From an uncultured Bacteroidota bacterium (GTDB lineage: Bacteria; Bacteroidota; Bacteroidia; AKYH767-A; OLB10), in the NCBI GenBank assembly GCA_900696575.1, contig CAADHD010000010.1, forward strand, positions 62,001 to 126,000: DNA of 64,000 nt. The letters are read 5' to 3'. The translations under genes were made by a program, and so were the position numbers. How positions within the stretch are numbered: the first letter of the stretch is position 1; each line of letters begins with the position of its first letter. Shown piece by piece: positions 1-64,000 of the stretch. A model generated the notes under the pieces. That model worked only from the letters and a program-made list of their open reading frames with translations, had not been told where the DNA came from and did not search any database.

Positions 1-3000
1 TTGAGAAGGTAAATACCAAAGAGTAAAGCTGTGGCTGTCAATGTTTTTTCTCCTCCCGAAAGCTGATGAATACTCAGCGGGCGCTTGCCTTTGGGCTGAG
101 CAATGATCTGAATGTCTGATTCCAGCGGATTGCTGTGATCGAGCAATACAAGGTCGCAGTTATCTTCTTCGCTGAAAAGCGAGCGGAATACTTCAATAAA
201 GTTGGAGCGTATTTTTTCATACGAATCCATGAAACGTTCGCGGGCGGTTGTATCAATTTCGGAAATGGTTTGCAGTAATGATTCTTTGGCCTGCAGCAAA
301 TCGTTTTTTTCATTTACGATAAAATCAAAACGCTCTTTCACTTCGTTGAACGACTCGAGCGCCATCGGGTTAATAGGCCCAAAGTTTTCAATCTGCACTT
401 TCACTTTCTCCATTCGCTGACGGGTTTCTTCCAGATTGAAGTTCTCGTCTGTTTCGGGGGCATCCATGGTTTCGATGTTGATGCCGAATTCCACTTCCAT
501 GCGCTCTTTCATGCTGAGCATTTTCATTTTTACTCCGGTTGCCTGCTCATGCAACGATGAAATAACAGCATCTGTTTGTTCTCCCTGTCTGCGCAGCTCA
601 TGAATGTTTTTCTCTTCGCGGTCAATATCGCCTTTGGTTTTATAATAATCTTCTTCCAGACGATTTAACGTAGCTTCGTAAGCCTGTTTATCCTGAAGCA
701 GGGCAATGAGTGTTAGTGATTCGGATTCATTCAAACCTGAAATTTCTTCCAGTTGATTTTTTACACTTACCGATTCTTCTCGGTTCTGTTTCAGTGAAGC
801 CGAAACATTTTCAAGCTGCGCAGTTTTGTAGCTGATGTCGCGGGCAATGTTCTGCACTTTGTTCTGCAATTGCAGGTAAATGATGTTATGCTGATTTACT
901 TTGGAGGTGGCATCGTTAAATTCATGAAGCATTGTTTCTGCCTTCAGCTGTGCGGCAGAAAACTGTTCGGAAAGAGAGGCCAGTAAATTTTTTAAATCTT
1001 CAATGTTAACCTGATTAAACCGGCCCAGATCCAGACCGACTTCCAGTGCCTGAAGCTGGCCTTCCAGATTGGAAATGGTACGATGGGCAGAAGCTATGCT
1101 TTCCTGTAAGTGAATACGTTTATTTTCGAGTGAAGACAACTGATTGGTTACCTCGCGCAGTTTCCCGTTCAGGCTGTTCATATTTTCAGTTAATGACTGC
1201 CTTTGCTGTTTCAGCATTTCGGTTTTTAATAGCGACTCGCTGATGCCTGCTTCGAGCAAAGAAATTTCCTGCCTGTGCTGTTCAATACGGTGAGCAAGTT
1301 TTTCAAGGTTCTGTAATTTACCGGTTCGTTTGCCGTCAAACAGACCTACCGAACCGCCCGAAACACTGTACTTCTGCCGGATGTAATGCCCGTTACGGGT
1401 AATCAGAACTACTTTATCCAATCCCGAAAAATCAAAACTGTCAGCGCTGTATTCATCTTCGGCTATGTAAACATGGCCAATAAGCAAATCGAACAAACGT
1501 GCATATTCGCTGTTAAATTCAATAACATCCAAAGCGCGGATGCAGTTCGGCATGGATGGATAAGAAACTGCCTCCCTCCTGTTCAATTGGTCAAGCACAA
1601 AAAACTGAGCGCGTCCCTGGTTCTGAAGGCGAAGCATGGCAATAGCTTCATGGGCATCCTGTCTGTTGTTTACTACAAAGTGATTTAAAAACGGCTCCAG
1701 GTAATTTTCAATGGCTACTTTAAACTCTTCACGGCAATTGATGATTTCAGAAACAAGGGGAGAAGAACGCATTCTGCCGTCAGATTTTTTCAGATACTTG
1801 ATGCTTTCGGGATAGCCATCCATCTGCTCCACCAGATTTTTGGTAAGTTCATATTCATTGATACGGGCATCGCACTGGCGTTTTTCTTCTGCCAGCTTTT
1901 CATTCAGTTTGGCGAAGGCTGAATTCTCTGCTTCTGAATTTTGCTCGGTTTCGCGTATTTCATTCTCTGTTTTTTTCCACTCCTCATCCAGTGCGGTCTT
2001 ATCAGGAACAATCTGATGAATAGCTGATACGGTATCTGCCAACTTTACATTCAACTCATCCGATTGAGTTTTTATTCTGGCAATCTCATCGTTGAGCGAA
2101 GATTTCCTGGTGTGATTAATAGCAAGGATGGTTTCGTAGTCATTCAAATCCTGCCTTGCATTCATCAGCTTTTTATTCAAATCAGCTAATTCTTTCTGTG
2201 CTTCATCTGATAATGTTTTCTTTTCAGAAACCTGTTCTTTTAGTTCGTTCAATTCATTGGAAGCAAGATCGCACTTTGCCTGCTCGGCCAAGCGCTCGGC
2301 CTGCAGGTTTTCAATGGCCTGTTCCAGTTCTGTTAACAGGTTGCTGTCTTTTTCAATCTGTGCTGTAAGCTGTGCTTCCTTCTCGCTCAGAAAACGGATT
2401 TTGTCTTTACGTGCATTCTCTTCGGATTCCAATTTTGAAATCCGAATCAGCATATCATTCATTTCCTTCTGGGCAGCAGAAAGTTTTTTTTCCTTGTCGA
2501 GACTTTCGGTTTTCAGTTTTTCAAGGGCAGCTTCCAGCGTGGCAATTTTTGAATGGATGCCAGTTTTATCATCTTTCAGCATGACCTCTTTTTTCTCGGC
2601 CTCTTCCAGTTCTCTTTTAAACTCAAACAGCGAATGCCAGGCAACTATGGCTGCAACGTGTTTGTATTCTTCCTTAAGCCGGTAATAGCGTGAAGTTTTT
2701 TTGGCCTGCGCCTCCAACTGTTTCATGCTTTTTTCAATCTCAAAAAGCAGGTCATTCACGCGGTTAAGGTCTCCTTCTGTTTCCTCAAGCTTCGAAAGCG
2801 TTTGCTTTTTACGTAACTTATATTTCGATATTCCTGCTGCTTCTTCAAGCAGTACTTTTATCGTGTTGTTCTTATCGTTCAAAATATCATCCACCATCTT
2901 TAACTCAATGATGGAATAGGAATCAGGCCCAATGCCTGTGTCCATAAATAAGTCGGTGATGTCTTTCAGGCGGCAATGCACTCCGTTGAGGTAGTATTCG

Positions 3001-3329
3001 CTGTCGCCATCGCGGAAAAGTTTGCGGGTAATACTTACAGTGCTGTACTCTACCGGAAGGATGTTTTTGGTATTTTCAAAAGTGAGGGTTACTTCTGCAA
3101 GGTTGGCCGGTTTGCGGGTTTTGGTTCCGTTAAAAATGATGTTCTCCATTTTTTCGGAGCGGAGCATCCTGGTCTTCTGCTCTCCCAATACCCAGCGTAT
3201 GGCATCCACTACATTCGACTTCCCTGACCCGTTAGGCCCAACAATAGAAGTAGTGCCCTGGTCAAAGTGAATGATGACGCGGTCTCCGAAACTCTTGAAT
3301 CCTTTAATTTCCAATGATGTCAGCTTCAT
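1..3329 (-). CDS. smc: Chromosome segregation ATPase SMC (3' end outside window)
   Basis: Structural maintenance of chromosomes protein, which compacts and segregates DNA as a dimer with ScpA/ScpB. The start MKLTSLEIKGFKSFGD is the canonical SMC N-terminus. The Walker A motif GPNGSGKSN is at residues 31-39. A long coiled coil follows, with a hinge near residues 640-670 (SVSGGSVGLFDGKRTGK). The second coil leads to the ABC signature LSGGEKT near residue 1090, a few codons before the window edge. 1109 codons are present; the family usually has about 1170-1190 residues, so the Walker B end is missing. The antisense reading frames here show no independent coding signal. Confidence 0.97.
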   Translation of the reverse strand, partial: MKLTSLEIKGFKSFGDRVIIHFDQGTTSIVGPNGSGKSNVVDAIRWVLGEQKTRMLRSEKMENIIFNGTKTRKPANLAEVTLTFENTKNILPVEYSTVSITRKLFRDGDSEYYLNGVHCRLKDITDLFMDTGIGPDSYSIIELKMVDDILNDKNNTIKVLLEEAAGISKYKLRKKQTLSKLEETEGDLNRVNDLLFEIEKSMKQLEAQAKKTSRYYRLKEEYKHVAAIVAWHSLFEFKRELEEAEKKEVMLKDDKTGIHSKIATLEAALEKLKTESLDKEKKLSAAQKEMNDMLIRISKLESEENARKDKIRFLSEKEAQLTAQIEKDSNLLTELEQAIENLQAERLAEQAKCDLASNELNELKEQVSEKKTLSDEAQKELADLNKKLMNARQDLNDYETILAINHTRKSSLNDEIARIKTQSDELNVKLADTVSAIHQIVPDKTALDEEWKKTENEIRETEQNSEAENSAFAKLNEKLAEEKRQCDARINEYELTKNLVEQMDGYPESIKYLKKSDGRMRSSPLVSEIINCREEFKVAIENYLEPFLNHFVVNNRQDAHEAIAMLRLQNQGRAQFFVLDQLNRREAVSYPSMPNCIRALDVIEFNSEYARLFDLLIGHVYIAEDEYSADSFDFSGLDKVVLITRNGHYIRQKYSVSGGSVGLFDGKRTGKLQNLEKLAHRIEQHRQEISLLEAGISESLLKTEMLKQQRQSLTENMNSLNGKLREVTNQLSSLENKRIHLQESIASAHRTISNLEGQLQALEVGLDLGRFNQVNIEDLKNLLASLSEQFSAAQLKAETMLHEFNDATSKVNQHNIIYLQLQNKVQNIARDISYKTAQLENVSASLKQNREESVSVKNQLEEISGLNESESLTLIALLQDKQAYEATLNRLEEDYYKTKGDIDREEKNIHELRRQGEQTDAVISSLHEQATGVKMKMLSMKERMEVEFGINIETMDAPETDENFNLEETRQRMEKVKVQIENFGPINPMALESFNEVKERFDFIVNEKNDLLQAKESLLQTISEIDTTARERFMDSYEKIRSNFIEVFRSLFSEEDNCDLVLLDHSNPLESDIQIIAQPKGKRPLSIHQLSGGEKTLTATALLFGIYLL

Positions 3330-3365
3330 AATGTCTTTCTCTACCGTTCAATAATGTTTAAAAAG

Positions 3366-3373
3366 CAAAAATA
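3366..3373 (-). promoter_or_regulatory. Candidate -7 box for smc
   Basis: The minus strand reads TATTTTTG, an exact match to the Bacteroidota -7 consensus TAnnTTTG, 37 bases before the smc ATG. No convincing -33 TTTG was found at the usual spacing. Confidence 0.4.
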
Positions 3374-3497
3374 GAATTAAAGAGGGGCAACACTGTGCCT
3401 GGCGCCTTCATTGTTGAAATCTTTTAATAAATCAGATTGGGGATGATTCTTTTTTCATCACATCAATTGGCGGTGTGTGTTTAAGTTTTGGATTTCA

Positions 3498-3505
3498 TAC
3501 TTTTG
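3498..3505 (+). promoter_or_regulatory. Candidate -7 box for cupredoxin gene
   Basis: TACTTTTG matches TAnnTTTG exactly, about 40 bases before the start of the blue-copper protein gene. The -33 element is unclear. Confidence 0.4.
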
Positions 3506-3545
3506 GCATTGAATTAAAAGAACATTATAAAACCAAAAGAAATCA

Positions 3546-4181
3546 ATGCCTATGATTAAAAAAACTACACTAACAATTCTTTCAGCAATTTTTTTCTCAG
3601 CAGCCAACGCTGCTACTATTACCATTTTCTCGCAAGGGCTTTCTTACTCTCCTGCTGTAGTAAATGCCGTTGTTGGCGATACTATTGTTTTCAGCTCCAG
3701 CGGTCATCCGACACTTGAAGTAAGTCAAGCCACCTGGAATGTAAATGGTACTTCTGCTTTGCCGGGTGGTTTCAGTTTACCATCAGGAACCGGTCAGGTA
3801 ATTCTTACTTCAACCGGCACGCGATTCTATGTATGCACGCTTCATGCCGGTGCCGGAATGAAAGGTCAGATTAATGTTACTTCGCCTTCATCCATCGGTA
3901 ATATCATTACAGCCATGAACAGCAAAGGAATGGTTTATCCCAATCCTGCTGTCAGCCAGATGAATATTGTAGCCGGAAGCGCCTTTACCAACAGAAATGT
4001 TACACTTAACATTTTTGATTTGACAGGCCGCATGGTGCATTCGCAGAATTACATGACCGGAGTTTATGGCGAAATCATTACCGATGTGGCTTTCCTTCAG
4101 CAGGGAATTTATCTGGCTGAAGTTAAAGCAGCCGATACCCGCAGGGTATTTCGTTTCCAGAAAGTGAATATGAAGAATTAA
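3546..4181 (+). CDS. Secreted blue-copper (plastocyanin-like) protein with T9SS sorting domain
   Basis: 211 residues. A signal peptide ends near ANA (residue 22). A cupredoxin domain (about 23-112) carries a full type 1 copper ligand set: His54, then C97-T-L-H100 and Met105, the C-x2-H-x4-M spacing of plastocyanins. Residues from about 130 (VYPNPA) to the end are a type A C-terminal sorting domain, so the protein is probably exported by the type IX system and anchored at the cell surface. It may carry electrons or bind copper outside the cell. A second possible start lies two codons downstream (MIKK). The gene stands alone and ends at a clear terminator. Confidence 0.85.
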   Translation: MPMIKKTTLTILSAIFFSAANAATITIFSQGLSYSPAVVNAVVGDTIVFSSSGHPTLEVSQATWNVNGTSALPGGFSLPSGTGQVILTSTGTRFYVCTLHAGAGMKGQINVTSPSSIGNIITAMNSKGMVYPNPAVSQMNIVAGSAFTNRNVTLNIFDLTGRMVHSQNYMTGVYGEIITDVAFLQQGIYLAEVKAADTRRVFRFQKVNMKN

Positions 4182-4199
4182 AATTTCTGAAGAGAACCT

Positions 4200-4229
4200 A
4201 AGGCTGTTTCTATTAGAAACAGCCTTTTT
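4200..4229 (+). terminator. Rho-independent terminator of cupredoxin gene
   Basis: A perfect 9-bp stem GGCTGTTTC/GAAACAGCC (4202-4210 and 4216-4224) has loop TATTA and is followed by five T. There is no T run on the other strand, so it acts on plus-strand transcripts only. Confidence 0.85.
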
Positions 4230-4233
4230 ATAT

Positions 4234-5250
4234 TCATGGCTTGTAGCCCGATTTGCGCATCAGTTCATGTGCATCTTTCAGTTGAAGGATGGTTCGAAAA
4301 TCAGTTTTATTATTCTCTGCATACGCTTTTACTAACCGGTAACCGGTAAATAATCCCACATTGCCCGGTGATTTTTTCGGCATGCCGTGAGTCGTAGGGC
4401 CATCGGTAATGAACCTTGAATACTGCTGCATCTGTGTATTAAACAGCATGTTCTTTTCGATGAAATAAGCCCAGATGTTGGCTTCTTCCTTTATACACCA
4501 TTTCATTTGCTCATCGGTATATCCAAATAAAATGCTGTCGGGGGTATCAGGTAATATCTGTTTAAGAAGGTACTGCTGTTTTCCGTAATAAATCATCCGG
4601 CTGATTAAATCATTTCCGGCTGAATCATCAGGCATTTCACTTTGAATCCAGCCGCGCATGGCATCGGTTACTAAATACTCTGGCGAAAATTTTCTCGACA
4701 AATACCTGGGAAATCCTACGGAGCTGTACATTTCTTCTTCATTACTTCCGAGAAACATATCGAGCGAAACAGCCAGCACACTGTCGGTGGTGATTACACG
4801 GTAATTGAAAGCGGAAATAAAGGTGATGATTGAGCATGGAACATGCCATGAAGGTGCCTGCTCTTTGAATCGCTGAATGGCAAAAATCAATTGACGGTGA
4901 TAAGGACTGAAATCATAAAATACACTGTCGGCCTTTTCCTTCAGGAGGCTGATGTCGGCATCTGTAACAAAACGCTGAAGTTCTCTTCTGCTGATGGAAT
5001 CAGAAGCATTGCGCAGGTTGAGAATGCGCTGGCAGAAAAGTTTTAAGAATGTTCCGTATTGATTTTCTAATTTCTGAAAAGTACCGGTATCATCAGCATT
5101 AAGTTCAGTTATATCTTTTTCAAATCTCAGGAGCGGGAAGGAGGCTTCTGTTTGCGGAGAAATCTCTTTTATCTTTTTTTCAGGATTGCAGTTACATGAA
5201 AAAATTAACAGCGAATTAAGGAAAAGAACTGAGGCAAGCCGAAAATACAT
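4234..5250 (-). CDS. gldB: Gliding motility lipoprotein GldB
   Basis: 338 residues. The lipoprotein signal MYFRLASVLFLNSLLIFSC ends in a lipobox. The body fits the GldB family (about 320-340 residues), including the late SPGNVGLFTGYRLVKAY segment. GldB is a cell-envelope lipoprotein needed for gliding and, in many Bacteroidota, for the type IX secretion/gliding machinery. A longer reading frame starts at 5286, but the lipobox geometry and a -7 box at 5273-5280, which lies inside that extension, favour the start at 5250. GldC, often next to GldB, is not adjacent. The gene is divergent from the OMP gene at 5293. Confidence 0.85.
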   Translation of the reverse strand: MYFRLASVLFLNSLLIFSCNCNPEKKIKEISPQTEASFPLLRFEKDITELNADDTGTFQKLENQYGTFLKLFCQRILNLRNASDSISRRELQRFVTDADISLLKEKADSVFYDFSPYHRQLIFAIQRFKEQAPSWHVPCSIITFISAFNYRVITTDSVLAVSLDMFLGSNEEEMYSSVGFPRYLSRKFSPEYLVTDAMRGWIQSEMPDDSAGNDLISRMIYYGKQQYLLKQILPDTPDSILFGYTDEQMKWCIKEEANIWAYFIEKNMLFNTQMQQYSRFITDGPTTHGMPKKSPGNVGLFTGYRLVKAYAENNKTDFRTILQLKDAHELMRKSGYKP

Positions 5251-5272
5251 TCTTATGAAAGTTTTATCATTG

Positions 5273-5280
5273 CAAACGTA
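5273..5280 (-). promoter_or_regulatory. Candidate -7 box for gldB
   Basis: The minus strand reads TACGTTTG (TAnnTTTG), 23 bases before the chosen gldB ATG. It lies downstream of the alternative upstream ATG, so it argues for the shorter gldB protein. Confidence 0.45.
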
Positions 5281-5292
5281 AATCAAAACAAA

Positions 5293-5913
5293 ATGAAACG
5301 AATAATTGTATTGACTGCTGCATTAATTTTTGCGAATGCTGATATGTTAACTGCCCAGAAAGTTGAACTTGGTCTTCAGTTTTCTCCCGGCTTTGCCTGG
5401 TTAAAACCTTCTGATAAGGAATTAAAAAATGATGGCATGAAACCCGGCTTTAATTATGGAGTGAATGTTGATATTATGTTTTCTGACAATTACGGCATCG
5501 GTACAGGCTTACTCATGTCGCATCAGGGAGGTAAGTTAATAGCTCTTGATACTATAAAAACATCATACAAATTTCAATACCTTGATCTTCCGATTTTGCT
5601 GAAAATGCGCACAGGAGAAATCGGTTATATCCGCTATTATGGAACCTTTGGTGTTGTTCCCGGGTTCCGGTTGAGCGCTAAAGGAGAAGTGGCTTATGGC
5701 GGAAAAACCTATGATGAAGTAGATATTAAAGATCAAATAAATCTGCTCAATCTTTCTCTCGCTATTGGCGGTGGAGTTCAATACATACTCTCAGGTACAA
5801 CACGATTGGTTGGCGGCATTGAATTTAATAACGGCTTCAGCGATTTGCTGAAAGCCAAAGACCAGAAAGCTACGAGCAGTAAACTAAAACTGATTGTAGG
5901 GGTAATGTTTTAA
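5293..5913 (+). CDS. Outer-membrane beta-barrel protein (PorT-like/OMP_b-brl_2)
   Basis: 206 residues with a signal peptide ending near LTAQ. The rest shows alternating hydrophobic/polar strands typical of the small 8-stranded barrels of the PorT-like family: the early strand VELGLQFSPGFAW, the IGGGVQYIL strand, and a final strand ending in Phe (LIVGVMF) as a BAM signal. No ligand or function can be read from sequence. It is divergent from gldB and followed by a REP-like palindrome. Confidence 0.75.
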   Translation: MKRIIVLTAALIFANADMLTAQKVELGLQFSPGFAWLKPSDKELKNDGMKPGFNYGVNVDIMFSDNYGIGTGLLMSHQGGKLIALDTIKTSYKFQYLDLPILLKMRTGEIGYIRYYGTFGVVPGFRLSAKGEVAYGGKTYDEVDIKDQINLLNLSLAIGGGVQYILSGTTRLVGGIEFNNGFSDLLKAKDQKATSSKLKLIVGVMF

Positions 5914-5936
5914 GTCATCTTTCTATTTCTACCCTC

Positions 5937-5965
5937 ACTCGCAGCCCTAAAGGGCGCTTACGCAC
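5937..5965 (+). repeat. REP-like palindrome, copy A
   Basis: Core GCCCTAAAGGGC followed by GCTTACGCAC, in the spacer between the OMP gene and nadE. It is one of six related copies in the window (consensus ACCCGTARCCCTGAAGGG then a GC-rich tail ending CGCAC). Confidence 0.6.
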
Positions 5966-5986
5966 AACATAATTAGCCTATAAACG

Positions 5987-6014
5987 AAGGGAGTTTTTAC
6001 CTTTACGCTCCCTT
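5987..6014 (+). promoter_or_regulatory. Inverted repeat directly before nadE start
   Basis: The perfect 7-bp arms AAGGGAG (5987-5993) and CTCCCTT (6008-6014) flank a 14-base loop, and the right arm touches the nadE ATG at 6015. The loop holds a near -7 box, TACCTTTA (5999-6006). It could be a repressor operator over the promoter or an RNA hairpin affecting translation. No known NAD regulator site (for example NrtR) is recognised. Confidence 0.45.
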
Positions 6015-7646
6015 ATGAAAATAGCGCTGGCGCAGCTCAATTTCCACATCGGGAATTTCGAGTCGAATTCAAGAAAAATCATTCAAACCATACAACGGGC
6101 AAAGGAAGATGGTGCTACGCTTGTGGTCTTTCCCGAATTAGCGGTTTGCGGTTACCCCCCTCTCGATTTTCTTGAGTTCCGCGATTTTATCCGCAAAAGC
6201 CTTTCGTGCATTAGCAGCATTGCTGAATATACACAAGGAATTGGAGTCATTGCAGGCTCTCCTTCTTTTAATCCTGTACTTAAAGGAAAGAACCTTTTTA
6301 ATACAGCTTTTTTTATCAGGGATGGTAAAACGGCAGGTGTCTGCCACAAAGCGTTGCTCCCGAATTATGATGTGTTTGACGAATACCGGTATTTTGAACC
6401 CGGCCGGAGTTTTAAATGTATTGAATGCAACGGAATAAAAATAGCCCTTACCATCTGCGAAGATTTATGGAATGAAGAAGACGACCCGCTGTATCAGTTC
6501 TGCCCGATGGATGAGCTGATAAAAGAACATCCGCAACTGATCATCAACATTGCCGCTTCGCCTTTTGATTATCAGCATGCCGAAAAACGCAAAAGCATTC
6601 TGAAAAGAAATGCGTTGAAATACCGGTTGCCGGTATTGTATGTAAACCATGTAGGCGGACAAACAGAAATGCTTTTTGATGGCGGCTCATTAGTAATGAA
6701 TGAAAAAGGAGAAGTGGTTCATCAGATGAAGTATTTCAGTGAAGATTATTGTTTGATTGATTTTCCTGTTAAAAACAAAAAGCCCGTTACCAAGAAAGAT
6801 CCTCAGAAAATTGAGAGAATACATGATGCATTAATCATGGGGATACGTGACTATTTCGGGAAGCAGGATTTCAAACAGGCTACGCTGGGTTTATCGGGAG
6901 GTATTGATTCGGCCGTGGTGCTTGCGCTGGCTTCAGAAGCATTGGGAAGCGAAAATGTGTTTCCGGTAATGATGCCTTCTCCGTATTCCTCAGACCACAG
7001 TATAAGCGATTCGGAAGAGCTATCCATAAATCTCAGAACCAAATGCATGGCTCTTCCCATTCATCAGCCATTTCAATCATATCTTGATTTGCTGAAACCG
7101 GTATTCAAGGATTTGCCGTTTGACGTAACGGAAGAAAACATACAGGCGCGCATTCGCAGCACGCTGCTCATGGCGCTGAGCAATAAATACGGATACATAT
7201 TGCTGAACACTTCGAACAAAAGCGAACTGGCCGTTGGCTACGGTACTTTGTATGGCGATATGTGCGGAGGGCTTTCGGTTATAGGCGATGTGTATAAAAC
7301 CGAAGTATATGAACTGGCGCATTACATTAACCGCAACCAAAAAATAATTCCTGAAAACATTATAACCAAACCACCGAGTGCAGAGCTGCGACCCGGCCAG
7401 AAAGATACCGATTCATTGCCGCCTTATGAAACATTGGATGCCATCCTGCGCCTGTACATTGAAATGCAGTACGGTCCTGTACGCATTGCAGAAGCCGGAT
7501 TTGAAGAAGCGCTGGTGATGAAAGTGCTGCGAATGGTAAACCGCAATGAGCATAAACGGTTTCAGGCGCCACCTATATTACGCGTATCTCCAAAAGCATT
7601 CGGGTTGGGAAGAAGAATGCCAATTGTGGGCAGGTATCTTGGGTAA
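6015..7646 (+). CDS. nadE: Glutamine-dependent NAD+ synthetase
   Basis: 543 residues. Makes NAD from deamido-NAD, ATP and glutamine in the last step of NAD biosynthesis. The N-terminal nitrilase-fold glutaminase domain (about 1-260) has the catalytic triad Glu41 (FPELAVCG), Lys112 (HKALLPNYDVF) and Cys148 (TICEDLW). The C-terminal synthetase domain has the ATP-binding PP-loop SGGIDSA at 294-300 and the later NTSNKSELAVGYGTLYGD segment. Length is normal for the two-domain enzyme. It is convergent with the following lipoprotein gene, with 5 bases between stops. Confidence 0.97.
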   Translation: MKIALAQLNFHIGNFESNSRKIIQTIQRAKEDGATLVVFPELAVCGYPPLDFLEFRDFIRKSLSCISSIAEYTQGIGVIAGSPSFNPVLKGKNLFNTAFFIRDGKTAGVCHKALLPNYDVFDEYRYFEPGRSFKCIECNGIKIALTICEDLWNEEDDPLYQFCPMDELIKEHPQLIINIAASPFDYQHAEKRKSILKRNALKYRLPVLYVNHVGGQTEMLFDGGSLVMNEKGEVVHQMKYFSEDYCLIDFPVKNKKPVTKKDPQKIERIHDALIMGIRDYFGKQDFKQATLGLSGGIDSAVVLALASEALGSENVFPVMMPSPYSSDHSISDSEELSINLRTKCMALPIHQPFQSYLDLLKPVFKDLPFDVTEENIQARIRSTLLMALSNKYGYILLNTSNKSELAVGYGTLYGDMCGGLSVIGDVYKTEVYELAHYINRNQKIIPENIITKPPSAELRPGQKDTDSLPPYETLDAILRLYIEMQYGPVRIAEAGFEEALVMKVLRMVNRNEHKRFQAPPILRVSPKAFGLGRRMPIVGRYLG

Positions 7647-7651
7647 ATAAA

Positions 7652-8389
7652 TTACTCGCAGCCCAACCTTACATCAATCATCCGCTGGGTGCTTAAATCC
7701 GATTGAAATAAAACATTACAAAAGCTGATAACGGTTTTACCGGTTTCAATGGCTGAATAAACCGTACCGGATGAAGCTTTAAATTCCGTTCCGTTTTCGC
7801 TGAAGCGCAATTGAACAGTGGTGGAGTCGGCATCGGGAAAAAGAGAAACAGGGAATACGCGGTAACCATACGGTTTTTCGTAACGGTTGCCGAAAAGAAT
7901 CTGAAGTGTACCGTCATTATTAGTTGCTGTTACCCCGAAAAATCCATTGGCACCTGCCGGGCCGCAACTTACCCCGCTGAAAAAATTCCAGAGGTTGGAA
8001 TTAACTGTGGCTGTGTTCAGATTCAGCTGCTGACAGGGATTATTAACCTGAACATTTACCAACGAATAAAGGCTGGTGCAGTTGGCTAATCTGATTCGGC
8101 AGAAATACTTGCCGCTATGCTGAAACAGGGCCGGAAAGATAACAGGCTCCTGCTCGCTGCTCAGAAATCCGTTCGGACCTGTCCATTCAAAACCGGCATC
8201 AGGAACATCTGACTGAGCAAAAAGAAAAAGCGTATCATTTTCCTGCAAAGGCGAATTGGCACTTGCCAGCGGGGCTGTTAACGAAGGGCACTCAGTACCA
8301 TCGCTGCCATTGGCATTTTCTTCCTTTTTGCAGGATAAAATGCAAACTGAAAGAAGCATGATGAGGATAAACCGGAAACTGCCGTGCAT
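7652..8389 (-). CDS. Lipoprotein with PKD/Ig-like domain, function unknown
   Basis: 245 residues. A lipoprotein signal ends at LSC (about residue 20). A region about 35-115 resembles PKD/Ig-like surface modules (GFEWTGPNGFLS ... HSGKYFCRI). The C-terminal half (about 120-245) is a beta-rich domain that I do not recognise. Cysteine pairs suggest disulfides outside the cytoplasm. It is probably anchored in the outer membrane. It is divergent from sod with closely packed promoters. Confidence 0.65.
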   Translation of the reverse strand: MHGSFRFILIMLLSVCILSCKKEENANGSDGTECPSLTAPLASANSPLQENDTLFLFAQSDVPDAGFEWTGPNGFLSSEQEPVIFPALFQHSGKYFCRIRLANCTSLYSLVNVQVNNPCQQLNLNTATVNSNLWNFFSGVSCGPAGANGFFGVTATNNDGTLQILFGNRYEKPYGYRVFPVSLFPDADSTTVQLRFSENGTEFKASSGTVYSAIETGKTVISFCNVLFQSDLSTQRMIDVRLGCE

Positions 8390-8400
8390 GGTGTTTTGTT

Positions 8401-8408
8401 TACTTTTG
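8401..8408 (+). promoter_or_regulatory. Candidate -7 box for sod
   Basis: TACTTTTG, an exact TAnnTTTG match 29 bases before the superoxide dismutase ATG. Eight bases away a -7 box faces the other way, so the two divergent promoters overlap. Confidence 0.45.
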
Positions 8409-8415
8409 TTCGCAT

Positions 8416-8423
8416 CAAAATTA
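8416..8423 (-). promoter_or_regulatory. Candidate -7 box for lipoprotein gene
   Basis: The minus strand reads TAATTTTG (TAnnTTTG), 27 bases before the divergent lipoprotein start at 8389. Confidence 0.4.
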
Positions 8424-8436
8424 AAACTAAACTTTT

Positions 8437-9039
8437 ATGGCTTTTTCACTTCCTCCGCTTTCTTATGCATTTAATGCATTGGAACCTCACATTGATGCAC
8501 GCACCATGGAAATACATCATGGTAAACATCATCAGGCCTATGTTACCAACCTTAACAATGCCATTGCCGGCTCGCCTGCCGAAAACATGAGTCTTGAAGA
8601 TATCTGTAAAAACATCAGCAAGTACGCTGTTGCCGTTCGCAATAATGGTGGCGGCCACTGGAATCATTCGTTCTTCTGGCAAATCATGAAACCCGGAGGC
8701 GGAGGCTCACCTTCAGGCGCATTGGCCGATGCCATCAATGCTGCCTTCGGAAACTTTGATGAGTTCAAAACTAAATTCAATGCTGCCGGTGTGGGTCGCT
8801 TCGGCTCGGGCTGGGCATGGCTGATTAAAAATGCTTCGGGCAAATTAGAAATCTGCTCCACTCCTAATCAGGATAACCCGCTTATGGATATTGCTGAAGT
8901 AAAAGGAACTCCCATCATCGGCTGCGATGTTTGGGAACATGCTTATTACCTCCACTACCAGAACCGCAGGCCTGATTACTTAGCCGCCTGGTGGAATGTG
9001 GTTAACTGGGATGAAGCCGCTAAGCGTTTCTCTTCCTGA
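8437..9039 (+). CDS. sodA: Superoxide dismutase, Mn/Fe type
   Basis: 200 residues, cytoplasmic (no signal peptide). Converts superoxide to oxygen and hydrogen peroxide. The four metal ligands are His27 (MEIHHGKHH), His77 (GHWNHSFFW), Asp164 and His168 ([15 protein letters not shown]). The glycine-rich segment before His77 and the Gln in TPNQDNPL are features of the Mn-type rather than the Fe-type active site, although many Bacteroidota enzymes accept both metals. The symbol follows this reading. Confidence 0.93.
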
Positions 9040-9069
9040 ATTGAATAACTGACTAATAAGGCTGCCGCA

Positions 9070-10503
9070 ATGTCTTTCAAAAGAAAACTGAAAACGGCAG
9101 CTTTTATTTTTGGGATGAGTGCATTCAACGCTGCTGCTCAACCCAATCCTTACTTCTTAACTTTCGTTGATTCGGCCATGGTATGCAATGGCGTTGGCAT
9201 TAGTCAGCTTCCTTCGGGCAATTTGCTGTATGCCGGTTATGCCTATTCAGCATCCGGTAACTCAGCTATCATTCTTAAAAAGCTTACACCAGCCGGAAAT
9301 GAAATCTGGTCAATGGCTTACTCAACTGCTAGCGGCCAGTATTCGCTGCATAAAGCAGTGTATGATAAGAACGCTCACTTGCTCTATATGGCTGGGCATT
9401 TATTCGTTAACGGACAAACAGACGGGTTGGTAATGATAGCTGATACCAGCGGAGCGTTGCTCGGCAATTATCTTTTCGGGCAGAGCAATGCCAGCGAATC
9501 TTTTAACGGAATCTGCACCACTGATGACGGAGGTTTTGCCGCCTTCGGTTACCAGGGTTTTACCGGAAGCAACAGCAATTTTTATCTGGTAAAAGCCGAT
9601 GCTATCGGCAACATGCAATGGGAGCAGACTTACGGAACGCAACTGATTGATGTAGGAATGAATATCATTCAGACTACCGATAAAGGATTCATGCTTTCGG
9701 GCGACAGGCAAACGGCTTTCAATTCGATTTACAATGTGTTCATCATTAAAACTGATTCATCGGGAACTGAAGAATGGAATGTTCCGGTTAATTCGCTTTA
9801 CAACAGTGGCTGCCGCGACATGATACAGGATGCTTACGGGCATTTTATCATTACCGGTGAAACGGCAACACCCACCAGCGCTTATTTTGATGTGATGATA
9901 ATAAAGCTTGATTTGAATGGAGATATATTCTGGAATAAAACTATTCCGGCTACCGATCAGGGCGATGCAGGATTTTCTATTGCTGAGTTTTCTGCAGGAC
10001 ATTATCTGCTCACCGGTTATCATTTCATTGCTTCCAATAACAATACATCTATTTTCATGGCACATACCGACACTTCAGGCAATGTGATGGACTTCAGAAC
10101 GTATGATAGCATACCCATGATTGACATCGGGTATCAGATAACACCCGTCAGCAACGGATTTTACATTGCCGGTTCTTCCATCTGGCTTGAAAATAAATAT
10201 GCCCTGGTGCTTGATACACTAAATGTTTCTACGGGAATAATTGAAAATACATCCCCGAGCTTAAGAATATATCCGAATCCATTACCGGCAGGAAATGCAT
10301 TACGAATAAAGAACACAACTGACTTTACATGGATTTCCATTTTTGACATTACCGGAAAAACTATCATCAAACAAAAGCTTACAACGGGCGAGAATGTTGT
10401 TTATTTTTCAAAAACTTTTCCGGCAGGAGTTTATCTGATCAGGCTTGAAAAACCCAATCAGACAGTAACCGGAAAACTGATAGTTACTTCTATCACTCAA
10501 TAA
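9070..10503 (+). CDS. T9SS-sorted surface protein with propeller-like repeats
   Basis: 477 residues. A signal peptide ends near NAAAQ. The middle (about 30-390) has repeated blades of the type DGGFAAFGYQGF / DKGFMLSGDR / YGHFIITGE, each followed by a strand ending in IIKTDSSG or similar. These resemble PQQ/kelch-like beta-propeller blades seen in Bacteroidota surface proteins. Residues from about 405 (IYPNPLPAG) to the end are a type A T9SS sorting domain. No catalytic motif is visible. It begins 30 bases after sod and may be read through from it. Confidence 0.75.
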   Translation: MSFKRKLKTAAFIFGMSAFNAAAQPNPYFLTFVDSAMVCNGVGISQLPSGNLLYAGYAYSASGNSAIILKKLTPAGNEIWSMAYSTASGQYSLHKAVYDKNAHLLYMAGHLFVNGQTDGLVMIADTSGALLGNYLFGQSNASESFNGICTTDDGGFAAFGYQGFTGSNSNFYLVKADAIGNMQWEQTYGTQLIDVGMNIIQTTDKGFMLSGDRQTAFNSIYNVFIIKTDSSGTEEWNVPVNSLYNSGCRDMIQDAYGHFIITGETATPTSAYFDVMIIKLDLNGDIFWNKTIPATDQGDAGFSIAEFSAGHYLLTGYHFIASNNNTSIFMAHTDTSGNVMDFRTYDSIPMIDIGYQITPVSNGFYIAGSSIWLENKYALVLDTLNVSTGIIENTSPSLRIYPNPLPAGNALRIKNTTDFTWISIFDITGKTIIKQKLTTGENVVYFSKTFPAGVYLIRLEKPNQTVTGKLIVTSITQ

Positions 10504-10545
10504 TGTAGTTAACGGTTCGTTAAGCAAACGAATTGAATTGCCTTT

Positions 10546-10553
10546 TAGCTTTG
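10546..10553 (+). promoter_or_regulatory. Candidate -7 box for DUF5916 gene
   Basis: TAGCTTTG matches TAnnTTTG exactly, 19 bases before the ATG at 10572. Confidence 0.4.
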
Positions 10554-10571
10554 CCCATTACCTAATATATT

Positions 10572-13064
10572 ATGAAAATCAATTTTTCTCTGACTGCACT
10601 TTTATCGTTGTGTATATGCACATCAGCAATTGCTCAAAACGGAGCGCCACCTGATACCGGCAAAAAGTATTTCACTGCTTTTACCGGAACTCCTCCGGTG
10701 ATTGACGGAAAAACGGATGATGCTTCGTGGAAACTTGTTCAGCCTGCTTCTGATTTTACGATGGCGCGCCCTATTGAAGGCGGCAAACCGACTTACAAGA
10801 CCGAATTCAGGATTCTTTACGATAATACTGCACTTTATGTATGCGCTGATATGTTTGATGATTATCCCGACAGTATTTACCGCGAGCTTGGGCTGCGAGA
10901 CGGTGTTGACCCTTACAGCGGCATGTTTGGCTCTGATTTGAATGCCGACATGTTTCGTTTTTTGATAGACCCTTACAACTCCCGGCAGGATGCTTATGAC
11001 TTTGGTGTATATGCTTCAGGCGTACAGGCTGATTCAAAATTCAGTGATTATACATGGGATGGTGTTTGGCAGAGCGCTGTACACATGCATGACAAAGGGT
11101 GGAGTGTTGAAATAAAAATACCATACTCAGCCATCCGTTTCAGCAACAGCGAAAACCCTGTCTGGTCAATTCAGGTAACGCGCAGCATCAGGCGCAGCCG
11201 TGAGTTTATTCAATGGTGCCTCGTTCCTTCTACTGCATACAATGCACAACTTTTCTGGGGAACGCTTCAGGGATTGAAGAATATAAAACCCCCTGTACGC
11301 CTTTCGCTTACTCCGTATCTCTCATCCTATATTGACCGCGCTCCTGTTTTTGAAGATGACGGTACCTTTACTTACGGAAACACTTTTTCATGGAATGCAG
11401 GCGCTGATATTAAATACGGATTAGACGAACGCTTTACACTTGACATGACTCTGCTTCCCGATTTCGGGCAAACTCAATCCGATAATAAAATTAAAACGCT
11501 GGGTTACGAAGAAATCAACTACGATGAAAACCGTTACTTCTTCAAAGAAGGTACCGAACTGTTTGATAAAAACGGGTTGTTTTACTCCAGAAGGATAGGC
11601 CGTATTCCGTCCGGATTTTTTTCTGTTCAGGATGAATTGCAGCAAGGTGAGAGCATAAAAGAAAATCCATCTCAGGCCAAACTGCTTAATGCCACCAAAA
11701 TTTCAGGACGCAATGCCAGCGGAATGGGTATCGGATTCTTTAATGCCGTTACCGAAAACACGTATGCAACCATTAAACAGGCAGATGGTGGAGAACGCAA
11801 AGTGCTTACCGACCCGCTTACCAATTACAATGTGATTGTATTTGACCAACAGATAAAAAGTTCGTCTAATGTTTATCTTATCAATGCCAGTACCATACGC
11901 GCAAAAGATTATGATGATTCCAATGTTTCGGGAACAGGATTCACCTTTGCCAATAACAGTAACAGTTATGCAGTGGATGCCAATATGATTTTAAGTCAGT
12001 ATTTCACCAAAGAGAATAGCGTGCCGCATATTTATTCCAATGAACTCGGTTACCGCTACTTTGCCGGCATCCGAAAGATAAGCGGTAAATTCAGAGGCGG
12101 TATAAGCCGCAGCGGTGTAAGTCCTTCGTATTTTCAGAGAGATTTAGGATACTACATTAACCCAAACAGGATTAATTATAATTTCTATGCCGAGGCAAAT
12201 CAATTTCAACCGAAGGGTTTCATTCGTGAAGGAAAAATTGGAATCCGTTCTTATTACACTACCACTTATGACAATCCTGACCGAACCGCTTTTCAAATAA
12301 GTTACAATGCATTTGCAAACCTGTTAAGCTATAATGCCATTTTTACAGGAGGAGGTTTCAGCCCGGTATCATCTCATGACTATGATCCGCGCATTGACGG
12401 GCGCTATGTTAAAACCGAACGCTACTGGTATGCTTACTTTGGCATTAGTTCCGATTACCGTAAGCGCCTTGCTGTGGATGCCGAATTCAACATCAGCAAT
12501 TTTATTGATAATTATGTAAGCGAAGGTTACAACAATTCTCTGGCGCTGCGTTTCAGAGTGAATGATAAGTTTACTTTGAATTACAAAACCGTTTACAATT
12601 TCGACCCATACAATTTCGGATTTGCCGGATATGACGGTGATAAATATCTGTATGGTTTGCGAAGGCTTGATACTTACATTAACTCCTTTTCTGCCAAATA
12701 CATTTTTAAGAATGACATGTATGTTACCCTGGCTGCTCGTCATTACTGGCTGACCGGGAAATACAGAAGGTATTTTCATCTGGAAGATGACGGAAGTGTA
12801 AGCGATACTCCCGGCCCCGGAACTGAAAATGATTTCAGTTTCAATGCTTTCAATATTGATTTTATTTACTCATGGCGATTTGCCCCGGGAAGCATTATCA
12901 CCATTGCCTATAAAAATACCATTGAATATGACGGACCGTTTGAAACACACAGCTATTCAAAAAATCTTCAATCAACTTTTGACCTGCCGCAACTGAACAG
13001 TTTTTCCATCAAGGTGGTGTATTACCTTGACTATGCTTCGCTGAATAAAAAAACTCCGATGTAA
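10572..13064 (+). CDS. DUF5916 protein with N-terminal CBM9-like domain
   Basis: 830 residues. A signal peptide ends near AIAQ (22). Residues about 35-240 are a family 9 carbohydrate-binding-like domain (VIDGKTDDASWKLVQP ... WSVEIKIPYSAIRF). The remainder is a DUF5916 region of alternating strands that looks like an outer-membrane beta-barrel (for example YFFKEGTELFDKNGLFYSRR). The family is common in Bacteroidota and has no known function; sugar or glycan contact is only suggested by the CBM9-like fold. Stops are convergent with the next gene, with 3 bases between them. Confidence 0.8.
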   Translation: MKINFSLTALLSLCICTSAIAQNGAPPDTGKKYFTAFTGTPPVIDGKTDDASWKLVQPASDFTMARPIEGGKPTYKTEFRILYDNTALYVCADMFDDYPDSIYRELGLRDGVDPYSGMFGSDLNADMFRFLIDPYNSRQDAYDFGVYASGVQADSKFSDYTWDGVWQSAVHMHDKGWSVEIKIPYSAIRFSNSENPVWSIQVTRSIRRSREFIQWCLVPSTAYNAQLFWGTLQGLKNIKPPVRLSLTPYLSSYIDRAPVFEDDGTFTYGNTFSWNAGADIKYGLDERFTLDMTLLPDFGQTQSDNKIKTLGYEEINYDENRYFFKEGTELFDKNGLFYSRRIGRIPSGFFSVQDELQQGESIKENPSQAKLLNATKISGRNASGMGIGFFNAVTENTYATIKQADGGERKVLTDPLTNYNVIVFDQQIKSSSNVYLINASTIRAKDYDDSNVSGTGFTFANNSNSYAVDANMILSQYFTKENSVPHIYSNELGYRYFAGIRKISGKFRGGISRSGVSPSYFQRDLGYYINPNRINYNFYAEANQFQPKGFIREGKIGIRSYYTTTYDNPDRTAFQISYNAFANLLSYNAIFTGGGFSPVSSHDYDPRIDGRYVKTERYWYAYFGISSDYRKRLAVDAEFNISNFIDNYVSEGYNNSLALRFRVNDKFTLNYKTVYNFDPYNFGFAGYDGDKYLYGLRRLDTYINSFSAKYIFKNDMYVTLAARHYWLTGKYRRYFHLEDDGSVSDTPGPGTENDFSFNAFNIDFIYSWRFAPGSIITIAYKNTIEYDGPFETHSYSKNLQSTFDLPQLNSFSIKVVYYLDYASLNKKTPM

Positions 13065-13067
13065 CAT

Positions 13068-15206
13068 TCAGAACTCAAATCTCGCCTGCAGTTTGAGTTC
13101 CGATTTCATGTTGCCTTCTATTTCATCCATTCCCGAACCTACGATGTTGCGGTTGGTATAGACCGAAGCAGCATACCGTACCCATAAGTCTATTCCCTTT
13201 CTCACTTTGTAACGAAGCGTTAAATAATACCGCTGTCCTTTGTAATAATACGATGGAATGGAATACGAATACAGCACATCATTCTCGTAAGCATAAATAC
13301 GCGAGTTGTAACTCTTTGTATCAAACAGAGCATACCGTAAACTGAAAGATACGGGAACGCTGAGCGGCTTGTAAGTAACATCCTGCAGAATGACAAAACC
13401 GTTTTCGGGATCAGAATCTGTTTTATGGTAGCGTACCAATTCAACCCTGCTGTGAAGTGTGAATGCCCGTGAAACTTTTGAAACAATGTCGTAACGGTAA
13501 TTCTGCTGATTAATGTCCACAGGTACATCAATGGGTGTAACGTCCCCAGTAGCATTTTCAGGTTTGCTCTGCATGCGGTAACGCATATACATGTTCAGCT
13601 TCTTGTTTGGAGTGTACATTCCTTGAACCATGTATTCAAAACCTTCAGTCGGGCTATGGACTGTATAACGCAGCCACGGAAAAGAAAACACATCATAGTA
13701 AGCGGTAAGCGTAAATCTCCGTCCGGGTTTAATCATTATGCCGAAATACGTTCCTTTTTCATTGATGGCATTGCTGCTTTCGCGAAGCGGATTGGAAGCA
13801 AGCGAATGATAGTTGCGCGGATAGTTTCTGTTCAGTACCGAAAAAGAAACCTTCGGATCGAGGGCGAACATGGCTCCGTTCAGATAAGCAATGGTTCCGT
13901 TATCACTGCGGGTTGCTTCACCGAACAAACTTACGTTACGCCATAAATAATTGTAATCAACACCGGCTACGGTAAGTTCATTGCCGCGGAAATAAAATTG
14001 ATTGTAAAGCGAAGAGGAAGGATTCAGTACTTTGCTGAATTCCGATTTTACCACCGTTACACCTAACCCCAGCCGTTTTTTATTGAATTGAAGATGGCTG
14101 CCGTAAAATTTTTCTTTGATGGAATTTTTCTTGTCAAGTTCATTGGGGGAACGGTGATAGCCGCTTTCGAAAAAGGAAGTGAATGTTTCCTCATTGTTGA
14201 TGGTATCGGATAAGGAGCCGTCAAAATTTTTGGAAGAATAAAACACATCCAGTGTAAACGGCCCCTTTCCAAACGAAACGGCAGCACCGCGTTTAAAGAA
14301 AAACTCATTCACAGAAGTGTAGGGAAGAATGCCGTAAGGATTTTTTTTGATGCTTATAGCTTCAGGTGTTTTACCGAAGGCAAGTCCGGTCCATGCCACC
14401 AAGCCCTGTCCGTAAGCAAGCTGATAATCGCCAATGTTTAACGAGCGGATGAAACCCAGATCACGGACGGTAAGGTGTGCCGAATAAAAATCGAATGATT
14501 GCTGAGAGCCTTTGAAAAACTCTTCGCCCTGGTCTTTTTCCGCTGTAATTCCGAAGCTGATCTTACGCTGATAAATGAAACGGTAGCGCGCGTAATACTT
14601 CCAGGGATCACCAAGGTAATAGGATTGCGAAGTGCTTCCTTCGGGAACAGGAAGAAATCCTTTTTGAGTTTCGAGTACCCGCTGTGTTCGCAGAATTAAA
14701 GTATGCTTCCCGTTGCGGAATGCTTTGCGAAACCAGCCTTTCTCAGCCATCCATTCTGATTTTAGAGAAACATAAGGCAGGATAGAGTAAATGGTATTCA
14801 GATCAAAACCATCTACAGCCTGTAGTTCTTCGAGAGCCAACAGTTGGCCGTACTTTTCAATATGAGTAAACAGGTTTTCAATCTGAACATCACTGAGTAA
14901 ACCAAGCTGGCGGAGCTCTTCTCTTGTTGTTTTATTAAGGTTGACCGGATGCTCTGCAAAATACCTGAGCGCTTCGGTTATTTCGGTAAAATCGGTTTCC
15001 TCGTCTACGGTTTGCGCAAGGTTTTCAATTCGCTCTTCCACTTTTTGTTCAACCTGCGTAGCTTGCTGAGGAGGAACTTCCTGAGCAAAAAGAAAACTTG
15101 TATTCAGGAGCAAACAAAAAAGGTAAGCATAAAAATTACCTGCGCGTACCCGTAACCCTGAAGAAGACTTACACACAATTGTCTTTATGATTGTTACTTG
15201 GTGCAT
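13068..15206 (-). CDS. Exported helix-hairpin-helix protein with beta-barrel-like body
   Basis: 712 residues. After a signal peptide ending near FLFAQ, residues about 60-130 hold two helix-hairpin-helix units (VNLNKTTREELRQLGLL and LALEELQAVDGFDLNTIY), related to ComEA-type non-specific DNA binding. The remaining 550 residues alternate aromatic and polar strands and end in LQARFEF, as outer-membrane barrels do. The family recurs in Bacteroidota without known function; a part in DNA uptake is only inference. The reading frame has no ATG between 15206 and the hydrophobic core. A GTG at 15176 is the alternative start, and REP-like copy B lies within this leader. Confidence 0.75.
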   Translation of the reverse strand: MHQVTIIKTIVCKSSSGLRVRAGNFYAYLFCLLLNTSFLFAQEVPPQQATQVEQKVEERIENLAQTVDEETDFTEITEALRYFAEHPVNLNKTTREELRQLGLLSDVQIENLFTHIEKYGQLLALEELQAVDGFDLNTIYSILPYVSLKSEWMAEKGWFRKAFRNGKHTLILRTQRVLETQKGFLPVPEGSTSQSYYLGDPWKYYARYRFIYQRKISFGITAEKDQGEEFFKGSQQSFDFYSAHLTVRDLGFIRSLNIGDYQLAYGQGLVAWTGLAFGKTPEAISIKKNPYGILPYTSVNEFFFKRGAAVSFGKGPFTLDVFYSSKNFDGSLSDTINNEETFTSFFESGYHRSPNELDKKNSIKEKFYGSHLQFNKKRLGLGVTVVKSEFSKVLNPSSSLYNQFYFRGNELTVAGVDYNYLWRNVSLFGEATRSDNGTIAYLNGAMFALDPKVSFSVLNRNYPRNYHSLASNPLRESSNAINEKGTYFGIMIKPGRRFTLTAYYDVFSFPWLRYTVHSPTEGFEYMVQGMYTPNKKLNMYMRYRMQSKPENATGDVTPIDVPVDINQQNYRYDIVSKVSRAFTLHSRVELVRYHKTDSDPENGFVILQDVTYKPLSVPVSFSLRYALFDTKSYNSRIYAYENDVLYSYSIPSYYYKGQRYYLTLRYKVRKGIDLWVRYAASVYTNRNIVGSGMDEIEGNMKSELKLQARFEF
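15142..15176 (+). repeat. REP-like palindrome, copy B (inside coding leader)
   Basis: Contains ACCCGTAACCCTGAAG then CTTACACAC, matching copies A and C. It overlaps codons for the n-region of the signal peptide of the minus-strand helix-hairpin-helix protein. Confidence 0.55.
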
Positions 15207-15243
15207 TCGTGGCTATTTATTAGTTGTTTAATTGCCGGTCCTT

Positions 15244-15271
15244 ACCCGTGACCCTGAAGGGTTCCTTCGCT
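15244..15271 (+). repeat. REP-like palindrome, copy C
   Basis: ACCCGTGACCCTGAAGGG followed by TTCCTTCGCTC, in the 120-bp spacer between two minus-strand genes. It has the same orientation as copy B, about 70 bases away. Confidence 0.6.
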
Positions 15272-15326
15272 CAACCTTCACATTATTTGCAATTTGTACC
15301 TGTATGGCAATTCATGTTCGATAATC

Positions 15327-16133
15327 CTATTTCGCCACCCATACCAAAGAAACATTAGGAGTATAGCCCAACTGCCGGTGATAGGAAGCAGCTAAGTCAA
15401 CTTTAAAGGAATCAATCATCCATCCAAAACCGAAGGATGTGTTAAACGGATTGGAAGCAATGCCGGTGCGCAGAAAAAACTTGCTGACGATTTCATACTC
15501 CGCACCTGCTTTGATGCGGTTGGCGCGGTCAATGACTTTTTCGCTTTCGGCAGTGATGAATACTTTATCGGAAGGTTGATATGCCAATCCGAATTTGAGA
15601 ATGGCGGGCAAACGCTCATCGTTGTAAGCAGCAATTTTTACGCGCATGGGATTACAGACATGGGCAGCAAGGAAAAATCCTTCGAGCAATTCAGCCTGAA
15701 CACCGCCTTCAAAAGTTACTGCGCTGCGCGAACCATATCCTTCGCCAATGGCTACTCCGAAATAATCGAGCTGTAAACCGGCTTTTATGTTTTCGCCAAA
15801 CTTGCGGGCGTAAGCAAGGCCTCCGCGTTTTTCGTTGTAAGCAGCATATCCGTAGTATTGAAACTGCGCTGTAATAACACCATTGCTTACCGGCATGGCA
15901 ACGGCCAAACCGCGGGTGCTTACATTACTGAGCATGAACGATGTTTCATTGAAAATGCCGATGGAGAATTTTTCGATCCCAGCCAATCCGGCCTGATTGT
16001 GAAAAGCAGCGAATATATCACTCAGGTTAGCCGCAGCACCGGCCATGCCGGCAGCCCGTCCACCGGCTGTTGTTTGCGAAAAGACTGGAACAGCCCAAGA
16101 AACCATGAGAGTTAAACACAGGTACTTTTTCAT
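15327..16133 (-). CDS. PorV/PorQ-like outer-membrane protein
   Basis: 268 residues. A signal peptide ends near VFSQ. The opening GGRAAGMAGAAANLSDIFAAFHNQAGLAG is the typical start of the UPF0164/PorV-PorQ branch of the FadL-like barrels, and the rest fits an outer-membrane barrel ending VSLVWVAK. PorQ and PorV work with the type IX secretion system at the cell surface, and this protein may be such a partner. Length is shorter than typical PorV (about 380) and closer to PorQ-like proteins. No gene symbol is given because the subfamily is uncertain. Confidence 0.7.
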   Translation of the reverse strand: MKKYLCLTLMVSWAVPVFSQTTAGGRAAGMAGAAANLSDIFAAFHNQAGLAGIEKFSIGIFNETSFMLSNVSTRGLAVAMPVSNGVITAQFQYYGYAAYNEKRGGLAYARKFGENIKAGLQLDYFGVAIGEGYGSRSAVTFEGGVQAELLEGFFLAAHVCNPMRVKIAAYNDERLPAILKFGLAYQPSDKVFITAESEKVIDRANRIKAGAEYEIVSKFFLRTGIASNPFNTSFGFGWMIDSFKVDLAASYHRQLGYTPNVSLVWVAK

Positions 16134-16204
16134 GAGGGTGAAAATAGGAGTTTCTGCTGAATGGAAAAAACAAACATCAATTTGGAACTCCGTTACTTTG
16201 TGAT

Positions 16205-17227
16205 ATGAACCGGAATGCAGCCGACATACTGAACCTGATGAGCAAGCTTACTGTTAAGCGCGCTGCGAATGCAGTTAAGTTAGTAAGCAGCTATTTGGTT
16301 TCGAAGTACACGGGTAAGCCTGTTCACTGGGGTATGCCGCTGAGCATATCTTTTGAACCGACTACAAGCTGCAACCTGCGCTGCCCCGAATGCCCCAGCG
16401 GATTGCGTTCTTTTACCCGCCCTACGGGCATGCTGGATTCTGATTTTTTTAAGAAGCAGATGGATGAAATGCATCGTGAACTGATGTATCTGGTTTTTTA
16501 TTTTCAGGGGGAGCCTTATTTGCATAAAGATTTTTTGGAATTAGTGAAGTATGCCTCTTCCAGAAAAATTTATACCGCCACCAGCACCAACGCGCATTAC
16601 CTGACGGATGAGATGGCACGGAAAACGGTGGAGTCGGGCCTTGACAGGCTGATTGTTTCGATTGACGGGACTACGCAGGAAACTTACGAGCAATACCGTG
16701 TGGGAGGGAAACTGGATAAAGTGCTGGAAGGTACGCGCAACATCATGAAATGGAAAAAGGCATTGAAGTCAAAAACACCGCATGTTATTTTTCAGTTTCT
16801 GGTAGTGAAGCCTAATGAGCATCAGATAGCAGAAGTGCATAGCCTTGCCAATGAACTTGGCGTAGATGAGGTGGGATTGAAAACCGCTCAGATTTATGAC
16901 TATGAACACGGCAATGAACTCATCCCCACCCTTGAAAAATTTTCACGCTACAGCAAGAATGCTGATGGCACTTACCGCATAAAAAACAAACTATTGAACC
17001 ACTGCTGGAAGATGTGGCACAGTTGCGTCATTACATGGGATGGATTGGTAGTGCCTTGTTGTTTTGATAAAGATGCCTGGCACCGGATGGGCAATCTGAA
17101 AGAAAAATCGTTTCGTGAAATCTGGAATAATGAAACCTATCGCGAATTCCGTGCTTCGGTGCTTCGATCACGTTCAGAAATTGATATGTGCAAAAACTGT
17201 ACGGAAGGAACGAGGATATGGGCGTAA
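16205..17227 (+). CDS. Radical SAM/SPASM domain enzyme
   Basis: 340 residues. The radical SAM cluster motif is C56-NLR-C60-PE-C63, followed by a TIM-barrel core (GEP motif FQGEPYLHKDF). A C-terminal SPASM region (about 265-335) has cysteines in HCWKMWHSC, VVPCCFD and DMCKNC, likely binding auxiliary Fe-S clusters. SPASM enzymes mostly modify peptides or act in cofactor maturation; the substrate is unknown and no precursor peptide was recognised nearby. A near -7 box (TTACTTTG, 16193-16200) sits only 4 bases before the ATG, so the transcript might be leaderless. Confidence 0.88.
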   Translation: MNRNAADILNLMSKLTVKRAANAVKLVSSYLVSKYTGKPVHWGMPLSISFEPTTSCNLRCPECPSGLRSFTRPTGMLDSDFFKKQMDEMHRELMYLVFYFQGEPYLHKDFLELVKYASSRKIYTATSTNAHYLTDEMARKTVESGLDRLIVSIDGTTQETYEQYRVGGKLDKVLEGTRNIMKWKKALKSKTPHVIFQFLVVKPNEHQIAEVHSLANELGVDEVGLKTAQIYDYEHGNELIPTLEKFSRYSKNADGTYRIKNKLLNHCWKMWHSCVITWDGLVVPCCFDKDAWHRMGNLKEKSFREIWNNETYREFRASVLRSRSEIDMCKNCTEGTRIWA

Positions 17228-17263
17228 GTTTAATGCCGGATTTAAAAATGAAAATCATAAAGT

Positions 17264-17578
17264 TCACCACATCCCCAGTTCCATCCTTGCTTCTTCGCTC
17301 ATCATGCTTTTTTCCCAGGGCGGATCAAAAGTGATTTCCACTTTGGCGTTGTTCACATCAGGAATGTTTTTTATTTTCTGTTCTACTTCTAAAGGCAAGG
17401 ATTCGGCTACCGGACAGGCAGGTGAAGTCAGCGTCATTTTAACAAGCACATCATTTCCATCAAGCACATTGATCTCATAAATCAGTCCGAGTTCATAAAT
17501 ATCAACCGGAATTTCGGGATCGTAACAGGTTTTGATTATTTCGATAATGCGGTCGCGCAGCGGTTTTATTTCTTCCAT
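17264..17578 (-). CDS. MIP18-family Fe-S cluster assembly protein (SufT/PaaD-like)
   Basis: 104 residues, a single DUF59/MIP18 domain: YDPEIPVDIYELGLIYE near the N-terminus and the conserved cysteine in TSPACPVAESLP. Proteins of this type help deliver or mature Fe-S clusters and are often encoded with suf genes. Here the gene stands alone, convergent with the radical SAM gene, itself an Fe-S enzyme. A -7 box lies about 48 bases upstream. Confidence 0.88.
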   Translation of the reverse strand: MEEIKPLRDRIIEIIKTCYDPEIPVDIYELGLIYEINVLDGNDVLVKMTLTSPACPVAESLPLEVEQKIKNIPDVNNAKVEITFDPPWEKSMMSEEARMELGMW

Positions 17579-17625
17579 ATTCGCTAAACTTATAACTCAA
17601 CAGTTCCATGAACAGAATGTTTGGG

Positions 17626-17633
17626 CAAAGGTA
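17626..17633 (-). promoter_or_regulatory. Candidate -7 box for MIP18 gene
   Basis: The minus strand reads TACCTTTG (TAnnTTTG), 48 bases before the ATG at 17578. Confidence 0.4.
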
Positions 17634-17687
17634 AAGGCTTACCACAACATGCTTTCCATACCTTTACGCAGTGAAACTTCTTTGAGT

Positions 17688-19898
17688 ATGAAAATCATTT
17701 CTTCCCTTCTTTTTATTTTCATGATAAGCTCTGCAGTTTTTGGCCAGGAGGCAGATTCCGTTTCAAAGAAAGTTTCCCTTTCAACCGTTATTGTCTCAGC
17801 CAATAAAATGGAAGAGCCATCCAACTCTGTAGCTCAACAGGTTGAACTGATTTCATCAAAACAGATTGAACACATGGCAGCACCTTCCATGGCAGAAGTG
17901 CTGCAGTTTTCCGGGCATGTTAATGTTCAGAAAAGTCAGCAGGGAGGCGGCAGCCCCGTCATCCGCGGATTTGAAGCCAGCCGTGTATTGCTGGTAGTTG
18001 ACGGTGTAAGACTGAACAACCTGATTTACCGCAGCGGTCATTTGCAGAATGTGATTACTGTTGATCAATATGCGTTAGACAGAGCAGAGATACTTTTCGG
18101 TCCGTCATCTACAGTTTATGGAAGCGATGCTTTAGGAGGAGTAGTGCACATGATAACTAAACAGCCTAAGTTTAACAGCACGGATAAAAATCTTTTTGTT
18201 TCCGGAAATTCCCTGGTTCGTTATGCTACTGCCAACAATGAAAAAACCGGGCATGTTGACTTTAACATCGGCACAAAAAAGTTTGCTTCGCTCACCTCAT
18301 TTACCTACGGTGATTTTGACGATCTGAAGATGGGAAAACAAAAAGGCGTGATTGATTCGGTATTCGGCAAACGGTACTATTATGTGAAACGATTTAACAA
18401 TACTGATTCGCTCGTGTTGAATGATGATCCTTACCTTCAACGTTACAGCGGCTACCGGCAATACGATGCCTTGCAGAAGTTTTCTTTCCGGCAGAATGAT
18501 CATATAACACATACATTGAATCTTCAGATGTCCAATTCTTCCGATATACCGCGCTACGACAGGTTAACCGATAAAGGAGCAAATAACAGCGGATTGCGTT
18601 TTGCCGAATGGTATTACGGCCCGCAACTGCGTTCACTGGCTGCTTACGAATTAAACATTACCGGAATGACAGGTCCATTTAACCGCCTGAATGCCGGCAT
18701 CAGCCATCAGTACATTGAAGAAAGCCGCCACCAGCGCAGGTTTAACAATAACAATCTCGATAATCGCATTGAGAAAGTAAATGTAATGGGTTATCATCTC
18801 GATTTATACCGCATCAAAGCCGCGCATCAGTTGCGCATGGGTTTAGACGGGCAGTATAACACCGTGAAATCAACAGCCTTCCGCAGAAACATTGTAACCG
18901 GCCAGGAAGTGCCGTTGGATACGCGTTATCCCGATGGTGATAACATCATGCAGCATCATGCATTGTATGCCACTCACACCTGGTATCTGAATTCTAAATG
19001 GGTGGTTAATGACGGAATCCGTTTTCAGTATTCAACTTTGAAATCGGAATTTGTCAATAAAGATTTTTTTGCATTCCCTTTTAACAGAGCTGAACAAAAA
19101 AACACAGCCGCAACGGGTAATGCGGGAATTATTTTTCTGCCTGAACCCTCCTGGAAAATAAGTATGATGCTGTCTTCCGGTTTCCGTGTTCCTAATGTAG
19201 ATGATCTGGGTAAAGTGTTCGATTCCTCGCCCGGAACTGTCATCGTTCCCAACCCTGACATTAAACCTGAGCGTACTTACAATACCGATTTCGGAATCTC
19301 AAAAATTTTCAATGACAAGATTAAATGGGAGAACAATGCCTTTTATACCCTTTACCGCAATGCCATTGTAACCGATAAATTTACTTTTAACGGCAACGAC
19401 AGCATTGAATATAACGGAACACTGAGTGCTGTGTTTGCCAATCAGAATAAACGAGAAGCATTCATCATCGGCTTCTCTTCCCTCCTGATGGCTGACATAA
19501 GTAACCATTTTTCTTTCTCCGCTTCCGTTACTTACACCTACGCCCGCATACAGACCGATACCGGTAATGTTCCGCTTGATCATATTCCACCTGTGTATGG
19601 AAGAACAGAAGTGAGTTATACCTGCGGCCATCTCCGCATAAACCTTTCTGCCGATTACAACGGATGGAAAAAACTGAAAGACTATTACCTGAACGGTGAA
19701 GACAATGAACAGTACGCCACTCCCGAAGGCATGCCTGCATGGTATATTTTCAACCTGGGCGCTTCGTATCAATTCACCAAAAACTGGCAACTGCAGGCCG
19801 GATGCAACAACCTGCTCGATACGCAGTACCGCCATTTTGCTTCAGGAATAAATGCTGCAGGCCGGAGTATTTTTGCAGCGCTGAAGTTTACATGGTAA
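17688..19898 (+). CDS. TonB-dependent outer-membrane receptor
   Basis: 736 residues from the start MKIISSLLFIFMISSAVFGQ, a clear signal peptide. The open frame extends further upstream, but that part has no export signal and overlaps the divergent promoter. The plug domain (about 35-150) includes PVIRGFEASRVLLVVDGVRL and the GPSSTVYGSDALGG turn, followed by a 22-strand barrel with the NPDIKPERTYN signature and a C-terminal strand ending FTW. The plug resembles the haemoglobin/haem/siderophore receptor group, so iron or haem uptake is possible. The substrate cannot be decided here. There is no carboxypeptidase-like N-terminal extension as in SusC. Confidence 0.88.
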   Translation: MKIISSLLFIFMISSAVFGQEADSVSKKVSLSTVIVSANKMEEPSNSVAQQVELISSKQIEHMAAPSMAEVLQFSGHVNVQKSQQGGGSPVIRGFEASRVLLVVDGVRLNNLIYRSGHLQNVITVDQYALDRAEILFGPSSTVYGSDALGGVVHMITKQPKFNSTDKNLFVSGNSLVRYATANNEKTGHVDFNIGTKKFASLTSFTYGDFDDLKMGKQKGVIDSVFGKRYYYVKRFNNTDSLVLNDDPYLQRYSGYRQYDALQKFSFRQNDHITHTLNLQMSNSSDIPRYDRLTDKGANNSGLRFAEWYYGPQLRSLAAYELNITGMTGPFNRLNAGISHQYIEESRHQRRFNNNNLDNRIEKVNVMGYHLDLYRIKAAHQLRMGLDGQYNTVKSTAFRRNIVTGQEVPLDTRYPDGDNIMQHHALYATHTWYLNSKWVVNDGIRFQYSTLKSEFVNKDFFAFPFNRAEQKNTAATGNAGIIFLPEPSWKISMMLSSGFRVPNVDDLGKVFDSSPGTVIVPNPDIKPERTYNTDFGISKIFNDKIKWENNAFYTLYRNAIVTDKFTFNGNDSIEYNGTLSAVFANQNKREAFIIGFSSLLMADISNHFSFSASVTYTYARIQTDTGNVPLDHIPPVYGRTEVSYTCGHLRINLSADYNGWKKLKDYYLNGEDNEQYATPEGMPAWYIFNLGASYQFTKNWQLQAGCNNLLDTQYRHFASGINAAGRSIFAALKFTW

Positions 19899-20038
19899 AG
19901 ACAAGAAAAAATTTTCTGTTGATGATGCTGCTTTTGATAATGCTCTCATCCTGCGCCATCTTCAAAAAGAAATGCGATTGCCCTAAGGTGGGGAAGGTAA
20001 ATTCAGAGCAGAAATTAGCGAATACGAATTGCCAGTAA
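19892..20038 (+). CDS. Small lipoprotein overlapping TonB receptor end
   Basis: 48 residues. The start ATG overlaps the receptor stop by 7 bases, which suggests translational coupling. The sequence is a short basic n-region, a hydrophobic stretch LLMMLLLIMLSSC with lipobox, then a small Cys/Lys-rich tail (AIFKKKCDCPKVGKV). It may be an accessory lipoprotein of the receptor; this is inferred from position only. Confidence 0.6.
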   Translation: MVKTRKNFLLMMLLLIMLSSCAIFKKKCDCPKVGKVNSEQKLANTNCQ

Positions 20039-20101
20039 GTGTGGATTCGTGCCTTTTTTCACCACACAGATCTTGTAGGTTCAAACATTAACCTTTTCCT
20101 T

Positions 20102-20374
20102 TCAATCCACCTTATCATGTATAAAATCGCCCGATGCTTTAGGCTTGAAATAGGTGAGTTTAATAGCGCGGGCTTTGTTGCGGAACAGCGGAGGAACCGA
20201 CAATAATGCTTTCTCATGGCTGTCGGCCTCTACAAATGCATAGGCATGATGATCGTTGTCGTAACAACCCCACTCAAAGTGAGTGAAAAACGATGCATGA
20301 AACTCTCGGAACTGCTTAACGGTATGGCGGCAGTCTTCGGCTGTATGTTCGGAGATGATAAGGTAGCGATCCAT
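20102..20374 (-). CDS. Conserved small protein, function unknown
   Basis: 90 residues from MDRYLIISEHTAEDC. The predicted alternation of strands and helices, with AYAFVEADSHEKALLSVPP late in the chain, resembles small ferredoxin-like alpha/beta proteins. A cysteine (DCRH) and several His/Asp residues are present but form no known motif. There is no signal peptide. The frame opens 15 codons earlier, but those residues look non-coding. Confidence 0.55.
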   Translation of the reverse strand: MDRYLIISEHTAEDCRHTVKQFREFHASFFTHFEWGCYDNDHHAYAFVEADSHEKALLSVPPLFRNKARAIKLTYFKPKASGDFIHDKVD

Positions 20375-20440
20375 AAGATGATTTTTAAAATGTAAAAGTA
20401 GGGAACATCTACAAATCAATACGAAGGTACGAATTACGTA

Positions 20441-20475
20441 GTGCGCTGGCGCCCTTCAGGGCTACGGGTGCGTGT
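20441..20475 (-). repeat. REP-like palindrome, copy D
   Basis: Read on the minus strand: ACCCGTAGCCCTGAAGGG followed by CGCCAGCGCAC, the most symmetrical copy (core GCCCTGAAGGGC). It lies in the 221-bp spacer before the sensor kinase gene, which otherwise holds only an upstream near -7 box (TACCTTAG, 20569-20576). Confidence 0.6.
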
Positions 20476-20595
20476 TGGAACATTTGCTTGTAGCGAATCC
20501 ACCGGAAGCGGACAAGTTGTACGAATAGTTTAGTGAGTTGAGTATTATATCATCTCAATTATTCAAATTACCTTAGCCCTGCTTTTCTAAAAAAA

Positions 20596-22020
20596 ATGAA
20601 TGCCCCTTCCATAGATGATTTAAGACAGGTGATTGCATTGCGCGGTTTACCTGATGAGCATTTGCAATGGATATTGGAAAAGGCAGAATATGCAGAGTTT
20701 GAAGACGGTGCTGAGATGACACGCACCGGAGATGAAATTGATTCGCTGATGCTCGTAGTGGAGGGACGGGCTAAATTTTATCTGGATGTAAACGGAAAGC
20801 TCGTATCATATCACACTTTTGAAAATGATGAAAGCACAGGCGGAACCGCAGGATTATTACCTTATTCGCGTATGAAAAGCTCCCCCGGATTTGCTTATGC
20901 GGAAGGGAAGATAAGAGTTTACAAGCTGCATAAAAAGTATTTTCAGGAACTGGAACAACTCAGCCCCGAATTAATACAACGGCTTATCGGTTATATGACG
21001 GAACGGGCAAGATACTTTGCCACCCAACAGTTGCAGCATGAGAAAGTAAATGCCTTAGGACAATTAGCAGCCGGCATAGCGCATGAATTGAATAATCCCG
21101 CTGCAGCTATTAACCGTATTGCTTCAGAACTGAATAAACGATTGCGCTGCAATTATGAATTTACGGAAAGAATGCTGCTTGATAATGTTACCGCCCCGCA
21201 GATTAAAGAAATTGTCAAGTTAGTAGATGAAAAACAAAAGCAAACCGGAAATGTGAAACTTTCTCCGCTTAAAAGAATCGAACTGGAAGATACGTTGATT
21301 GACTGGATGCAGCAAAACGGCATGGAAGCAAAACCCTCCATAGCCGAAACTTTTGCAGGGTCTGGTTATACAACCGATGACCTTGAAATAATTAAGACCA
21401 TTGCCGGAGAAAAAGCCATGAAGAACCTTATTAACTGGCTTGAAAACTTAGTGGTATCGCAATCGGTGATTAAAGATCTGGATGAAGCCTCTTCGCGTAT
21501 TTCAACTTTGGTAGGTGCCATCCGCTCCCATGTTCACATGGACCGCACGAATGAAAAACAACCGACCGACATTCATACCGACATTGAAAATACATTGACG
21601 CTGCTTGGTCATAAACTGAGAGCGAAAAATATCAAGGTGATAAAAAATTTTTTACCCGATTTTCCGCAAGTGCCGGTTCATGTTGGCGAAATGAATCAGG
21701 TATGGACCAACCTGATTGATAATGCCATTCAGGCTATGAGCAATAAAGGCGAACTGACCATTGAAACCTGCCTTGATAACCACTTTGCAAGGATTAAGGT
21801 GATTGATAACGGACATGGCATACCCAAAGAAATTCAGTCAAAAATTTTTGACCCTTTTTTCACCACTAAAAAAATGGGAGAAGGAACAGGCATCGGGCTT
21901 GATTTGGTCAGAAGAATTATAACGCGCCACAACGGTGAAATAAAACTTAGGAGCGAACCGGGCAAAACGGAGTTCGCTATCTGCCTTCCGCTTGCTTCAT
22001 CTGAAAATAAAACGTCATGA
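20596..22020 (+). CDS. Sensor histidine kinase with cyclic-nucleotide-binding domain
   Basis: 474 residues, no membrane segment, so a cytoplasmic sensor. Residues about 15-135 form a Crp-like cNMP-binding domain (DGAEMTRTGDEIDSLMLVVEG). The dimerisation/phosphoacceptor box ALGQLAAGIAHELNNP has His163. The ATPase domain (about 335-470) has the N box NLIDNAIQAM, G1 DNGHGIP, F box FDPFFTTK and G2 GTGIGLDLV. The stop overlaps the next gene by four bases (ATGA), so kinase and response-regulator fusion are co-translated. Two adenylate cyclases are encoded 16 kb away, but a link to them is only a guess. Confidence 0.9.
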   Translation: MNAPSIDDLRQVIALRGLPDEHLQWILEKAEYAEFEDGAEMTRTGDEIDSLMLVVEGRAKFYLDVNGKLVSYHTFENDESTGGTAGLLPYSRMKSSPGFAYAEGKIRVYKLHKKYFQELEQLSPELIQRLIGYMTERARYFATQQLQHEKVNALGQLAAGIAHELNNPAAAINRIASELNKRLRCNYEFTERMLLDNVTAPQIKEIVKLVDEKQKQTGNVKLSPLKRIELEDTLIDWMQQNGMEAKPSIAETFAGSGYTTDDLEIIKTIAGEKAMKNLINWLENLVVSQSVIKDLDEASSRISTLVGAIRSHVHMDRTNEKQPTDIHTDIENTLTLLGHKLRAKNIKVIKNFLPDFPQVPVHVGEMNQVWTNLIDNAIQAMSNKGELTIETCLDNHFARIKVIDNGHGIPKEIQSKIFDPFFTTKKMGEGTGIGLDLVRRIITRHNGEIKLRSEPGKTEFAICLPLASSENKTS

Positions 22021-23678
22021 AACTTCCGTTTATCCTTATGGTGGATGATGATGCACAGGTGCTGGGCGCCATACAGCGCGATATGCGCAGCCGTTACCGG
22101 AATGATTACCGCCTTGCAGCTACGGCATCGGTCAATGAAGCCATTGAATTGCTGAAAGATTTAAAATTGAAAGGCGAAGTTGTGGCATTGATTATTTCTG
22201 ACCAGCGCATGCCCGAAATGGAAGGCGTTGATTTTCTCGAAATCGCCAAAGGAATTTTTCCTGAAACCAAACGAGTGCTGCTTACAGCTTATTCCGATAT
22301 AGAAGCTGCCATCAAAGCCATCAATACGGTTAACCTTAATTACTACCTGCTTAAGCCATGGCATCCACCCGAAGAAAAGCTGTATCCTGTTACAGATGAT
22401 TTATTGGATGAATGGCATGCATCTTTTAAACCCGATCATGAGGGAATCAAAGTAATCGGGTTTCAGTGGTCTCCCAAATCGCATAAGCTGAAAGAATTTT
22501 TATCGGGCAATCTTGTTCCTTATATATGGATAGATGCAGAAGAACATGAGGAAGCGAAGAAGCTGATGACCAGTGCCAACAGTTCGCACGATGAACTGCC
22601 ACTAGTGGTTTTGAAGGATGGAGTTGCTTTGAAAGACCCTTCGTTAATTGATGTTGCATCGAAGATCGGATTGCAGCAGAAACCAAAACAGGAAATGTAT
22701 GATGTGGCCATCATTGGTGCAGGCCCTGCAGGGCTGGCTGCTTCGGTTTACGGCTCCTGCGAAGGTTTGAAAACATTACTGATTGAACGCAGCAACCCGG
22801 GTGGTCAGGCAAGCAGCAGCACACGCATTGAAAATTATCTTGGGTTTCCGGCAGGTTTGTCAGGTGCCGAACTTTCGCGCAGGGCCATTGCTCAGACATT
22901 GCGCTTCGGCACCGAAATGCTGACTCCGCAAAGCGTGAACTCTATAAAAGTGAAAGACGGATACAAGATTATTGAAATGGAAGATGGCTCGGTGGCTCAC
23001 AGCAAAACAGTAGTGATCTCAACCGGGGTGGCATACAACAAACTGCCTGTTGAAGGGCTTGACAAATTTACCGGTGCCGGTGTGTATTACGGTTCGGCAT
23101 CTATAGAGGCACATGCCTGCCGAAATGAAACAGTGTTTATTGTAGGCGGAGGAAACTCGGCCTGCCAGGCAGCATTGGGTTTATGTCATATAGCCAAAGA
23201 GATTCACCTCGTCATCAGGCGTGAATCGCTTAAGCAAACGGCTGCCGATTATTTAGTGCGCAACCTTGCCAAAACGCCCAACATTTTTGTGCATGGCAGC
23301 ACAGAGTTGATTGGTACAACAGGCGATAAAGTGCTGGAAAGCATTACACTTAAAAATGCAGCCACCGGAGAAGAACAATCCGTTCCTGCCAAAGTACTGT
23401 TCATTTACATAGGTGCCACACCGGGTACGCAATGGCTTAACAACATAGTACTGAAAGATGAGAAGGGCTACATCATCACAGGCCGGGAACTGATGAAACT
23501 GAAAAATTTTCACACCTTCTGGAAGTTGGAACGCCAGCCCTATTTGCCCGAAGCCAGCGTACCGGGAATTTTTGCATCGGGCGATGTACGCTATACCGCC
23601 CTTACCGGTATCTCTTCAGCCGTTGGCGAAGGAGCAATGGCTATCCGTTTTGTGAGGAAGTATTTGATGGAAAATTAA
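22017..23678 (+). CDS. Response regulator fused to thioredoxin-like and thioredoxin-reductase-like domains
   Basis: 553 residues. The receiver domain (1-125) has acidic pocket D10-D12, phosphoacceptor Asp62 (SDQRMPEMEG), Thr90 and Lys113. Residues about 144-220 form a thioredoxin/glutaredoxin-like fold in which the CxxC position reads S152-P-K-S155. Residues about 226-553 are a low-molecular-weight thioredoxin-reductase-like flavoprotein with FAD motif GAGPAG (234-239), NAD(P) motif GGGNSA (377-382) and a C-terminal FAD motif (ASGDVRYTALTGISSAVGEGA). The site normally holding the redox CATC reads G359-SAS, so the catalytic disulfide is absent. Electron flow to a thiol therefore seems unlikely; a phosphorylation-controlled FAD/NAD(P)H sensor or oxidase is an inference. 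Confidence 0.9.
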   Translation: MKLPFILMVDDDAQVLGAIQRDMRSRYRNDYRLAATASVNEAIELLKDLKLKGEVVALIISDQRMPEMEGVDFLEIAKGIFPETKRVLLTAYSDIEAAIKAINTVNLNYYLLKPWHPPEEKLYPVTDDLLDEWHASFKPDHEGIKVIGFQWSPKSHKLKEFLSGNLVPYIWIDAEEHEEAKKLMTSANSSHDELPLVVLKDGVALKDPSLIDVASKIGLQQKPKQEMYDVAIIGAGPAGLAASVYGSCEGLKTLLIERSNPGGQASSSTRIENYLGFPAGLSGAELSRRAIAQTLRFGTEMLTPQSVNSIKVKDGYKIIEMEDGSVAHSKTVVISTGVAYNKLPVEGLDKFTGAGVYYGSASIEAHACRNETVFIVGGGNSACQAALGLCHIAKEIHLVIRRESLKQTAADYLVRNLAKTPNIFVHGSTELIGTTGDKVLESITLKNAATGEEQSVPAKVLFIYIGATPGTQWLNNIVLKDEKGYIITGRELMKLKNFHTFWKLERQPYLPEASVPGIFASGDVRYTALTGISSAVGEGAMAIRFVRKYLMEN

Positions 23679-23702
23679 ATATCTGCCCGTAGTTGTTCCT
23701 AT

Positions 23703-23848
23703 ACCAACCGCCATCAGCTTTTTCTCTGTGGCTCTCTGTGCTCTCTGTGGTTATTCCTTTTCCGTAACCGGTGTCTGCCACCAACCACTATCCGTTTTTC
23801 TCTGTGACTAACTGTGCTCTCTGTGGTTATTTCTTTCCGAAACGGATA
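23703..23848. repeat. Two tandem copies of a ~78-bp CTCTGTG-rich repeat
   Basis: Unit 1 (23703-23780) and unit 2 (23781-23848) both run ACCAACCrCyATC, TTTTTCTCTGTG, CTGTGCTCTCTGTGGTTATT and TCCGwAAC. Each unit also contains internal CTCTGTG repeats. The stretch fills the 172-bp spacer between two convergent genes and has no open frame of interest. Confidence 0.75.
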
Positions 23849-23850
23849 TT

Positions 23851-24627
23851 CTAACTTCTCCCTAAAAACGCCCTTACTCTTTCTTCCAGCCACTGCGCAT
23901 TGTCGGCATGAATCCAGTGGCCGGCAGCAGGCGCAGTCAGAATTTCTGATTTAGGAAACAGTTTTCTAATCCCGGAAAAATGTTCTTCTCTCACATAATC
24001 TGATTTTTCTCCGCGAATGAAAAGGGCCGGATTCCCGAATGGTGTTTCCGAATCAATCGCTTCACCGATTTTTTCAATTTCTTTTTCCAGCACATTCAGA
24101 TTAAAGCGCCACGCGAAATGGTTATCATCCTTACGGTAAAGACCTTTCAGTAAAAACTGGCGTGTATCTTCCTGTTTTATTTTTTCTGAGAGAATAGTGT
24201 TTGCTTCGTTTCGCGAAGTGAGTGCATTAAAATTAATGCTTTTCAGCGCTGCAATAATTTCAGCATGTAAAACAGGATATGCCAAAGGAGCAATATCAAG
24301 CACAATAAGTTTATCAATCCAATCAGGAAAATCAAGCGCTGTGCGCATAGCAGTTTTTCCTCCCATGCTGTGCCCCATTAATGCTACCGGTTTCTTTATT
24401 TCATCGCGGATGAGCTTCGCCACATCCTCAGCCATTGATTTATAGTTATGTTCCGGATGATGGGGCGACCGGCCATGATTGCGCAGGTCAACCGTGTAAA
24501 CTTCAACATTATTCTCAGCCATACGCAAAGCAAAGCTCTGCCAGTTGTCTGATGAGCCGAACAATCCGTGGAGAATCACTAACGGATTGCCTTCACCAAT
24601 CTTTCTGTAATGAAGCTCAACAGCCAT
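23851..24627 (-). CDS. Alpha/beta hydrolase, YbfF-like esterase
   Basis: 258 residues, cytoplasmic. It has the oxyanion-hole HGLFGSSDNW, the nucleophile elbow GHSMGGKTA, and a late catalytic His in AAGHWIHAD. The opening and the DLRNHGRSPH segment fit the YbfF branch of esterases, which hydrolyse short acyl esters and thioesters. The true substrate is unknown. It is divergent from the GNAT gene, with about 26 bases between starts. Confidence 0.85.
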   Translation of the reverse strand: MAVELHYRKIGEGNPLVILHGLFGSSDNWQSFALRMAENNVEVYTVDLRNHGRSPHHPEHNYKSMAEDVAKLIRDEIKKPVALMGHSMGGKTAMRTALDFPDWIDKLIVLDIAPLAYPVLHAEIIAALKSINFNALTSRNEANTILSEKIKQEDTRQFLLKGLYRKDDNHFAWRFNLNVLEKEIEKIGEAIDSETPFGNPALFIRGEKSDYVREEHFSGIRKLFPKSEILTAPAAGHWIHADNAQWLEERVRAFLGRS

Positions 24628-24640
24628 GTTTTATTTTCGC

Positions 24641-24648
24641 CAAAAATA
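24641..24648 (-). promoter_or_regulatory. Candidate -7 box for esterase gene
   Basis: The minus strand reads TATTTTTG (TAnnTTTG), 14 bases before the esterase ATG, implying a very short leader. Confidence 0.35.
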
Positions 24649-24653
24649 GAAGT

Positions 24654-25136
24654 ATGCACATCAAGATTCGCCAGGGAAGGCCGGAAGATATTCCCGCTGT
24701 TTATGCATTGGTGAAGGAATTAGCCGAATATGAAAAAGCGCCTGAAGCCGTTACTAATTCAGTAGAAAGAATGACCGAAGATGCTTTCGGAAAAGATCCA
24801 TGTTACTTTTTATTAGTTGCCGAAAGTGATACAGAGATACTGGGAATGGCCATTTACTTTGTGAAGTATTCCACATGGAAAGGAAAAGGAATTTATTTAG
24901 ATGATATTGTTGTTTCTGAAAAGCACCGCAGAAAAGGAATCGGCAAACTGTTATTTGATGAAGTGGTTCGCGAAGCAGCACGCCTGGATGCACATATTCT
25001 GCACTGGCAGGTACTCGACTGGAACACTCCGGCCATTGAGTTCTATAAAAAATACAATTGCAGTTTTGAAAGTGAGTGGATAGACTGCAAACTGCATCGC
25101 GAACAGCTTTTACAATTCAACCAACCATCATTCTGA
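24654..25136 (+). CDS. GNAT family N-acetyltransferase (diamine acetyltransferase-like)
   Basis: 160 residues from MHIKIRQGRPEDIPAVYAL. The frame opens further upstream, but that part overlaps the divergent esterase gene. It has the acetyl-CoA binding motif EKHRRKGIGKLLFDE and the late VLDWNTPAIEFYKKYN segment. Together with YLDDIVVSEKHRRKGIG, these are typical of the spermidine/spermine (SSAT-like) branch. It probably acetylates a small amine. The next gene starts 11 bases after its stop. Confidence 0.88.
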   Translation: MHIKIRQGRPEDIPAVYALVKELAEYEKAPEAVTNSVERMTEDAFGKDPCYFLLVAESDTEILGMAIYFVKYSTWKGKGIYLDDIVVSEKHRRKGIGKLLFDEVVREAARLDAHILHWQVLDWNTPAIEFYKKYNCSFESEWIDCKLHREQLLQFNQPSF

Positions 25137-25147
25137 AACAAATTCAA

Positions 25148-28096
25148 ATGAACATTAAAAAAATTCAGCTCCTGATTATAAGTTTATTTATCTGCATTAA
25201 AGTTTTTTCTCAATCACCGGCTCATTACGTTAATCCGTTTATCGGAACAGGCGGACATGGACATACCTTTCCCGGAGCAACGGTTCCGTTTGGTATGGTT
25301 CAACTCAGCCCCGATACGCGTATTGACGGAAGCTGGGACGGATGTGGCGGCTATCATTATTCCGACTCTGTAGTTTACGGATTCTCTCATACACACCTCA
25401 GCGGAACTGGCGTAAGCGATTATGGCGACATCCTGCTTATGCCGCTTATCAATAAAAGCAGTTTCAGCAATAAAGAGTATTCATCGGTATTCAGTCATGC
25501 TGATGAAACCGCTTCGGCCGGTTATTACTCGGTGATGATTCACGAAAAAAAAGTGAAAGCAGAACTGACCGCCTCACCCCGTACCGGTTTTCACCGTTAC
25601 ATTTTTAATGAAGCCGGAACGGCCACTGTGATTCTTGATCTTGTGCATCGTGATAAAGCATACAGCAGCGAACTCGAAGTTCATAACAACAGCCATGTTT
25701 CAGGCCATCGTTTTTCGGATGCATGGGCCAAACAGCAGATGCTGTTTTTCGATATTCAGTTTTCAAAAGCATTTGATATGTATGACGTTGAACGCGATCA
25801 TGATGCCACATCTGCTGAGCCCCCTTTCCGCACCCGCTATAAAAACAACATAAAAGCGGCCTTTCATTTCAACGTGAAAAAAGGCGATACCCTTTTAATC
25901 AAATGTGCGCTCTCAGCCGTATCGGAAACCGGAGCCCGGCATAACATGGAATCGGAAATTCCTCATTGGGATTTTGAAGTGGTAAGAAAACAGGCATTCG
26001 AAAGCTGGAATAAAGAATTAAGCCGTATGGAGATAAAAGGCGGAACGGATGATCAACGCAAAATTTTTTACACAGCCTTGTATCACTGCATGATTGCTCC
26101 TAACATTTACAATGATGTAAACGGTCATTATCGCGGCCGTGATTTGCAGATTCACACCACGGAAGGACACAATTATTACACGGTGTTTTCGCTGTGGGAT
26201 ACCTTCCGTGCTTTACATCCGATGCTTACCCTCATTGATAAAAAGCGAACACTTGATTTTATCCGTACCATGCTGCTACAATATCAGCAGGGAGGATTGC
26301 TGCCGGTGTGGGAATTAGCCGCCAACGAAACCGAATGCATGATAGGTTATCATTCCGTCCCGGTAATTGCTGATGCTGTTTTTAAAGAGGTTATTGATTT
26401 TGATAAATTGCTTGCCCTTGAAGCCATGCGTAAAAGTGCTGAAGCGAAGCATCGTTACGGACTGGAATATTACATGCGCAATGGTTTCCTCAGTGCCGAA
26501 GATGAGCATGAGTCCGTTTCAAAAACCCTGGAATATGCTTATGATGACTGGTGCATTGCCCAATTCGCTTTGCACATTGGCGATACGGCCGTTTATAAAA
26601 CCTACAGCCAGCGCGCCCAGTACTGGAAAAATCTTTTTAATCCGGCCACAGGATTTATCACTCCTAGAGAGAATGGTAACTTCCTCCCTAATTTCGATCC
26701 GTATGAGGTGAATAACAATTATACTGAAGCCAACGGATGGCAATACAACTTTTTTGTTCCGCAGGATATAAGCGGAATGATTTCACGGCTGGGAGGAATG
26801 AAAAATTTTGAAAATAAATTAGATAAATTGTTTGCTGCCGAAGATAAAACCACAGGCCGGCAACAAGCTGACATAACAGGATTGATTGGTCAGTATGCAC
26901 ACGGCAATGAACCCAGTCATCATGTAGCTTATCTCTACAACTATGCAGCAGCGCCTTGGAAAACACAACAGCGGGTAAGGCAAATTATAGAAGAGTTTTA
27001 TAAAAATTCACCGGATGGCTTGATTGGCAATGAAGACTGCGGCCAGATGAGCGCTTGGTATGTAATGAGCGCTATGGGATTTTATGCCGTTACTCCCGGT
27101 TCTGATGTTTATGCCATCGGTTCTCCGCTGTTTGACGAAGTAAGACTCCATTTAGAAAACGGAAAAACATTTGTCATCAAGTCAGAAAAGCAATCCGCAA
27201 AAAACATTTACATACAATCAGCCTCTCTGAACGGAAAACCGTATTCAAAAAGTTTTTTCCGTTATCAGGATTTAAAAAACGGTGGTGAACTGAAATTCGT
27301 GATGGGAAGCAAACCGAATGAAAAGTTCGGAACAGCGGATGGTGATTTCCCGGTTCAGAAAATACATTTCCCTGAAATTTGTCTTGCTCCTCTCATTCAT
27401 ACAGATTCAAAAATTTTTAAAGACTCGCTGCCGGTCAGCATTAAGTCGCTTACTAAAGGCGATAAAATTTATTTCACGGTTTCCGAACGCGATTCCCTCA
27501 AAAAGACGAGTGAATATAAAGGACCTTTCACGGTTCATCAGAACACTACTGTTTCGGCATTTGCCATACTGAAAAACACAAAAAGCGGTTTGGCAATAGC
27601 TAATTTCTACAAGCTCCCTCATCCGGAAAGCAAGATCAATTACATTACTCCGTACAGCAATCAATACACAGCCGGTGGCGCTTTGGGATTGATAGATGGC
27701 ATACGCGGTGATGAAAACTGGCGAAAAGGCAACTGGCAGGGATTCCATCAAAAGGATATGGAACTGGTGATGGATATGGGTAGTATCAAAACCATTTCAA
27801 CCGTAACGGCCGGTTTTCTTAAAGATTCGCGTGCCTGGATTTTTCTGCCGGAAGAAGTTCAGATTTTTAGTTCAACGGATGGAAAAAATTATGAGCAGGC
27901 AGCAAGTCAAAAGGTGGAGCAGGATGAAAGAAGCGAACAGGTTATCACCAGGAATGTTTCATTCAACCTGAAACCGATTCAGGCTCGATACCTAAAGATT
28001 AAAGCCATCAACTACGGCAAGCTGCCCGAATGGCATTTAGGTTATGAATACGATGGTTATGCCTGGATTTTCTGCGATGAAATAATGGCAGAATAA
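25148..28096 (+). CDS. GH92 family alpha-mannosidase with extra C-terminal domains
   Basis: 982 residues. A signal peptide ends near VFSQ. The GH92 N-terminal domain starts VNPFIGTGGHGHTFPGATVP and the catalytic (alpha/alpha)6 domain contains NEDCGQMSAWYVMSAMGFY. GH92 enzymes are calcium-dependent inverting exo-mannosidases, commonly alpha-1,2, that trim host or fungal mannans and N-glycans. After the GH92 part, about 770-840 looks like a chitobiase C-terminal-type beta domain, and 850-982 like an F5/8 type C (discoidin) sugar-binding domain (YARYLKIKA-type strand, ARYLKIKAINYG). No sorting domain or lipobox, so it is probably periplasmic. There is no SusCD pair nearby. Confidence 0.93.
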   Translation: MNIKKIQLLIISLFICIKVFSQSPAHYVNPFIGTGGHGHTFPGATVPFGMVQLSPDTRIDGSWDGCGGYHYSDSVVYGFSHTHLSGTGVSDYGDILLMPLINKSSFSNKEYSSVFSHADETASAGYYSVMIHEKKVKAELTASPRTGFHRYIFNEAGTATVILDLVHRDKAYSSELEVHNNSHVSGHRFSDAWAKQQMLFFDIQFSKAFDMYDVERDHDATSAEPPFRTRYKNNIKAAFHFNVKKGDTLLIKCALSAVSETGARHNMESEIPHWDFEVVRKQAFESWNKELSRMEIKGGTDDQRKIFYTALYHCMIAPNIYNDVNGHYRGRDLQIHTTEGHNYYTVFSLWDTFRALHPMLTLIDKKRTLDFIRTMLLQYQQGGLLPVWELAANETECMIGYHSVPVIADAVFKEVIDFDKLLALEAMRKSAEAKHRYGLEYYMRNGFLSAEDEHESVSKTLEYAYDDWCIAQFALHIGDTAVYKTYSQRAQYWKNLFNPATGFITPRENGNFLPNFDPYEVNNNYTEANGWQYNFFVPQDISGMISRLGGMKNFENKLDKLFAAEDKTTGRQQADITGLIGQYAHGNEPSHHVAYLYNYAAAPWKTQQRVRQIIEEFYKNSPDGLIGNEDCGQMSAWYVMSAMGFYAVTPGSDVYAIGSPLFDEVRLHLENGKTFVIKSEKQSAKNIYIQSASLNGKPYSKSFFRYQDLKNGGELKFVMGSKPNEKFGTADGDFPVQKIHFPEICLAPLIHTDSKIFKDSLPVSIKSLTKGDKIYFTVSERDSLKKTSEYKGPFTVHQNTTVSAFAILKNTKSGLAIANFYKLPHPESKINYITPYSNQYTAGGALGLIDGIRGDENWRKGNWQGFHQKDMELVMDMGSIKTISTVTAGFLKDSRAWIFLPEEVQIFSSTDGKNYEQAASQKVEQDERSEQVITRNVSFNLKPIQARYLKIKAINYGKLPEWHLGYEYDGYAWIFCDEIMAE

Positions 28097-28114
28097 ATAT
28101 TACAGGCAATGATT

Positions 28115-28816
28115 TTACTTCACCACGGTTTTTTCCGGATGATGGCAACATGCCGTTTTGTTTTCATGCAGAATGATTCCGCGGTAAATCAGTAACAATG
28201 AAACAGAGATCGCAATCCATGGAGTTGCTCTGCGGAAAAGATTTCTGAAGCGCATTCCGAATAAATGCCCTGCTAAGGAAACAGCCAGCATGGCAGGAAT
28301 GGTTCCCAATCCGAACAACGCCATATATGCAGCGCCACCGGCCACCGAACCGGCCGCAACCGATCCTGCCAGAGCCAGATAAACAAAACCGCAGGGCAGC
28401 AAACCGTTTATCATACCAATCATAAAAAAGGAAGAAAGCGTTTTACGGCCAATGAGCGAAGAGAATCTTTGTTTCAGAGCGGCATTCCAGGTGGTGAACA
28501 CCTTAGGAAAAAACTTCACCATCCTTTTTTCATTCAGAAAAAGAACGGAAAGAATGATAAGCACACCGGCAGCAATGCTCAGTTCGCTCTGAAAACCGTT
28601 AATATAAAATAAACTTCCGGTAAAGCCGGCAGCCACTCCGAACAGGGAATAAGTAATGACTCTTCCGAAGTTGTACATCAGCCTTCCGGTAATAAAATTT
28701 TTTGTGTTTGACGGATTGCCGGAAAGCATAATGGCTATTGGCCCGCACATACCAATGCAATGAAAGCTGCCGAGAAAACCGACAACCAGAGCAGAGATGA
28801 GCAGGGCAGTATTCAT
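28115..28816 (-). CDS. SafE/TauE-like membrane protein of the cbb3 locus (COG2836-like)
   Basis: 233 residues, about six membrane segments. It begins with GSFHCIGMCGPIAI, with paired cysteines in the first helix, and has a second Cys motif GLLPCGFVYLALAG. This resembles the DsbD/CcdA-like core of the COG2836 proteins often placed beside cco genes. The His/Cys tail ACCHHPE may bind metal. A role in copper handling or thiol chemistry for oxidase assembly is inferred from position. It starts 1 base after the ccoH stop. Confidence 0.8.
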   Translation of the reverse strand: MNTALLISALVVGFLGSFHCIGMCGPIAIMLSGNPSNTKNFITGRLMYNFGRVITYSLFGVAAGFTGSLFYINGFQSELSIAAGVLIILSVLFLNEKRMVKFFPKVFTTWNAALKQRFSSLIGRKTLSSFFMIGMINGLLPCGFVYLALAGSVAAGSVAGGAAYMALFGLGTIPAMLAVSLAGHLFGMRFRNLFRRATPWIAISVSLLLIYRGIILHENKTACCHHPEKTVVK

Positions 28817-28817
28817 G

Positions 28818-29246
28818 TCAGATAAAAATACGGTCTTCGGTGTAATACTTTTTTCCTTCCGATTCCCATTGCAGAATCACTTTCCATAATCCGTGCTTCA
28901 GCGATGAGGATTCAATATGCATGGCTCCTTTTTCATCAACGGTTAAGTCAATCGTTTTATCCAAGAATGAATTATCAGGACGGTAAAGCTGAACGGTTCC
29001 TTTTTCAGGAAAGGCTGAATAAAACTGAATCGTAACAGGATTACCGGAGGTGATTTTAACCTGTTCTTTCAGGTGGATGGCATTCTGCTGCTGTTCGCAT
29101 TTTTCAGGAAAGAGTTTATCATGTTCGTAATAATTGGTGATTACCAGATCAATTTTTTCCTGTGTGCTCCGGTAAACAAGATAACCCATTCCGGCTACAA
29201 AGGCCAGATACATAAGCGCTGCATAAGTACCCCAGTTGAGTTTCAT
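28818..29246 (-). CDS. ccoH: CcoH/FixH family oxidase assembly protein
   Basis: 142 residues with one N-terminal membrane helix (MKLNWGTYAALMYLAFVAGMGYLVY) and a periplasmic beta domain ending YYTEDRIFI. FixH/CcoH proteins assist assembly of cbb3 oxidase together with the CcoI copper pump. It lies between ccoG and the SafE-like gene with 1-5 base gaps, so it is in the same transcript. Confidence 0.88.
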   Translation of the reverse strand: MKLNWGTYAALMYLAFVAGMGYLVYRSTQEKIDLVITNYYEHDKLFPEKCEQQQNAIHLKEQVKITSGNPVTIQFYSAFPEKGTVQLYRPDNSFLDKTIDLTVDEKGAMHIESSSLKHGLWKVILQWESEGKKYYTEDRIFI

Positions 29247-29251
29247 GGTAT

Positions 29252-30670
29252 TTAATTTTCTACAGGACCGAGAAATGATGTGTTGATTTTTTTCACTGTT
29301 TTGCCACCGGTTTTCAGTTCAATCACCACCGGAGTTTTATTGGCTTTAATCTGTGCTTTATGGAGAATGACAAAAAACTCACCTTCGGCTAATCCCTGTC
29401 CGGGAATTTCTTTCATCCCCTCACCTACCCATTTAATTTCTCCCTGCGGTTCTGTTAATTCAACAGTAACCGGAACAGCTTCAAAAGTTTTGTTGACCGC
29501 TTTGATGTTATACAGATTTGAAATCCGGTCATGGTCCATTCGCTGAAAAAGCTGTCCGGGTGTTCTCAGTATGGTTGCTTCAAAATTGCTGCGTAAAGCA
29601 AGCAGCGTGATGAGTGTGGTTGCCAAAACAAAAAGCAAAACAGAATAACCGATGATACGCGGTGTAATTTTAAATTTCTGTTTAAGCGCAATGGCATTTT
29701 CACTGGTGTAACGAATCAATCCGCGGGGTTTGCCTGTTTTATCCATTATATCATCACAGGCATCCATGCAGGCAGTACAATTAACACACTCAAGTTGTGT
29801 TCCGTTGCGGATGTCAATACCGGTAGGACATACATGCACACATTGATGGCAATCAATACAATCGCCTGCTTTGCGTACCTGATCTTTCCGAAGTTTCTCG
29901 CGTGGTTCACCGCGTTTGTAATCATAGGCAATGACGACAGAATTCTTATCCAGCAGTACACCCTGCAATCTGCCGTAAGGACACACTACAATGCAGGCTT
30001 GCTCGCGAAAACGGGCAAACACACCGTAGAACACACCGGTAAAAAGCAAAAGGGCAAACAAACCACCTTTATGATTGGCAGGATTATCCGTAATAATTTT
30101 TACTAATTCATCAGAACCAATAATATAGGCAAGGAATGTATTGGCAATCAGAAAAGAGATGAAAAAGAAAACGGTATGCTTGGCAAACTTTCGGAAAAAC
30201 TTCTGAGGCGATGCCGGAGCTTTATCCAATGCACGCTGCTGCATGTAATCGCCTTCAATGAAGTATTCAATCTTACGAAACAGCATTTCCATAAAAATGG
30301 TTTGAGGGCAAAGCCATCCGCACCATAATCTTCCGAACAGTGCCGTAAAAAGAATAATGAAAACAATAAACGTAATCATGGCCAGCATGAACAGAAAAAA
30401 ATCCTGCGGCCAGAATACAATTCCGAAGATGATAAACTTTCGTTCAAGGATATTAAACAACATCACAGGATGGCCATTTACCTTAATCCATGGCCAGGCA
30501 AATAGTAATGCCAAAAGCACATAGCTTAAATATGTTCGTGCCCTGTAGAATCTTCCTTTCGGCTTTTTAGGATAAATCCACTTACGCTTGCCTTTCTCAT
30601 CAATGGTGGCAATGCTGTCGCGAAAGGATTCATCGCGGTAAAATTCTTCTATGGTATGGCTGTCCATCAT
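29252..30670 (-). CDS. ccoG: Cytochrome c oxidase accessory protein CcoG
   Basis: 472 residues. Several membrane helices are followed by a ferredoxin-like 4Fe-4S region with CIDCHQCVHVCPTGID and CVNCTACMDAC, and a C-terminal periplasmic immunoglobulin-like domain (about 370-472). CcoG (RdxA/FixG) is a membrane Fe-S protein, shown in other bacteria to reduce Cu(II) during cbb3 assembly. A 158-bp spacer without genes separates it from ccoP upstream, where only AT/GA-rich sequence is seen. Confidence 0.95.
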   Translation of the reverse strand: MMDSHTIEEFYRDESFRDSIATIDEKGKRKWIYPKKPKGRFYRARTYLSYVLLALLFAWPWIKVNGHPVMLFNILERKFIIFGIVFWPQDFFLFMLAMITFIVFIILFTALFGRLWCGWLCPQTIFMEMLFRKIEYFIEGDYMQQRALDKAPASPQKFFRKFAKHTVFFFISFLIANTFLAYIIGSDELVKIITDNPANHKGGLFALLLFTGVFYGVFARFREQACIVVCPYGRLQGVLLDKNSVVIAYDYKRGEPREKLRKDQVRKAGDCIDCHQCVHVCPTGIDIRNGTQLECVNCTACMDACDDIMDKTGKPRGLIRYTSENAIALKQKFKITPRIIGYSVLLFVLATTLITLLALRSNFEATILRTPGQLFQRMDHDRISNLYNIKAVNKTFEAVPVTVELTEPQGEIKWVGEGMKEIPGQGLAEGEFFVILHKAQIKANKTPVVIELKTGGKTVKKINTSFLGPVEN

Positions 30671-30828
30671 TCAATTTTTTAATATGAAAAGGGTGATGGT
30701 TAGAGGAGAGTGAGGTGTATGTAGTCTGGAACGGGGAGTGTGGAGTTATGGTCTTTTGTCTTTAATTTTTAGTTCATACTCTTTCAACATCCAATTCCAA
30801 CCCCCATTCATCCCAGAGATAAATGGTA

Positions 30829-31770
30829 TTACATAGTTGCTGAAAGTGTATCCGAAGCAGCAGCAGATGTTTCTTCTTTCCATAAATCACCCTGGGGTTC
30901 TTTGGCTCCGGGCGGATTGGTGCCATGCAGTGTAAGGATGTAACTTGAAACTTTCTGAATCTGCTTTGGTGAGAGCTGCGATTTCCATGAAATCATTCCC
31001 TTAGCCGGAACGCCTTCAGTAATTACTTTGAAAATATTTTTCACACCTCCGCCATGTATCCAGTAATCATCCGTAAGGTTAGGGCCTACCGAGCCACCAC
31101 CATTTTCAAGATGACAAGCCGCACAGTTTTTTGAAAAAATGCTTTTGCCTTCGGCAATATCCGCATCGGCAGTAAGCACCGTAACACTGGCTTCGGTTAC
31201 ATTCTCACCGGCAAGAAGCATTCGCTCTTGCTTTTCTTTTTCTGCCATGGCTATTTCCTTCCGGTATTCTTCTCCGCTCAAGGGACCTGTACCGGAAACA
31301 TGGTAATGAAGCAAATAAAAAGCAGACCAGATAATGGTAAGGTAGAAACCCCAAACCCACCAGGGCGGAAGTTTATTATCCAATTCGCGGATGCCATCGT
31401 AGTTATGATGCAACATTACATCGGCTTCATGCTCCACCGGCACTCCTCTGGTCAGGAATTTTCGATCGAACCACAGCCACCACGACTCGCGTTTGGTTGC
31501 TTTCTTTTCGGATATCACTTTCTGCTTTCGCGCTTCCATTTCCTGTTTAACCGAAGCGGGAATCATACTGCGGCTCAGTTTCATAAAGGAAGAGTAAAGG
31601 GCAATGATGGCAATAGCCATGATGATGAAAATAAACCCAATAAGATAAGTGGTTTCATTCACAAACCAATCGGGTGGCTGAGGTTGCGGCCTTTCCGCTG
31701 CCTGGGCTCCGGCAATAAGCGGAAAGAACAACGTGGCTATAAAAAGAAGTAACAGATTTATCTTTTTCAT
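30829..31770 (-). CDS. ccoP: cbb3 oxidase subunit III CcoP (single haem c)
   Basis: 313 residues. A signal-like first helix (LLLLFIATLFFPLIAGAQ) precedes a second membrane helix near 40-65 and a third near 130-150 (WWVWGFYLTIIWSAFYLLHYH). The cytochrome c domain has CAACH at 216-220 and a distal Met in GMISWKSQL. Only one CxxCH is present, whereas proteobacterial CcoP has two; single-haem CcoP is usual in Bacteroidota. It carries electrons towards the CcoNO core. It begins 1 base after the ccoQ stop. Confidence 0.94.
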   Translation of the reverse strand: MKKINLLLLFIATLFFPLIAGAQAAERPQPQPPDWFVNETTYLIGFIFIIMAIAIIALYSSFMKLSRSMIPASVKQEMEARKQKVISEKKATKRESWWLWFDRKFLTRGVPVEHEADVMLHHNYDGIRELDNKLPPWWVWGFYLTIIWSAFYLLHYHVSGTGPLSGEEYRKEIAMAEKEKQERMLLAGENVTEASVTVLTADADIAEGKSIFSKNCAACHLENGGGSVGPNLTDDYWIHGGGVKNIFKVITEGVPAKGMISWKSQLSPKQIQKVSSYILTLHGTNPPGAKEPQGDLWKEETSAAASDTLSATM

Positions 31771-31771
31771 A

Positions 31772-31951
31772 TCAGTTATTTGCTGGAAGATTATCGTTTC
31801 TTAATGGATAATTTTTCATTTCGTCAATAAATTCTCTTTTGACAGTAAATACATACCAGGACACTCCGAGAAAGAACAGGAAGAAAATGGTGAATGAGAT
31901 GAGCGGATAGATGCCGATACCGGCAATGGATTCCAAATAGTTTCTGAACAT
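31772..31951 (-). CDS. ccoQ: cbb3 oxidase small subunit CcoQ
   Basis: 59 residues, fitted exactly between ccoNO and ccoP with 3- and 1-base gaps. It has a single membrane helix (YPLISFTIFFLFFLGVSWYV) followed by a short charged tail (FTVKREFIDEMKNYPL), the CcoQ layout. CcoQ stabilises the oxidase complex. The call rests on position and topology, as the family is poorly conserved. Confidence 0.82.
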   Translation of the reverse strand: MFRNYLESIAGIGIYPLISFTIFFLFFLGVSWYVFTVKREFIDEMKNYPLRNDNLPANN

Positions 31952-31954
31952 AGC

Positions 31955-34078
31955 TTATCGGTTTTCTGCGGTTTTACTTGCTTTAATATCGGTACCCATT
32001 CTCTGCAGATAGGCAATTAATGCAATCAGTTCAGAATTGGGCAATGCCTGAATGCCTTCCTTCTTCAATCCTTCGGTAATGTTGTTGGCCTGCAGCATCA
32101 AATCACTGTTTGCTTCATCAGCATATCTCGGAGGATAAGGCACTCCGAGTTTAATCATAGCATTGATTTTAGCCGGGGTCGTGCTGATGTCAAGTTCCTT
32201 TTCAGCCATCCATGCATAAGGCGGCATATTACTTCCCGGTGACATGGTGCGCGGATCTATCATGTGATGCCAGTGCCATGAATCAGGATACTTACCTCCT
32301 ATTCTCTGTAAATCGGGGCCGGTACGTTTGGATCCCCATTGGAACGGATGGTCATACACAAACTCACCGGCTTTGGAATACTCACCATAACGTTCGGTTT
32401 CGCTGCGGAACGGACGGATCATTTGAGAATGGCAGGTATAACACCCTTCCCTCACATAAATATCGCGTCCCTGCAATTCAAGCGGTGTGTAGGGCTTTAC
32501 ACTGGCAATGGTTGGTACGTTGGATTTGATCATGAATGTAGGAATCAACTCTACTATTCCACCAATAAGAATCAGAATCAAACTCCAGATCAGCATTTGA
32601 ACGGGTTTACGCTCAATCCAGCGATGCCAATGACCGGCCGGAGCTTTATAATTTTTCTCAAGCGCTGCCGCTTCTGCTTCTTCATTGGCAAGCAGGTTTC
32701 CGCTCTTAACAGTTTTGATGAGATTGTAAACCATTAACAAAGCTCCTATGAGATACAAAGCTCCGCCAAGTGCGCGAAGTTTATACATGGGCATTATCTG
32801 CAATACTGTTTCGAGGAAGTTAGGATATTTCAAAACACCATCGGCAGTAAAATCTTTCCACATCAGGCTTTGTGTGAAACCTGCCCAATACATCGGAACC
32901 GCATAAAACAGAATTCCGATTGTGCCAATCCAGAAATGATAATTCATCAGCTTCTTTGAGTACAGCGCTGTTTTGAAAAGTCGGGGAATAATCCAGTACA
33001 GAACACCGAAAGTGAGAAAACCATTCCATCCTAACCCGCCCACGTGAGCATGAGCAATAGTCCAATCGGTAAAGTGACTGATGGCATTTACATTTTTAAG
33101 TGAGAGCATTGGTCCTTCGAATGTTGACATTCCATAAGCAGTAATAGCCACTACATAAAATTTCAGGATGGCGTCTTCACGAACTTTATCCCATGCACCA
33201 CGCAGGGTAAGCAGTCCGTTAATCATACCACCCCATGATGGAGCAATAAGCATAACAGAAAAAACAGTACCGAGCGATTGCGCCCAATCGGGTAAAGCCG
33301 TGTAAAGCAAATGGTGAGGTCCTGCCCAGATGTAGAGGAAAATCAGCGCCCAGAAGTGAATGATGGAAAGGCGGTACGAGTAAACCGGACGATTGGCCGC
33401 CTTAGGCACGAAGTAGTACATCAGGCCGAGAAAAGGAGTAGTAAGGAAAAAGGCAACAGCATTATGCCCGTACCACCATTGTACCAATGCATCCTGCACA
33501 CCGGCATAAATCGGATAACTTTTTGTGAGTGAAACAGGTATGGCTAAGGAGTTGACAATATGCAGTACGGCAACCGTTACCACCGTGGCTATGTAAAACC
33601 AGATGGCAACATATAAATGCCGTTCTCTTCTTTTAATAATGGTGCCGAACATGTTGATTCCGAAAATCACCCACACTATAGCAATCAGAATATCAATTGA
33701 CCATTCGAGTTCAGCATATTCTTTACCGGTAGTGATACCGAAAGGAAGCGTAAGGGCTGCACACAGAATGATGGTTTGCCATCCCCAGAAATGCAGTTTG
33801 CTGAGCAGGTCGCTGAACATGCGTGCTTTGAGTAATCGCTGAAGCGAATAATAAACGCCCATAAACATGGCATTGCCCACAAAAGCAAAAATGACAGCAT
33901 TGGTATGCAGCGGGCGGATACGTCCGAAGGTGGTATGAGCATCAAAATTTAATCCCGGAAACGGAATCTGCAAAGCGGCCAGCAAGCCTACCAGCATTCC
34001 TACAATGCCCCAAATCATGGTGGCATACGCAAAGTTTTTTACAATACGGTTGTCGTAACTGAATCTTTCAATTTGCAT
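31955..34078 (-). CDS. ccoNO: cbb3 oxidase fused subunits I and II (CcoN-CcoO)
   Basis: 707 residues. The CcoN part (about 1-480) has 12 helices with the haem and CuB histidines: RPLHTNAV, WWYGHNAVAF, AGPHHLLYT and the late ISHFTDWTIAHAHVGGLGWNG. The CcoO part (about 500-707) is a membrane-anchored monohaem cytochrome with C546-YT-CH and a Met-containing segment SPGSNMPPYAWM. The two subunits are separate in Proteobacteria; this fusion is typical of Bacteroidota. It reduces oxygen to water with high affinity in the inner membrane. Confidence 0.96.
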   Translation of the reverse strand: MQIERFSYDNRIVKNFAYATMIWGIVGMLVGLLAALQIPFPGLNFDAHTTFGRIRPLHTNAVIFAFVGNAMFMGVYYSLQRLLKARMFSDLLSKLHFWGWQTIILCAALTLPFGITTGKEYAELEWSIDILIAIVWVIFGINMFGTIIKRRERHLYVAIWFYIATVVTVAVLHIVNSLAIPVSLTKSYPIYAGVQDALVQWWYGHNAVAFFLTTPFLGLMYYFVPKAANRPVYSYRLSIIHFWALIFLYIWAGPHHLLYTALPDWAQSLGTVFSVMLIAPSWGGMINGLLTLRGAWDKVREDAILKFYVVAITAYGMSTFEGPMLSLKNVNAISHFTDWTIAHAHVGGLGWNGFLTFGVLYWIIPRLFKTALYSKKLMNYHFWIGTIGILFYAVPMYWAGFTQSLMWKDFTADGVLKYPNFLETVLQIMPMYKLRALGGALYLIGALLMVYNLIKTVKSGNLLANEEAEAAALEKNYKAPAGHWHRWIERKPVQMLIWSLILILIGGIVELIPTFMIKSNVPTIASVKPYTPLELQGRDIYVREGCYTCHSQMIRPFRSETERYGEYSKAGEFVYDHPFQWGSKRTGPDLQRIGGKYPDSWHWHHMIDPRTMSPGSNMPPYAWMAEKELDISTTPAKINAMIKLGVPYPPRYADEANSDLMLQANNITEGLKKEGIQALPNSELIALIAYLQRMGTDIKASKTAENR

Positions 34079-34080
34079 AG

Positions 34081-34251
34081 TTAAGAATTTACTTTAGAGT
34101 TTATTTCAGGTGTTTCATCATCAAAAAGCATTCTGACTGAGGGGGAGTAGTCATCATCATACTGCCCGTTGCGAACCGACCACAGAAATGCAATCAGAAA
34201 TCCGGAAGCGACAGTAAGGCTGGCAATGATGAGAACAATCAGTACACTCAT
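34081..34251 (-). CDS. ccoS: cbb3 oxidase maturation protein CcoS
   Basis: 56 residues. One N-terminal membrane helix (MSVLIVLIIASLTVASGFLI) is followed by FLWSVRNGQYDDDYSPSVRML, matching the CcoS family pattern of a helix then a W/GQYDD-rich tail. CcoS is needed to place cofactors in cbb3 oxidase. It is the first gene of the ccoSNOQP run, 2 bases before ccoNO. Confidence 0.9.
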   Translation of the reverse strand: MSVLIVLIIASLTVASGFLIAFLWSVRNGQYDDDYSPSVRMLFDDETPEINSKVNS

Positions 34252-34274
34252 TTTACATTAGCATGGCAAATGAA

Positions 34275-34317
34275 CATTCCAACACTGCGCCTATAAATGA
34301 GGCAAACGATTGGAATG
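34275..34317. promoter_or_regulatory. Inverted repeat between ccoI and ccoS
   Basis: Outer arms CATTCCAA (34275-34282) and TTGGAATG (34310-34317) enclose inner arms GCCT/AGGC (34289-34292, 34300-34303). It lies in the 112-bp spacer before ccoS. It may be an operator or an RNA hairpin that sets ccoI versus ccoSNOQP levels. It is not a standard FNR site. Confidence 0.45.
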
Positions 34318-34363
34318 GATGATAAATGTCAGGTAATTGAATTCTGCCTTTTCAAAAAATAAA

Positions 34364-36784
34364 TTACCGTATGGATGGCTCACTCAATAACTTTCTGAAC
34401 AAAAGCGAAGAGCCGGCAACCGCAAATACCACAAGACTAATGGTGCTGACGGGCATCAGAATGGCAGCAAATACAGGCGTAAGTTTTCCGACAGCCGCCA
34501 CACTTACGGCAACAAGGTTGTACATCAGGGCAAGGATAAAACTGAGATGGATAACAGCAACAGCTCTTTTTGAAAGTTTCAGCAACTGCGGTAAGCATGT
34601 AAGCTGCGAACTATCTAACAATCCATCGCAGGAAGGAGAGAAATTATTTACTGAATCGTTTACGGCAAGGCCGGCATGGCTTTGCAGCAATGCGCCTGTA
34701 TCGTTTAGCCCATCGCCCATCATCAGCACTTTCTTTCCTTGCTTTTGCAACAGTTCAATGTACTGCTGCTTATCGGCCGGTTTTGCTTCAAAAATCATTG
34801 GCACATCACCGAAAAGAGTTTTCAGAAACTCACGGTCAGCATCTTTATCTCCGCTTATCAGGTGCATGGAGTAGCCATCTTTTTTCAATTGGCTTATCAT
34901 GCTTTTTGTTCCCTCGCGGTATTTTATTCCGACCGATGCATAGCCTTTGTATTCATCATTAATTTCAATATGAATGCTGGTGGATCGGGCCACATCAGCC
35001 TTCCTTCCGGTAAAAGACAACGAGCCTATTTTAATTCTTATTCCATCCACCTCTCCACTAATTCCGGCACCGGGTATCTCAGAAAAACTTTTTATTTCAG
35101 TCATCCAGTTTCTTTTTCCGTTTTCCCGAATAAGTCTATCCAGCAACATCCGGCTCAGCGGATGAGTTGATTGCCTGAGCAGCAACATCACGGCATTCAT
35201 TTCCATCTCACTCAACAGATCAAAATGTAATTGAATAACAGGATGCTCATTGTCGGTAAGCGTTCCTGTTTTGTCAAACACAATAGTGTCCACATTGGCA
35301 AGCTGCTCCAACACCTGATGATTGCGCAGATAAATTTTCTTTCGGCCCAACAGGCGCAGCACATTACCGAAAGTAAATGGCGAAGAAAGCAGCAACGCAC
35401 AGGCACAGGCAATAACCAGTACTGAGGTAAATGCATGAATAGCCACTGCCTGATTATGCCATTGCCAGTAAACAAACGAGCCTGTGGCCACGCTGAAAGT
35501 AACAGCCATAAACCACTGCGTAATCTTTTCGGTAAGTTTTTTAAACAAGCTCTGATGCTGCTTCTTGCCCGAGAGATTCCACAGGCTTTCCAAATGCTTT
35601 TTAGAAGCAATGTTTTTTACCATTACAGAAATAAGGCTTCCTTTCTGTCTTCCTCCGGCATAAATCGTTTCACCCTTATGCACTTCGGATAAACGGCTTT
35701 CTCCTGAAATGAAACTGTAATCAATCCAGGCCGTGCCTTCTCTGAGGATAGAATCAAACGGTATGATTTCATTGTTGCGGATAAGGGCAATCTGCCCCGG
35801 CTTTACTTCTTCCACCGGAAGGCTTCTTTCAACTCCACCATCCGAAACAGTAACAGCCATCGGGAAATAAGAATTGAATTCGCGGTCGAAACGAAGCCAG
35901 TCGAAGGTGTAATCCTGAAATTTTCTTCCTATCAGCATAAAGAAAACCAAACCTGTCATGCTGTCGAAATAGCCGGGGCCGGCAGCCGTTATTACGTCAT
36001 AAACGCTGCGCAGCATCATGGCTATGATACCTATGGAAATAGGCAGGTCAATAACAGCCGTGCGTTGAAGCAGTCCCTGCCAGGAATTTCCGAAGAACAC
36101 CCCAGCACTGTAAAAAAACACCGGAAGTGAAAGCAACAGGTTGAGATAGGGAAAAAACCTCTCGAGTTTAACATCACCTAAACTGCCTCCCGAAAAGTAT
36201 TCAGGTAAAGAGAGCATCATGATATTGGCAAAGCAGAATCCGGCAACACCAATCCGGTAAGTGAGGTTTTTGTAAGAAGGTACTCCGGCAACTGCATTCG
36301 CTTTTTCACTTTCAATGAGCGGACGGTATCCTAAACGTGTTATCAGATTGGCAACGGATGCCATGGTTGTTTTCTGTTCATCCAGAATGAGTGTAAGTTG
36401 TTTTCCTGTAAAGTCAACGCGGGAAGTAAGAATGCCGGAATCCATTCTTGGCAAATGCTCCAGCAGCCATATACAGCTGCTGCAGTGCATGGAAGGAATA
36501 CGCCATCGGAAATGAATGAAGCTGCCTTCGCGGTAATGAATCAGTTTGTTTTTTACCTCAGGCTCATTCAGAAAATCAAAAACTCCCGTTTCGGTTTTGT
36601 TGCCGGGGTTCTGCGATAATGAATAATACGTACACAGGTTGTTTTCTTTCAGCAAATCATAAACAAGGCTGCATCCCTCGCAACAAAATTTCCTATCATC
36701 GTGAATAATAATGTCTTTACATAACGGCTCCCCGCAGTGGTAACATAATTGTTTTTCGGCAACCGTTTTCGTTTTATGAACCAT
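34364..36784 (-). CDS. ccoI: Cu(+)-exporting P-type ATPase CcoI/FixI
   Basis: 806 residues from MVHKTKTVAEKQLCYHCGEP; ten more codons are open upstream. An N-terminal Cys-rich domain (CYHCGEP, CCEGCSLVYDLL) precedes a heavy-metal-associated domain with MHCSSC, eight membrane helices, phosphorylation motif D504-KTGTLT, the STHPLS His-Pro of the nucleotide domain and hinge MMGDGLND. This fits pumps that supply copper for cbb3 assembly. The membrane metal motif, normally CPC, reads C460-A-C462; I checked the codons (TGT GCC TGT). See findings. Confidence 0.94.
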   Translation of the reverse strand: MVHKTKTVAEKQLCYHCGEPLCKDIIIHDDRKFCCEGCSLVYDLLKENNLCTYYSLSQNPGNKTETGVFDFLNEPEVKNKLIHYREGSFIHFRWRIPSMHCSSCIWLLEHLPRMDSGILTSRVDFTGKQLTLILDEQKTTMASVANLITRLGYRPLIESEKANAVAGVPSYKNLTYRIGVAGFCFANIMMLSLPEYFSGGSLGDVKLERFFPYLNLLLSLPVFFYSAGVFFGNSWQGLLQRTAVIDLPISIGIIAMMLRSVYDVITAAGPGYFDSMTGLVFFMLIGRKFQDYTFDWLRFDREFNSYFPMAVTVSDGGVERSLPVEEVKPGQIALIRNNEIIPFDSILREGTAWIDYSFISGESRLSEVHKGETIYAGGRQKGSLISVMVKNIASKKHLESLWNLSGKKQHQSLFKKLTEKITQWFMAVTFSVATGSFVYWQWHNQAVAIHAFTSVLVIACACALLLSSPFTFGNVLRLLGRKKIYLRNHQVLEQLANVDTIVFDKTGTLTDNEHPVIQLHFDLLSEMEMNAVMLLLRQSTHPLSRMLLDRLIRENGKRNWMTEIKSFSEIPGAGISGEVDGIRIKIGSLSFTGRKADVARSTSIHIEINDEYKGYASVGIKYREGTKSMISQLKKDGYSMHLISGDKDADREFLKTLFGDVPMIFEAKPADKQQYIELLQKQGKKVLMMGDGLNDTGALLQSHAGLAVNDSVNNFSPSCDGLLDSSQLTCLPQLLKLSKRAVAVIHLSFILALMYNLVAVSVAAVGKLTPVFAAILMPVSTISLVVFAVAGSSLLFRKLLSEPSIR

Positions 36785-36934
36785 ACACTTTACCGCAGGC
36801 AATTTTAAATGCAACCAACAACATGAATGGATGAGTTTTAGGGATCAGAAGTATGATGAAAGTCATGATTCAAAACAAAACCTGCGGATGAGCATTAGTA
36901 GCATTGATGACCTTCCTCACATTATCGATTATAG

Positions 36935-37456
36935 ATGATGAATGACATTTGCAGCATGATAACACTAAACGCAGCTCACTGGCATTTAATGCTGAATCAT
37001 TTTCCGGTAATCGGAACATTGACCGGTTTCCTGATCTTACTTGCTTCGTTTTTATTCAGGAATAAAACGCTACTTAATACCGGCCTCATCATATTTGTTG
37101 TGGCAGCACTGCTGACCATTCCGGCATACCTGACCGGAGAAGGCGCAGAAGAGGTGCTTGAAAATGTTGCAGGCTTAAATGCTGAACAGGCTGTGGAACT
37201 GCATGAGGAAGCAGCCGAACCGGCCATGATTGCCATGCAGGTTCTCGGAGCGTTATCGCTGATAAGCTTAATCCTTGCATGGATGAGCAAAAAAAACACC
37301 GTGAAAATTCTGAATCCTCTGATATGTTTTTTCGGCCTTATCGTATTTGCCATGATGGCCAGAGTAGCCAACATGGGCGGAGAAATAAGACATTCGGAAA
37401 TACGTGGCAGTACATTCAAAATGCAGATGCAGGAAAAAAAACATGATGATGATTAA
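36935..37456 (+). CDS. DUF2231-like membrane protein
   Basis: 173 residues, four membrane helices. The opening AAHWHLMLNHFPVIGTL carries the His/Pro pattern of DUF2231 (COG4244), whose conserved histidines suggest haem or metal binding. Another His is in GGEIRHSEI after helix 4. Function unknown. ATG codons at 36935, 36938 and 36956 are all possible starts; a near -7 box at 36944-36951 would favour later transcription and the last one. It faces ccoI across a 150-bp spacer and is followed 12 bases later by osmC. Confidence 0.75.
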   Translation: MMNDICSMITLNAAHWHLMLNHFPVIGTLTGFLILLASFLFRNKTLLNTGLIIFVVAALLTIPAYLTGEGAEEVLENVAGLNAEQAVELHEEAAEPAMIAMQVLGALSLISLILAWMSKKNTVKILNPLICFFGLIVFAMMARVANMGGEIRHSEIRGSTFKMQMQEKKHDDD

Positions 37457-37468
37457 AAAAGACAGACT

Positions 37469-37909
37469 ATGTCAGAAGAACTAAAAACAACAGTAGTGCA
37501 TCAGGCAGAGACAACCTGGCAAGAAGGGATGCATTTCATATCGATAGTAAACGGGCATTCGGTAAGGCTTGATGCAGCCTCACAGTTTGGCGGTTACGAT
37601 CAAGGCCCCAGACCCAAAGAATTGATGCTCTCGGCATTGACCGGATGTACAGGCATGGATGTGGTTTCACTTCTTAATAAAATGCGGGTTCCGTTTTCAG
37701 GATTCTCTATTGAAGTAAAAGCCAATCTAACGCAGGAGCATCCGAAGTATTACGACCGTGTGCACCTGATTTACCGCATCAGTGCTTCAGAAAACAATCG
37801 CGATAAAATTGAAAAAGCCATTAACCTGTCGCAGGAAAAATACTGCGGAGTGAGTTTTATGTTTAAAAAGTTTGCTGAGGTGAGTTATGAGTTGGTGATC
37901 ACTACCTGA
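37469..37909 (+). CDS. OsmC family peroxiredoxin-like protein
   Basis: 146 residues, cytoplasmic. It has the two redox cysteines of the OsmC/Ohr fold: the first in LTGCTGMDVVSLL and the second in KYCGVSFMF. Members reduce organic or fatty-acid hydroperoxides or act in thiol chemistry. It closely follows the DUF2231 gene and is probably co-transcribed with it. Confidence 0.9.
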   Translation: MSEELKTTVVHQAETTWQEGMHFISIVNGHSVRLDAASQFGGYDQGPRPKELMLSALTGCTGMDVVSLLNKMRVPFSGFSIEVKANLTQEHPKYYDRVHLIYRISASENNRDKIEKAINLSQEKYCGVSFMFKKFAEVSYELVITT

Positions 37910-37983
37910 TTACGGGGCATTTCCTTCGCGGATTGGAAGCCGCAATAAAAAAAGGCCATACTTTTGATAGTAAATCCATCCGT

Positions 37984-38550
37984 ATGAAACAAACCCTTTG
38001 TTTTTGTCTGTTTTTTATTCTCCCCATCCATTTTACAGTTGCCCAGGAAACTTATTGTGAAGCCTGTTCACGCGAAGCATGGCTGGGCGATTCAGCAGCT
38101 ATCAACAAATTCATTGCAAACTGCGGAGTAATAGATACGATCAGCATTGATTCACTTAGCAATTCTGTAAAAGAAAAAGCAGCTTATCAGAAAATCACCA
38201 TGAAGCTGAACAGCGGAAAAGTGATGTATGCTGACAGCATTTATCTTGTTGCTCAGCAAATGCCTTCTTTTCCCGGAGGAGAAAGAGCGCTTTTAAAATT
38301 TCTGAATACGCATTTGAATTATCCAGCCTCTGCTAAGCAAGCCGGGATTTCGGGAACTGTTTATCTCAAATTTATAATTGAGCGCAACGGAGAGCTTAGT
38401 CAAATCAAAGTACTTCGCGGAACTAACAGTGAATGCGATAAGGAAGCAATACGTGTACTTCAGTCATTCCCCAAATGGAATCCCGGAATGCATAAAGGCC
38501 AGCCGGTGAGAGTACTATATCATTTGCCGGTAAAGTTTGCTTTGAAGTAA
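37984..38550 (+). CDS. Exported protein with TonB C-terminal domain
   Basis: 188 residues from MKQTLCFCLFFILPIHFTVAQ, a cleaved signal peptide. The N-terminal part has ETYCEACSREAW and a third Cys (ANCGV), a small Cys-bearing unit. Residues about 95-188 are a TonB C-terminal domain (YPASAKQAGISGTVYLKFIIERNG ... FPKWNPGMHKGQPV). It lacks the inner-membrane anchor and proline-rich linker of a real TonB, so it is more likely a free periplasmic protein using this fold than an energy transducer. Convergent with the cyclase gene. Confidence 0.8.
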   Translation: MKQTLCFCLFFILPIHFTVAQETYCEACSREAWLGDSAAINKFIANCGVIDTISIDSLSNSVKEKAAYQKITMKLNSGKVMYADSIYLVAQQMPSFPGGERALLKFLNTHLNYPASAKQAGISGTVYLKFIIERNGELSQIKVLRGTNSECDKEAIRVLQSFPKWNPGMHKGQPVRVLYHLPVKFALK

Positions 38551-38571
38551 AATCGAAAAGTTCTTTATTCG

Positions 38572-40626
38572 TTAGGCATTTTCCACAAAATACATATCAA
38601 TCTCTCCTTTATTCTTAGCCTGAATCTTTCCACGATGTACACAAGTGAATTTATTCTTCACCAATTCAAAGGTAGCCCCGCTGATATTGATCTTTCCGGT
38701 TTCGCCACTTGATTCCATCCTTGATGCAATGTTTACGGTATCGCCCCAAATGTCGTAGGCGTATTTTTTGATACCGACAATTCCGGCAACTACCGGCCCG
38801 GTATGAATGCCGATTCTGATTTCGAAAAAAGATTTTCCGGCTGTTTTGCGTACTTGAGATTCACGTAACATAAACGCACGGATATCCATGGCAGCACGAA
38901 TGGTATCTTCTGCATTGGTTACAGTAGGAACAGGCAGCCCTCCGGCACACATATATGCATCGCCAATGGTTTTAATTTTTTCAATACCATACTTAGATAT
39001 AATTTTATCAAACTCAATGTAGCAGAAATTAATTTCGTTTACCAGGTCTTGTGGCGATAATTTTTCGGCAGTAACGGTGAAGTCAATAAAATCAGTAAAC
39101 ATCACTGTTACTTCCTTGTAATGCCTTGCCCGGGTGGTGCCTTTCGATTTAAGCTCAGCTGCTATTTCGGCAGGTAAAATATTTAAAAGCAACTCATCAC
39201 TTCGCTTCTTCTCGTTCCCAATTTGTTTTTTCTTCCTGTTGTTCAAATAGGCAAAAATCATAACCAGCAGCAAGCCTGCCAATAAAAAATATTTCTGTTG
39301 TCTGTTTTTTTTAATTTCAATCATGGAAAGCGCCTGTTTCTTTTCCTGTTCAATTTTAATCAACGTTTCTCTTTTCTCGTACTCGTACTGAAATTGTGAT
39401 TTTAAAGCGGCTTTTCGGTTCAGGTCGTTTTGAATGCTGTCGCGCATGGTGATGTATAAATCATACATAAGAAAGGCCTGATGCCAGTCGCCTTTATCTC
39501 GGTATAATTTGAGAAGATTTCCGGCAGCATTGCCAATAGGAGCAGGAAAGCCGAGTTCCATTGCTTTTTTTAAGGAAAACTGCAGATAAGTTTGCGCTTC
39601 GGGGTAATTTTTCTTTTCGAGGAAAGAGGCCCCCAACAGGTTAGCAACCGTTGCCGTTCCCAGTTTATCGCCCAACTCCTGAAAAATGGCCAGGCTTTTA
39701 CGGAAAGCGTTCTCTGCTTCAGCTATGGCCGAAGTTTTCTGATAAACGATTCCTTTGTTTTTAAGAGTATAGGCAATTCCCTGCTTGTCATCCAACTCTG
39801 TTCTTAACGCCAATGCATTGTTGAAATAATGCAAAGCGGAATCAAATCTTGAATTTTCTTCATGCATTCCGCCAAGGCCGTTATAAATATAACCCATACT
39901 GTATTTGCTGTTAGTAGCCACTGCCTTTTCCAATGCCCGTCTGTAATAAGCAAACGCACTCTCATACTCCTTTTGTTCCCGATATACAGCTCCTATATTT
40001 TGCATTGCCGTTATTACCCCATCGTTCGATTTTAAATTTTCTTCAATAAACAGCGACCGCTGGTAATAATTCAGAGCTTCTTCAATCCTGCCCTGACCAG
40101 CATAAATTAAACCGATATTGTTAAGGATAGTTGAGATGCCAGCGCTGTCGTTTAAAGTTTTTCTGATTTCCAGACTTCGAAAATTATAATTTAAAGCTTC
40201 TTCGATTCTTCCCTGATCTTTATAAATAGCAGCAATATTGCCAAGCAAGATTGCTTCATTTTTTTTGTCCTTGGATTTTCTGGCCAGTTCCAGAGCATTA
40301 TAATTAAAATCAAGCGCTTTGCCAATGTTGCCGCTCTGCTCATATAAATAAGCCAGCCACCCGTAGGCATTGGTAAGCCCCACACTATATCTTATTTGTT
40401 TTGAAATTTTTTCTGCCTCTTCAAAGTATGGGATGGCAGCGGCAGGAGAATGCTGGTAGTAGCCTTCCGCTATTTTGAACAGCAACTGAACTTTTGCTGT
40501 ATCCGGCAAAGAATTGTCTAGCAATTTCTTCAGAGAGTCGGTTTCCGATTCTTTCAGCGGCCATGCATAGGTAATGCTGCACATGCCAAAGAGATAAATC
40601 CAAATGAGAATAAAGTGTTTATTCAT
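38572..40626 (-). CDS. TPR-repeat class III adenylate cyclase
   Basis: 684 residues. A signal peptide (MNKHFILIWIYLFGMCSITYAW), about nine tetratricopeptide repeats (roughly 40-380, for example ALNYYQRSLFIEENL), a coiled segment, one membrane helix (YFLLAGLLLVMIFAYL) and a cytoplasmic catalytic domain (about 500-684). Metal aspartates lie in VMFTDFIDF and IGDAYM. Adenine-selecting Lys (EKIKTIGDAY) and Asp (YDIWGDTVN), and the transition-state Asn/Arg in NIASRM, indicate an active ATP cyclase. The TPRs would lie in the periplasm and could sense proteins there. It is followed by a related cyclase. Confidence 0.9.
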   Translation of the reverse strand: MNKHFILIWIYLFGMCSITYAWPLKESETDSLKKLLDNSLPDTAKVQLLFKIAEGYYQHSPAAAIPYFEEAEKISKQIRYSVGLTNAYGWLAYLYEQSGNIGKALDFNYNALELARKSKDKKNEAILLGNIAAIYKDQGRIEEALNYNFRSLEIRKTLNDSAGISTILNNIGLIYAGQGRIEEALNYYQRSLFIEENLKSNDGVITAMQNIGAVYREQKEYESAFAYYRRALEKAVATNSKYSMGYIYNGLGGMHEENSRFDSALHYFNNALALRTELDDKQGIAYTLKNKGIVYQKTSAIAEAENAFRKSLAIFQELGDKLGTATVANLLGASFLEKKNYPEAQTYLQFSLKKAMELGFPAPIGNAAGNLLKLYRDKGDWHQAFLMYDLYITMRDSIQNDLNRKAALKSQFQYEYEKRETLIKIEQEKKQALSMIEIKKNRQQKYFLLAGLLLVMIFAYLNNRKKKQIGNEKKRSDELLLNILPAEIAAELKSKGTTRARHYKEVTVMFTDFIDFTVTAEKLSPQDLVNEINFCYIEFDKIISKYGIEKIKTIGDAYMCAGGLPVPTVTNAEDTIRAAMDIRAFMLRESQVRKTAGKSFFEIRIGIHTGPVVAGIVGIKKYAYDIWGDTVNIASRMESSGETGKINISGATFELVKNKFTCVHRGKIQAKNKGEIDMYFVENA
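38672..38741 (-). repeat. 70-bp block identical to 40753-40822
   Basis: An exact 70-base match within the catalytic domains of the two adjacent cyclases, spanning the codons for TVNIASRMESSGETGKINIS and flanks. It is longer than protein conservation alone needs, because third codon positions also agree. Confidence 0.85.
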
Positions 40627-40652
40627 AATCAACCTGAAAGTAAACCCGATAA

Positions 40653-41936
40653 TTAAACATTACTGACAAAGTACATATCCACTTCACCGATATTTTTAGC
40701 CATCACTTTGCCGCGAAACTCGCAGCGGAAACGGTTTTTAATCAGTTCATAAGTAGCCCCGCTGATATTGATCTTTCCGGTTTCGCCACTTGATTCCATC
40801 CTTGATGCAATGTTTACGGTATTGCCCCAAATATCATAAGCAAACTTTTTGGTACCTACAATACCTGCAACTACCGGTCCGGTATGAATACCTGTTCGTA
40901 ATTCAAAAAACGGCTTTCCCTGCTGTTGTCTTTCTGCCATATAATTACTCATGAATGTCTTAATATCCAAAGCTGCAGAAATGACATCAAACGGATGCGT
41001 TGTGTTTTCTTCAGGAATACCACCGGCACACATATAGGCATCGCCAACGGTTTTTATCTTTTCCACTCCGTTTTTTTCCATGATCAGATCGAATGCGCTG
41101 TAACAGTAATTTATTTCTGCAACGAGTTCTTCAGGTGTCATCTTTTCCGAAATGCCGGTGAAGTTTTTAAAGTCAGTGAACATAACAGTTGCTGATTCGA
41201 AAAACTTTGCTTTGGCGCTGCCGGTGGCTTTCAGTTCTTCGGCTGTTTCTTCGGGGAGGATATTCAGCAGCAGGTTGTCTGACTTTTGTTTCTCTTCGGC
41301 AATCAGCTTATTTCTTTTCTCCAATAAATTTTCCTGTCTTGCATTTTCAGATTTGAAGTAGAACACAATAAGGAAGATGATAACAAACATGGTTACATGA
41401 TTCACCACATACAGGTTTTCACCATCCGGCATGAACAGCACCGGATTCATTACTGCGAAAGAGTATTTGCAAACGGCAAAAGCAACAGCATTCAACAGAA
41501 AATAGGAAACCACGGTAATCCATTGCCTGAAAAAAAGCATGGAGGCTATACTGCCGGCAACAAGAATGTATTCTGCTGCATCTACTTCACCATGAGTGAT
41601 GGCAAATACGGAATAACAAATGACATTATAAATGTTGAAGAAATGGCAGGCGGCCAGATGCCTGTGAAAATGATTCAGCGAAAGTGTGATAAGCATTGCC
41701 ACTACTCCCTGAAAACTTTCCCAGAAAGTAAGCCGGTGTGCTTTGTCGGAATAGCCGATGCAATACAAAGCGAGAATAATGGCCGACATGGCACAGATGC
41801 CATTCAGCAATCTTGAACGTTTCTTTTCCCAGTCGCTTAGGGAATCGGTAATACCGATGGTGATGATTCTTTGCCATATACGGGCAATGAACCAACGTTC
41901 TTTTTTCTCAGCAGTATGAATTGCCGCAGTATTCAT
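40653..41936 (-). CDS. Membrane-bound class III adenylate cyclase
   Basis: 427 residues. The N-terminal half (about 45-205) has about six membrane helices. A short linker coil (ENARQENLLEKRNKLIAEEKQ) follows, then a catalytic domain (about 240-427). Active-site residues are complete: Asp in VMFTDFKNF and VGDAYM, Lys in EKIKTVGDAY, Asp in YDIWGNTVN, Asn/Arg in NIASRM. It probably makes cAMP as a homodimer. It shares the linker motif LLLNILPEETAEEL with the neighbouring cyclase, implying tandem duplication with new sensor parts. Confidence 0.9.
   Translation of the reverse strand: MNTAAIHTAEKKERWFIARIWQRIITIGITDSLSDWEKKRSRLLNGICAMSAIILALYCIGYSDKAHRLTFWESFQGVVAMLITLSLNHFHRHLAACHFFNIYNVICYSVFAITHGEVDAAEYILVAGSIASMLFFRQWITVVSYFLLNAVAFAVCKYSFAVMNPVLFMPDGENLYVVNHVTMFVIIFLIVFYFKSENARQENLLEKRNKLIAEEKQKSDNLLLNILPEETAEELKATGSAKAKFFESATVMFTDFKNFTGISEKMTPEELVAEINYCYSAFDLIMEKNGVEKIKTVGDAYMCAGGIPEENTTHPFDVISAALDIKTFMSNYMAERQQQGKPFFELRTGIHTGPVVAGIVGTKKFAYDIWGNTVNIASRMESSGETGKINISGATYELIKNRFRCEFRGKVMAKNIGEVDMYFVSNV
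40753..40822 (-). repeat. 70-bp block identical to 38672-38741
   Basis: The second member of the exact 70-base direct repeat described at 38672; same strand and same reading frame. Confidence 0.85.
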
Positions 41937-41942
41937 TTGGAA

Positions 41943-43502
41943 TCAAATGCCGAGTTGCGATTTCCAATAAGAGTTAAGAAAAACATTATCAGGATCCATT
42001 TGACTGCGAAGTTTAAGGAAATCATTCCAGCGGGGATATTGCGAAGCAAAGTAAGCAGGATTCTCATTGGTGGATGCAGGCGGTAAAAATTTTCCCCAAT
42101 GCAAACGGAAAGGGATATCTTTCTCTTTAAATAAATCCCAGAATATCTGATAGTAATTAATGTCTGCCGATGTGTTTACGTCAAACCGCATCAAGTTTAA
42201 ACGGATAGTGTCATGTCCGTAAGCAGGGCTCAACCAGAAGTTGCTGCGCTTTGTACCAAGCACCTCAACGGTATAATAACTCACTAAAGAATTGCCTTGA
42301 GACTGGTAATAATCGTTGAGTGTGTTTACAGCAAGCCGGGCATTGTCAGCCGAAATCCAGAACTCGGTGTAAACAAGGCTCATCATGTTATTAGAAAATT
42401 CAATGGTATCCATCGGAAGGCTACCGTTCCAATAGTCCCAGAATTGCTTTGACGGATTTTTATCGGTAGTCATCGGGAAATACATATTTATCATAAACGG
42501 ATACAGGTAAGGAGCCAAAGCATCTACAGCCGGCTTAATCATTGCCCAGTCTTTCGAATTTCCGAAAATGTCGTACAGCCACTGCGGATAATTGGCAATG
42601 ACACGATAACCGGTACCGGCAACAGCTTCTGCCGGCAATGTAGAACCAAATAATTTTGGAAATACCGGTGAATAGGGATTAGGTTTAAAGTCAGGCGGAA
42701 TTCCTGTTTGCTGATTGTAATCAGAGGGCTGCATGGTACGTGCCTTCCATGCTATCATTCTTTTTAAAGTGGGATAAGGCCACCAAAGCATTCGCGCAAA
42801 CTCTGTTGAAGAAAGATAATCTTTCAGCGAAAGCTGTTCAGCATTTCCTTCCCCAAAAAAATCAAAATCGCATTGATCCTGCGGAGTTACTTTTTCCTGC
42901 CCGATGATGTTGAATGCAGGAACACATTGAAGCGTTACCGAGGTAATCACTCCAAGCAATCCTATGGAAACTCCGATAGCGAAAAAAGGGTTGTCCGGGT
43001 CTTCAGATCTTGTAAACGTTTTTGCAGTTCCTGTTCCGTCAATCAAACGGATGGCCACAATGCAATCGTCAAACGAATGAGTCATGCTGCCTCCCTGCGA
43101 ACCGGTAGAGATAAATCCGGCAATGGTCTGATGTGCGGCATCAGGAACATTTTGCAATGACCATCCTTTCTGATTTAACTGGAAATAAAGATTGTTGGTG
43201 TTATCAGTTTTTGAAGTTCCGGAAGGGTCAAACGGATCCCAGGCTAAGTTGCAACCACCGCCAACGGTTACCTGCATGTTTGTTTCATCAAATGAAACAG
43301 ACCGCATCCGGTCTAATTCCATGTTGATGTTAGTGCCGGGACCCATCAATGAAAATCCATCGGTATAAATGGCAGCGTTAACTGACTGCGCAGCGCCACG
43401 CACACGTACCTGAAGTTTGTTTTTGACAGCAAACTGAACCAGGTCAATAATGTCTTGTTCAGTATTGGGGTGGTAGAGGCCGTTAGAGTCTGGGGAGATC
43501 AT
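41943..43502 (-). CDS. FAD-linked oxidoreductase, aldonolactone-oxidase-like (paralogue 1)
   Basis: 519 residues. The FAD-binding type 4 (PCMH/VAO) domain (about 8-190) has RGAAQSVNAA and the TIAGFISTGSQGGSMTHSFDD segment. The C-terminal ALO-type domain ends HWGKFLPP ... YPRWNDFLKLRSQMDPDNVFLN. The HWGK and DPxxxFLN patterns are typical of aldonolactone/alditol oxidases. At the position where family members may bind FAD covalently through His, this protein has Gln39. No signal peptide. Substrate unknown; a sugar lactone or alcohol is possible. Confidence 0.85.
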   Translation of the reverse strand: MISPDSNGLYHPNTEQDIIDLVQFAVKNKLQVRVRGAAQSVNAAIYTDGFSLMGPGTNINMELDRMRSVSFDETNMQVTVGGGCNLAWDPFDPSGTSKTDNTNNLYFQLNQKGWSLQNVPDAAHQTIAGFISTGSQGGSMTHSFDDCIVAIRLIDGTGTAKTFTRSEDPDNPFFAIGVSIGLLGVITSVTLQCVPAFNIIGQEKVTPQDQCDFDFFGEGNAEQLSLKDYLSSTEFARMLWWPYPTLKRMIAWKARTMQPSDYNQQTGIPPDFKPNPYSPVFPKLFGSTLPAEAVAGTGYRVIANYPQWLYDIFGNSKDWAMIKPAVDALAPYLYPFMINMYFPMTTDKNPSKQFWDYWNGSLPMDTIEFSNNMMSLVYTEFWISADNARLAVNTLNDYYQSQGNSLVSYYTVEVLGTKRSNFWLSPAYGHDTIRLNLMRFDVNTSADINYYQIFWDLFKEKDIPFRLHWGKFLPPASTNENPAYFASQYPRWNDFLKLRSQMDPDNVFLNSYWKSQLGI

Positions 43503-43555
43503 AAGGTGAGGAGGATTAACGAATACGAATTATTTCGAATTTACAAATAGCAGCT

Positions 43556-45082
43556 TCAATCAATCTGTAAGTTATTACGCCAGTAATCATTCAGGAAAAC
43601 ACCGTTGGGGTCGTTCTGCTTGCGCAGGTTCATCCAGTCATTCCACTTAGGATAAACAGAAGGAAGATATCCTTTCCATTCTGCCGAACTTCCATCAGGC
43701 ATGTATTTACCCCAATGCGGGCGGAAATTGTATTTGCGAAGCAGGTTCCAGAATTTGGTGTAATAATCAACCGGATTGCCATTGCTGTTGGCAAACCAGA
43801 ATATGTCAATGCGTATAACATCAGTCTGATAAGCGGGGCTTAACCAGAATTCGCTGTTCTTGGCTGCATAAATCTCTACACAAAATATCCCGGTGTTCTC
43901 ACAATTTTTTTCTGAAGCATAAAATGCTTTCATATCGTTCATCACAGCCTGCGACTGGTTAATCGGAATCCACAGTTCGGTAAACCATACAGGCATTATC
44001 CTGTCGCCCATCTGATTATCCATGGGTATGCCATTGTACCATACATCACTGAACTGCTGCACTCCGGGAGCTACAAACACAGAGCATATTGCCGGAAACA
44101 GAAATGGTTTGAAGGCAGCATTTACAACAGGAACAACATCCTTGTAAGTTTTACTGTTGGTTCCCACCAAATCGCCAAACCAATCAGGCCAGGTTCCCAT
44201 GGCAGTATAAAGAACATCCGCACCCAGCGTTGCCGGTATGGCGCTTCCTCCAATCCACGGAACTTCCTGATAAGGTTTTATATTTTTCGGATCATAAGGT
44301 GCACGCTTCGCCTGCCACACTACTGATTTGGTAACGAACTGCTGCGGCCACCAGATAATGCGCGTGTATTCTGTCTGTTCAAGAAACTGCTGAAAGCCCG
44401 GTTTGCCGTTACTCCCGTTTCCGAACAGATCAATCCGGCAATCATCAACCGTTGAAATAGTTTCATTGCCGGTGATATTGAAATTGGGAATGCATTTAAA
44501 AGTGGCTGAAACAATTACACCCATCAACCCCATGCTTGCCAAACCAACGGCATAAAAAGGATCATCGGGATTATCAGGGTTGGGGCGCGTGTAAGTAACT
44601 TTTTCAGCGCCATTGGTTCCGCAAATAATTACCTCCACACTCATCAGTGCTTCTTCAAATGCATATTGAGTGCTACCACCGGAAGAACCTGTAGAAAGAA
44701 ATCCGCCAATAGTCTGATGGGTAATTCCGCCAAGATCGCCTACGGCCATACCTTGCAGATCGAGTTGATAAAGCAGCGAATTTTCGAGTGTGGAAATCCC
44801 TGTAGGGTCAAAAGGATCCAAACCTAAATGACAACCGGCCTGAACGGTAACCGACATGTTCGATTTATCAATACTTACCGCATTCATTTTTGAAAGCATG
44901 ACATATAGGTTTTTGTCATTGACACTTTCGCTTTCAAGATTTCCGATGAGCGGAAAAGAATGTGCTGCTCCTCTTATGCAGATTACTTTACCTTGCTCTT
45001 TCGCTTGATTAACTAAACTGATAACATCGTTTTCATTTTCGGGCAGCCAGTAAAGAGCGCCATTTACATTGATGGAGTCCAT
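43556..45082 (-). CDS. FAD-linked oxidoreductase, aldonolactone-oxidase-like (paralogue 2)
   Basis: 508 residues from MDSINVNGALYWLPENEND, chosen because it aligns with the start of the neighbouring paralogue; 19 more codons are open upstream. The same two-domain layout is present, with RGAAHSFPLI (His41 at the potential covalent flavin site), TIGGFLSTGSSGGS and a C-terminal PHWGKYMPDG ... FLNDYW. The two genes lie 53 bp apart on the same strand and are an old tandem duplication. They share long motifs but differ across the substrate domain. Confidence 0.85.
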   Translation of the reverse strand: MDSINVNGALYWLPENENDVISLVNQAKEQGKVICIRGAAHSFPLIGNLESESVNDKNLYVMLSKMNAVSIDKSNMSVTVQAGCHLGLDPFDPTGISTLENSLLYQLDLQGMAVGDLGGITHQTIGGFLSTGSSGGSTQYAFEEALMSVEVIICGTNGAEKVTYTRPNPDNPDDPFYAVGLASMGLMGVIVSATFKCIPNFNITGNETISTVDDCRIDLFGNGSNGKPGFQQFLEQTEYTRIIWWPQQFVTKSVVWQAKRAPYDPKNIKPYQEVPWIGGSAIPATLGADVLYTAMGTWPDWFGDLVGTNSKTYKDVVPVVNAAFKPFLFPAICSVFVAPGVQQFSDVWYNGIPMDNQMGDRIMPVWFTELWIPINQSQAVMNDMKAFYASEKNCENTGIFCVEIYAAKNSEFWLSPAYQTDVIRIDIFWFANSNGNPVDYYTKFWNLLRKYNFRPHWGKYMPDGSSAEWKGYLPSVYPKWNDWMNLRKQNDPNGVFLNDYWRNNLQID

Positions 45083-45214
45083 AGAGAAAAGGTTGGTTGT
45101 AAGAGGAATTTTGACCGAAAGGTAAGCAAGCCTGTTCATTCACCGAAATAAATTTTAACGGCAGATTCCTGATAACCTTGAAGGCTGAAAAAAACTATTT
45201 CAAACTGTTTCTGT

Positions 45215-45222
45215 TATTTTTG
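45215..45222 (+). promoter_or_regulatory. Candidate -7 box for sorted hydrolase gene
   Basis: TATTTTTG (TAnnTTTG), 17 bases before the ATG at 45239. Confidence 0.4.
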
Positions 45223-45238
45223 GAAATCAATCCTGCCT

Positions 45239-46417
45239 ATGAAAAAGTTCGGTTTACTCTTCGCTTTACAGTTTGTTATTTTTCTTGGTTTTACTCAACC
45301 CTATTTGGTTGGCAACCGCTCCATCACCTTTACTGATCTCTCAAGAAATAACCGAAGCATTGCAACCGATATTTACTATCCGGCAAATACTTCAGGAAGT
45401 AATGTTCCTGTAGCAGGTAATGCGGGTGAAAAGTTTCCTGTGTTGGTTTTTGGCCATGGCTTTGTGATGGTAACAAGCGCTTATGCCAACATCTGGAATG
45501 CTGTTGTACCGCAAGGTTACATTGTTGTGCTACCCAATACAGAAAGCGGCTTTTCACCGAGTCATACTGAATTTTCCAAAGACATAGCTTTTCTGGTGAG
45601 CGCCATGCAAAGTGAAGGACAAAATAACTCCTCTGCCTTTTTTGATAAGGTTGATTCAACTTCATGCGTGATGGGTCACAGTATGGGTGGCGGTTCGAGT
45701 TTTCTTTCTGTTCAGTACAACAGCAGCATTACAGCCATTGCCAACCTTGCGGCTGCAGAAACCAATCCATCAGCCATTGCAGCCTGTGCAAACATTGCCA
45801 TTCCTGCTTTGGTAATTGCCGGAGGAAATGATTGCATTACACCACCCGCCAATCATCAGTTGCCCATGTACAATGCACTTTCTTCAGCCTGTAAAACATA
45901 CGTAAGCATAACAGGCGGAAGCCATTGCCAGATGGCTGAATCGAATTTCAATTGCAATTTCGGAGAACTGACATGTACTCCTGCACCTGCTATTACGCGC
46001 GCCCAGCAGCATGCCATTATTAATGCACTGCTTATTCCTTGGCTGAATTATCAGTTAAAAGGCGATTGCAATGCATGGAATGATTTTCAGAATCTGCTTT
46101 CTGCCGGTTCGGGAATTACTTCGCAGCAAAGCTGTACGGCCTGTGTAACCGGAATTACAAATCAGGATTTATACGGTAAGCTGAAAATCTTTCCCGTTCC
46201 GGCCCGTGATCATTTCTTAGTTCAGGCTGATGGATTCAACTCTTCAGTCAAAATCAGCATTTACAATTTACATGGAGTAAAAATTTCAGAACAGTTCATC
46301 AGCAGAAAAGATTCTAACTACTTCAAAGCAGAAGCCCCTGCAATCTCAGGATTATATCTTGTTGAAATGATTGCGGAAAACGGAGAAAGAAATTTTTCGC
46401 GGCTTATTGTTCAGTAA
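45239..46417 (+). CDS. T9SS-sorted alpha/beta hydrolase (polyesterase/chlorophyllase-like)
   Basis: 392 residues. A signal peptide ends near GFTQ. The hydrolase domain (about 25-285) has oxyanion HGFVM, nucleophile Ser148 in GHSMGGGSS, acid Asp198 (GGNDCITPP) and His229 (TGGSHCQM). Several Cys pairs suit a secreted protein. The layout resembles chlorophyllase, cutinase-like and PET-hydrolase-like polyester hydrolases. Residues about 313-392 are a type A T9SS sorting domain, so it is displayed or released at the surface. The substrate cannot be read from sequence. The stop overlaps the convergent purF stop by 7 bases. Confidence 0.88.
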   Translation: MKKFGLLFALQFVIFLGFTQPYLVGNRSITFTDLSRNNRSIATDIYYPANTSGSNVPVAGNAGEKFPVLVFGHGFVMVTSAYANIWNAVVPQGYIVVLPNTESGFSPSHTEFSKDIAFLVSAMQSEGQNNSSAFFDKVDSTSCVMGHSMGGGSSFLSVQYNSSITAIANLAAAETNPSAIAACANIAIPALVIAGGNDCITPPANHQLPMYNALSSACKTYVSITGGSHCQMAESNFNCNFGELTCTPAPAITRAQQHAIINALLIPWLNYQLKGDCNAWNDFQNLLSAGSGITSQQSCTACVTGITNQDLYGKLKIFPVPARDHFLVQADGFNSSVKISIYNLHGVKISEQFISRKDSNYFKAEAPAISGLYLVEMIAENGERNFSRLIVQ

Positions 46418-48294
46418 GCACGAGCATTGATGCCCTGCATGTAATTGACAAAAGCACGGCAGGCTACACGGTTACCTCCCGGTGTGGGATAATTGCCTGT
46501 AAAGTACCAGTCGCCACGGTGATTGGGGCAGGAATGATGCAGGTCTTCGATCTTCTGGAAAATAATTTTCACCGGTATCTTGCATTCAGGCGGAGTAACC
46601 ATTTCGGCAATCTGATCACTGATTTGCTGAGCGGTGAACGGCTGGTAAATCATCCGTACATGGTTACGCGCATCATGGCGTTTCATGGATAATTCTTCTA
46701 AACAGCGGCCATACACTTCGTCCATTATATGCTCTATCTGATTTTTCTCCAGCAGTTTGATGGCTGCCCGGAAGGCAATCAGGTCTCCGATTTTGGCCAT
46801 GTCAATTCCATAACAATCGGGATAACGGATCTGAGGAGCAGAGGAAACGATAACAATCTTTTTTGGCTCCAGGCGTGCCAGCATACGTATGATAGAATTT
46901 TTCAAGGTTGTTCCGCGAACGATGGAATCATCAATCACCACTAAGTTATCTTCCTTCGGACAGATGGTTCCATACGTAATGTCATACACATGCGTAACAA
47001 GATCACTGCGTTCATCATCATTGGTAATAAACGTACGAAGCTTGGCATCCTTGATGGCAATCTTTTCAAAACGCGGTTTGATAGACAGAATACGATTGAG
47101 CATCTCATCTGTCATCTCATGGGCATGAGATTTTATTTTTCTGCGCTTATGTTCTCTCAGATAATCTTCCATGCCTTCCATCATTCCGTAAAAAGCGACT
47201 TCGGCCGTATTGGGAATAAAAGAGAAAACCGTATTTCGTAAATCATGATCAACGGCATGAAGTACTCCGGTGCAAAGCTGACGGCCTAACTCTTTTCTTT
47301 CCTTGTAGATTTCTGTATCGCTGCCGCGTGAAAAATAAATTCTTTCGAACGAACAACTGAGTTTCTGTTTCGGTTCCAGAATTACAGGCTGCGATATTCT
47401 GCCGTTCTTTTTAATGATAAGTGCATGACCCGGTTTTATTTCTTCAATTTTTCCGAAAGGAACATTGAAGGCAGTTTGAATAGCAGGTCTTTCACTCGTA
47501 ACCACGACCACTTCATTGTCTGTATAAAAATAAGCGGGACGGATACCGTTAGGATCGCGCAGTACAAATGCATCGCCATTGCCAATCAATCCGGCAATGA
47601 CATAACCGCCATCCCAGTTGCGCGATGAGCGCCTGAGTATGTTGGCTATATCAAGATGCTCGGCTATAAGCGGTGTAGTTTCCGATTTAGAATTACCTAA
47701 TTCTTTGAACTTGTAATAGAGTGCATCATTTTCTTCATCCAGAAAATGGCCGATGTTTTCCATTACGGTAACCGTATCGGATTTTTCGCGAGGAACCTGT
47801 CCCAATTCAATAAGCTGATTAAACAGATCATCCACATTGGTCATGTTGAAATTTCCGGCAACAACCAGGTTTCGGGTCATCCAGTTGTTCTGCCTGAGAA
47901 AGGGATGACAGGTTTCAATGGTATTTCCTCCGAAAGTTCCATAGCGCAGATGCCCGAGATATAATTCGCTTAAAAAAGGAATTTGAGAGTGCTTGCTCTT
48001 TCCGTTTTCCAATAATGCTTTTTCAACTTTGGCATATACCCCATCAATAATGTCATGTATGGCATTGGAAGCAATGGAGCGCCAGCGGTCTATGTATTCG
48101 CTGCCCGGCTGCGGATCGAGTTTGATAGAAGCAATGCCAGCACCATCCTGTCCGCGGTTATGCTGCTTTTCCATAAGCAGGAAAAGCTTATGCAGGCCGT
48201 ACAGTTCGCTGCCGTACTTCTCTTTGTAATAAGGTAACGGCTTAAGCAGCCTTACCAGTGCAACACCGCATTCATGCTTTATAAAATCGCTCAT
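46411..48294 (-). CDS. purF: Amidophosphoribosyltransferase, PurF family
   Basis: 627 residues from MSDFIKHECGVALV. A frame 5 codons longer exists, but its start lies inside the -7 box. The enzyme makes phosphoribosylamine from PRPP and glutamine, the first step of purine synthesis. The N-terminal glutamine amidotransferase domain has Cys9 (ECGVA) as likely nucleophile after processing, with HNRGQDGAG and LGHLRYGTFG. The C-terminal phosphoribosyltransferase domain has the PRPP loop VVIDDSIVRGTTLKN. Longer than E. coli PurF (about 505), as in other Bacteroidota, because of inserts and a C-terminal extension. Confidence 0.93.
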   Translation of the reverse strand: MSDFIKHECGVALVRLLKPLPYYKEKYGSELYGLHKLFLLMEKQHNRGQDGAGIASIKLDPQPGSEYIDRWRSIASNAIHDIIDGVYAKVEKALLENGKSKHSQIPFLSELYLGHLRYGTFGGNTIETCHPFLRQNNWMTRNLVVAGNFNMTNVDDLFNQLIELGQVPREKSDTVTVMENIGHFLDEENDALYYKFKELGNSKSETTPLIAEHLDIANILRRSSRNWDGGYVIAGLIGNGDAFVLRDPNGIRPAYFYTDNEVVVVTSERPAIQTAFNVPFGKIEEIKPGHALIIKKNGRISQPVILEPKQKLSCSFERIYFSRGSDTEIYKERKELGRQLCTGVLHAVDHDLRNTVFSFIPNTAEVAFYGMMEGMEDYLREHKRRKIKSHAHEMTDEMLNRILSIKPRFEKIAIKDAKLRTFITNDDERSDLVTHVYDITYGTICPKEDNLVVIDDSIVRGTTLKNSIIRMLARLEPKKIVIVSSAPQIRYPDCYGIDMAKIGDLIAFRAAIKLLEKNQIEHIMDEVYGRCLEELSMKRHDARNHVRMIYQPFTAQQISDQIAEMVTPPECKIPVKIIFQKIEDLHHSCPNHRGDWYFTGNYPTPGGNRVACRAFVNYMQGINARAY

Positions 48295-48306
48295 GGGGAT
48301 GGAGTG

Positions 48307-48314
48307 CAAAGGTA
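48307..48314 (-). promoter_or_regulatory. Candidate -7 box for purF
   Basis: The minus strand reads TACCTTTG (TAnnTTTG), 13 bases before the chosen ATG. It overlaps the alternative upstream start at 48309, so it supports the shorter protein. Confidence 0.42.
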
Positions 48315-48392
48315 GGAATTAGGAAGGCAGGCAACGGATGGAAGATTAGAATAACAGAACAATGGAACAAAAGGATATTAGAACAATTAATT

Positions 48393-48429
48393 CCCCTCTG
48401 TGTGAATGCCAGTGCGCTGGCGTGAGGGG
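48393..48429. repeat. Nested hairpin element in purF-DUF559 spacer
   Basis: Outer arms CCCCTC (48393-48398) and GAGGGG (48424-48429) enclose GCCAG (48408-48412), loop TGCG and CTGGC (48417-48421). Flanks AATTAATT and AGGGGTGTGTTAATT (to 48466) add partial symmetry. It is a candidate dispersed element rather than a simple terminator, because no T run follows on either strand. Confidence 0.5.
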
Positions 48430-48460
48430 GTGCGCAAGTCTCTGCATTGGCAGGGGTGTG

Positions 48461-48724
48461 TTAATTCCTCTCTATCTCCTCTATTTTTCTCTCAATTACC
48501 CGAAGCACATTTTCAATATCGTCCATCACCTCCCTGTCATCAAACCGTAGAATTGTTATTCCTGAATCATTCATCCTCTTTTCCTTTATCCTGTCTTTTT
48601 TCTCAACTTCTTCTAACTGATGTGAAAATCCATCAAGTTCAATTGCCAGCATAAGTTCGCGGCAAAAAAAATCAAGTATGTAATTTCCAATTGGCTTTAA
48701 GATAATACAGATAAGCCGGCACAA
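48461..48724 (-). pseudogene. DUF559 endonuclease-like remnant, N-terminus missing
   Basis: 87 open codons with no ATG start; a TTG at 48724 is the only start candidate. The region KPIGNYILDFFCRELMLAIELDG through ITILRFDDREV matches the DUF559 (Vsr/restriction-endonuclease-like) core, including the IELDG and LRF strands. Full-length DUF559 proteins have about 110-130 residues with a helical N-terminal part (LRKNMTEAE-type) that is lacking here, and the gene abuts the end of the next gene. It is probably a decayed fragment, though a TTG-started short protein cannot be excluded. Confidence 0.55.
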
Positions 48725-48732
48725 AAAAATAA

Positions 48733-49455
48733 TTACTTCCCCGCCAGCTTCTTCAGTTCCTCTCTCAGTGTTTCTTCGCTCTGCAGGCCGGTAAGTCTTT
48801 TTATCTCTATACCATCGGCTATGAAGGTAATAACCGGTATGGGGCTTATGTTCAATTTGGCTGAGAGTTGCCTGGCTTCATCGGTGTTAATCTGCACTAC
48901 TTCAACACGGCCATTAAACTCTTTAGCCAGGTTTTCAATGTAAGGTTTCATCTTACGGCATGGGAGGCACCAGGGGGCGTAGAAGTCAATCATCAACAGG
49001 CGGTTAGCAGTGATGAGTTGTTGGTAATCATTCTCAGTAAAAGTATCGGGTTCATTGCTTTCGCCCGCTACAGGCAGTTTAGCCATCTTCCAGCTTTGAA
49101 TGCCACCGGCCAGATGGTGAACGTTAGTATAGCCCATGGTGTGAAGCCTTTCAACGGCTGAGTTACTCCGGCTTCCCGAAAGGCAATAGATTAGCAAGGG
49201 CTTGTCTTTGGGCAGTGAAGTTAACTGTTTCTGAAAGTCCTCGGCATAATAATCCATGTTGATGGCTGAAGCTATGTGGCCGCTTTCAAATTCCTTTTTA
49301 GTACGTACATCAATAATCCATTCGTCCGTAGTTTTTTCCATCAAAGCGGAAAATTGCTGTGCATCTAACTGCGAAGCTGTGGGCTGCCGCTGACCGCACG
49401 ATTGAAATGAAATCAGCGCAAATGCAATCAGGAAGGTAAGTTGAATTTTATTCAT
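48733..49455 (-). CDS. Rhodanese-thioredoxin fusion lipoprotein
   Basis: 240 residues from MNKIQLTFLIAFALISFQSC, a lipobox signal. The rhodanese domain (about 30-125) has active-site Cys in LIYCLSGSRSNSAV. The thioredoxin domain (about 130-240) has redox motif CLPC in FYAPWCLPCRKM. The pairing suggests transfer or reduction of persulfide sulfur at the periplasmic face. It overlaps the upstream DUF983 gene end by 8 bases, so it belongs to the sulfur operon. Confidence 0.88.
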   Translation of the reverse strand: MNKIQLTFLIAFALISFQSCGQRQPTASQLDAQQFSALMEKTTDEWIIDVRTKKEFESGHIASAINMDYYAEDFQKQLTSLPKDKPLLIYCLSGSRSNSAVERLHTMGYTNVHHLAGGIQSWKMAKLPVAGESNEPDTFTENDYQQLITANRLLMIDFYAPWCLPCRKMKPYIENLAKEFNGRVEVVQINTDEARQLSAKLNISPIPVITFIADGIEIKRLTGLQSEETLREELKKLAGK

Positions 49456-49852
49456 GGCCGGGTTTATGTTTTTCTGTAACAAAAACTGCATCTTTTTCAT
49501 ACTTCACAAAAATACTCAGCCACAAGGTGCGCGACCACCGGAAGGTAACCGGCATAAGCACAATGAGCGCTACCGTAATGTAAATGAGAAATGCAATAGT
49601 ATCAACCGGTGTAATGAGCGACCAGATAAGATAGGAAACTATTCCAAAGCCAACGGTAAGTGCATAAGACACATACATGGCTCCGTAATAGAAGCCGGTT
49701 TCGGGCATGTAGGTTTGATGGCATACAAGACAATGGTCGAGCATTTTCATTCCGTCTTTCTGATACGGGTTTTCATGCTCAAACATTTTTCCTTTAAGGC
49801 AATGCGGGCAGCGGTTGCAGGTGATGGAATAAATTTTCTGAAAGAGTTTCAT
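49448..49852 (-). CDS. DUF983 membrane protein with zinc-ribbon-like start
   Basis: 134 residues. CNRCPHCLKGKMF and CLVCHQTYMPETGFYYGAMY are the cysteine pairs and the MPETGFYYGAMYVSYAL segment of DUF983, followed by two membrane helices (about 65-115). Function is unknown; the cysteines probably bind zinc. It lies 5 bases after thioredoxin and within the sulfur gene run. Confidence 0.82.
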   Translation of the reverse strand: MKLFQKIYSITCNRCPHCLKGKMFEHENPYQKDGMKMLDHCLVCHQTYMPETGFYYGAMYVSYALTVGFGIVSYLIWSLITPVDTIAFLIYITVALIVLMPVTFRWSRTLWLSIFVKYEKDAVFVTEKHKPGHE

Positions 49853-49857
49853 CAGAT

Positions 49858-50175
49858 TTAATTTTGGAATTTATTGATTATTCCGGCTAATTCTCCTGCA
49901 GGCATTACTCCGCTTTGCCGCCACACAGGGTTTCCATTCTTAAAAAGTATCAGTGTTGGTACTCCCTGTATGTGGTAAGTTGAAGCCACGGGAGGGTTGC
50001 GGTCAACATCTACTTTAAGAATACGGACCCTGCTGCCCACCATGTTTTTCAATTCTTCGAGGATGGGTTTCATCATTTTGCACGGGCCGCACCATTCGGC
50101 AAAAAAATCAACCAGCACCAGATTTTCTGATTTGATAATGTCGGAAAAGGTTTGTGGTTTTTCGGTAGTTGTCAT
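49858..50175 (-). CDS. trxA: Thioredoxin
   Basis: 105 residues, cytoplasmic. Active site FFAEWCGPCKMMKPIL; the cis-proline turn is in GVPTLILFKNG. It reduces protein disulfides and, in this context, probably regenerates the rhodanese/persulfide enzymes encoded beside it. The symbol is the generic family name. Confidence 0.9.
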   Translation of the reverse strand: MTTTEKPQTFSDIIKSENLVLVDFFAEWCGPCKMMKPILEELKNMVGSRVRILKVDVDRNPPVASTYHIQGVPTLILFKNGNPVWRQSGVMPAGELAGIINKFQN

Positions 50176-50205
50176 ATCAAAATTATTTTTTAAGAGAACA
50201 CTTAT

Positions 50206-50238
50206 GTGCGTAAACGCCTTTCAGGGCAACGGGTGAGC
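50206..50238 (-). repeat. REP-like palindrome, copy E1
   Basis: Read on the minus strand: CACCCGTTGCCCTGAAAGGC then a tail ending ACGCAC. It forms an inverted pair with copy E2 26 bases away. Confidence 0.55.
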
Positions 50239-50264
50239 CATGGATGATGTAAGTAATTTCCCTT

Positions 50265-50298
50265 CCCGCACCCGTAACCCTGAAAGGTTCCTGCGTAT
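50265..50298 (+). repeat. REP-like palindrome, copy E2
   Basis: CGCACCCGTAACCCTGAAAG then GTTCCTGCG. Opposite orientation to E1; together they could fold into one long hairpin in the 176-bp spacer between the YeeE gene pair and trxA. Confidence 0.6.
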
Positions 50299-50351
50299 AG
50301 TTCCTAACTGAGATATATGATGCGCGATTGCAGTTGTATGAAAGATTCATA

Positions 50352-50867
50352 TCAATGCGGAAGTTTTTCTCTGAAGTAACCATAAACCCATGTTCCGGCT
50401 ATGGCAGCAATGAGTACAACAATAATAGCTGTAATGCCTGAGCCGATTAACGCAAACAAGGGACCCGGACAAGCCCCTGTCAATGCCCATCCGAAACCGA
50501 ATATCAACCCGCCAATTACTTGTCCTTTATTGAATTTTTTGGGATGAATTTCTACCGTTTCGCCATAGATGGTTTTAATGCCAAACTTACGGATAAGCCA
50601 AACGGAAATCATCCCTGTAACTACAGCACTGCCAATAATGCCGTACATGTGGAACGATTGAAACCGGAACATTTCCTGAATGCGGTACCAGCTTATTACT
50701 TCAGCTTTGATAAGAAGCAATCCAAATAGCATACCGGCAGCCAGATACTTAAGGTTATGCCACCATTTATGCTCAAGGTGGCTTTCGTTAACGCACACTG
50801 CATCCAGAGAGCGTACTTCAAAATCGGTATTCGTTTCCTGAATGTGATTTTTTGTCAATGTTTCCAT
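50352..50867 (-). CDS. YeeE/YedE half-transporter (DUF6691-type)
   Basis: 171 residues from METLTKNHIQE; the open frame reaches further up but overlaps the preceding gene. Four membrane helices; conserved Cys motif ALTGACPGPLFALIGSG as in YeeE/YedE (TsuA-like) thiosulfate transporters. With the next gene it makes up a full transporter in two halves. Starts 5 bases after its partner's stop. Confidence 0.85.
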   Translation of the reverse strand: METLTKNHIQETNTDFEVRSLDAVCVNESHLEHKWWHNLKYLAAGMLFGLLLIKAEVISWYRIQEMFRFQSFHMYGIIGSAVVTGMISVWLIRKFGIKTIYGETVEIHPKKFNKGQVIGGLIFGFGWALTGACPGPLFALIGSGITAIIVVLIAAIAGTWVYGYFREKLPH

Positions 50868-50872
50868 AATGC

Positions 50873-51433
50873 TTACAGACTGAGGATTAAAGGAAGAATA
50901 AAATTGGCCATAAGAATACCTCCAGCCATAAAGCAACAGGTAGCAATGAGCGAAGGCAACTGAAGAGATGATAAGCCCATGATGGCATGGCCACTTGTAC
51001 AGCCACCTGCATAACGGGTACCGAAGCCGACAAGGAATCCGCCCACAATCATCATCAGAAATCCTTTAAGAGAAAACAAACTGCTCCAGCTTACCAACGA
51101 TTCGGGCACAATGCCTGAAACCGGAATTCCGTAACCGGCCAGTTCTTCGGCAAGTTTAGGGTTAATGTCGGGCGTTAAACCGGTAACCAAAAACCGAGAG
51201 GTTAAAACTGCCCCGAATAAAATACCGGCTACAAAGAACAGGTTCCATCTTTCTTTCTTCCAATCGTACTTAAAGAAAGGAATGTTGGCAGGAAAACATG
51301 ATGCGCAAACATGGCGCATGGATGAGCTGATGCCAAAGGTTTTATTACCAATGAGCAGCAGCAACGGAACGGTAAGTCCGATTAATGGGCCGCTTACATA
51401 CCACGGCCAGGGGTTCATGAGGAGCACTTTCAT
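50873..51433 (-). CDS. YeeE/YedE family sulfur transporter, first half
   Basis: 186 residues, about five membrane helices. It has the TsuA-type motif GTRYAGGCTSGHAIMGLSSL with the conserved cysteine used for thiosulfate relay in known members, and a second Cys pair MRHVCASCFP early on. It probably imports thiosulfate or another reduced sulfur species across the inner membrane, together with the half-size partner after it. Confidence 0.86.
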   Translation of the reverse strand: MKVLLMNPWPWYVSGPLIGLTVPLLLLIGNKTFGISSSMRHVCASCFPANIPFFKYDWKKERWNLFFVAGILFGAVLTSRFLVTGLTPDINPKLAEELAGYGIPVSGIVPESLVSWSSLFSLKGFLMMIVGGFLVGFGTRYAGGCTSGHAIMGLSSLQLPSLIATCCFMAGGILMANFILPLILSL

Positions 51434-51439
51434 ATTGTT

Positions 51440-52078
51440 TTACTGGTTTTTTGGTTTCATAATAAAAAATACTTCGCTGTCTTTACGGGGCTCAATGCTG
51501 TTAGTGCAAGGCTCCATCAGAAGGATGTTGAAATAAGGTTCGAAGATGGGTTTATATTCACAGGGACAGCCTCCAAAAGGCGGGCCTTCTCTATCAAATT
51601 GTTTATCGAAAAGTAAACCCGCAAGCGTTCCGTTTTCACTGAGCAGTTCAAACATTTTGACTGCATACTCCTTCCTTCGTAAAGGAGGAAGAGCGCAGAA
51701 GAAAGTCTGTTCAAGTATCAAATCGTATTTACCCTGATGATTGAAAAAATCTTCGCATAGGATTCTGATCTGATTATTTCCTTCAAACTTTTTTTTTAAC
51801 CGTTCAACGGCAGCTGGAGCAATGTCAATCAGTGTAATGTTCGTAAAGCCGGTGCTGAGCAGATGTTCTGCTTCGTAAGCATTGCCGCAACCCGGAATAA
51901 GCACAGCAGCATTTTTATCAGGCCATGTATCAGCAAACTCAGCAATGGCAGGGGATGCGTAACCAATATCCCAGCCCGTCTGTCCTTCCTCCCACTGCGC
52001 CTGCCAATAGTCGCGGTCAAGCGGTTTATCGCACTGCGTTATGCAGCATTGCAAATCTTTCTCTTGCTGATGGCTCAT
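51440..52078 (-). CDS. TPMT-family thiol S-methyltransferase
   Basis: 212 residues from MSHQQEKDLQ. The ATG overlaps the upstream rhodanese stop (ATGA), so the two are coupled. SAM-binding motif VLIPGCGNAYEAEHL and the family hallmark WQAQWEEGQTGWDIGYASP match thiopurine/chalcogen methyltransferases. Because of its place in a sulfur detoxification run, a thiol, sulfide, selenite or tellurite substrate is possible; which one is inference. Confidence 0.87.
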   Translation of the reverse strand: MSHQQEKDLQCCITQCDKPLDRDYWQAQWEEGQTGWDIGYASPAIAEFADTWPDKNAAVLIPGCGNAYEAEHLLSTGFTNITLIDIAPAAVERLKKKFEGNNQIRILCEDFFNHQGKYDLILEQTFFCALPPLRRKEYAVKMFELLSENGTLAGLLFDKQFDREGPPFGGCPCEYKPIFEPYFNILLMEPCTNSIEPRKDSEVFFIMKPKNQ

Positions 52079-52395
52079 GCTTTTTTTAGCTGACTTAAAG
52101 TTTGCTGAACATTTTGCCATAGCCCGCCATTGCATACATTCTTAATACCTTTGGATTCGAGAATCATTTTGGCCATTTCGCTGCGGCTGCCGCTGCGACA
52201 GAATACAATAATGCCTTTGTCGCTTTTCAGTTGCAATGCTTTTGACTGTATGTCATTCAGCGGAATGTTGATAGCTCCTTTAACACTTCCCGATTTGAAT
52301 TCTTCGGGCGTGCGTACATCAACCAGCAAGGCTCCGTCCTGCACCATCTCGTGCAACTTGTTATTGTCTTTTGATTTTCCGAAAAGTCCGAACAT
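52075..52395 (-). CDS. Single-domain rhodanese
   Basis: 106 residues, cytoplasmic. Active-site loop VFCRSGSRSEMA with catalytic Cys; the EFKSGSVKGAINIPL strand-turn is canonical. It transfers sulfane sulfur, for example from thiosulfate or persulfide to a thiol acceptor. Start MFGLFGKSKDNN lies 12 bases after the MBL gene stop. Confidence 0.9.
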   Translation of the reverse strand: MFGLFGKSKDNNKLHEMVQDGALLVDVRTPEEFKSGSVKGAINIPLNDIQSKALQLKSDKGIIVFCRSGSRSEMAKMILESKGIKNVCNGGLWQNVQQTLSQLKKA

Positions 52396-52407
52396 AATTT
52401 TATTTGT

Positions 52408-53823
52408 TTAAGATTTTAAAACTTTACTCTGGCATACATAATCCGTACAAGGCACGCTGGTTTTCTGAATCTTATTGAACCCGCAACCAACTTCAGTGAA
52501 GTTACGATAACCTCTTGCCTGAAGAATAGAAGCAGCAATGCTGCTTCGGTAACCACCGGCACAGTGCAGATAAAAATGTTCAGCAGGATTGATGTCTTTT
52601 ATCCAGTTATTGATGTAAGCCAATGGCCAGTTGTATGCCTCATCCACATGCTCGGCAGCATATTCGGTTTCCTTGCGCACATCAACAACTTTATCTTTTT
52701 TAGGCTGAAATACTTTTTCAAACTCATCGGCAGTGATGCGCTTAATGGAATCGGTTTCTTTTCCTGCTTTAACCCATGCATCATATCCGCCTTTTAAATG
52801 GCCAAGCACATTATCAAAACCCACACGACTTAACCGTGTAACTGCTTCTTCTTCTTTACCTGGCTCTGTAATGAGCAGGATGGGTTGATTAACATCCACA
52901 ATCATAGCGCCTACCCAAGGAGCAAAATCTCCGTTTAACCCGATGTTTATACTCTGCGGAATAAATCCCTTGGTAAATTGACCGGCAGAACGCGTATCAA
53001 GAATAAGAGCACCGCTTTCTTCGGCTGCTGCTTCAAATTCTTCAGGAGTGAGGGACGTCATTCCTTTATTCAAAACCGAATCAAAACTGGCATATCCTTT
53101 CTTATTCATTGCCACATTCATTCCGAAATACCCCGGTGGTGGAGTTAATCCTTCCGTTACGGCTTTGATGAATGATTCTTTATCGGGTTGATTGAGCGCA
53201 TAGTTTATTTTCTTCTGATTGCCCAGCGTATCTACTGTTTCTTTCATCATGTTCTTGCCACAGGCGCTTCCGGCTCCGTGAGCAGGATACACAATCACAT
53301 CATCGGCTAAAGGCATGATTTTATTCATCAGGCTTTCGTAAAGCATCCCGGCTAATTGTTCCTGGGTCATGTTGGCAGCTTTCTGAGCCAGATCAGGCCG
53401 GCCTACATCGCCAAGGAATAATGTATCGCCCGAGAAGATAGCATGATCTTTACCCTTTTCGTCAATCAGCAAAAAAGTAGTGCTTTCCATAGTATGTCCC
53501 GGTGTATGCAGCACTTTGATTTTTACTTTACCGATTTCGAAGATCTGACCATCATAGGCTGAAATGCATTCAAACTCGCAGGCTGCGTTTGGCCCATAAA
53601 CAATAGGTGCTCCGGTTTTACGGCTAAGGTCAACGTGGCCTGAAACAAAGTCGGCATGAAAATGCGTTTCGAAAATATACTTCAACTTAACATTGTCGCG
53701 TTGCAGCCTGTCTAAGTAAGGCTGAATTTCGCGCAAAGGGTCAATGATGGCAGCTTCGCCATGACTGGTGATGTAATAGGCTCCTTGTGCAAGGCATCCG
53801 GTGTAAATCTGTTCTACTTTCAT
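52408..53823 (-). CDS. MBL-fold persulfide dioxygenase-like/rhodanese fusion
   Basis: 471 residues. The metallo-beta-lactamase domain (1-240) has the THFHADFVSGH and HTPGHT metal motifs, and FSGDTLFLGDVGRPDLA and YPAHGAGSACGK as in ETHE1-type persulfide dioxygenases, which oxidise glutathione persulfide to sulfite. Two rhodanese domains follow: the first (about 260-350) lacks a Cys at its active loop (LLITEPG), the second (about 360-471) is intact (LHCAGGYRSS). Cytoplasmic. The fused order suits sulfite or thiosulfate production next to a TauE exporter. Confidence 0.92.
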   Translation of the reverse strand: MKVEQIYTGCLAQGAYYITSHGEAAIIDPLREIQPYLDRLQRDNVKLKYIFETHFHADFVSGHVDLSRKTGAPIVYGPNAACEFECISAYDGQIFEIGKVKIKVLHTPGHTMESTTFLLIDEKGKDHAIFSGDTLFLGDVGRPDLAQKAANMTQEQLAGMLYESLMNKIMPLADDVIVYPAHGAGSACGKNMMKETVDTLGNQKKINYALNQPDKESFIKAVTEGLTPPPGYFGMNVAMNKKGYASFDSVLNKGMTSLTPEEFEAAAEESGALILDTRSAGQFTKGFIPQSINIGLNGDFAPWVGAMIVDVNQPILLITEPGKEEEAVTRLSRVGFDNVLGHLKGGYDAWVKAGKETDSIKRITADEFEKVFQPKKDKVVDVRKETEYAAEHVDEAYNWPLAYINNWIKDINPAEHFYLHCAGGYRSSIAASILQARGYRNFTEVGCGFNKIQKTSVPCTDYVCQSKVLKS

Positions 53824-53853
53824 TGTTTTATGTTGTTTTTAAGTTTTAAGTTA

Positions 53854-54663
53854 TTAATGTCCGTTTAATAAAGTTTCTTTAATAATGATGTAAATACCCA
53901 TGATGAGTACAAACCATCCGAAAGCTTTTTGAAGTTTCTTGCTTTCAATCTTTTTTCCGATGCGTGCTCCTACAAAGATGCCGGCTATCGAAAACAAAGT
54001 AAAGATAAGGAGAAAGTGCCATTGCATTTCTGTTCCGTTCTGAATATCACCGATAAAGCCAATCAATGATTTTAGAGCAATGATCATCAGCGATGTGCCG
54101 ATGGCTAATTTCATGGGAACGCGTGCAAGCAAAACAAGAGCAGGGATAATAAGGAATCCACCTCCGGCACCAACCAATCCTGTTAATACTCCTGTGCCAA
54201 CACCTTCGGCTATGATTAAAGCATAGTGGCGTGGTTTGCCGTTATCCGGATTTGTTTCCGGAGTATTATTGTTTTTGATCATGCTGTAAGCAGCAGCAAT
54301 CATCAGCAATGAAAAAATAAGCAGAAGAAACAGTGCTTTAGAAATTACGATACTGCCGATAGAAAGGACAGGGTCAGGAATGGCAGGCATTATCCAGGCT
54401 CGTGTGGCATACACAGCGAGAATGGAGGGAATACCGAAAAGGAAAACCATCCGCCAGTTAACTAACTGTTGCGCGGCATAACGCAGTCCGCCAACCAGCG
54501 CTGTTGAACCTACTACAAATAAGGAGTAAGCCGTGGCCAGCACAGGATTAACCCCGGCTATGTAAACCAGTACCGGAACAGTAAGAATACTTCCGCCAGC
54601 GCCTATCAAACCCAGCGAAATACCGATAATGCCTGAAGTAAGGTATGCTAATGTTTCTGACAT
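53854..54663 (-). CDS. TauE/SafE family sulfite exporter
   Basis: 269 residues, about eight helices in two halves with the repeat GIISLGLIGAGGSIL and VLTGLVGAGGGFLIIPALV, the family signature. It probably exports sulfite or organosulfonate made by the neighbouring dioxygenase. It lies 9 bases after arsR. Confidence 0.92.
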   Translation of the reverse strand: MSETLAYLTSGIIGISLGLIGAGGSILTVPVLVYIAGVNPVLATAYSLFVVGSTALVGGLRYAAQQLVNWRMVFLFGIPSILAVYATRAWIMPAIPDPVLSIGSIVISKALFLLLIFSLLMIAAAYSMIKNNNTPETNPDNGKPRHYALIIAEGVGTGVLTGLVGAGGGFLIIPALVLLARVPMKLAIGTSLMIIALKSLIGFIGDIQNGTEMQWHFLLIFTLFSIAGIFVGARIGKKIESKKLQKAFGWFVLIMGIYIIIKETLLNGH

Positions 54664-54672
54664 TTCTGATTC

Positions 54673-54981
54673 TTACAGTTTGCAATTAGACATACAATCG
54701 AGCAAGCCGGTAATGTTCGGCTCTTTCAGGCTGTAATAAACATAAAGACCTTCTTTCTCGCACTTCAGTACGCCTTTATCCTTCATCTTGATGAGGTGAT
54801 GTGAAAGCATACTCTGTTCAATATCCGAAGAAATTTTTTCCTGAATATCGTTAACGGTCAGCCTTTCATTTGATTCAAGTAAGGAAAGGATTTCAATGCG
54901 TACCGGGTGGCCTATGGTTTTAAGCACTTCGGCAATCTTGGCTAATTTGCCGGCCGGTATTCTTCTAAGTGTTACAGACAT
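54673..54981 (-). CDS. ArsR-family regulator, candidate persulfide sensor
   Basis: 102 residues from MSVTLRRIPAGKL; the longer open frame crosses the operator. Winged helix-turn-helix with recognition region IEQSMLSHHLIKMKDKG. Cysteines at 74, 96 and 100 (LKCEKEG; LDCMSNCKL). Known sulfur sensors of this family (BigR/SqrR) use two cysteines at other positions, so redox sensing is only suggested. It is the first gene of the sulfur island and sits beside a long palindrome that is a likely autoregulated operator. Confidence 0.87.
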   Translation of the reverse strand: MSVTLRRIPAGKLAKIAEVLKTIGHPVRIEILSLLESNERLTVNDIQEKISSDIEQSMLSHHLIKMKDKGVLKCEKEGLYVYYSLKEPNITGLLDCMSNCKL

Positions 54982-55002
54982 AATTTTCTGATTTCGGATG
55001 CA

Positions 55003-55028
55003 AATATATGAACATATATTCATGTATT
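55003..55028. promoter_or_regulatory. 26-bp palindrome, candidate ArsR operator
   Basis: AATATATGAAC..TTCATGTATT: arms ATGAA (55008-55012) and TTCAT (55019-55023) are separated by CATATA, and the outer bases also pair except one (T/G). It lies 22 bases upstream of the arsR start. Length and symmetry suit a winged-helix dimer. Confidence 0.6.
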
Positions 55029-55156
55029 GGTATAGTATCACCGTGATTTTTAGCCAACCTTCATGATAGAATATGCTGAATCTGACGTTGAGGCTTAGGG
55101 TTTTCACCCATAAGAAAACACTACCCCTGGCTTAATCTTCTTAAATTCAGGATTTT

Positions 55157-55172
55157 ATAATTTATAAATTAT
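55157..55172. promoter_or_regulatory. Perfect 16-bp AT palindrome
   Basis: ATAATTTATAAATTAT is fully self-complementary and lies 55 bases before the GTCPxRCP-type lipoprotein start. It is a possible operator; AT-rich sequence makes chance palindromes more likely. The rest of the 245-bp spacer shows no gene. Confidence 0.35.
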
Positions 55173-55226
55173 TTTACCAGTCTTAAATCATACGGTACAT
55201 TACCGCCATAAACAAACATAACTCAT

Positions 55227-55724
55227 ATGAAAAACAAACTAATCAACAACCTCACATCCTTACTAATTATTGCATTATTCATTTCCTCCTGCAGGGATCC
55301 AAATCTGAAACAGAAAATTGCTGATTTGCAGATGGAGAATGATTCACTTTCTAATTTGATCAATGCAAATGAAAATTGTTGCGAATGCGGAGAGATACCT
55401 TCCGAATTAACAGAAATGGAAGAAAGCAAAGCCAGAGAAGCATGGGAAAGGTATAAAACCGATGGTACAGCTGAAAAAATTCTAGGAACATGGCTTGATA
55501 AAGAAAACAACTGGTATTTGTACTGCACTTATAAATCTAACATTTACTCCGGCATCGGACTTAATGAAAGCAATTGCCCGATGGTTGTTTATGCGGTTCA
55601 GTTGGTTGCTGATAAAGATACAAGCTATAAATTCTTTGCATTGGAAGCAGAATTATCTGCTAAGGATTGTAATTCATTACGCAGAGCGGGTGGTGCAGGC
55701 ACTTGTCCGGTCAGATGCCCATAA
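55227..55724 (+). CDS. GTCPxRCP-family lipoprotein, paralogue 1
   Basis: 165 residues. Lipoprotein signal LIIALFISSC with lipobox Cys22, a short coiled segment (LKQKIADLQMENDSLSNLI), then a domain (about 49-165) shared with the next gene: CGEIPSELTEME, GTWLDKENNWYLYC, CPMVVYAVQLVADKD, YKFFALEAEL, and the end RAGGAGTCPVRCP. Six conserved cysteines suggest disulfides outside the cytoplasm. I do not recognise the family. Confidence 0.7.
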   Translation: MKNKLINNLTSLLIIALFISSCRDPNLKQKIADLQMENDSLSNLINANENCCECGEIPSELTEMEESKAREAWERYKTDGTAEKILGTWLDKENNWYLYCTYKSNIYSGIGLNESNCPMVVYAVQLVADKDTSYKFFALEAELSAKDCNSLRRAGGAGTCPVRCP

Positions 55725-55729
55725 TTTTG
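55722..55729 (+). promoter_or_regulatory. Candidate -7 box for paralogue 2
   Basis: TAATTTTG (TAnnTTTG) overlaps the stop codon of paralogue 1 and precedes the next start by 44 bases, so paralogue 2 may have its own promoter. Confidence 0.3.
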
Positions 55730-55772
55730 TTTTTACGCTTACTTAATTATTAATTTTTAAAATTCAACAACA

Positions 55773-56189
55773 ATGAAAGACAAAATGAAATCAGTTTTAT
55801 TTTACGGCTTTGTGTTAGCAATGATTATTGTTACCACAGATATTCTTGCACAAGGCAATGATTGCGGTGAAATGCCACAGGGCCTTACCGAAATTAACCG
55901 TGAACAAGCTCAGCTACTGTTGAGCAATTACACTCAATCGCAAAAATTGCCCTGTTTAAGCGGCACATGGACTGACGCTCCATATCTGACTTACCTTGCC
56001 TGCCTGAGCAGGACAGGGCTTTTTTCAGGCATGGCACAAAATTCTAAAGGCTGCCTTTTTGTAATTTGGGCCGTAGAAATGCGCGAAGGCGAAAATGTTT
56101 CTTACAGGTATTTTGCTTTGCAAAGCGATTTAGATTGCAATGATCCAAACAGGGGAGGTAGCGGCACTTGCCCGACCCGTTGTCCATAA
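55773..56189 (+). CDS. GTCPxRCP-family secreted protein, paralogue 2
   Basis: 138 residues. Signal peptide ending near ILAQ; no lipobox. The domain (about 31-138) repeats that of the previous gene: CGEMPQGLTEINREQAQ, SGTWTDAPYLTYLAC, FVIWAVEMREGENVSYRYFALQSDL, then GGSGTCPTRCP at the end. It has a secreted rather than membrane-anchored form. No function is known; it is followed by a strong terminator. Confidence 0.72.
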   Translation: MKDKMKSVLFYGFVLAMIIVTTDILAQGNDCGEMPQGLTEINREQAQLLLSNYTQSQKLPCLSGTWTDAPYLTYLACLSRTGLFSGMAQNSKGCLFVIWAVEMREGENVSYRYFALQSDLDCNDPNRGGSGTCPTRCP

Positions 56190-56214
56190 ATTTGCTTTTA
56201 ATCAGTTTAAACTT

Positions 56215-56246
56215 GCAACAGGCGGCAAAACCGCCTGTTGCATTTT
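56215..56246 (+). terminator. Rho-independent terminator after GTCPxRCP pair
   Basis: A perfect 11-bp stem GCAACAGGCGG (56215-56225) / CCGCCTGTTGC (56231-56241), loop CAAAA, followed by ATTTTT. It ends the pair of small genes and isolates the kinase gene downstream. Confidence 0.9.
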
Positions 56247-56284
56247 TGTGTAGATTGCGATTCTAATTCCATGGCGTTTTCTGC

Positions 56285-59200
56285 TTGAAAAAACATATAC
56301 CACGATTCGCTCTTTTTATGCTCACCATGCCTTATGGGTTTTTGAGCAACGGACAGCAAGATAATATCTTCATTCGTAAATCCATTGAGCACGGCCTTTC
56401 TCATAACTATGTAAACTGTTTTGTTCAGGATCATAAAGGCTTTGTATGGATTGGTACCAATGATGGCCTGAACCGGTTTGATGGTTATTCATTTAAAACT
56501 TATTTCAGAATTCCGGGTAGGAAAAACACCTTGAGCGAAAATTACATTGCTGATCTATGTGAAGATGCAGACAGCAATCTTTGGGTGGCTACTATCAACG
56601 GGCTTAACAGGTATAACCCGGTTTATGAATCTTTCGAAACTTTTTTGCCCGGCAAAAGCGGATTGAACTCAAAAGTCATTTACAAAATCAAGAATGACCC
56701 GAAAGGCAACATGCTCATTGGAACTGCTGATGGTTTACATGTGCTCCGGAAGGAGCGATTAAGCAGTTCGCCCGAACCAAACATGTTCGAAAGGCTTAAG
56801 TTTTCAGAAAACACAAGACCACTCATGGTTAATGATTTTCTTTTTGACAACACCAAAAGCCTCTGGATAGCTACCGATTCCGGCCTTTTTAAAGTTATAA
56901 ATCCTGACAACATGATGAATGGAAAAAACATTAAACTCATTCATTTTAATATGCCGCCAGAAGCAAAATCAAATAATATCTGGTGTATTACAATGGATAA
57001 TGCAGGATTTATATGGGTCGGTGATTTCAGAGGGATGCTCTTCAAAATTAAAGCCGAGCCGGATTATCAGCTACAGCAATTAACCGGTTTTAAAAGCGCA
57101 TTTTTAGACAACAAATTGCCGACAACCGGTATTGCGGTATTCAGTATGATGAGCGATGAAAAAAATGTTTATGTAGGAACCGAACATAATGGCCTCATAG
57201 TTATCAATCCTCAAACTGATCGGATTGTTAACCGCAGCATATATGATGCAGAAAATGTTCACACCATTTCAAGTAATCTTATTCTTACTGTTTGGAGTGA
57301 CCGCAACGGCATGATCTGGTGCGGTACGGATGCAGGTCTTTCCATTTTAAATCTTTCAAGGCTTAATTTTAATACCCTTCCATTTAATAATCAGCTCCAG
57401 CATGACAGAATGGTTGTGAATGACATTGCATTTGATAATGAAAACCGAGATTTCTGGATTGCTTCTGAAAATTCAGGCCTTTCTTACTGGAGAAGCAACA
57501 CAAACATAGAGAAAACAAATAGTTTGCTCAAGAAAATGTGGGGGAAACAAAACTTTCAGACTTGTTTGATTGACAGTCATGGAAATCTATGGGTGGGGAC
57601 TTCTGATAATGGGTTATGGAAAATTACCCGTGAAGGCTTAAAAAGTTTGCGGGATGGCCTGCTGCCGGCCGCGGGAGAAAAAATACAAATTCATGGTAAT
57701 GTAACCGACCCAAGCGGTTTCCGAGGCGTTTGGGTATGGTGCATTGAAGAAGATACATACGGAAAAATTATTTGCGGTACCACCAGTGGTATTAACATTT
57801 CAGACAATGGAGGTAAGTCTTTTATAAATTTTCAATTCTCGGCAAATACAAAATCGTACAGTAATCTGGTACGCTGCATAATTCCTGCAGGCAATGGCAT
57901 TTACTGGGCAGGCACTGAGAATGGCCTCTTCCGGTTCGATGCCTCATCAAAATCATGGACTTCGTATTTCGCCAATGATACCATGACAGGCAGCCTTAGC
58001 TCAAGCCGAATTTCAAGTTTGTATTTAGATCGTCTAAATAATCTATGGATTGGCACTGTTGGGGGCGGCTTGAATTTATTTGACCACAGCAAGAATCAAT
58101 TTAAATCTTTTGGACTTACAGAAGGATTACCCGGACTTACCATCAATGCCATTGAACAATCTAATAATGGTGCTTTATGGATCAGCACTAACAATGGCCT
58201 GGCAGAATTTAATCCTGAATCAGGAAATATTCAGAAGTTCAATGTGTTTGATGGCTTGTTGTCACAGGTTTTTTCACAAGGTTCCTCACTTGAACTTCCG
58301 GATGGAATGTTACTCTTTGGAAGCATCAATGGCATTAATTCTTTTTATCCTGACAGCATTCCGCAATTTTTATTTCATAGCCCCGTGTGGATAACGGATT
58401 TTAAAATTTCCGGTAAGTCGGTAAACGAAACAGGAGATACCTTGCTCATGCAGTTTTTTACCGACAGAAAAACCATTCACCTCAAACCTTTTCAAAACAA
58501 CATTTCTTTTGATTTTACATCTCTCAATTTTATTAGCCCTTCAAAAATTAATTACCGTTATAAACTGGAAGGTTATGTTAATGACTGGATTGTTACCAAC
58601 GGCATCCGCAGTGCAGTGTTTGCCAACCTGCCACCCGGTAAATACTCTTTCTATATTGCTGCCACACAGGAAGACGGACAGTGGAGCAACCATTACGATG
58701 TGTTAAGTTTCGAAATAGCGCCTCCTTTTATCAAGACCTGGTTATTTTATTTACTGGTTACGGTTACTTCGGTTTTTCTCGTCTCTACCTTTATCAGAAT
58801 CAGAATTAATGCTATTCATGAAAAGAAAGAAAAAGAATTAGCACTTCGCTCTTCCAGGATGAAAGAAGAGTTTCTGGCTAACATGAGCCATGAAATAAGA
58901 ACTCCGATGAATGCAATTGTGGGATTGACAAGACTTATGATTGATAAAGAAAACCGGCCTGATCAACTGCGCTACATGAAATCTGTTCAGCAGGCAAGCG
59001 AAAACCTTTTGGTTATTATTAATGATATTCTTGATTTTTCAAAGATCGAAGCCGGCAAGATGGAGATGAATCTCAAACCATTTCACCTGAAAGAACTTAT
59101 TGAATCGGTTTATCATACCATGTTTCTGAAAGCTGCCGAAAAAAATATAGCATTCGATTATTTTATTGATCAGAAAATACCCGATGCACTTATCGGTGAC

Positions 59201-60016
59201 AAGGTTCGGATTTCAGAAGTACTTATAAACCTCTGTGGCAATGCTATTAAGTTTACGGAAAAAGGAAGCGTTAACATCAGTTGTCATCATTCCGGTAGTT
59301 ATGCCGATAATCTTGGTAAAGTTCATGATGAAATATGCATGGTTAGATTCTCTGTTTCTGATACAGGCATCGGAATTCCGGAGGAAAGACAGAAAAAAAT
59401 TTTCGAAAGCTTTGTTCAGGTAGATTCGGAAACGCACAGCCGCTTCGGTGGAACCGGCTTAGGACTTACTATTTCCAAACGTTTGGTTGAGCTTCATGGA
59501 GGACGCATTGAAGTAAACAGCAAACCGGGTCTTGGTTCTGTGTTTTCATTTTACCTCCCTCTTGAAATAACCGATATATCATACATCGAAAAAACCGACT
59601 TAACAGAGGTAACGCTTCCAAATAAGTTGAGCGATCTGCGTATTTTACTGGTTGAAGATAATGCAATGAACCAAATGGTGGCTATTGATACTTTACAGAG
59701 TTACATACCGGGTATTAAAATTCGGACTGCTGATAATGGTAACCAGGCTATTGAAATGATAAAGGAAAACAACTTTGATGTTGTACTCATGGATATTCAA
59801 ATGCCGCTGATGAACGGCTATGAAGCAACCCAGGTAATCCGTACAAAATTTGCCGAACCAAAACGCTCCGTAAAAATTATTGCTATGACTGCAGGCGCCT
59901 TGCCTACAGAAGTGCAAAAGGGGTATGAAGCAGGAGTAGATGATTACATTATCAAACCGTTTACTCCTGAAATTCTTCTGCAGAAATTAGAAAAGGTTTC
60001 TTCGCGTCAGAAATAA
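56285..60016 (+). CDS. Hybrid two-component sensor kinase, no DNA-binding output
   Basis: 1243 residues from a TTG start (the in-frame ATG at codon 13 would cut the signal peptide). Signal peptide ending near LSNGQ; two beta-propellers made of Reg_prop repeats (for example HKGFVWIGTNDGLNRFDGY, SNLWVATINGLNRY) to about 690; a Y_Y_Y domain to about 790; a membrane helix (WLFYLLVTVTSVFLVS); HisKA with phospho-His869 (FLANMSHEIRTP); HATPase; and a receiver with Asp1170 (MDIQMP). Bacteroides HTCS proteins add an AraC output domain, which is absent here. The ligand is unknown, commonly a glycan. Confidence 0.92.
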   Translation: MKKHIPRFALFMLTMPYGFLSNGQQDNIFIRKSIEHGLSHNYVNCFVQDHKGFVWIGTNDGLNRFDGYSFKTYFRIPGRKNTLSENYIADLCEDADSNLWVATINGLNRYNPVYESFETFLPGKSGLNSKVIYKIKNDPKGNMLIGTADGLHVLRKERLSSSPEPNMFERLKFSENTRPLMVNDFLFDNTKSLWIATDSGLFKVINPDNMMNGKNIKLIHFNMPPEAKSNNIWCITMDNAGFIWVGDFRGMLFKIKAEPDYQLQQLTGFKSAFLDNKLPTTGIAVFSMMSDEKNVYVGTEHNGLIVINPQTDRIVNRSIYDAENVHTISSNLILTVWSDRNGMIWCGTDAGLSILNLSRLNFNTLPFNNQLQHDRMVVNDIAFDNENRDFWIASENSGLSYWRSNTNIEKTNSLLKKMWGKQNFQTCLIDSHGNLWVGTSDNGLWKITREGLKSLRDGLLPAAGEKIQIHGNVTDPSGFRGVWVWCIEEDTYGKIICGTTSGINISDNGGKSFINFQFSANTKSYSNLVRCIIPAGNGIYWAGTENGLFRFDASSKSWTSYFANDTMTGSLSSSRISSLYLDRLNNLWIGTVGGGLNLFDHSKNQFKSFGLTEGLPGLTINAIEQSNNGALWISTNNGLAEFNPESGNIQKFNVFDGLLSQVFSQGSSLELPDGMLLFGSINGINSFYPDSIPQFLFHSPVWITDFKISGKSVNETGDTLLMQFFTDRKTIHLKPFQNNISFDFTSLNFISPSKINYRYKLEGYVNDWIVTNGIRSAVFANLPPGKYSFYIAATQEDGQWSNHYDVLSFEIAPPFIKTWLFYLLVTVTSVFLVSTFIRIRINAIHEKKEKELALRSSRMKEEFLANMSHEIRTPMNAIVGLTRLMIDKENRPDQLRYMKSVQQASENLLVIINDILDFSKIEAGKMEMNLKPFHLKELIESVYHTMFLKAAEKNIAFDYFIDQKIPDALIGDKVRISEVLINLCGNAIKFTEKGSVNISCHHSGSYADNLGKVHDEICMVRFSVSDTGIGIPEERQKKIFESFVQVDSETHSRFGGTGLGLTISKRLVELHGGRIEVNSKPGLGSVFSFYLPLEITDISYIEKTDLTEVTLPNKLSDLRILLVEDNAMNQMVAIDTLQSYIPGIKIRTADNGNQAIEMIKENNFDVVLMDIQMPLMNGYEATQVIRTKFAEPKRSVKIIAMTAGALPTEVQKGYEAGVDDYIIKPFTPEILLQKLEKVSSRQK

Positions 60017-60018
60017 AT

Positions 60019-60882
60019 TTAATCTTTTCGGATACGGTAAATCAATGCCAGCCTGAACATCAGGCCTTCCTTGGCATCAAGTTCATATTCTATCCTTTCC
60101 TTTAACTTAACGCCTGATTTATACTTTCTCAAAAAAGAATAACCGCATTCAGCATTCAGTACCATAAAATGTGCAAAATAAAAATCGGTGAACAGGCCGG
60201 CATAATTATCATGCATACTGAGGTAACTGCGGTCGGCAAAACGGAACGATTTGGTATAGGAGCGGAATACCATTCCGGTATGTATTTTTAACGGAAACAG
60301 TTTGTATTCTGAAATAAGGTACGATGGAAGCAAGGCATTAATTAAAAAGCGATTCGACACTCTCCATTCAATACCTGCTAAAGGAATAATAAATAATTTA
60401 TCGTATTCCGTATTACAGTAAATCCCGAATTTGTATTTCAGATAAACACTGCGCTGTCTGGAATTGATGTTTACAAAACCGGCCTGATAATCATCCCCTG
60501 AAATGCTTTTCAGATCAGAATTTAATCTTCCTATAACCATAAACGTAGATTGCCATGATGTGTCTTTCCATGTATGTGAATAAACAAATGGGAGTGAAAT
60601 TCCATAAACTGCATTTTCCCAACTGCCGTCTAATTTTTCAAATGCCGGATTGATGGCATAAGCAGATGAAGTTCTTTTTACTCCATACGCCAAATCAGTA
60701 TGAAACCAAACCATGCGCTGTTCTGCTAATTCCGAAAATGGCAGGGAAATATACCGGATGCTAAACACATCCGTCCGGGGCTGCGCAACAACAGGCACGC
60801 ATAGCAGATGAATTAAAATTGAAATCAGACACAATCTAAGGGCAGATTGCCGCTGTTTATCAGTTTTTAAGTAACATTGCAT
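60019..60882 (-). CDS. Predicted outer-membrane beta-barrel protein
   Basis: 287 residues. Signal peptide LCLISILIHLLCVPVVAQ near residue 34 (the N-terminal 15 residues may be non-coding). The rest is alternating strands with a C-terminal RLALIYRIRK. It could belong to the DUF6268-like OMPs, but this is not certain. Divergent from the DUF4412 gene; a near -7 box (CATATTTG on the minus strand) is at 60896-60903. Confidence 0.6.
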   Translation of the reverse strand: MQCYLKTDKQRQSALRLCLISILIHLLCVPVVAQPRTDVFSIRYISLPFSELAEQRMVWFHTDLAYGVKRTSSAYAINPAFEKLDGSWENAVYGISLPFVYSHTWKDTSWQSTFMVIGRLNSDLKSISGDDYQAGFVNINSRQRSVYLKYKFGIYCNTEYDKLFIIPLAGIEWRVSNRFLINALLPSYLISEYKLFPLKIHTGMVFRSYTKSFRFADRSYLSMHDNYAGLFTDFYFAHFMVLNAECGYSFLRKYKSGVKLKERIEYELDAKEGLMFRLALIYRIRKD

Positions 60883-60900
60883 ACGCTAATCAGAGCAAAT

Positions 60901-61575
60901 ATGAAAAAAGCATTATTCACTGCCGCCATCTTAATTTCTTCAATTACAGTTAACGCTCAATGGAAAGGAAGTTATACTATGATTATTGAGCCGCACAAAG
61001 CAAAAGAAGCAGTTACCGCTTTTCTTAATTTTATGGAAAACAAAATGGCTATGGAAATGGCTATGGGTAAAGATGCATCGGTGGTCAGAAGCATTTTTGA
61101 TTTTAAAAATAATACGATTACAACAACTACCGAAAAAGAAGGAAGCAACAAATTCGCTATGGTTATGAAACTGAGAGAAGATGTGCTGGAAAAATCCAAT
61201 GAAGATGTTCAGTTTAAAACCACAGAGGAACAACGTACCATAGACGGATACCTTTGCACCAAAGTAATTGCTGAAACCAAAGACGGCATTACCGAAATGT
61301 GGCTTACCAGAGATTTAAACCTTAGTTATGAAAATACCATTGGCATGATGCCGAAAACAAAAAATAATCCTACTTCCGGTTTTTTAAAGGACTTAAAACA
61401 GTGGAAAGGCATAGAAGGATTTCCAATTGAAATGATTTCTTATCAGAAAAAGAAACCGGAAGAAAAGAGCTCCATCCGTTTTAAAGACATCAAATCAGAC
61501 GTAGTCAATGAAAAAGCATTTGATCTGAGCGGGTTTCAGGTCATGGACATGACACAAATGCTCAAAGGAAAATAA
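60901..61575 (+). CDS. DUF4412-like exported protein
   Basis: 224 residues from MKKALFTAAILISS; signal peptide ends near VNAQ. The segment TIDGYLCTKVIAETKDGITEMWLTRDLNL is typical of the DUF4412 fold, which resembles lipoprotein-carrier (LolA-like) beta sheets. Methionine-rich N-terminal part (ENKMAMEMAMGKDA). Function unknown. It precedes the DUF3467 gene by 11 bases. Confidence 0.75.
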   Translation: MKKALFTAAILISSITVNAQWKGSYTMIIEPHKAKEAVTAFLNFMENKMAMEMAMGKDASVVRSIFDFKNNTITTTTEKEGSNKFAMVMKLREDVLEKSNEDVQFKTTEEQRTIDGYLCTKVIAETKDGITEMWLTRDLNLSYENTIGMMPKTKNNPTSGFLKDLKQWKGIEGFPIEMISYQKKKPEEKSSIRFKDIKSDVVNEKAFDLSGFQVMDMTQMLKGK

Positions 61576-61586
61576 AAAAGAAAATC

Positions 61587-61895
61587 ATGGAAGATAAAAA
61601 TCAAAACCAACTGAACATTGAACTTAGCGAGGAAGTTGCCGAAGGCATTTACAGCAACTTAGCCATCATTACACACTCCAATTCAGAATTTGTACTGGAC
61701 TTTGTAAAAGTGATGCCCGGTGTACCAAAAGCAAAGGTAAAATCGCGCATTGTGCTCACTCCGCAACATGCCAAAAGATTATTGGCAGCCCTCAGCGATA
61801 ACATCAGCAAATTTGAAAGCGTACACGGCACCATAAAACAAACAGAAGCCATTGGCCTGCCCATGAATTTTGGCGGACCCACCGCTCAGGCCTGA
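61587..61895 (+). CDS. DUF3467 protein
   Basis: 102 residues, cytoplasmic. NIELSEEVAEGIYSNLAIITHSNSEFVLDFVKVMPGVPKAKVKSRI is the complete core of DUF3467, a small beta-alpha family common in Bacteroidota and other phyla. It ends with a Gly-rich tail. Function unknown. It is sometimes confused with GldC, which it does not resemble. Confidence 0.88.
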   Translation: MEDKNQNQLNIELSEEVAEGIYSNLAIITHSNSEFVLDFVKVMPGVPKAKVKSRIVLTPQHAKRLLAALSDNISKFESVHGTIKQTEAIGLPMNFGGPTAQA

Positions 61896-61944
61896 TTTAT
61901 CCGATAATCCGGAAATTATTCCGGTCATGAGATTCCGTTAAACA

Positions 61945-63114
61945 GTGAAACTGCTTTTCGTTACTCCTTATTATGTTCCCGCATGGAGGTATGGCGGCCC
62001 TCCGCAATGTATGGCTGATCTGGCAAAGCATTTTACTTCTCATCATCACATCCAAACCCATGTAATAACCCTTAATGCCAACGGACGTGAGACATTATTC
62101 GAAAGCAATGAGCCTGTAACAAAAACGGTTGATGGTGTCACCGTTCATTACCTGCCCCGTGCAAAAAATTTCACAGGCTATTCTTATTTCTACTCGTCCC
62201 TGATTGATGACTATCTGGAACGTTATAAAGGCGTTGACATTGTTCATGTACATACTCTGTTCAATGCCTTTTCAAAAAAAGGAATGCAGTTCGCTGTAAA
62301 GAATAACATTCCGTTTATACTCACTCCTCATGGTATGCTGAGCGATTACAGTTTAAAAAAATCATTGGTGGTGAAGAAAATACATCGCCTGCTCTTTGAT
62401 AATAAGCTAATCAGCAAAGCATATTCAGTACACTTCACGGCAACAGGCGAGGCCAACCGCGCTGAAATGAACCGTGAAATAAAAAAAACAATAATTCCGC
62501 TCGGATTTGAGTTTAATACACAGGACTTTTTTGAAGAAAAGAAAGAATCGGAAGTTTTTAAAATGATGTTTCTGGGAAGGCTGCAACCCATCAAAGGGTT
62601 AGAACCCCTGCTTCATGCCATTGCAGGTCTGGAAGAAAAAGTAAAATGCAGGCTTGTATTTGATATTTACGGAGGAGATGAAAACAATTACCGGCAACAA
62701 CTTATAAAACTTATTACATGGCTCAAACTTGAAAATCTTGTTAAACTGCGTGGCCCCGTGAATGCTCAAGAAAGAACAGAAGCGTTTAAACAACACGATG
62801 TGCTGGCTCTTACCAGTTATCATGAAAACTTCGGAATGGCTGCTGCCGAAGCTATGGCTGCCGGCCTGCCGGTTTTTCTTTCTGATCAGGTAAGTCTTGC
62901 TTCTTTTGTACTCGAAAACCGGTGCGGATGGGTTACAGCTATTGATGAAAGGCTTATTCAAAAATCAGTTTATGAAATGTTTTACACTACACTTGCCGAA
63001 CGAAACAAGATGGGAATGCGCGCTTTTAACTCTGTGCGAAAGCATTTTAATATGAACACTGTCGGTGAACAGTTCGTAAGTTTATACCAACAAGCAATAA
63101 GCAACAAACAATGA
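61945..63114 (+). CDS. Glycosyltransferase family 4
   Basis: 389 residues from a GTG start (KLLFVTPYYVPAWRYGGPPQ), the usual first strand and Gly-rich loop of GT4 enzymes. The C-terminal half has FLGRLQPIKGLEPLLHAI and the EX7E retaining motif HENFGMAAAEAMAAGLPVFLS. It transfers a sugar in surface polysaccharide or glycolipid synthesis; acceptor unknown. The stop overlaps the next ATG (ATGA). Confidence 0.92.
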   Translation: MKLLFVTPYYVPAWRYGGPPQCMADLAKHFTSHHHIQTHVITLNANGRETLFESNEPVTKTVDGVTVHYLPRAKNFTGYSYFYSSLIDDYLERYKGVDIVHVHTLFNAFSKKGMQFAVKNNIPFILTPHGMLSDYSLKKSLVVKKIHRLLFDNKLISKAYSVHFTATGEANRAEMNREIKKTIIPLGFEFNTQDFFEEKKESEVFKMMFLGRLQPIKGLEPLLHAIAGLEEKVKCRLVFDIYGGDENNYRQQLIKLITWLKLENLVKLRGPVNAQERTEAFKQHDVLALTSYHENFGMAAAEAMAAGLPVFLSDQVSLASFVLENRCGWVTAIDERLIQKSVYEMFYTTLAERNKMGMRAFNSVRKHFNMNTVGEQFVSLYQQAISNKQ

Positions 63115-63611
63115 GAAATCTTCAAATACTATTTTACGCAGCAGGATTGTTTTTTTTAATTGCATGTAAAGACACATCAAGAAAAAAAACAGATGCTGCA
63201 ACATCTGCTGCCTCCCCGCAAATAACAGAAGAACATTCTGTTCCGGATACGCTTCGCATGCGATCTGAACGTCAGGTCATTTTCTTTTTGCCCGATGATG
63301 AGGAAATCAATAAAATGACAGAAGCAGATAAAGAAGGCCAGGTAATTGAAACCATCAGTGACTTTATCTATTACAGCAGTATGGTTTGCGATTCATTAAG
63401 CGACTACAGCATTATATGCTCCCCGGTTACTTCTCACATCATCATGACGCAAGACACCTCAGCAAAGGCATTTATTTTCGACCGTAAAGACGCACAGCAA
63501 ATCACAGGCATGATTGTTTACGATGGAAGTTCCACTCCTGAAATTAACTACGGAGTAGCAGACTACAATGAATGGATGGGAATAATAAAAAAGAAACTGA
63601 AGCTGAATTAA
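63111..63611 (+). CDS. Lipoprotein, function unknown
   Basis: 166 residues, translationally coupled to the glycosyltransferase by a 4-base overlap. Signal and lipobox LFFLIAC (Cys19), a Ser/Ala-rich linker, then a compact domain (about 55-166) that I do not recognise, with the segment VIFFLPDDEEINKM. The convergent methyltransferase gene begins directly after its stop. Confidence 0.65.
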   Translation: MRNLQILFYAAGLFFLIACKDTSRKKTDAATSAASPQITEEHSVPDTLRMRSERQVIFFLPDDEEINKMTEADKEGQVIETISDFIYYSSMVCDSLSDYSIICSPVTSHIIMTQDTSAKAFIFDRKDAQQITGMIVYDGSSTPEINYGVADYNEWMGIIKKKLKLN

Positions 63612-64000
63612 TTACTGTTTCACCGCTTCCATATACATACTCAGCCTTGGAGTATTAGTATCAAAATAATCGGTATTACGCATAACGGCCGAACGGCTTT
63701 GCCCCCAACGTGAAGAATACACTTCCTGAAATCCAGCATTGTTTAACATGCTGCCCATTTTCTCTTCGGTAAACCAGTTCATGTGATGATAGGGGAAGCG
63801 TTGCTGCAGTTCCACTGGGCAGCGGTTAATACAATAATCAAGTGCGTCTTCCATTTTCATGGAGCTGAAAATGCGATACATTTCCTCATCCGAAATTCTT
63901 TGTTCAGCACCAATATCGGTAATCTCAGAAGCAGTAGAAGCAAAATCTTCAAGGAAAACCTGCGTTAGCGTAGCTTCCCTTAAAGGTATCTTCAAATTGA
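63612..64000 (-). CDS. SAM-dependent methyltransferase, C-terminal part only
   Basis: 129 codons ending at 63612; the 5' part lies beyond the window. Visible is the end of a class I methyltransferase: PYHHMNWFTEEKMGSMLNN, AGFQEVYSSRWGQSRSAVMR and the final strand PRLSMYMEAVK. The SAM-binding motif is outside, so the substrate cannot be guessed. Confidence 0.8.
   Translation of the reverse strand, partial: NLKIPLREATLTQVFLEDFASTASEITDIGAEQRISDEEMYRIFSSMKMEDALDYCINRCPVELQQRFPYHHMNWFTEEKMGSMLNNAGFQEVYSSRWGQSRSAVMRNTDYFDTNTPRLSMYMEAVKQ

What the first reader, a model, noticed from the sequence alone, without database searches (positions are those of the whole stretch)
20596..23678. Two-component pair whose regulator is a thiol-redox fusion with every redox cysteine lost
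The regulator joins a receiver with intact Asp62 to a thioredoxin-like domain whose CxxC site reads S152-P-K-S155, and to a thioredoxin-reductase-like flavoprotein whose CATC site reads GSAS at 359-362. FAD and NAD(P) motifs remain. The partner kinase has a cNMP-binding input and overlaps it by 4 bases. Similar receiver/reductase fusions are known in databases, but their job is not described. Inference: a phosphorylation-gated NAD(P)H/FAD enzyme or sensor that does not use a dithiol.
Basis: partly seen in the sequence, partly recalled or inferred. Interest (0 to 1): 0.66.

Follow-up and report, generated by a model that had tools for sequence, protein, structure and literature searches.

The report
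Phosphorylation-gated flavoprotein lacking redox cysteines
The gene pair is a sensor kinase and its partner protein, which carries a look-alike of thioredoxin reductase that has no redox cysteines; it belongs to a large, uncharacterised bacterial family whose gene neighbours (a small zinc protein and potassium/proton antiporters) suggest it controls other proteins through bound NAD(P)H and flavin rather than by reducing disulfides.

Summary
The kinase (20596-22020) overlaps by 4 bases a regulator (22017-23678) made of a receiver with intact Asp62, a glutaredoxin-like domain reading S152-P-K-S155, and a thioredoxin-reductase-like domain reading G359-S-A-S362. The cysteines are not lost in this gene alone. 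None of 110 aligned Bacteroidota/KSB1/Ignavibacteria sequences, nor relatives from Actinomycetota, Cyanobacteriota, Deinococcota and Pseudomonadota, keeps either CxxC. On a tree they form one clan against 33 CxxC-bearing TrxRs (support 100/100). The structure model has the flavin-reducing (FR) arrangement, so the NAD(P) and FAD sites face each other. Two things are new here. First, the family is tightly linked to small zf-UBP zinc proteins: 27 of 30 zf-UBP genomes carry it (Fisher p=4e-23). Second, in one Bacteroidota family the regulator lies beside a Kef-type (CPA2+KTN) antiporter in 16 of 16 loci; in two others the antiporter is itself fused to zf-UBP. Most likely it is a non-dithiol NAD(P)H/FAD signalling flavoprotein, gated by phosphorylation, working like the Kef ancillary flavoprotein KefF. 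The window genome has no zf-UBP and no nearby Kef, so its own target is unknown.

The parts
20596..22020 (+). sensor histidine kinase, 474 aa, partner of the regulator
   Evidence: HATPase_c 4e-25; H163, N-box, G1 and G2 boxes conserved among 115 aligned kinases; same-strand neighbour of the regulator in 101 of 109 loci
20695..20952 (+). cNMP-binding-like input domain of the kinase (aa 34-119), cassette not canonical
   Evidence: PF00027 21.5 bits, below the curated cut-off 27.5; 0 of 115 kinases with a canonical phosphate-binding cassette
21082..21084 (+). codon of the phospho-accepting His163 (HELNNPA box)
   Evidence: conserved column in the kinase alignment
22017..23678 (+). regulator: receiver + glutaredoxin-like domain + TrxR-like flavoprotein, 553 aa
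22032..22370 (+). receiver domain (aa 6-118)
   Evidence: PF00072 4.5e-14; D10-D12, D62, T90, K113 invariant
22200..22202 (+). codon of Asp62, phosphorylation site
   Evidence: D in 110 of 110
22446..22667 (+). glutaredoxin/mycoredoxin-like domain (aa 144-217)
   Evidence: TIGR02200 1.6e-8; profile vs mycoredoxin-1 2lqo 5.5e-7; model fold Z 12.8 to 3zit, Z 11 to glutaredoxins
22470..22481 (+). S152-P-K-S155 in place of the redoxin CxxC
   Evidence: S152 110/110; 155 S 99, A 6, T 5
22698..23666 (+). thioredoxin-reductase-like FAD/NAD(P) domain (aa 228-550)
   Evidence: TIGR01292 1.2e-66 but 224.6 bits, under the cut-off 343.45; model Z 34.3 to TrxR 5mh4
22716..22733 (+). FAD dinucleotide motif GAGPAG (aa 234-239)
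   Evidence: G234, G236, P237, G239 invariant
23091..23102 (+). G359-S-A-S362 in place of the TrxR CxxC, followed by invariant E364-A365
   Evidence: G359, E364, A365 110/110; cross-phylum alignment
23145..23162 (+). NAD(P) motif GGGNSA (aa 377-382)
   Evidence: invariant or nearly so
20102..20374 (-). 90-aa His/Cys protein, divergently transcribed; possible accessory of the window's subclade
   Evidence: homologue next to the regulator in L006, L008, L009, L018, L086, L146; no Pfam match

Best explanation
The pair is a two-component system whose regulator has a flavoprotein as its output instead of a DNA-binding domain. Shown: the receiver is intact; the glutaredoxin-like and TrxR-like domains keep their folds and the FAD and NAD(P) motifs, but not one redox cysteine pair; this holds across the whole clan. 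Inferred: NAD(P)H reduces, or simply occupies, the FAD site without a dithiol step; phosphorylation of Asp62 by the partner kinase changes how the flavoprotein meets a partner; the output is a protein-protein signal and/or electron transfer to a non-thiol acceptor. Elsewhere that partner is most likely the small zf-UBP zinc protein and, through it, a Kef-type K+/H+ antiporter, in the manner of KefF, the flavoprotein subunit of E. coli KefC. In the window genome zf-UBP is absent and no Kef gene is near; the adjacent 90-aa His/Cys protein may take zf-UBP's place (weak). The invariant Ser152, in a fold shared with tau-class GSTs, could be a low-molecular-weight thiol or adduct site (speculative).
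For: No CxxC in 110/110 close and about 20 cross-phylum relatives. One clan, 100/100. A separate canonical CATC TrxR in the same genome (L002), so housekeeping thioredoxin reduction is covered. FR-like model. Receiver residues invariant; kinase adjacent in 101/109 loci. zf-UBP in 30/296 Bacteroidota genomes, 27 of them with this family, against 18 of 266 without zf-UBP; p=4e-23. 27/28 plasmid records with the two genes within 3 kb, in Alpha- and Betaproteobacteria, Actinomycetota and Gemmatimonadota. Kef-type antiporter 1.6-2.6 kb from the regulator in 16/16 loci of family f24; antiporter-KTN-zf-UBP fusion beside kinase and regulator in L134-L136. KefF precedent: an NAD(P)H flavoprotein whose enzyme activity is not needed for KefC activation (PMC10224563).
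Against: No biochemistry exists in anything read here. The Kef link is seen in three Bacteroidota families only (f24, f30, f42), not in the window's class. Window and subclade lack zf-UBP. zf-UBP also occurs with Kef without the regulator (L137, L139, L140; Deinococcus L199, L200). Related genomes within a family are not independent. AlphaFold might favour FR for any TrxR; no control could be folded. Linkage does not show that proteins touch.
Confidence: 0.45

Rival explanations
1. It is a working non-dithiol oxidoreductase: NAD(P)H reduces FAD, and FAD passes electrons to a specific acceptor (ferredoxin, a haem protein, a quinone or oxygen). The receiver only switches activity.
For: TrxR-like ferredoxin/flavodoxin reductases also lack CxxC and are active (PMC10294844). 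FR-like model. FAD and NAD motifs intact. A truncated-haemoglobin gene (named from sequence) sits just upstream of the pair in five loci, and one gene further up in L044.
Against: No single acceptor gene is shared across loci; the shared neighbours are a kinase and a zinc-finger protein. The acceptor would have to be general.
Confidence: 0.3
2. It is a pseudoenzyme: a scaffold that keeps the folds for binding but does no redox chemistry, switched only by phosphorylation.
For: Both catalytic sites are gone together in the whole clan; KefF activates KefC without needing its enzyme activity (PMC10224563).
Against: FAD and NAD(P) motifs and the residues round the former CxxC (Y357, Y358, G359, E364, A365) are invariant in 110 sequences, which argues for bound cofactors.
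Confidence: 0.15
3. Other cysteines took over the dithiol role, at least in the window's subclade: Cys248 and Cys383, with Cys368 near the old site.
For: C248 and C383 occur together in 23/23 members of the subclade and 0/87 others, along with R531G and M409A/S410A. C368 is C in 85/110.
Against: This is one clade, so one evolutionary event; outside it no conserved pair exists, so the family function cannot depend on it. C368 is often F, T, V or I. Distances in the model could not be measured.
Confidence: 0.07

Closest known systems
REC-thioredoxin reductase response regulators ('Mycobacterium-like combination' in PMC5847659)
   Same: same kind of domain combination; the window protein is one of these
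   Different: that paper names the architecture only; loss of both CxxC sites and the zf-UBP/Kef context are not described in what I could search
'cyclic nucleotide-binding domain-containing thioredoxin-disulfide reductase' (record annotation, e.g. L120, L127, L129)
   Same: same redoxin + TrxR-like core, also without CxxC
   Different: cNMP domain fused to the enzyme instead of a receiver; the name wrongly implies disulfide reduction
Thioredoxin reductase (TIGR01292)
   Same: fold, FAD and NAD(P) motifs, 25-33% identity
   Different: no CxxC; score below the family cut-off; one-residue insertion at the site; separate clan
AhpF
   Same: redoxin-like part ahead of a TrxR-like part
   Different: AhpF has two Trx-like folds and keeps its cysteines; no receiver
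TrxR-like ferredoxin/flavodoxin-NADP reductases
   Same: TrxR fold without CxxC
   Different: lower similarity; no redoxin-like or receiver domain
Mycoredoxin-1 / glutaredoxins
   Same: fold and best sequence match of the middle domain
   Different: CxxC replaced by SPxS
KefF/KefG ancillary subunits of KefC/KefB
   Same: NAD(P)H flavoprotein encoded beside a CPA2+KTN antiporter (in some lineages)
   Different: KefF is a small FMN flavodoxin-fold quinone reductase, unrelated in fold; no receiver

Membership tests
Thioredoxin reductase | redox-active CxxC in the NADPH domain | tested here: not met
   G-S-A-S here; no CxxC in 110/110 sequences
Thioredoxin reductase | low-Mr TrxR fold with FAD and NAD(P) motifs | tested here: met
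   Z 34.3, rmsd 2.0 A to 5mh4 over 301 residues; motifs invariant
Thioredoxin reductase | score over the curated TIGR01292 cut-off | tested here: not met
   224.6 bits against 343.45
Glutaredoxin/mycoredoxin | nucleophilic Cys of CxxC/CxxS | tested here: not met
   S152 in 110/110
Glutaredoxin/mycoredoxin | Trx/Grx fold | tested here: met
   model pLDDT 80; Z 12.8 to 3zit, Z 11.4-11.7 to cGrx1
Two-component response regulator | acidic pocket, phospho-Asp, T/S and Lys of the receiver | tested here: met
   D10-D12, D62, T90, K113 invariant
Two-component response regulator | phosphotransfer from the neighbouring kinase | not testable with these tools
   only adjacency (101/109 loci)
Cyclic-nucleotide-binding domain (kinase input) | canonical phosphate-binding cassette (GE...RxA) | tested here: not met
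   0 of 115 kinases by pattern; Pfam 21.5 bits under 27.5
TrxR-like FNR | no CxxC, FAD-stacking residue and other features typical of FNRs | not tested
   only the lack of CxxC was checked; similarity to FNR structures is lower than to TrxRs
Kef ancillary subunit (KefF/KefG) | flavodoxin-fold FMN protein bound to the KTN domain | tested here: not met
   TrxR fold with FAD motif; binding not testable. It may work like KefF, but it is not a KefF

The most novel reading that the evidence does not exclude
A kinase-controlled, cysteine-free redoxin-TrxR flavoprotein is a general regulatory subunit that docks through zf-UBP zinc proteins on Kef-type K+/H+ antiporters. Phosphorylation state and NAD(P)H/flavin state (and perhaps a thiol or thiol adduct bound at Ser152) would together set potassium efflux: an undescribed electrophile/redox response spread over several phyla.
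Probability: 0.22. Interest if true: 0.8.

Novelty: new variant of a known kind. Interest (0 to 1): 0.55.

Why it matters
Databases call these proteins thioredoxin-disulfide reductases, which their sequence rules out. They form a large clan with conserved partners (kinase, zf-UBP, in places Kef antiporters) and no known job. The gene fusions make a concrete, testable prediction about how bacteria might couple NAD(P)H/flavin state and phosphorylation to ion efflux.

Tried and rejected
Chance or mis-call of the cysteine loss: rejected. Loss restricted to this lineage: rejected (tree). A disabled copy of the housekeeping TrxR: rejected; the genome has its own CATC TrxR and this family is separate. 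AhpF membership: rejected on domain make-up and score. cNMP sensing by the kinase: not supported by the cassette pattern; a first pattern was too narrow and was widened, with the same result for the kinases. zf-UBP or a Kef gene hidden in the window or nearby: none; a DsbA-like Thioredoxin_4 protein in the own genome: none; the one Kef found in the genome is unlinked and only 24% identical. CxxC elsewhere in the family: CLSC in three Chitinophaga-type sequences, not at the active-site columns. Promoter/terminator scan: no signal above shuffles. Literature: no functional description found under several term sets; many subscription papers are not in that library. Genome-wide sampling could be centred only on genome handles, so sampling outside Bacteroidota relied mostly on plasmid records.

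Full report
WHAT IS THERE. The regulator has a receiver (PF00072, aa 6-118), a redoxin-like domain (TIGR02200 mycoredoxin, aa 144-217) and a TrxR-like FAD/NAD(P) domain (TIGR01292, aa 228-550). Asp62, S152-P-K-S155 and G359-S-A-S362 are correct. The kinase has an intact H-box (His163), N, G1, F and G2 boxes, and a weak cNMP-like input.

IS THE CYSTEINE LOSS SPECIAL TO THIS GENE? No. I gathered 80 loci from the genome collection and a sample of 296 genomes of the phylum, and aligned 110 proteins including the window's. No protein keeps CxxC at either site. Position 152 is Ser in 110/110, 155 is S/A/T, 359 is Gly in 110/110, and 362 varies. Asp62, Glu364 and Ala365 are invariant. Relatives from Cyanobacteriota, Deinococcota, Actinomycetota and Pseudomonadota, with a receiver, with a fused cNMP domain, or with neither, also lack both sites and read [YFWS]-Y-[GAW]-...-[ED]-[AV] where TrxR has the CATC region. 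A maximum-likelihood tree of the TrxR-like domain puts the 30 CxxC-less rows on one side and 33 CxxC rows on the other with support 100/100. The intact-receiver forms fall together (93/85, just below the strict threshold). The window's genome also has an ordinary CATC TrxR (L002). So this is a clan-wide trait; whether it is one ancient loss depends on the root, though TrxR ancestry makes loss the natural reading. The Ilyobacter Grx(CPYC)-TrxR(CATC) fusion L126 shows what an active ancestor of this architecture could have looked like (inference).

STRUCTURE. The AlphaFold model (mean pLDDT 87, pTM 0.69) matches TrxR structures best. Agreement is with the flavin-reducing state: 2.0 A rmsd over 301 residues to 5mh4 (Lactococcus TrxR, FR) and 2.5 A to 1f6m (the E. 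coli TrxR-thioredoxin complex, FR by general knowledge), against 7.2 A to 5mjk (the same Lactococcus enzyme, FO) and 7.4 A to 1trb. In this model the NAD(P) and FAD sites face each other, as an enzyme without a CxxC would need. The redoxin-like part, folded alone (pLDDT 80), is a glutaredoxin/mycoredoxin fold (Z 12.8 to 3zit; 2lqo by sequence 5.5e-7). Glutathione transferases, including tau-class ones whose catalytic residue is a Ser at about this place (general knowledge), are also among its matches. Because Ser152 is invariant in the intact-receiver proteins, it may be functional rather than a mere decayed Cys; this is inference.

PARTNERS. (a) The kinase: next to the regulator on the same strand in 101 of 109 loci, and in either gene order in other phyla. 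(b) zf-UBP: a small Zn-finger protein (PF02148) directly downstream in 24 of 109 loci. In 296 genomes of the phylum, 30 have zf-UBP above Pfam's cut-off, and 27 of these have the family, against 18 of 266 others (Fisher p=4e-23; genomes of a family are not independent, so the p-value overstates). In plasmids, 27 of 28 records where both appear in the printed lists have them within 3 kb, in Alpha- and Betaproteobacteria, Actinomycetota and Gemmatimonadota. (c) Kef-type antiporters: in Bacteroidota family f24 the order is antiporter (Na_H_Exchanger + TrkA_N) - DsbA-like (in many) - zf-UBP - kinase - regulator; all 16 f24 genomes with the full regulator have this antiporter 1.6-2.6 kb away. In f30/f42 genomes the antiporter itself carries zf-UBP at its C-terminus and sits next to kinase and regulator (L134-L136). 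The three zf-UBP genomes without the regulator all have zf-UBP beside or fused to such an antiporter (L137, L139, L140). Deinococcus plasmids also have the fused antiporter, without the regulator nearby.

WHAT THE WINDOW LACKS. The window genome has no zf-UBP and only one distant, unlinked Kef-type protein (24% identity; Pfam). The window's subclade (23 proteins from Chitinophagaceae, Ignavibacteria, KSB1 and others) has no zf-UBP neighbour. It carries 21 subclade-specific changes, among them a joint gain of Cys248 and Cys383 and loss of Arg531. A 90-aa His/Cys-rich protein (window 20102-20374, minus) sits beside the regulator in the window and in L006, L008, L009, L018, L086 and the distant L146; in the phylum sample close relatives of it are rare and only partly co-occur with the regulator. 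It may stand in for zf-UBP, but that is a guess.

HOW IT MOST LIKELY WORKS. A phosphorylatable flavoprotein without a dithiol relay can do two things: pass electrons to a non-thiol acceptor, or report NAD(P)H/flavin state by changing shape. The conserved neighbours are a kinase, a zinc-binding adaptor-like protein and, in some lineages, a Kef antiporter, not a constant electron acceptor, so I favour regulation of a partner protein. The KefC/KefF system gives a precedent: KefF is an NAD(P)H flavoprotein encoded beside KefC and needed for full activity, and mutations that cripple its enzyme activity do not stop activation (PMC10224563; PMC11150392). The present protein is not a KefF (different fold and cofactor motif); it may work like one. 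Steps shown: sequence, family-wide loss, predicted fold, linkage. Steps inferred: FAD and NAD(P)H binding, phosphotransfer, partner binding, effect on transport.

NOVELTY. [quoted passage not shown] I found no description of this clan's complete lack of both cysteine pairs or of its zf-UBP and Kef linkage; the paper library is partial. I therefore call it a new variant of a known kind, and the window pair itself an ordinary member of it.

Noticed in passing
window 20102-20374 (-): 90-aa protein with conserved HTxxxC, HFxWGC and H motifs, no Pfam match, adjacent to the regulator in several subclade loci (71-75% identical in L018 and L009).
   Followed up: partly
window 22017-23678, regulator aa 248, 383, 409-410, 531: In the window's subclade Cys248 and Cys383 were gained together (23/23 vs 0/87), with M409A, S410A, R531G: a specialised subclade spread over Chitinophagaceae, Ignavibacteria and KSB1, which suggests gene transfer.
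   Followed up: partly
window 38572-41936 (-): Two adjacent proteins that look like class III nucleotide cyclases (38572-40632 and 40653-41936), a possible cNMP source in the same window; family assignment from sequence by eye.
   Followed up: no
L027, L029, L030, L032, L036, L044: Truncated-haemoglobin-like gene (named by eye) just upstream of the kinase-regulator pair (one gene further up in L044).
   Followed up: no
L117:8559-10267: In Tsukamurella the operon regulator/kinase/zf-UBP is followed by S-(hydroxymethyl)mycothiol dehydrogenase and a metallo-hydrolase (formaldehyde/thiol-adduct detoxification).
   Followed up: no
L122, L128: zf-UBP + CxxC-less flavoprotein pairs lie beside ClpB/Clp ATPase, Hsp20 and thioredoxin genes on plasmids.
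   Followed up: no
L121, L125: Members with a degenerate receiver that lacks the normal phospho-Asp region; L125 comes from a record labelled 'Bacteriophage sp.' that is probably bacterial DNA.
   Followed up: no
L118:3484-8062: Caballeronia has kinase - regulator - kinase in a row, both kinases of the same family.
   Followed up: no
zf-UBP proteins aligned (L059, L117, L119, L122, L128, L130, L135, L138, L144, L145, L150): Bacterial zf-UBP proteins read CCDSS where eukaryotic ubiquitin-binding ones carry a pocket Arg (from memory), so they probably do not bind a ubiquitin tail.
   Followed up: no
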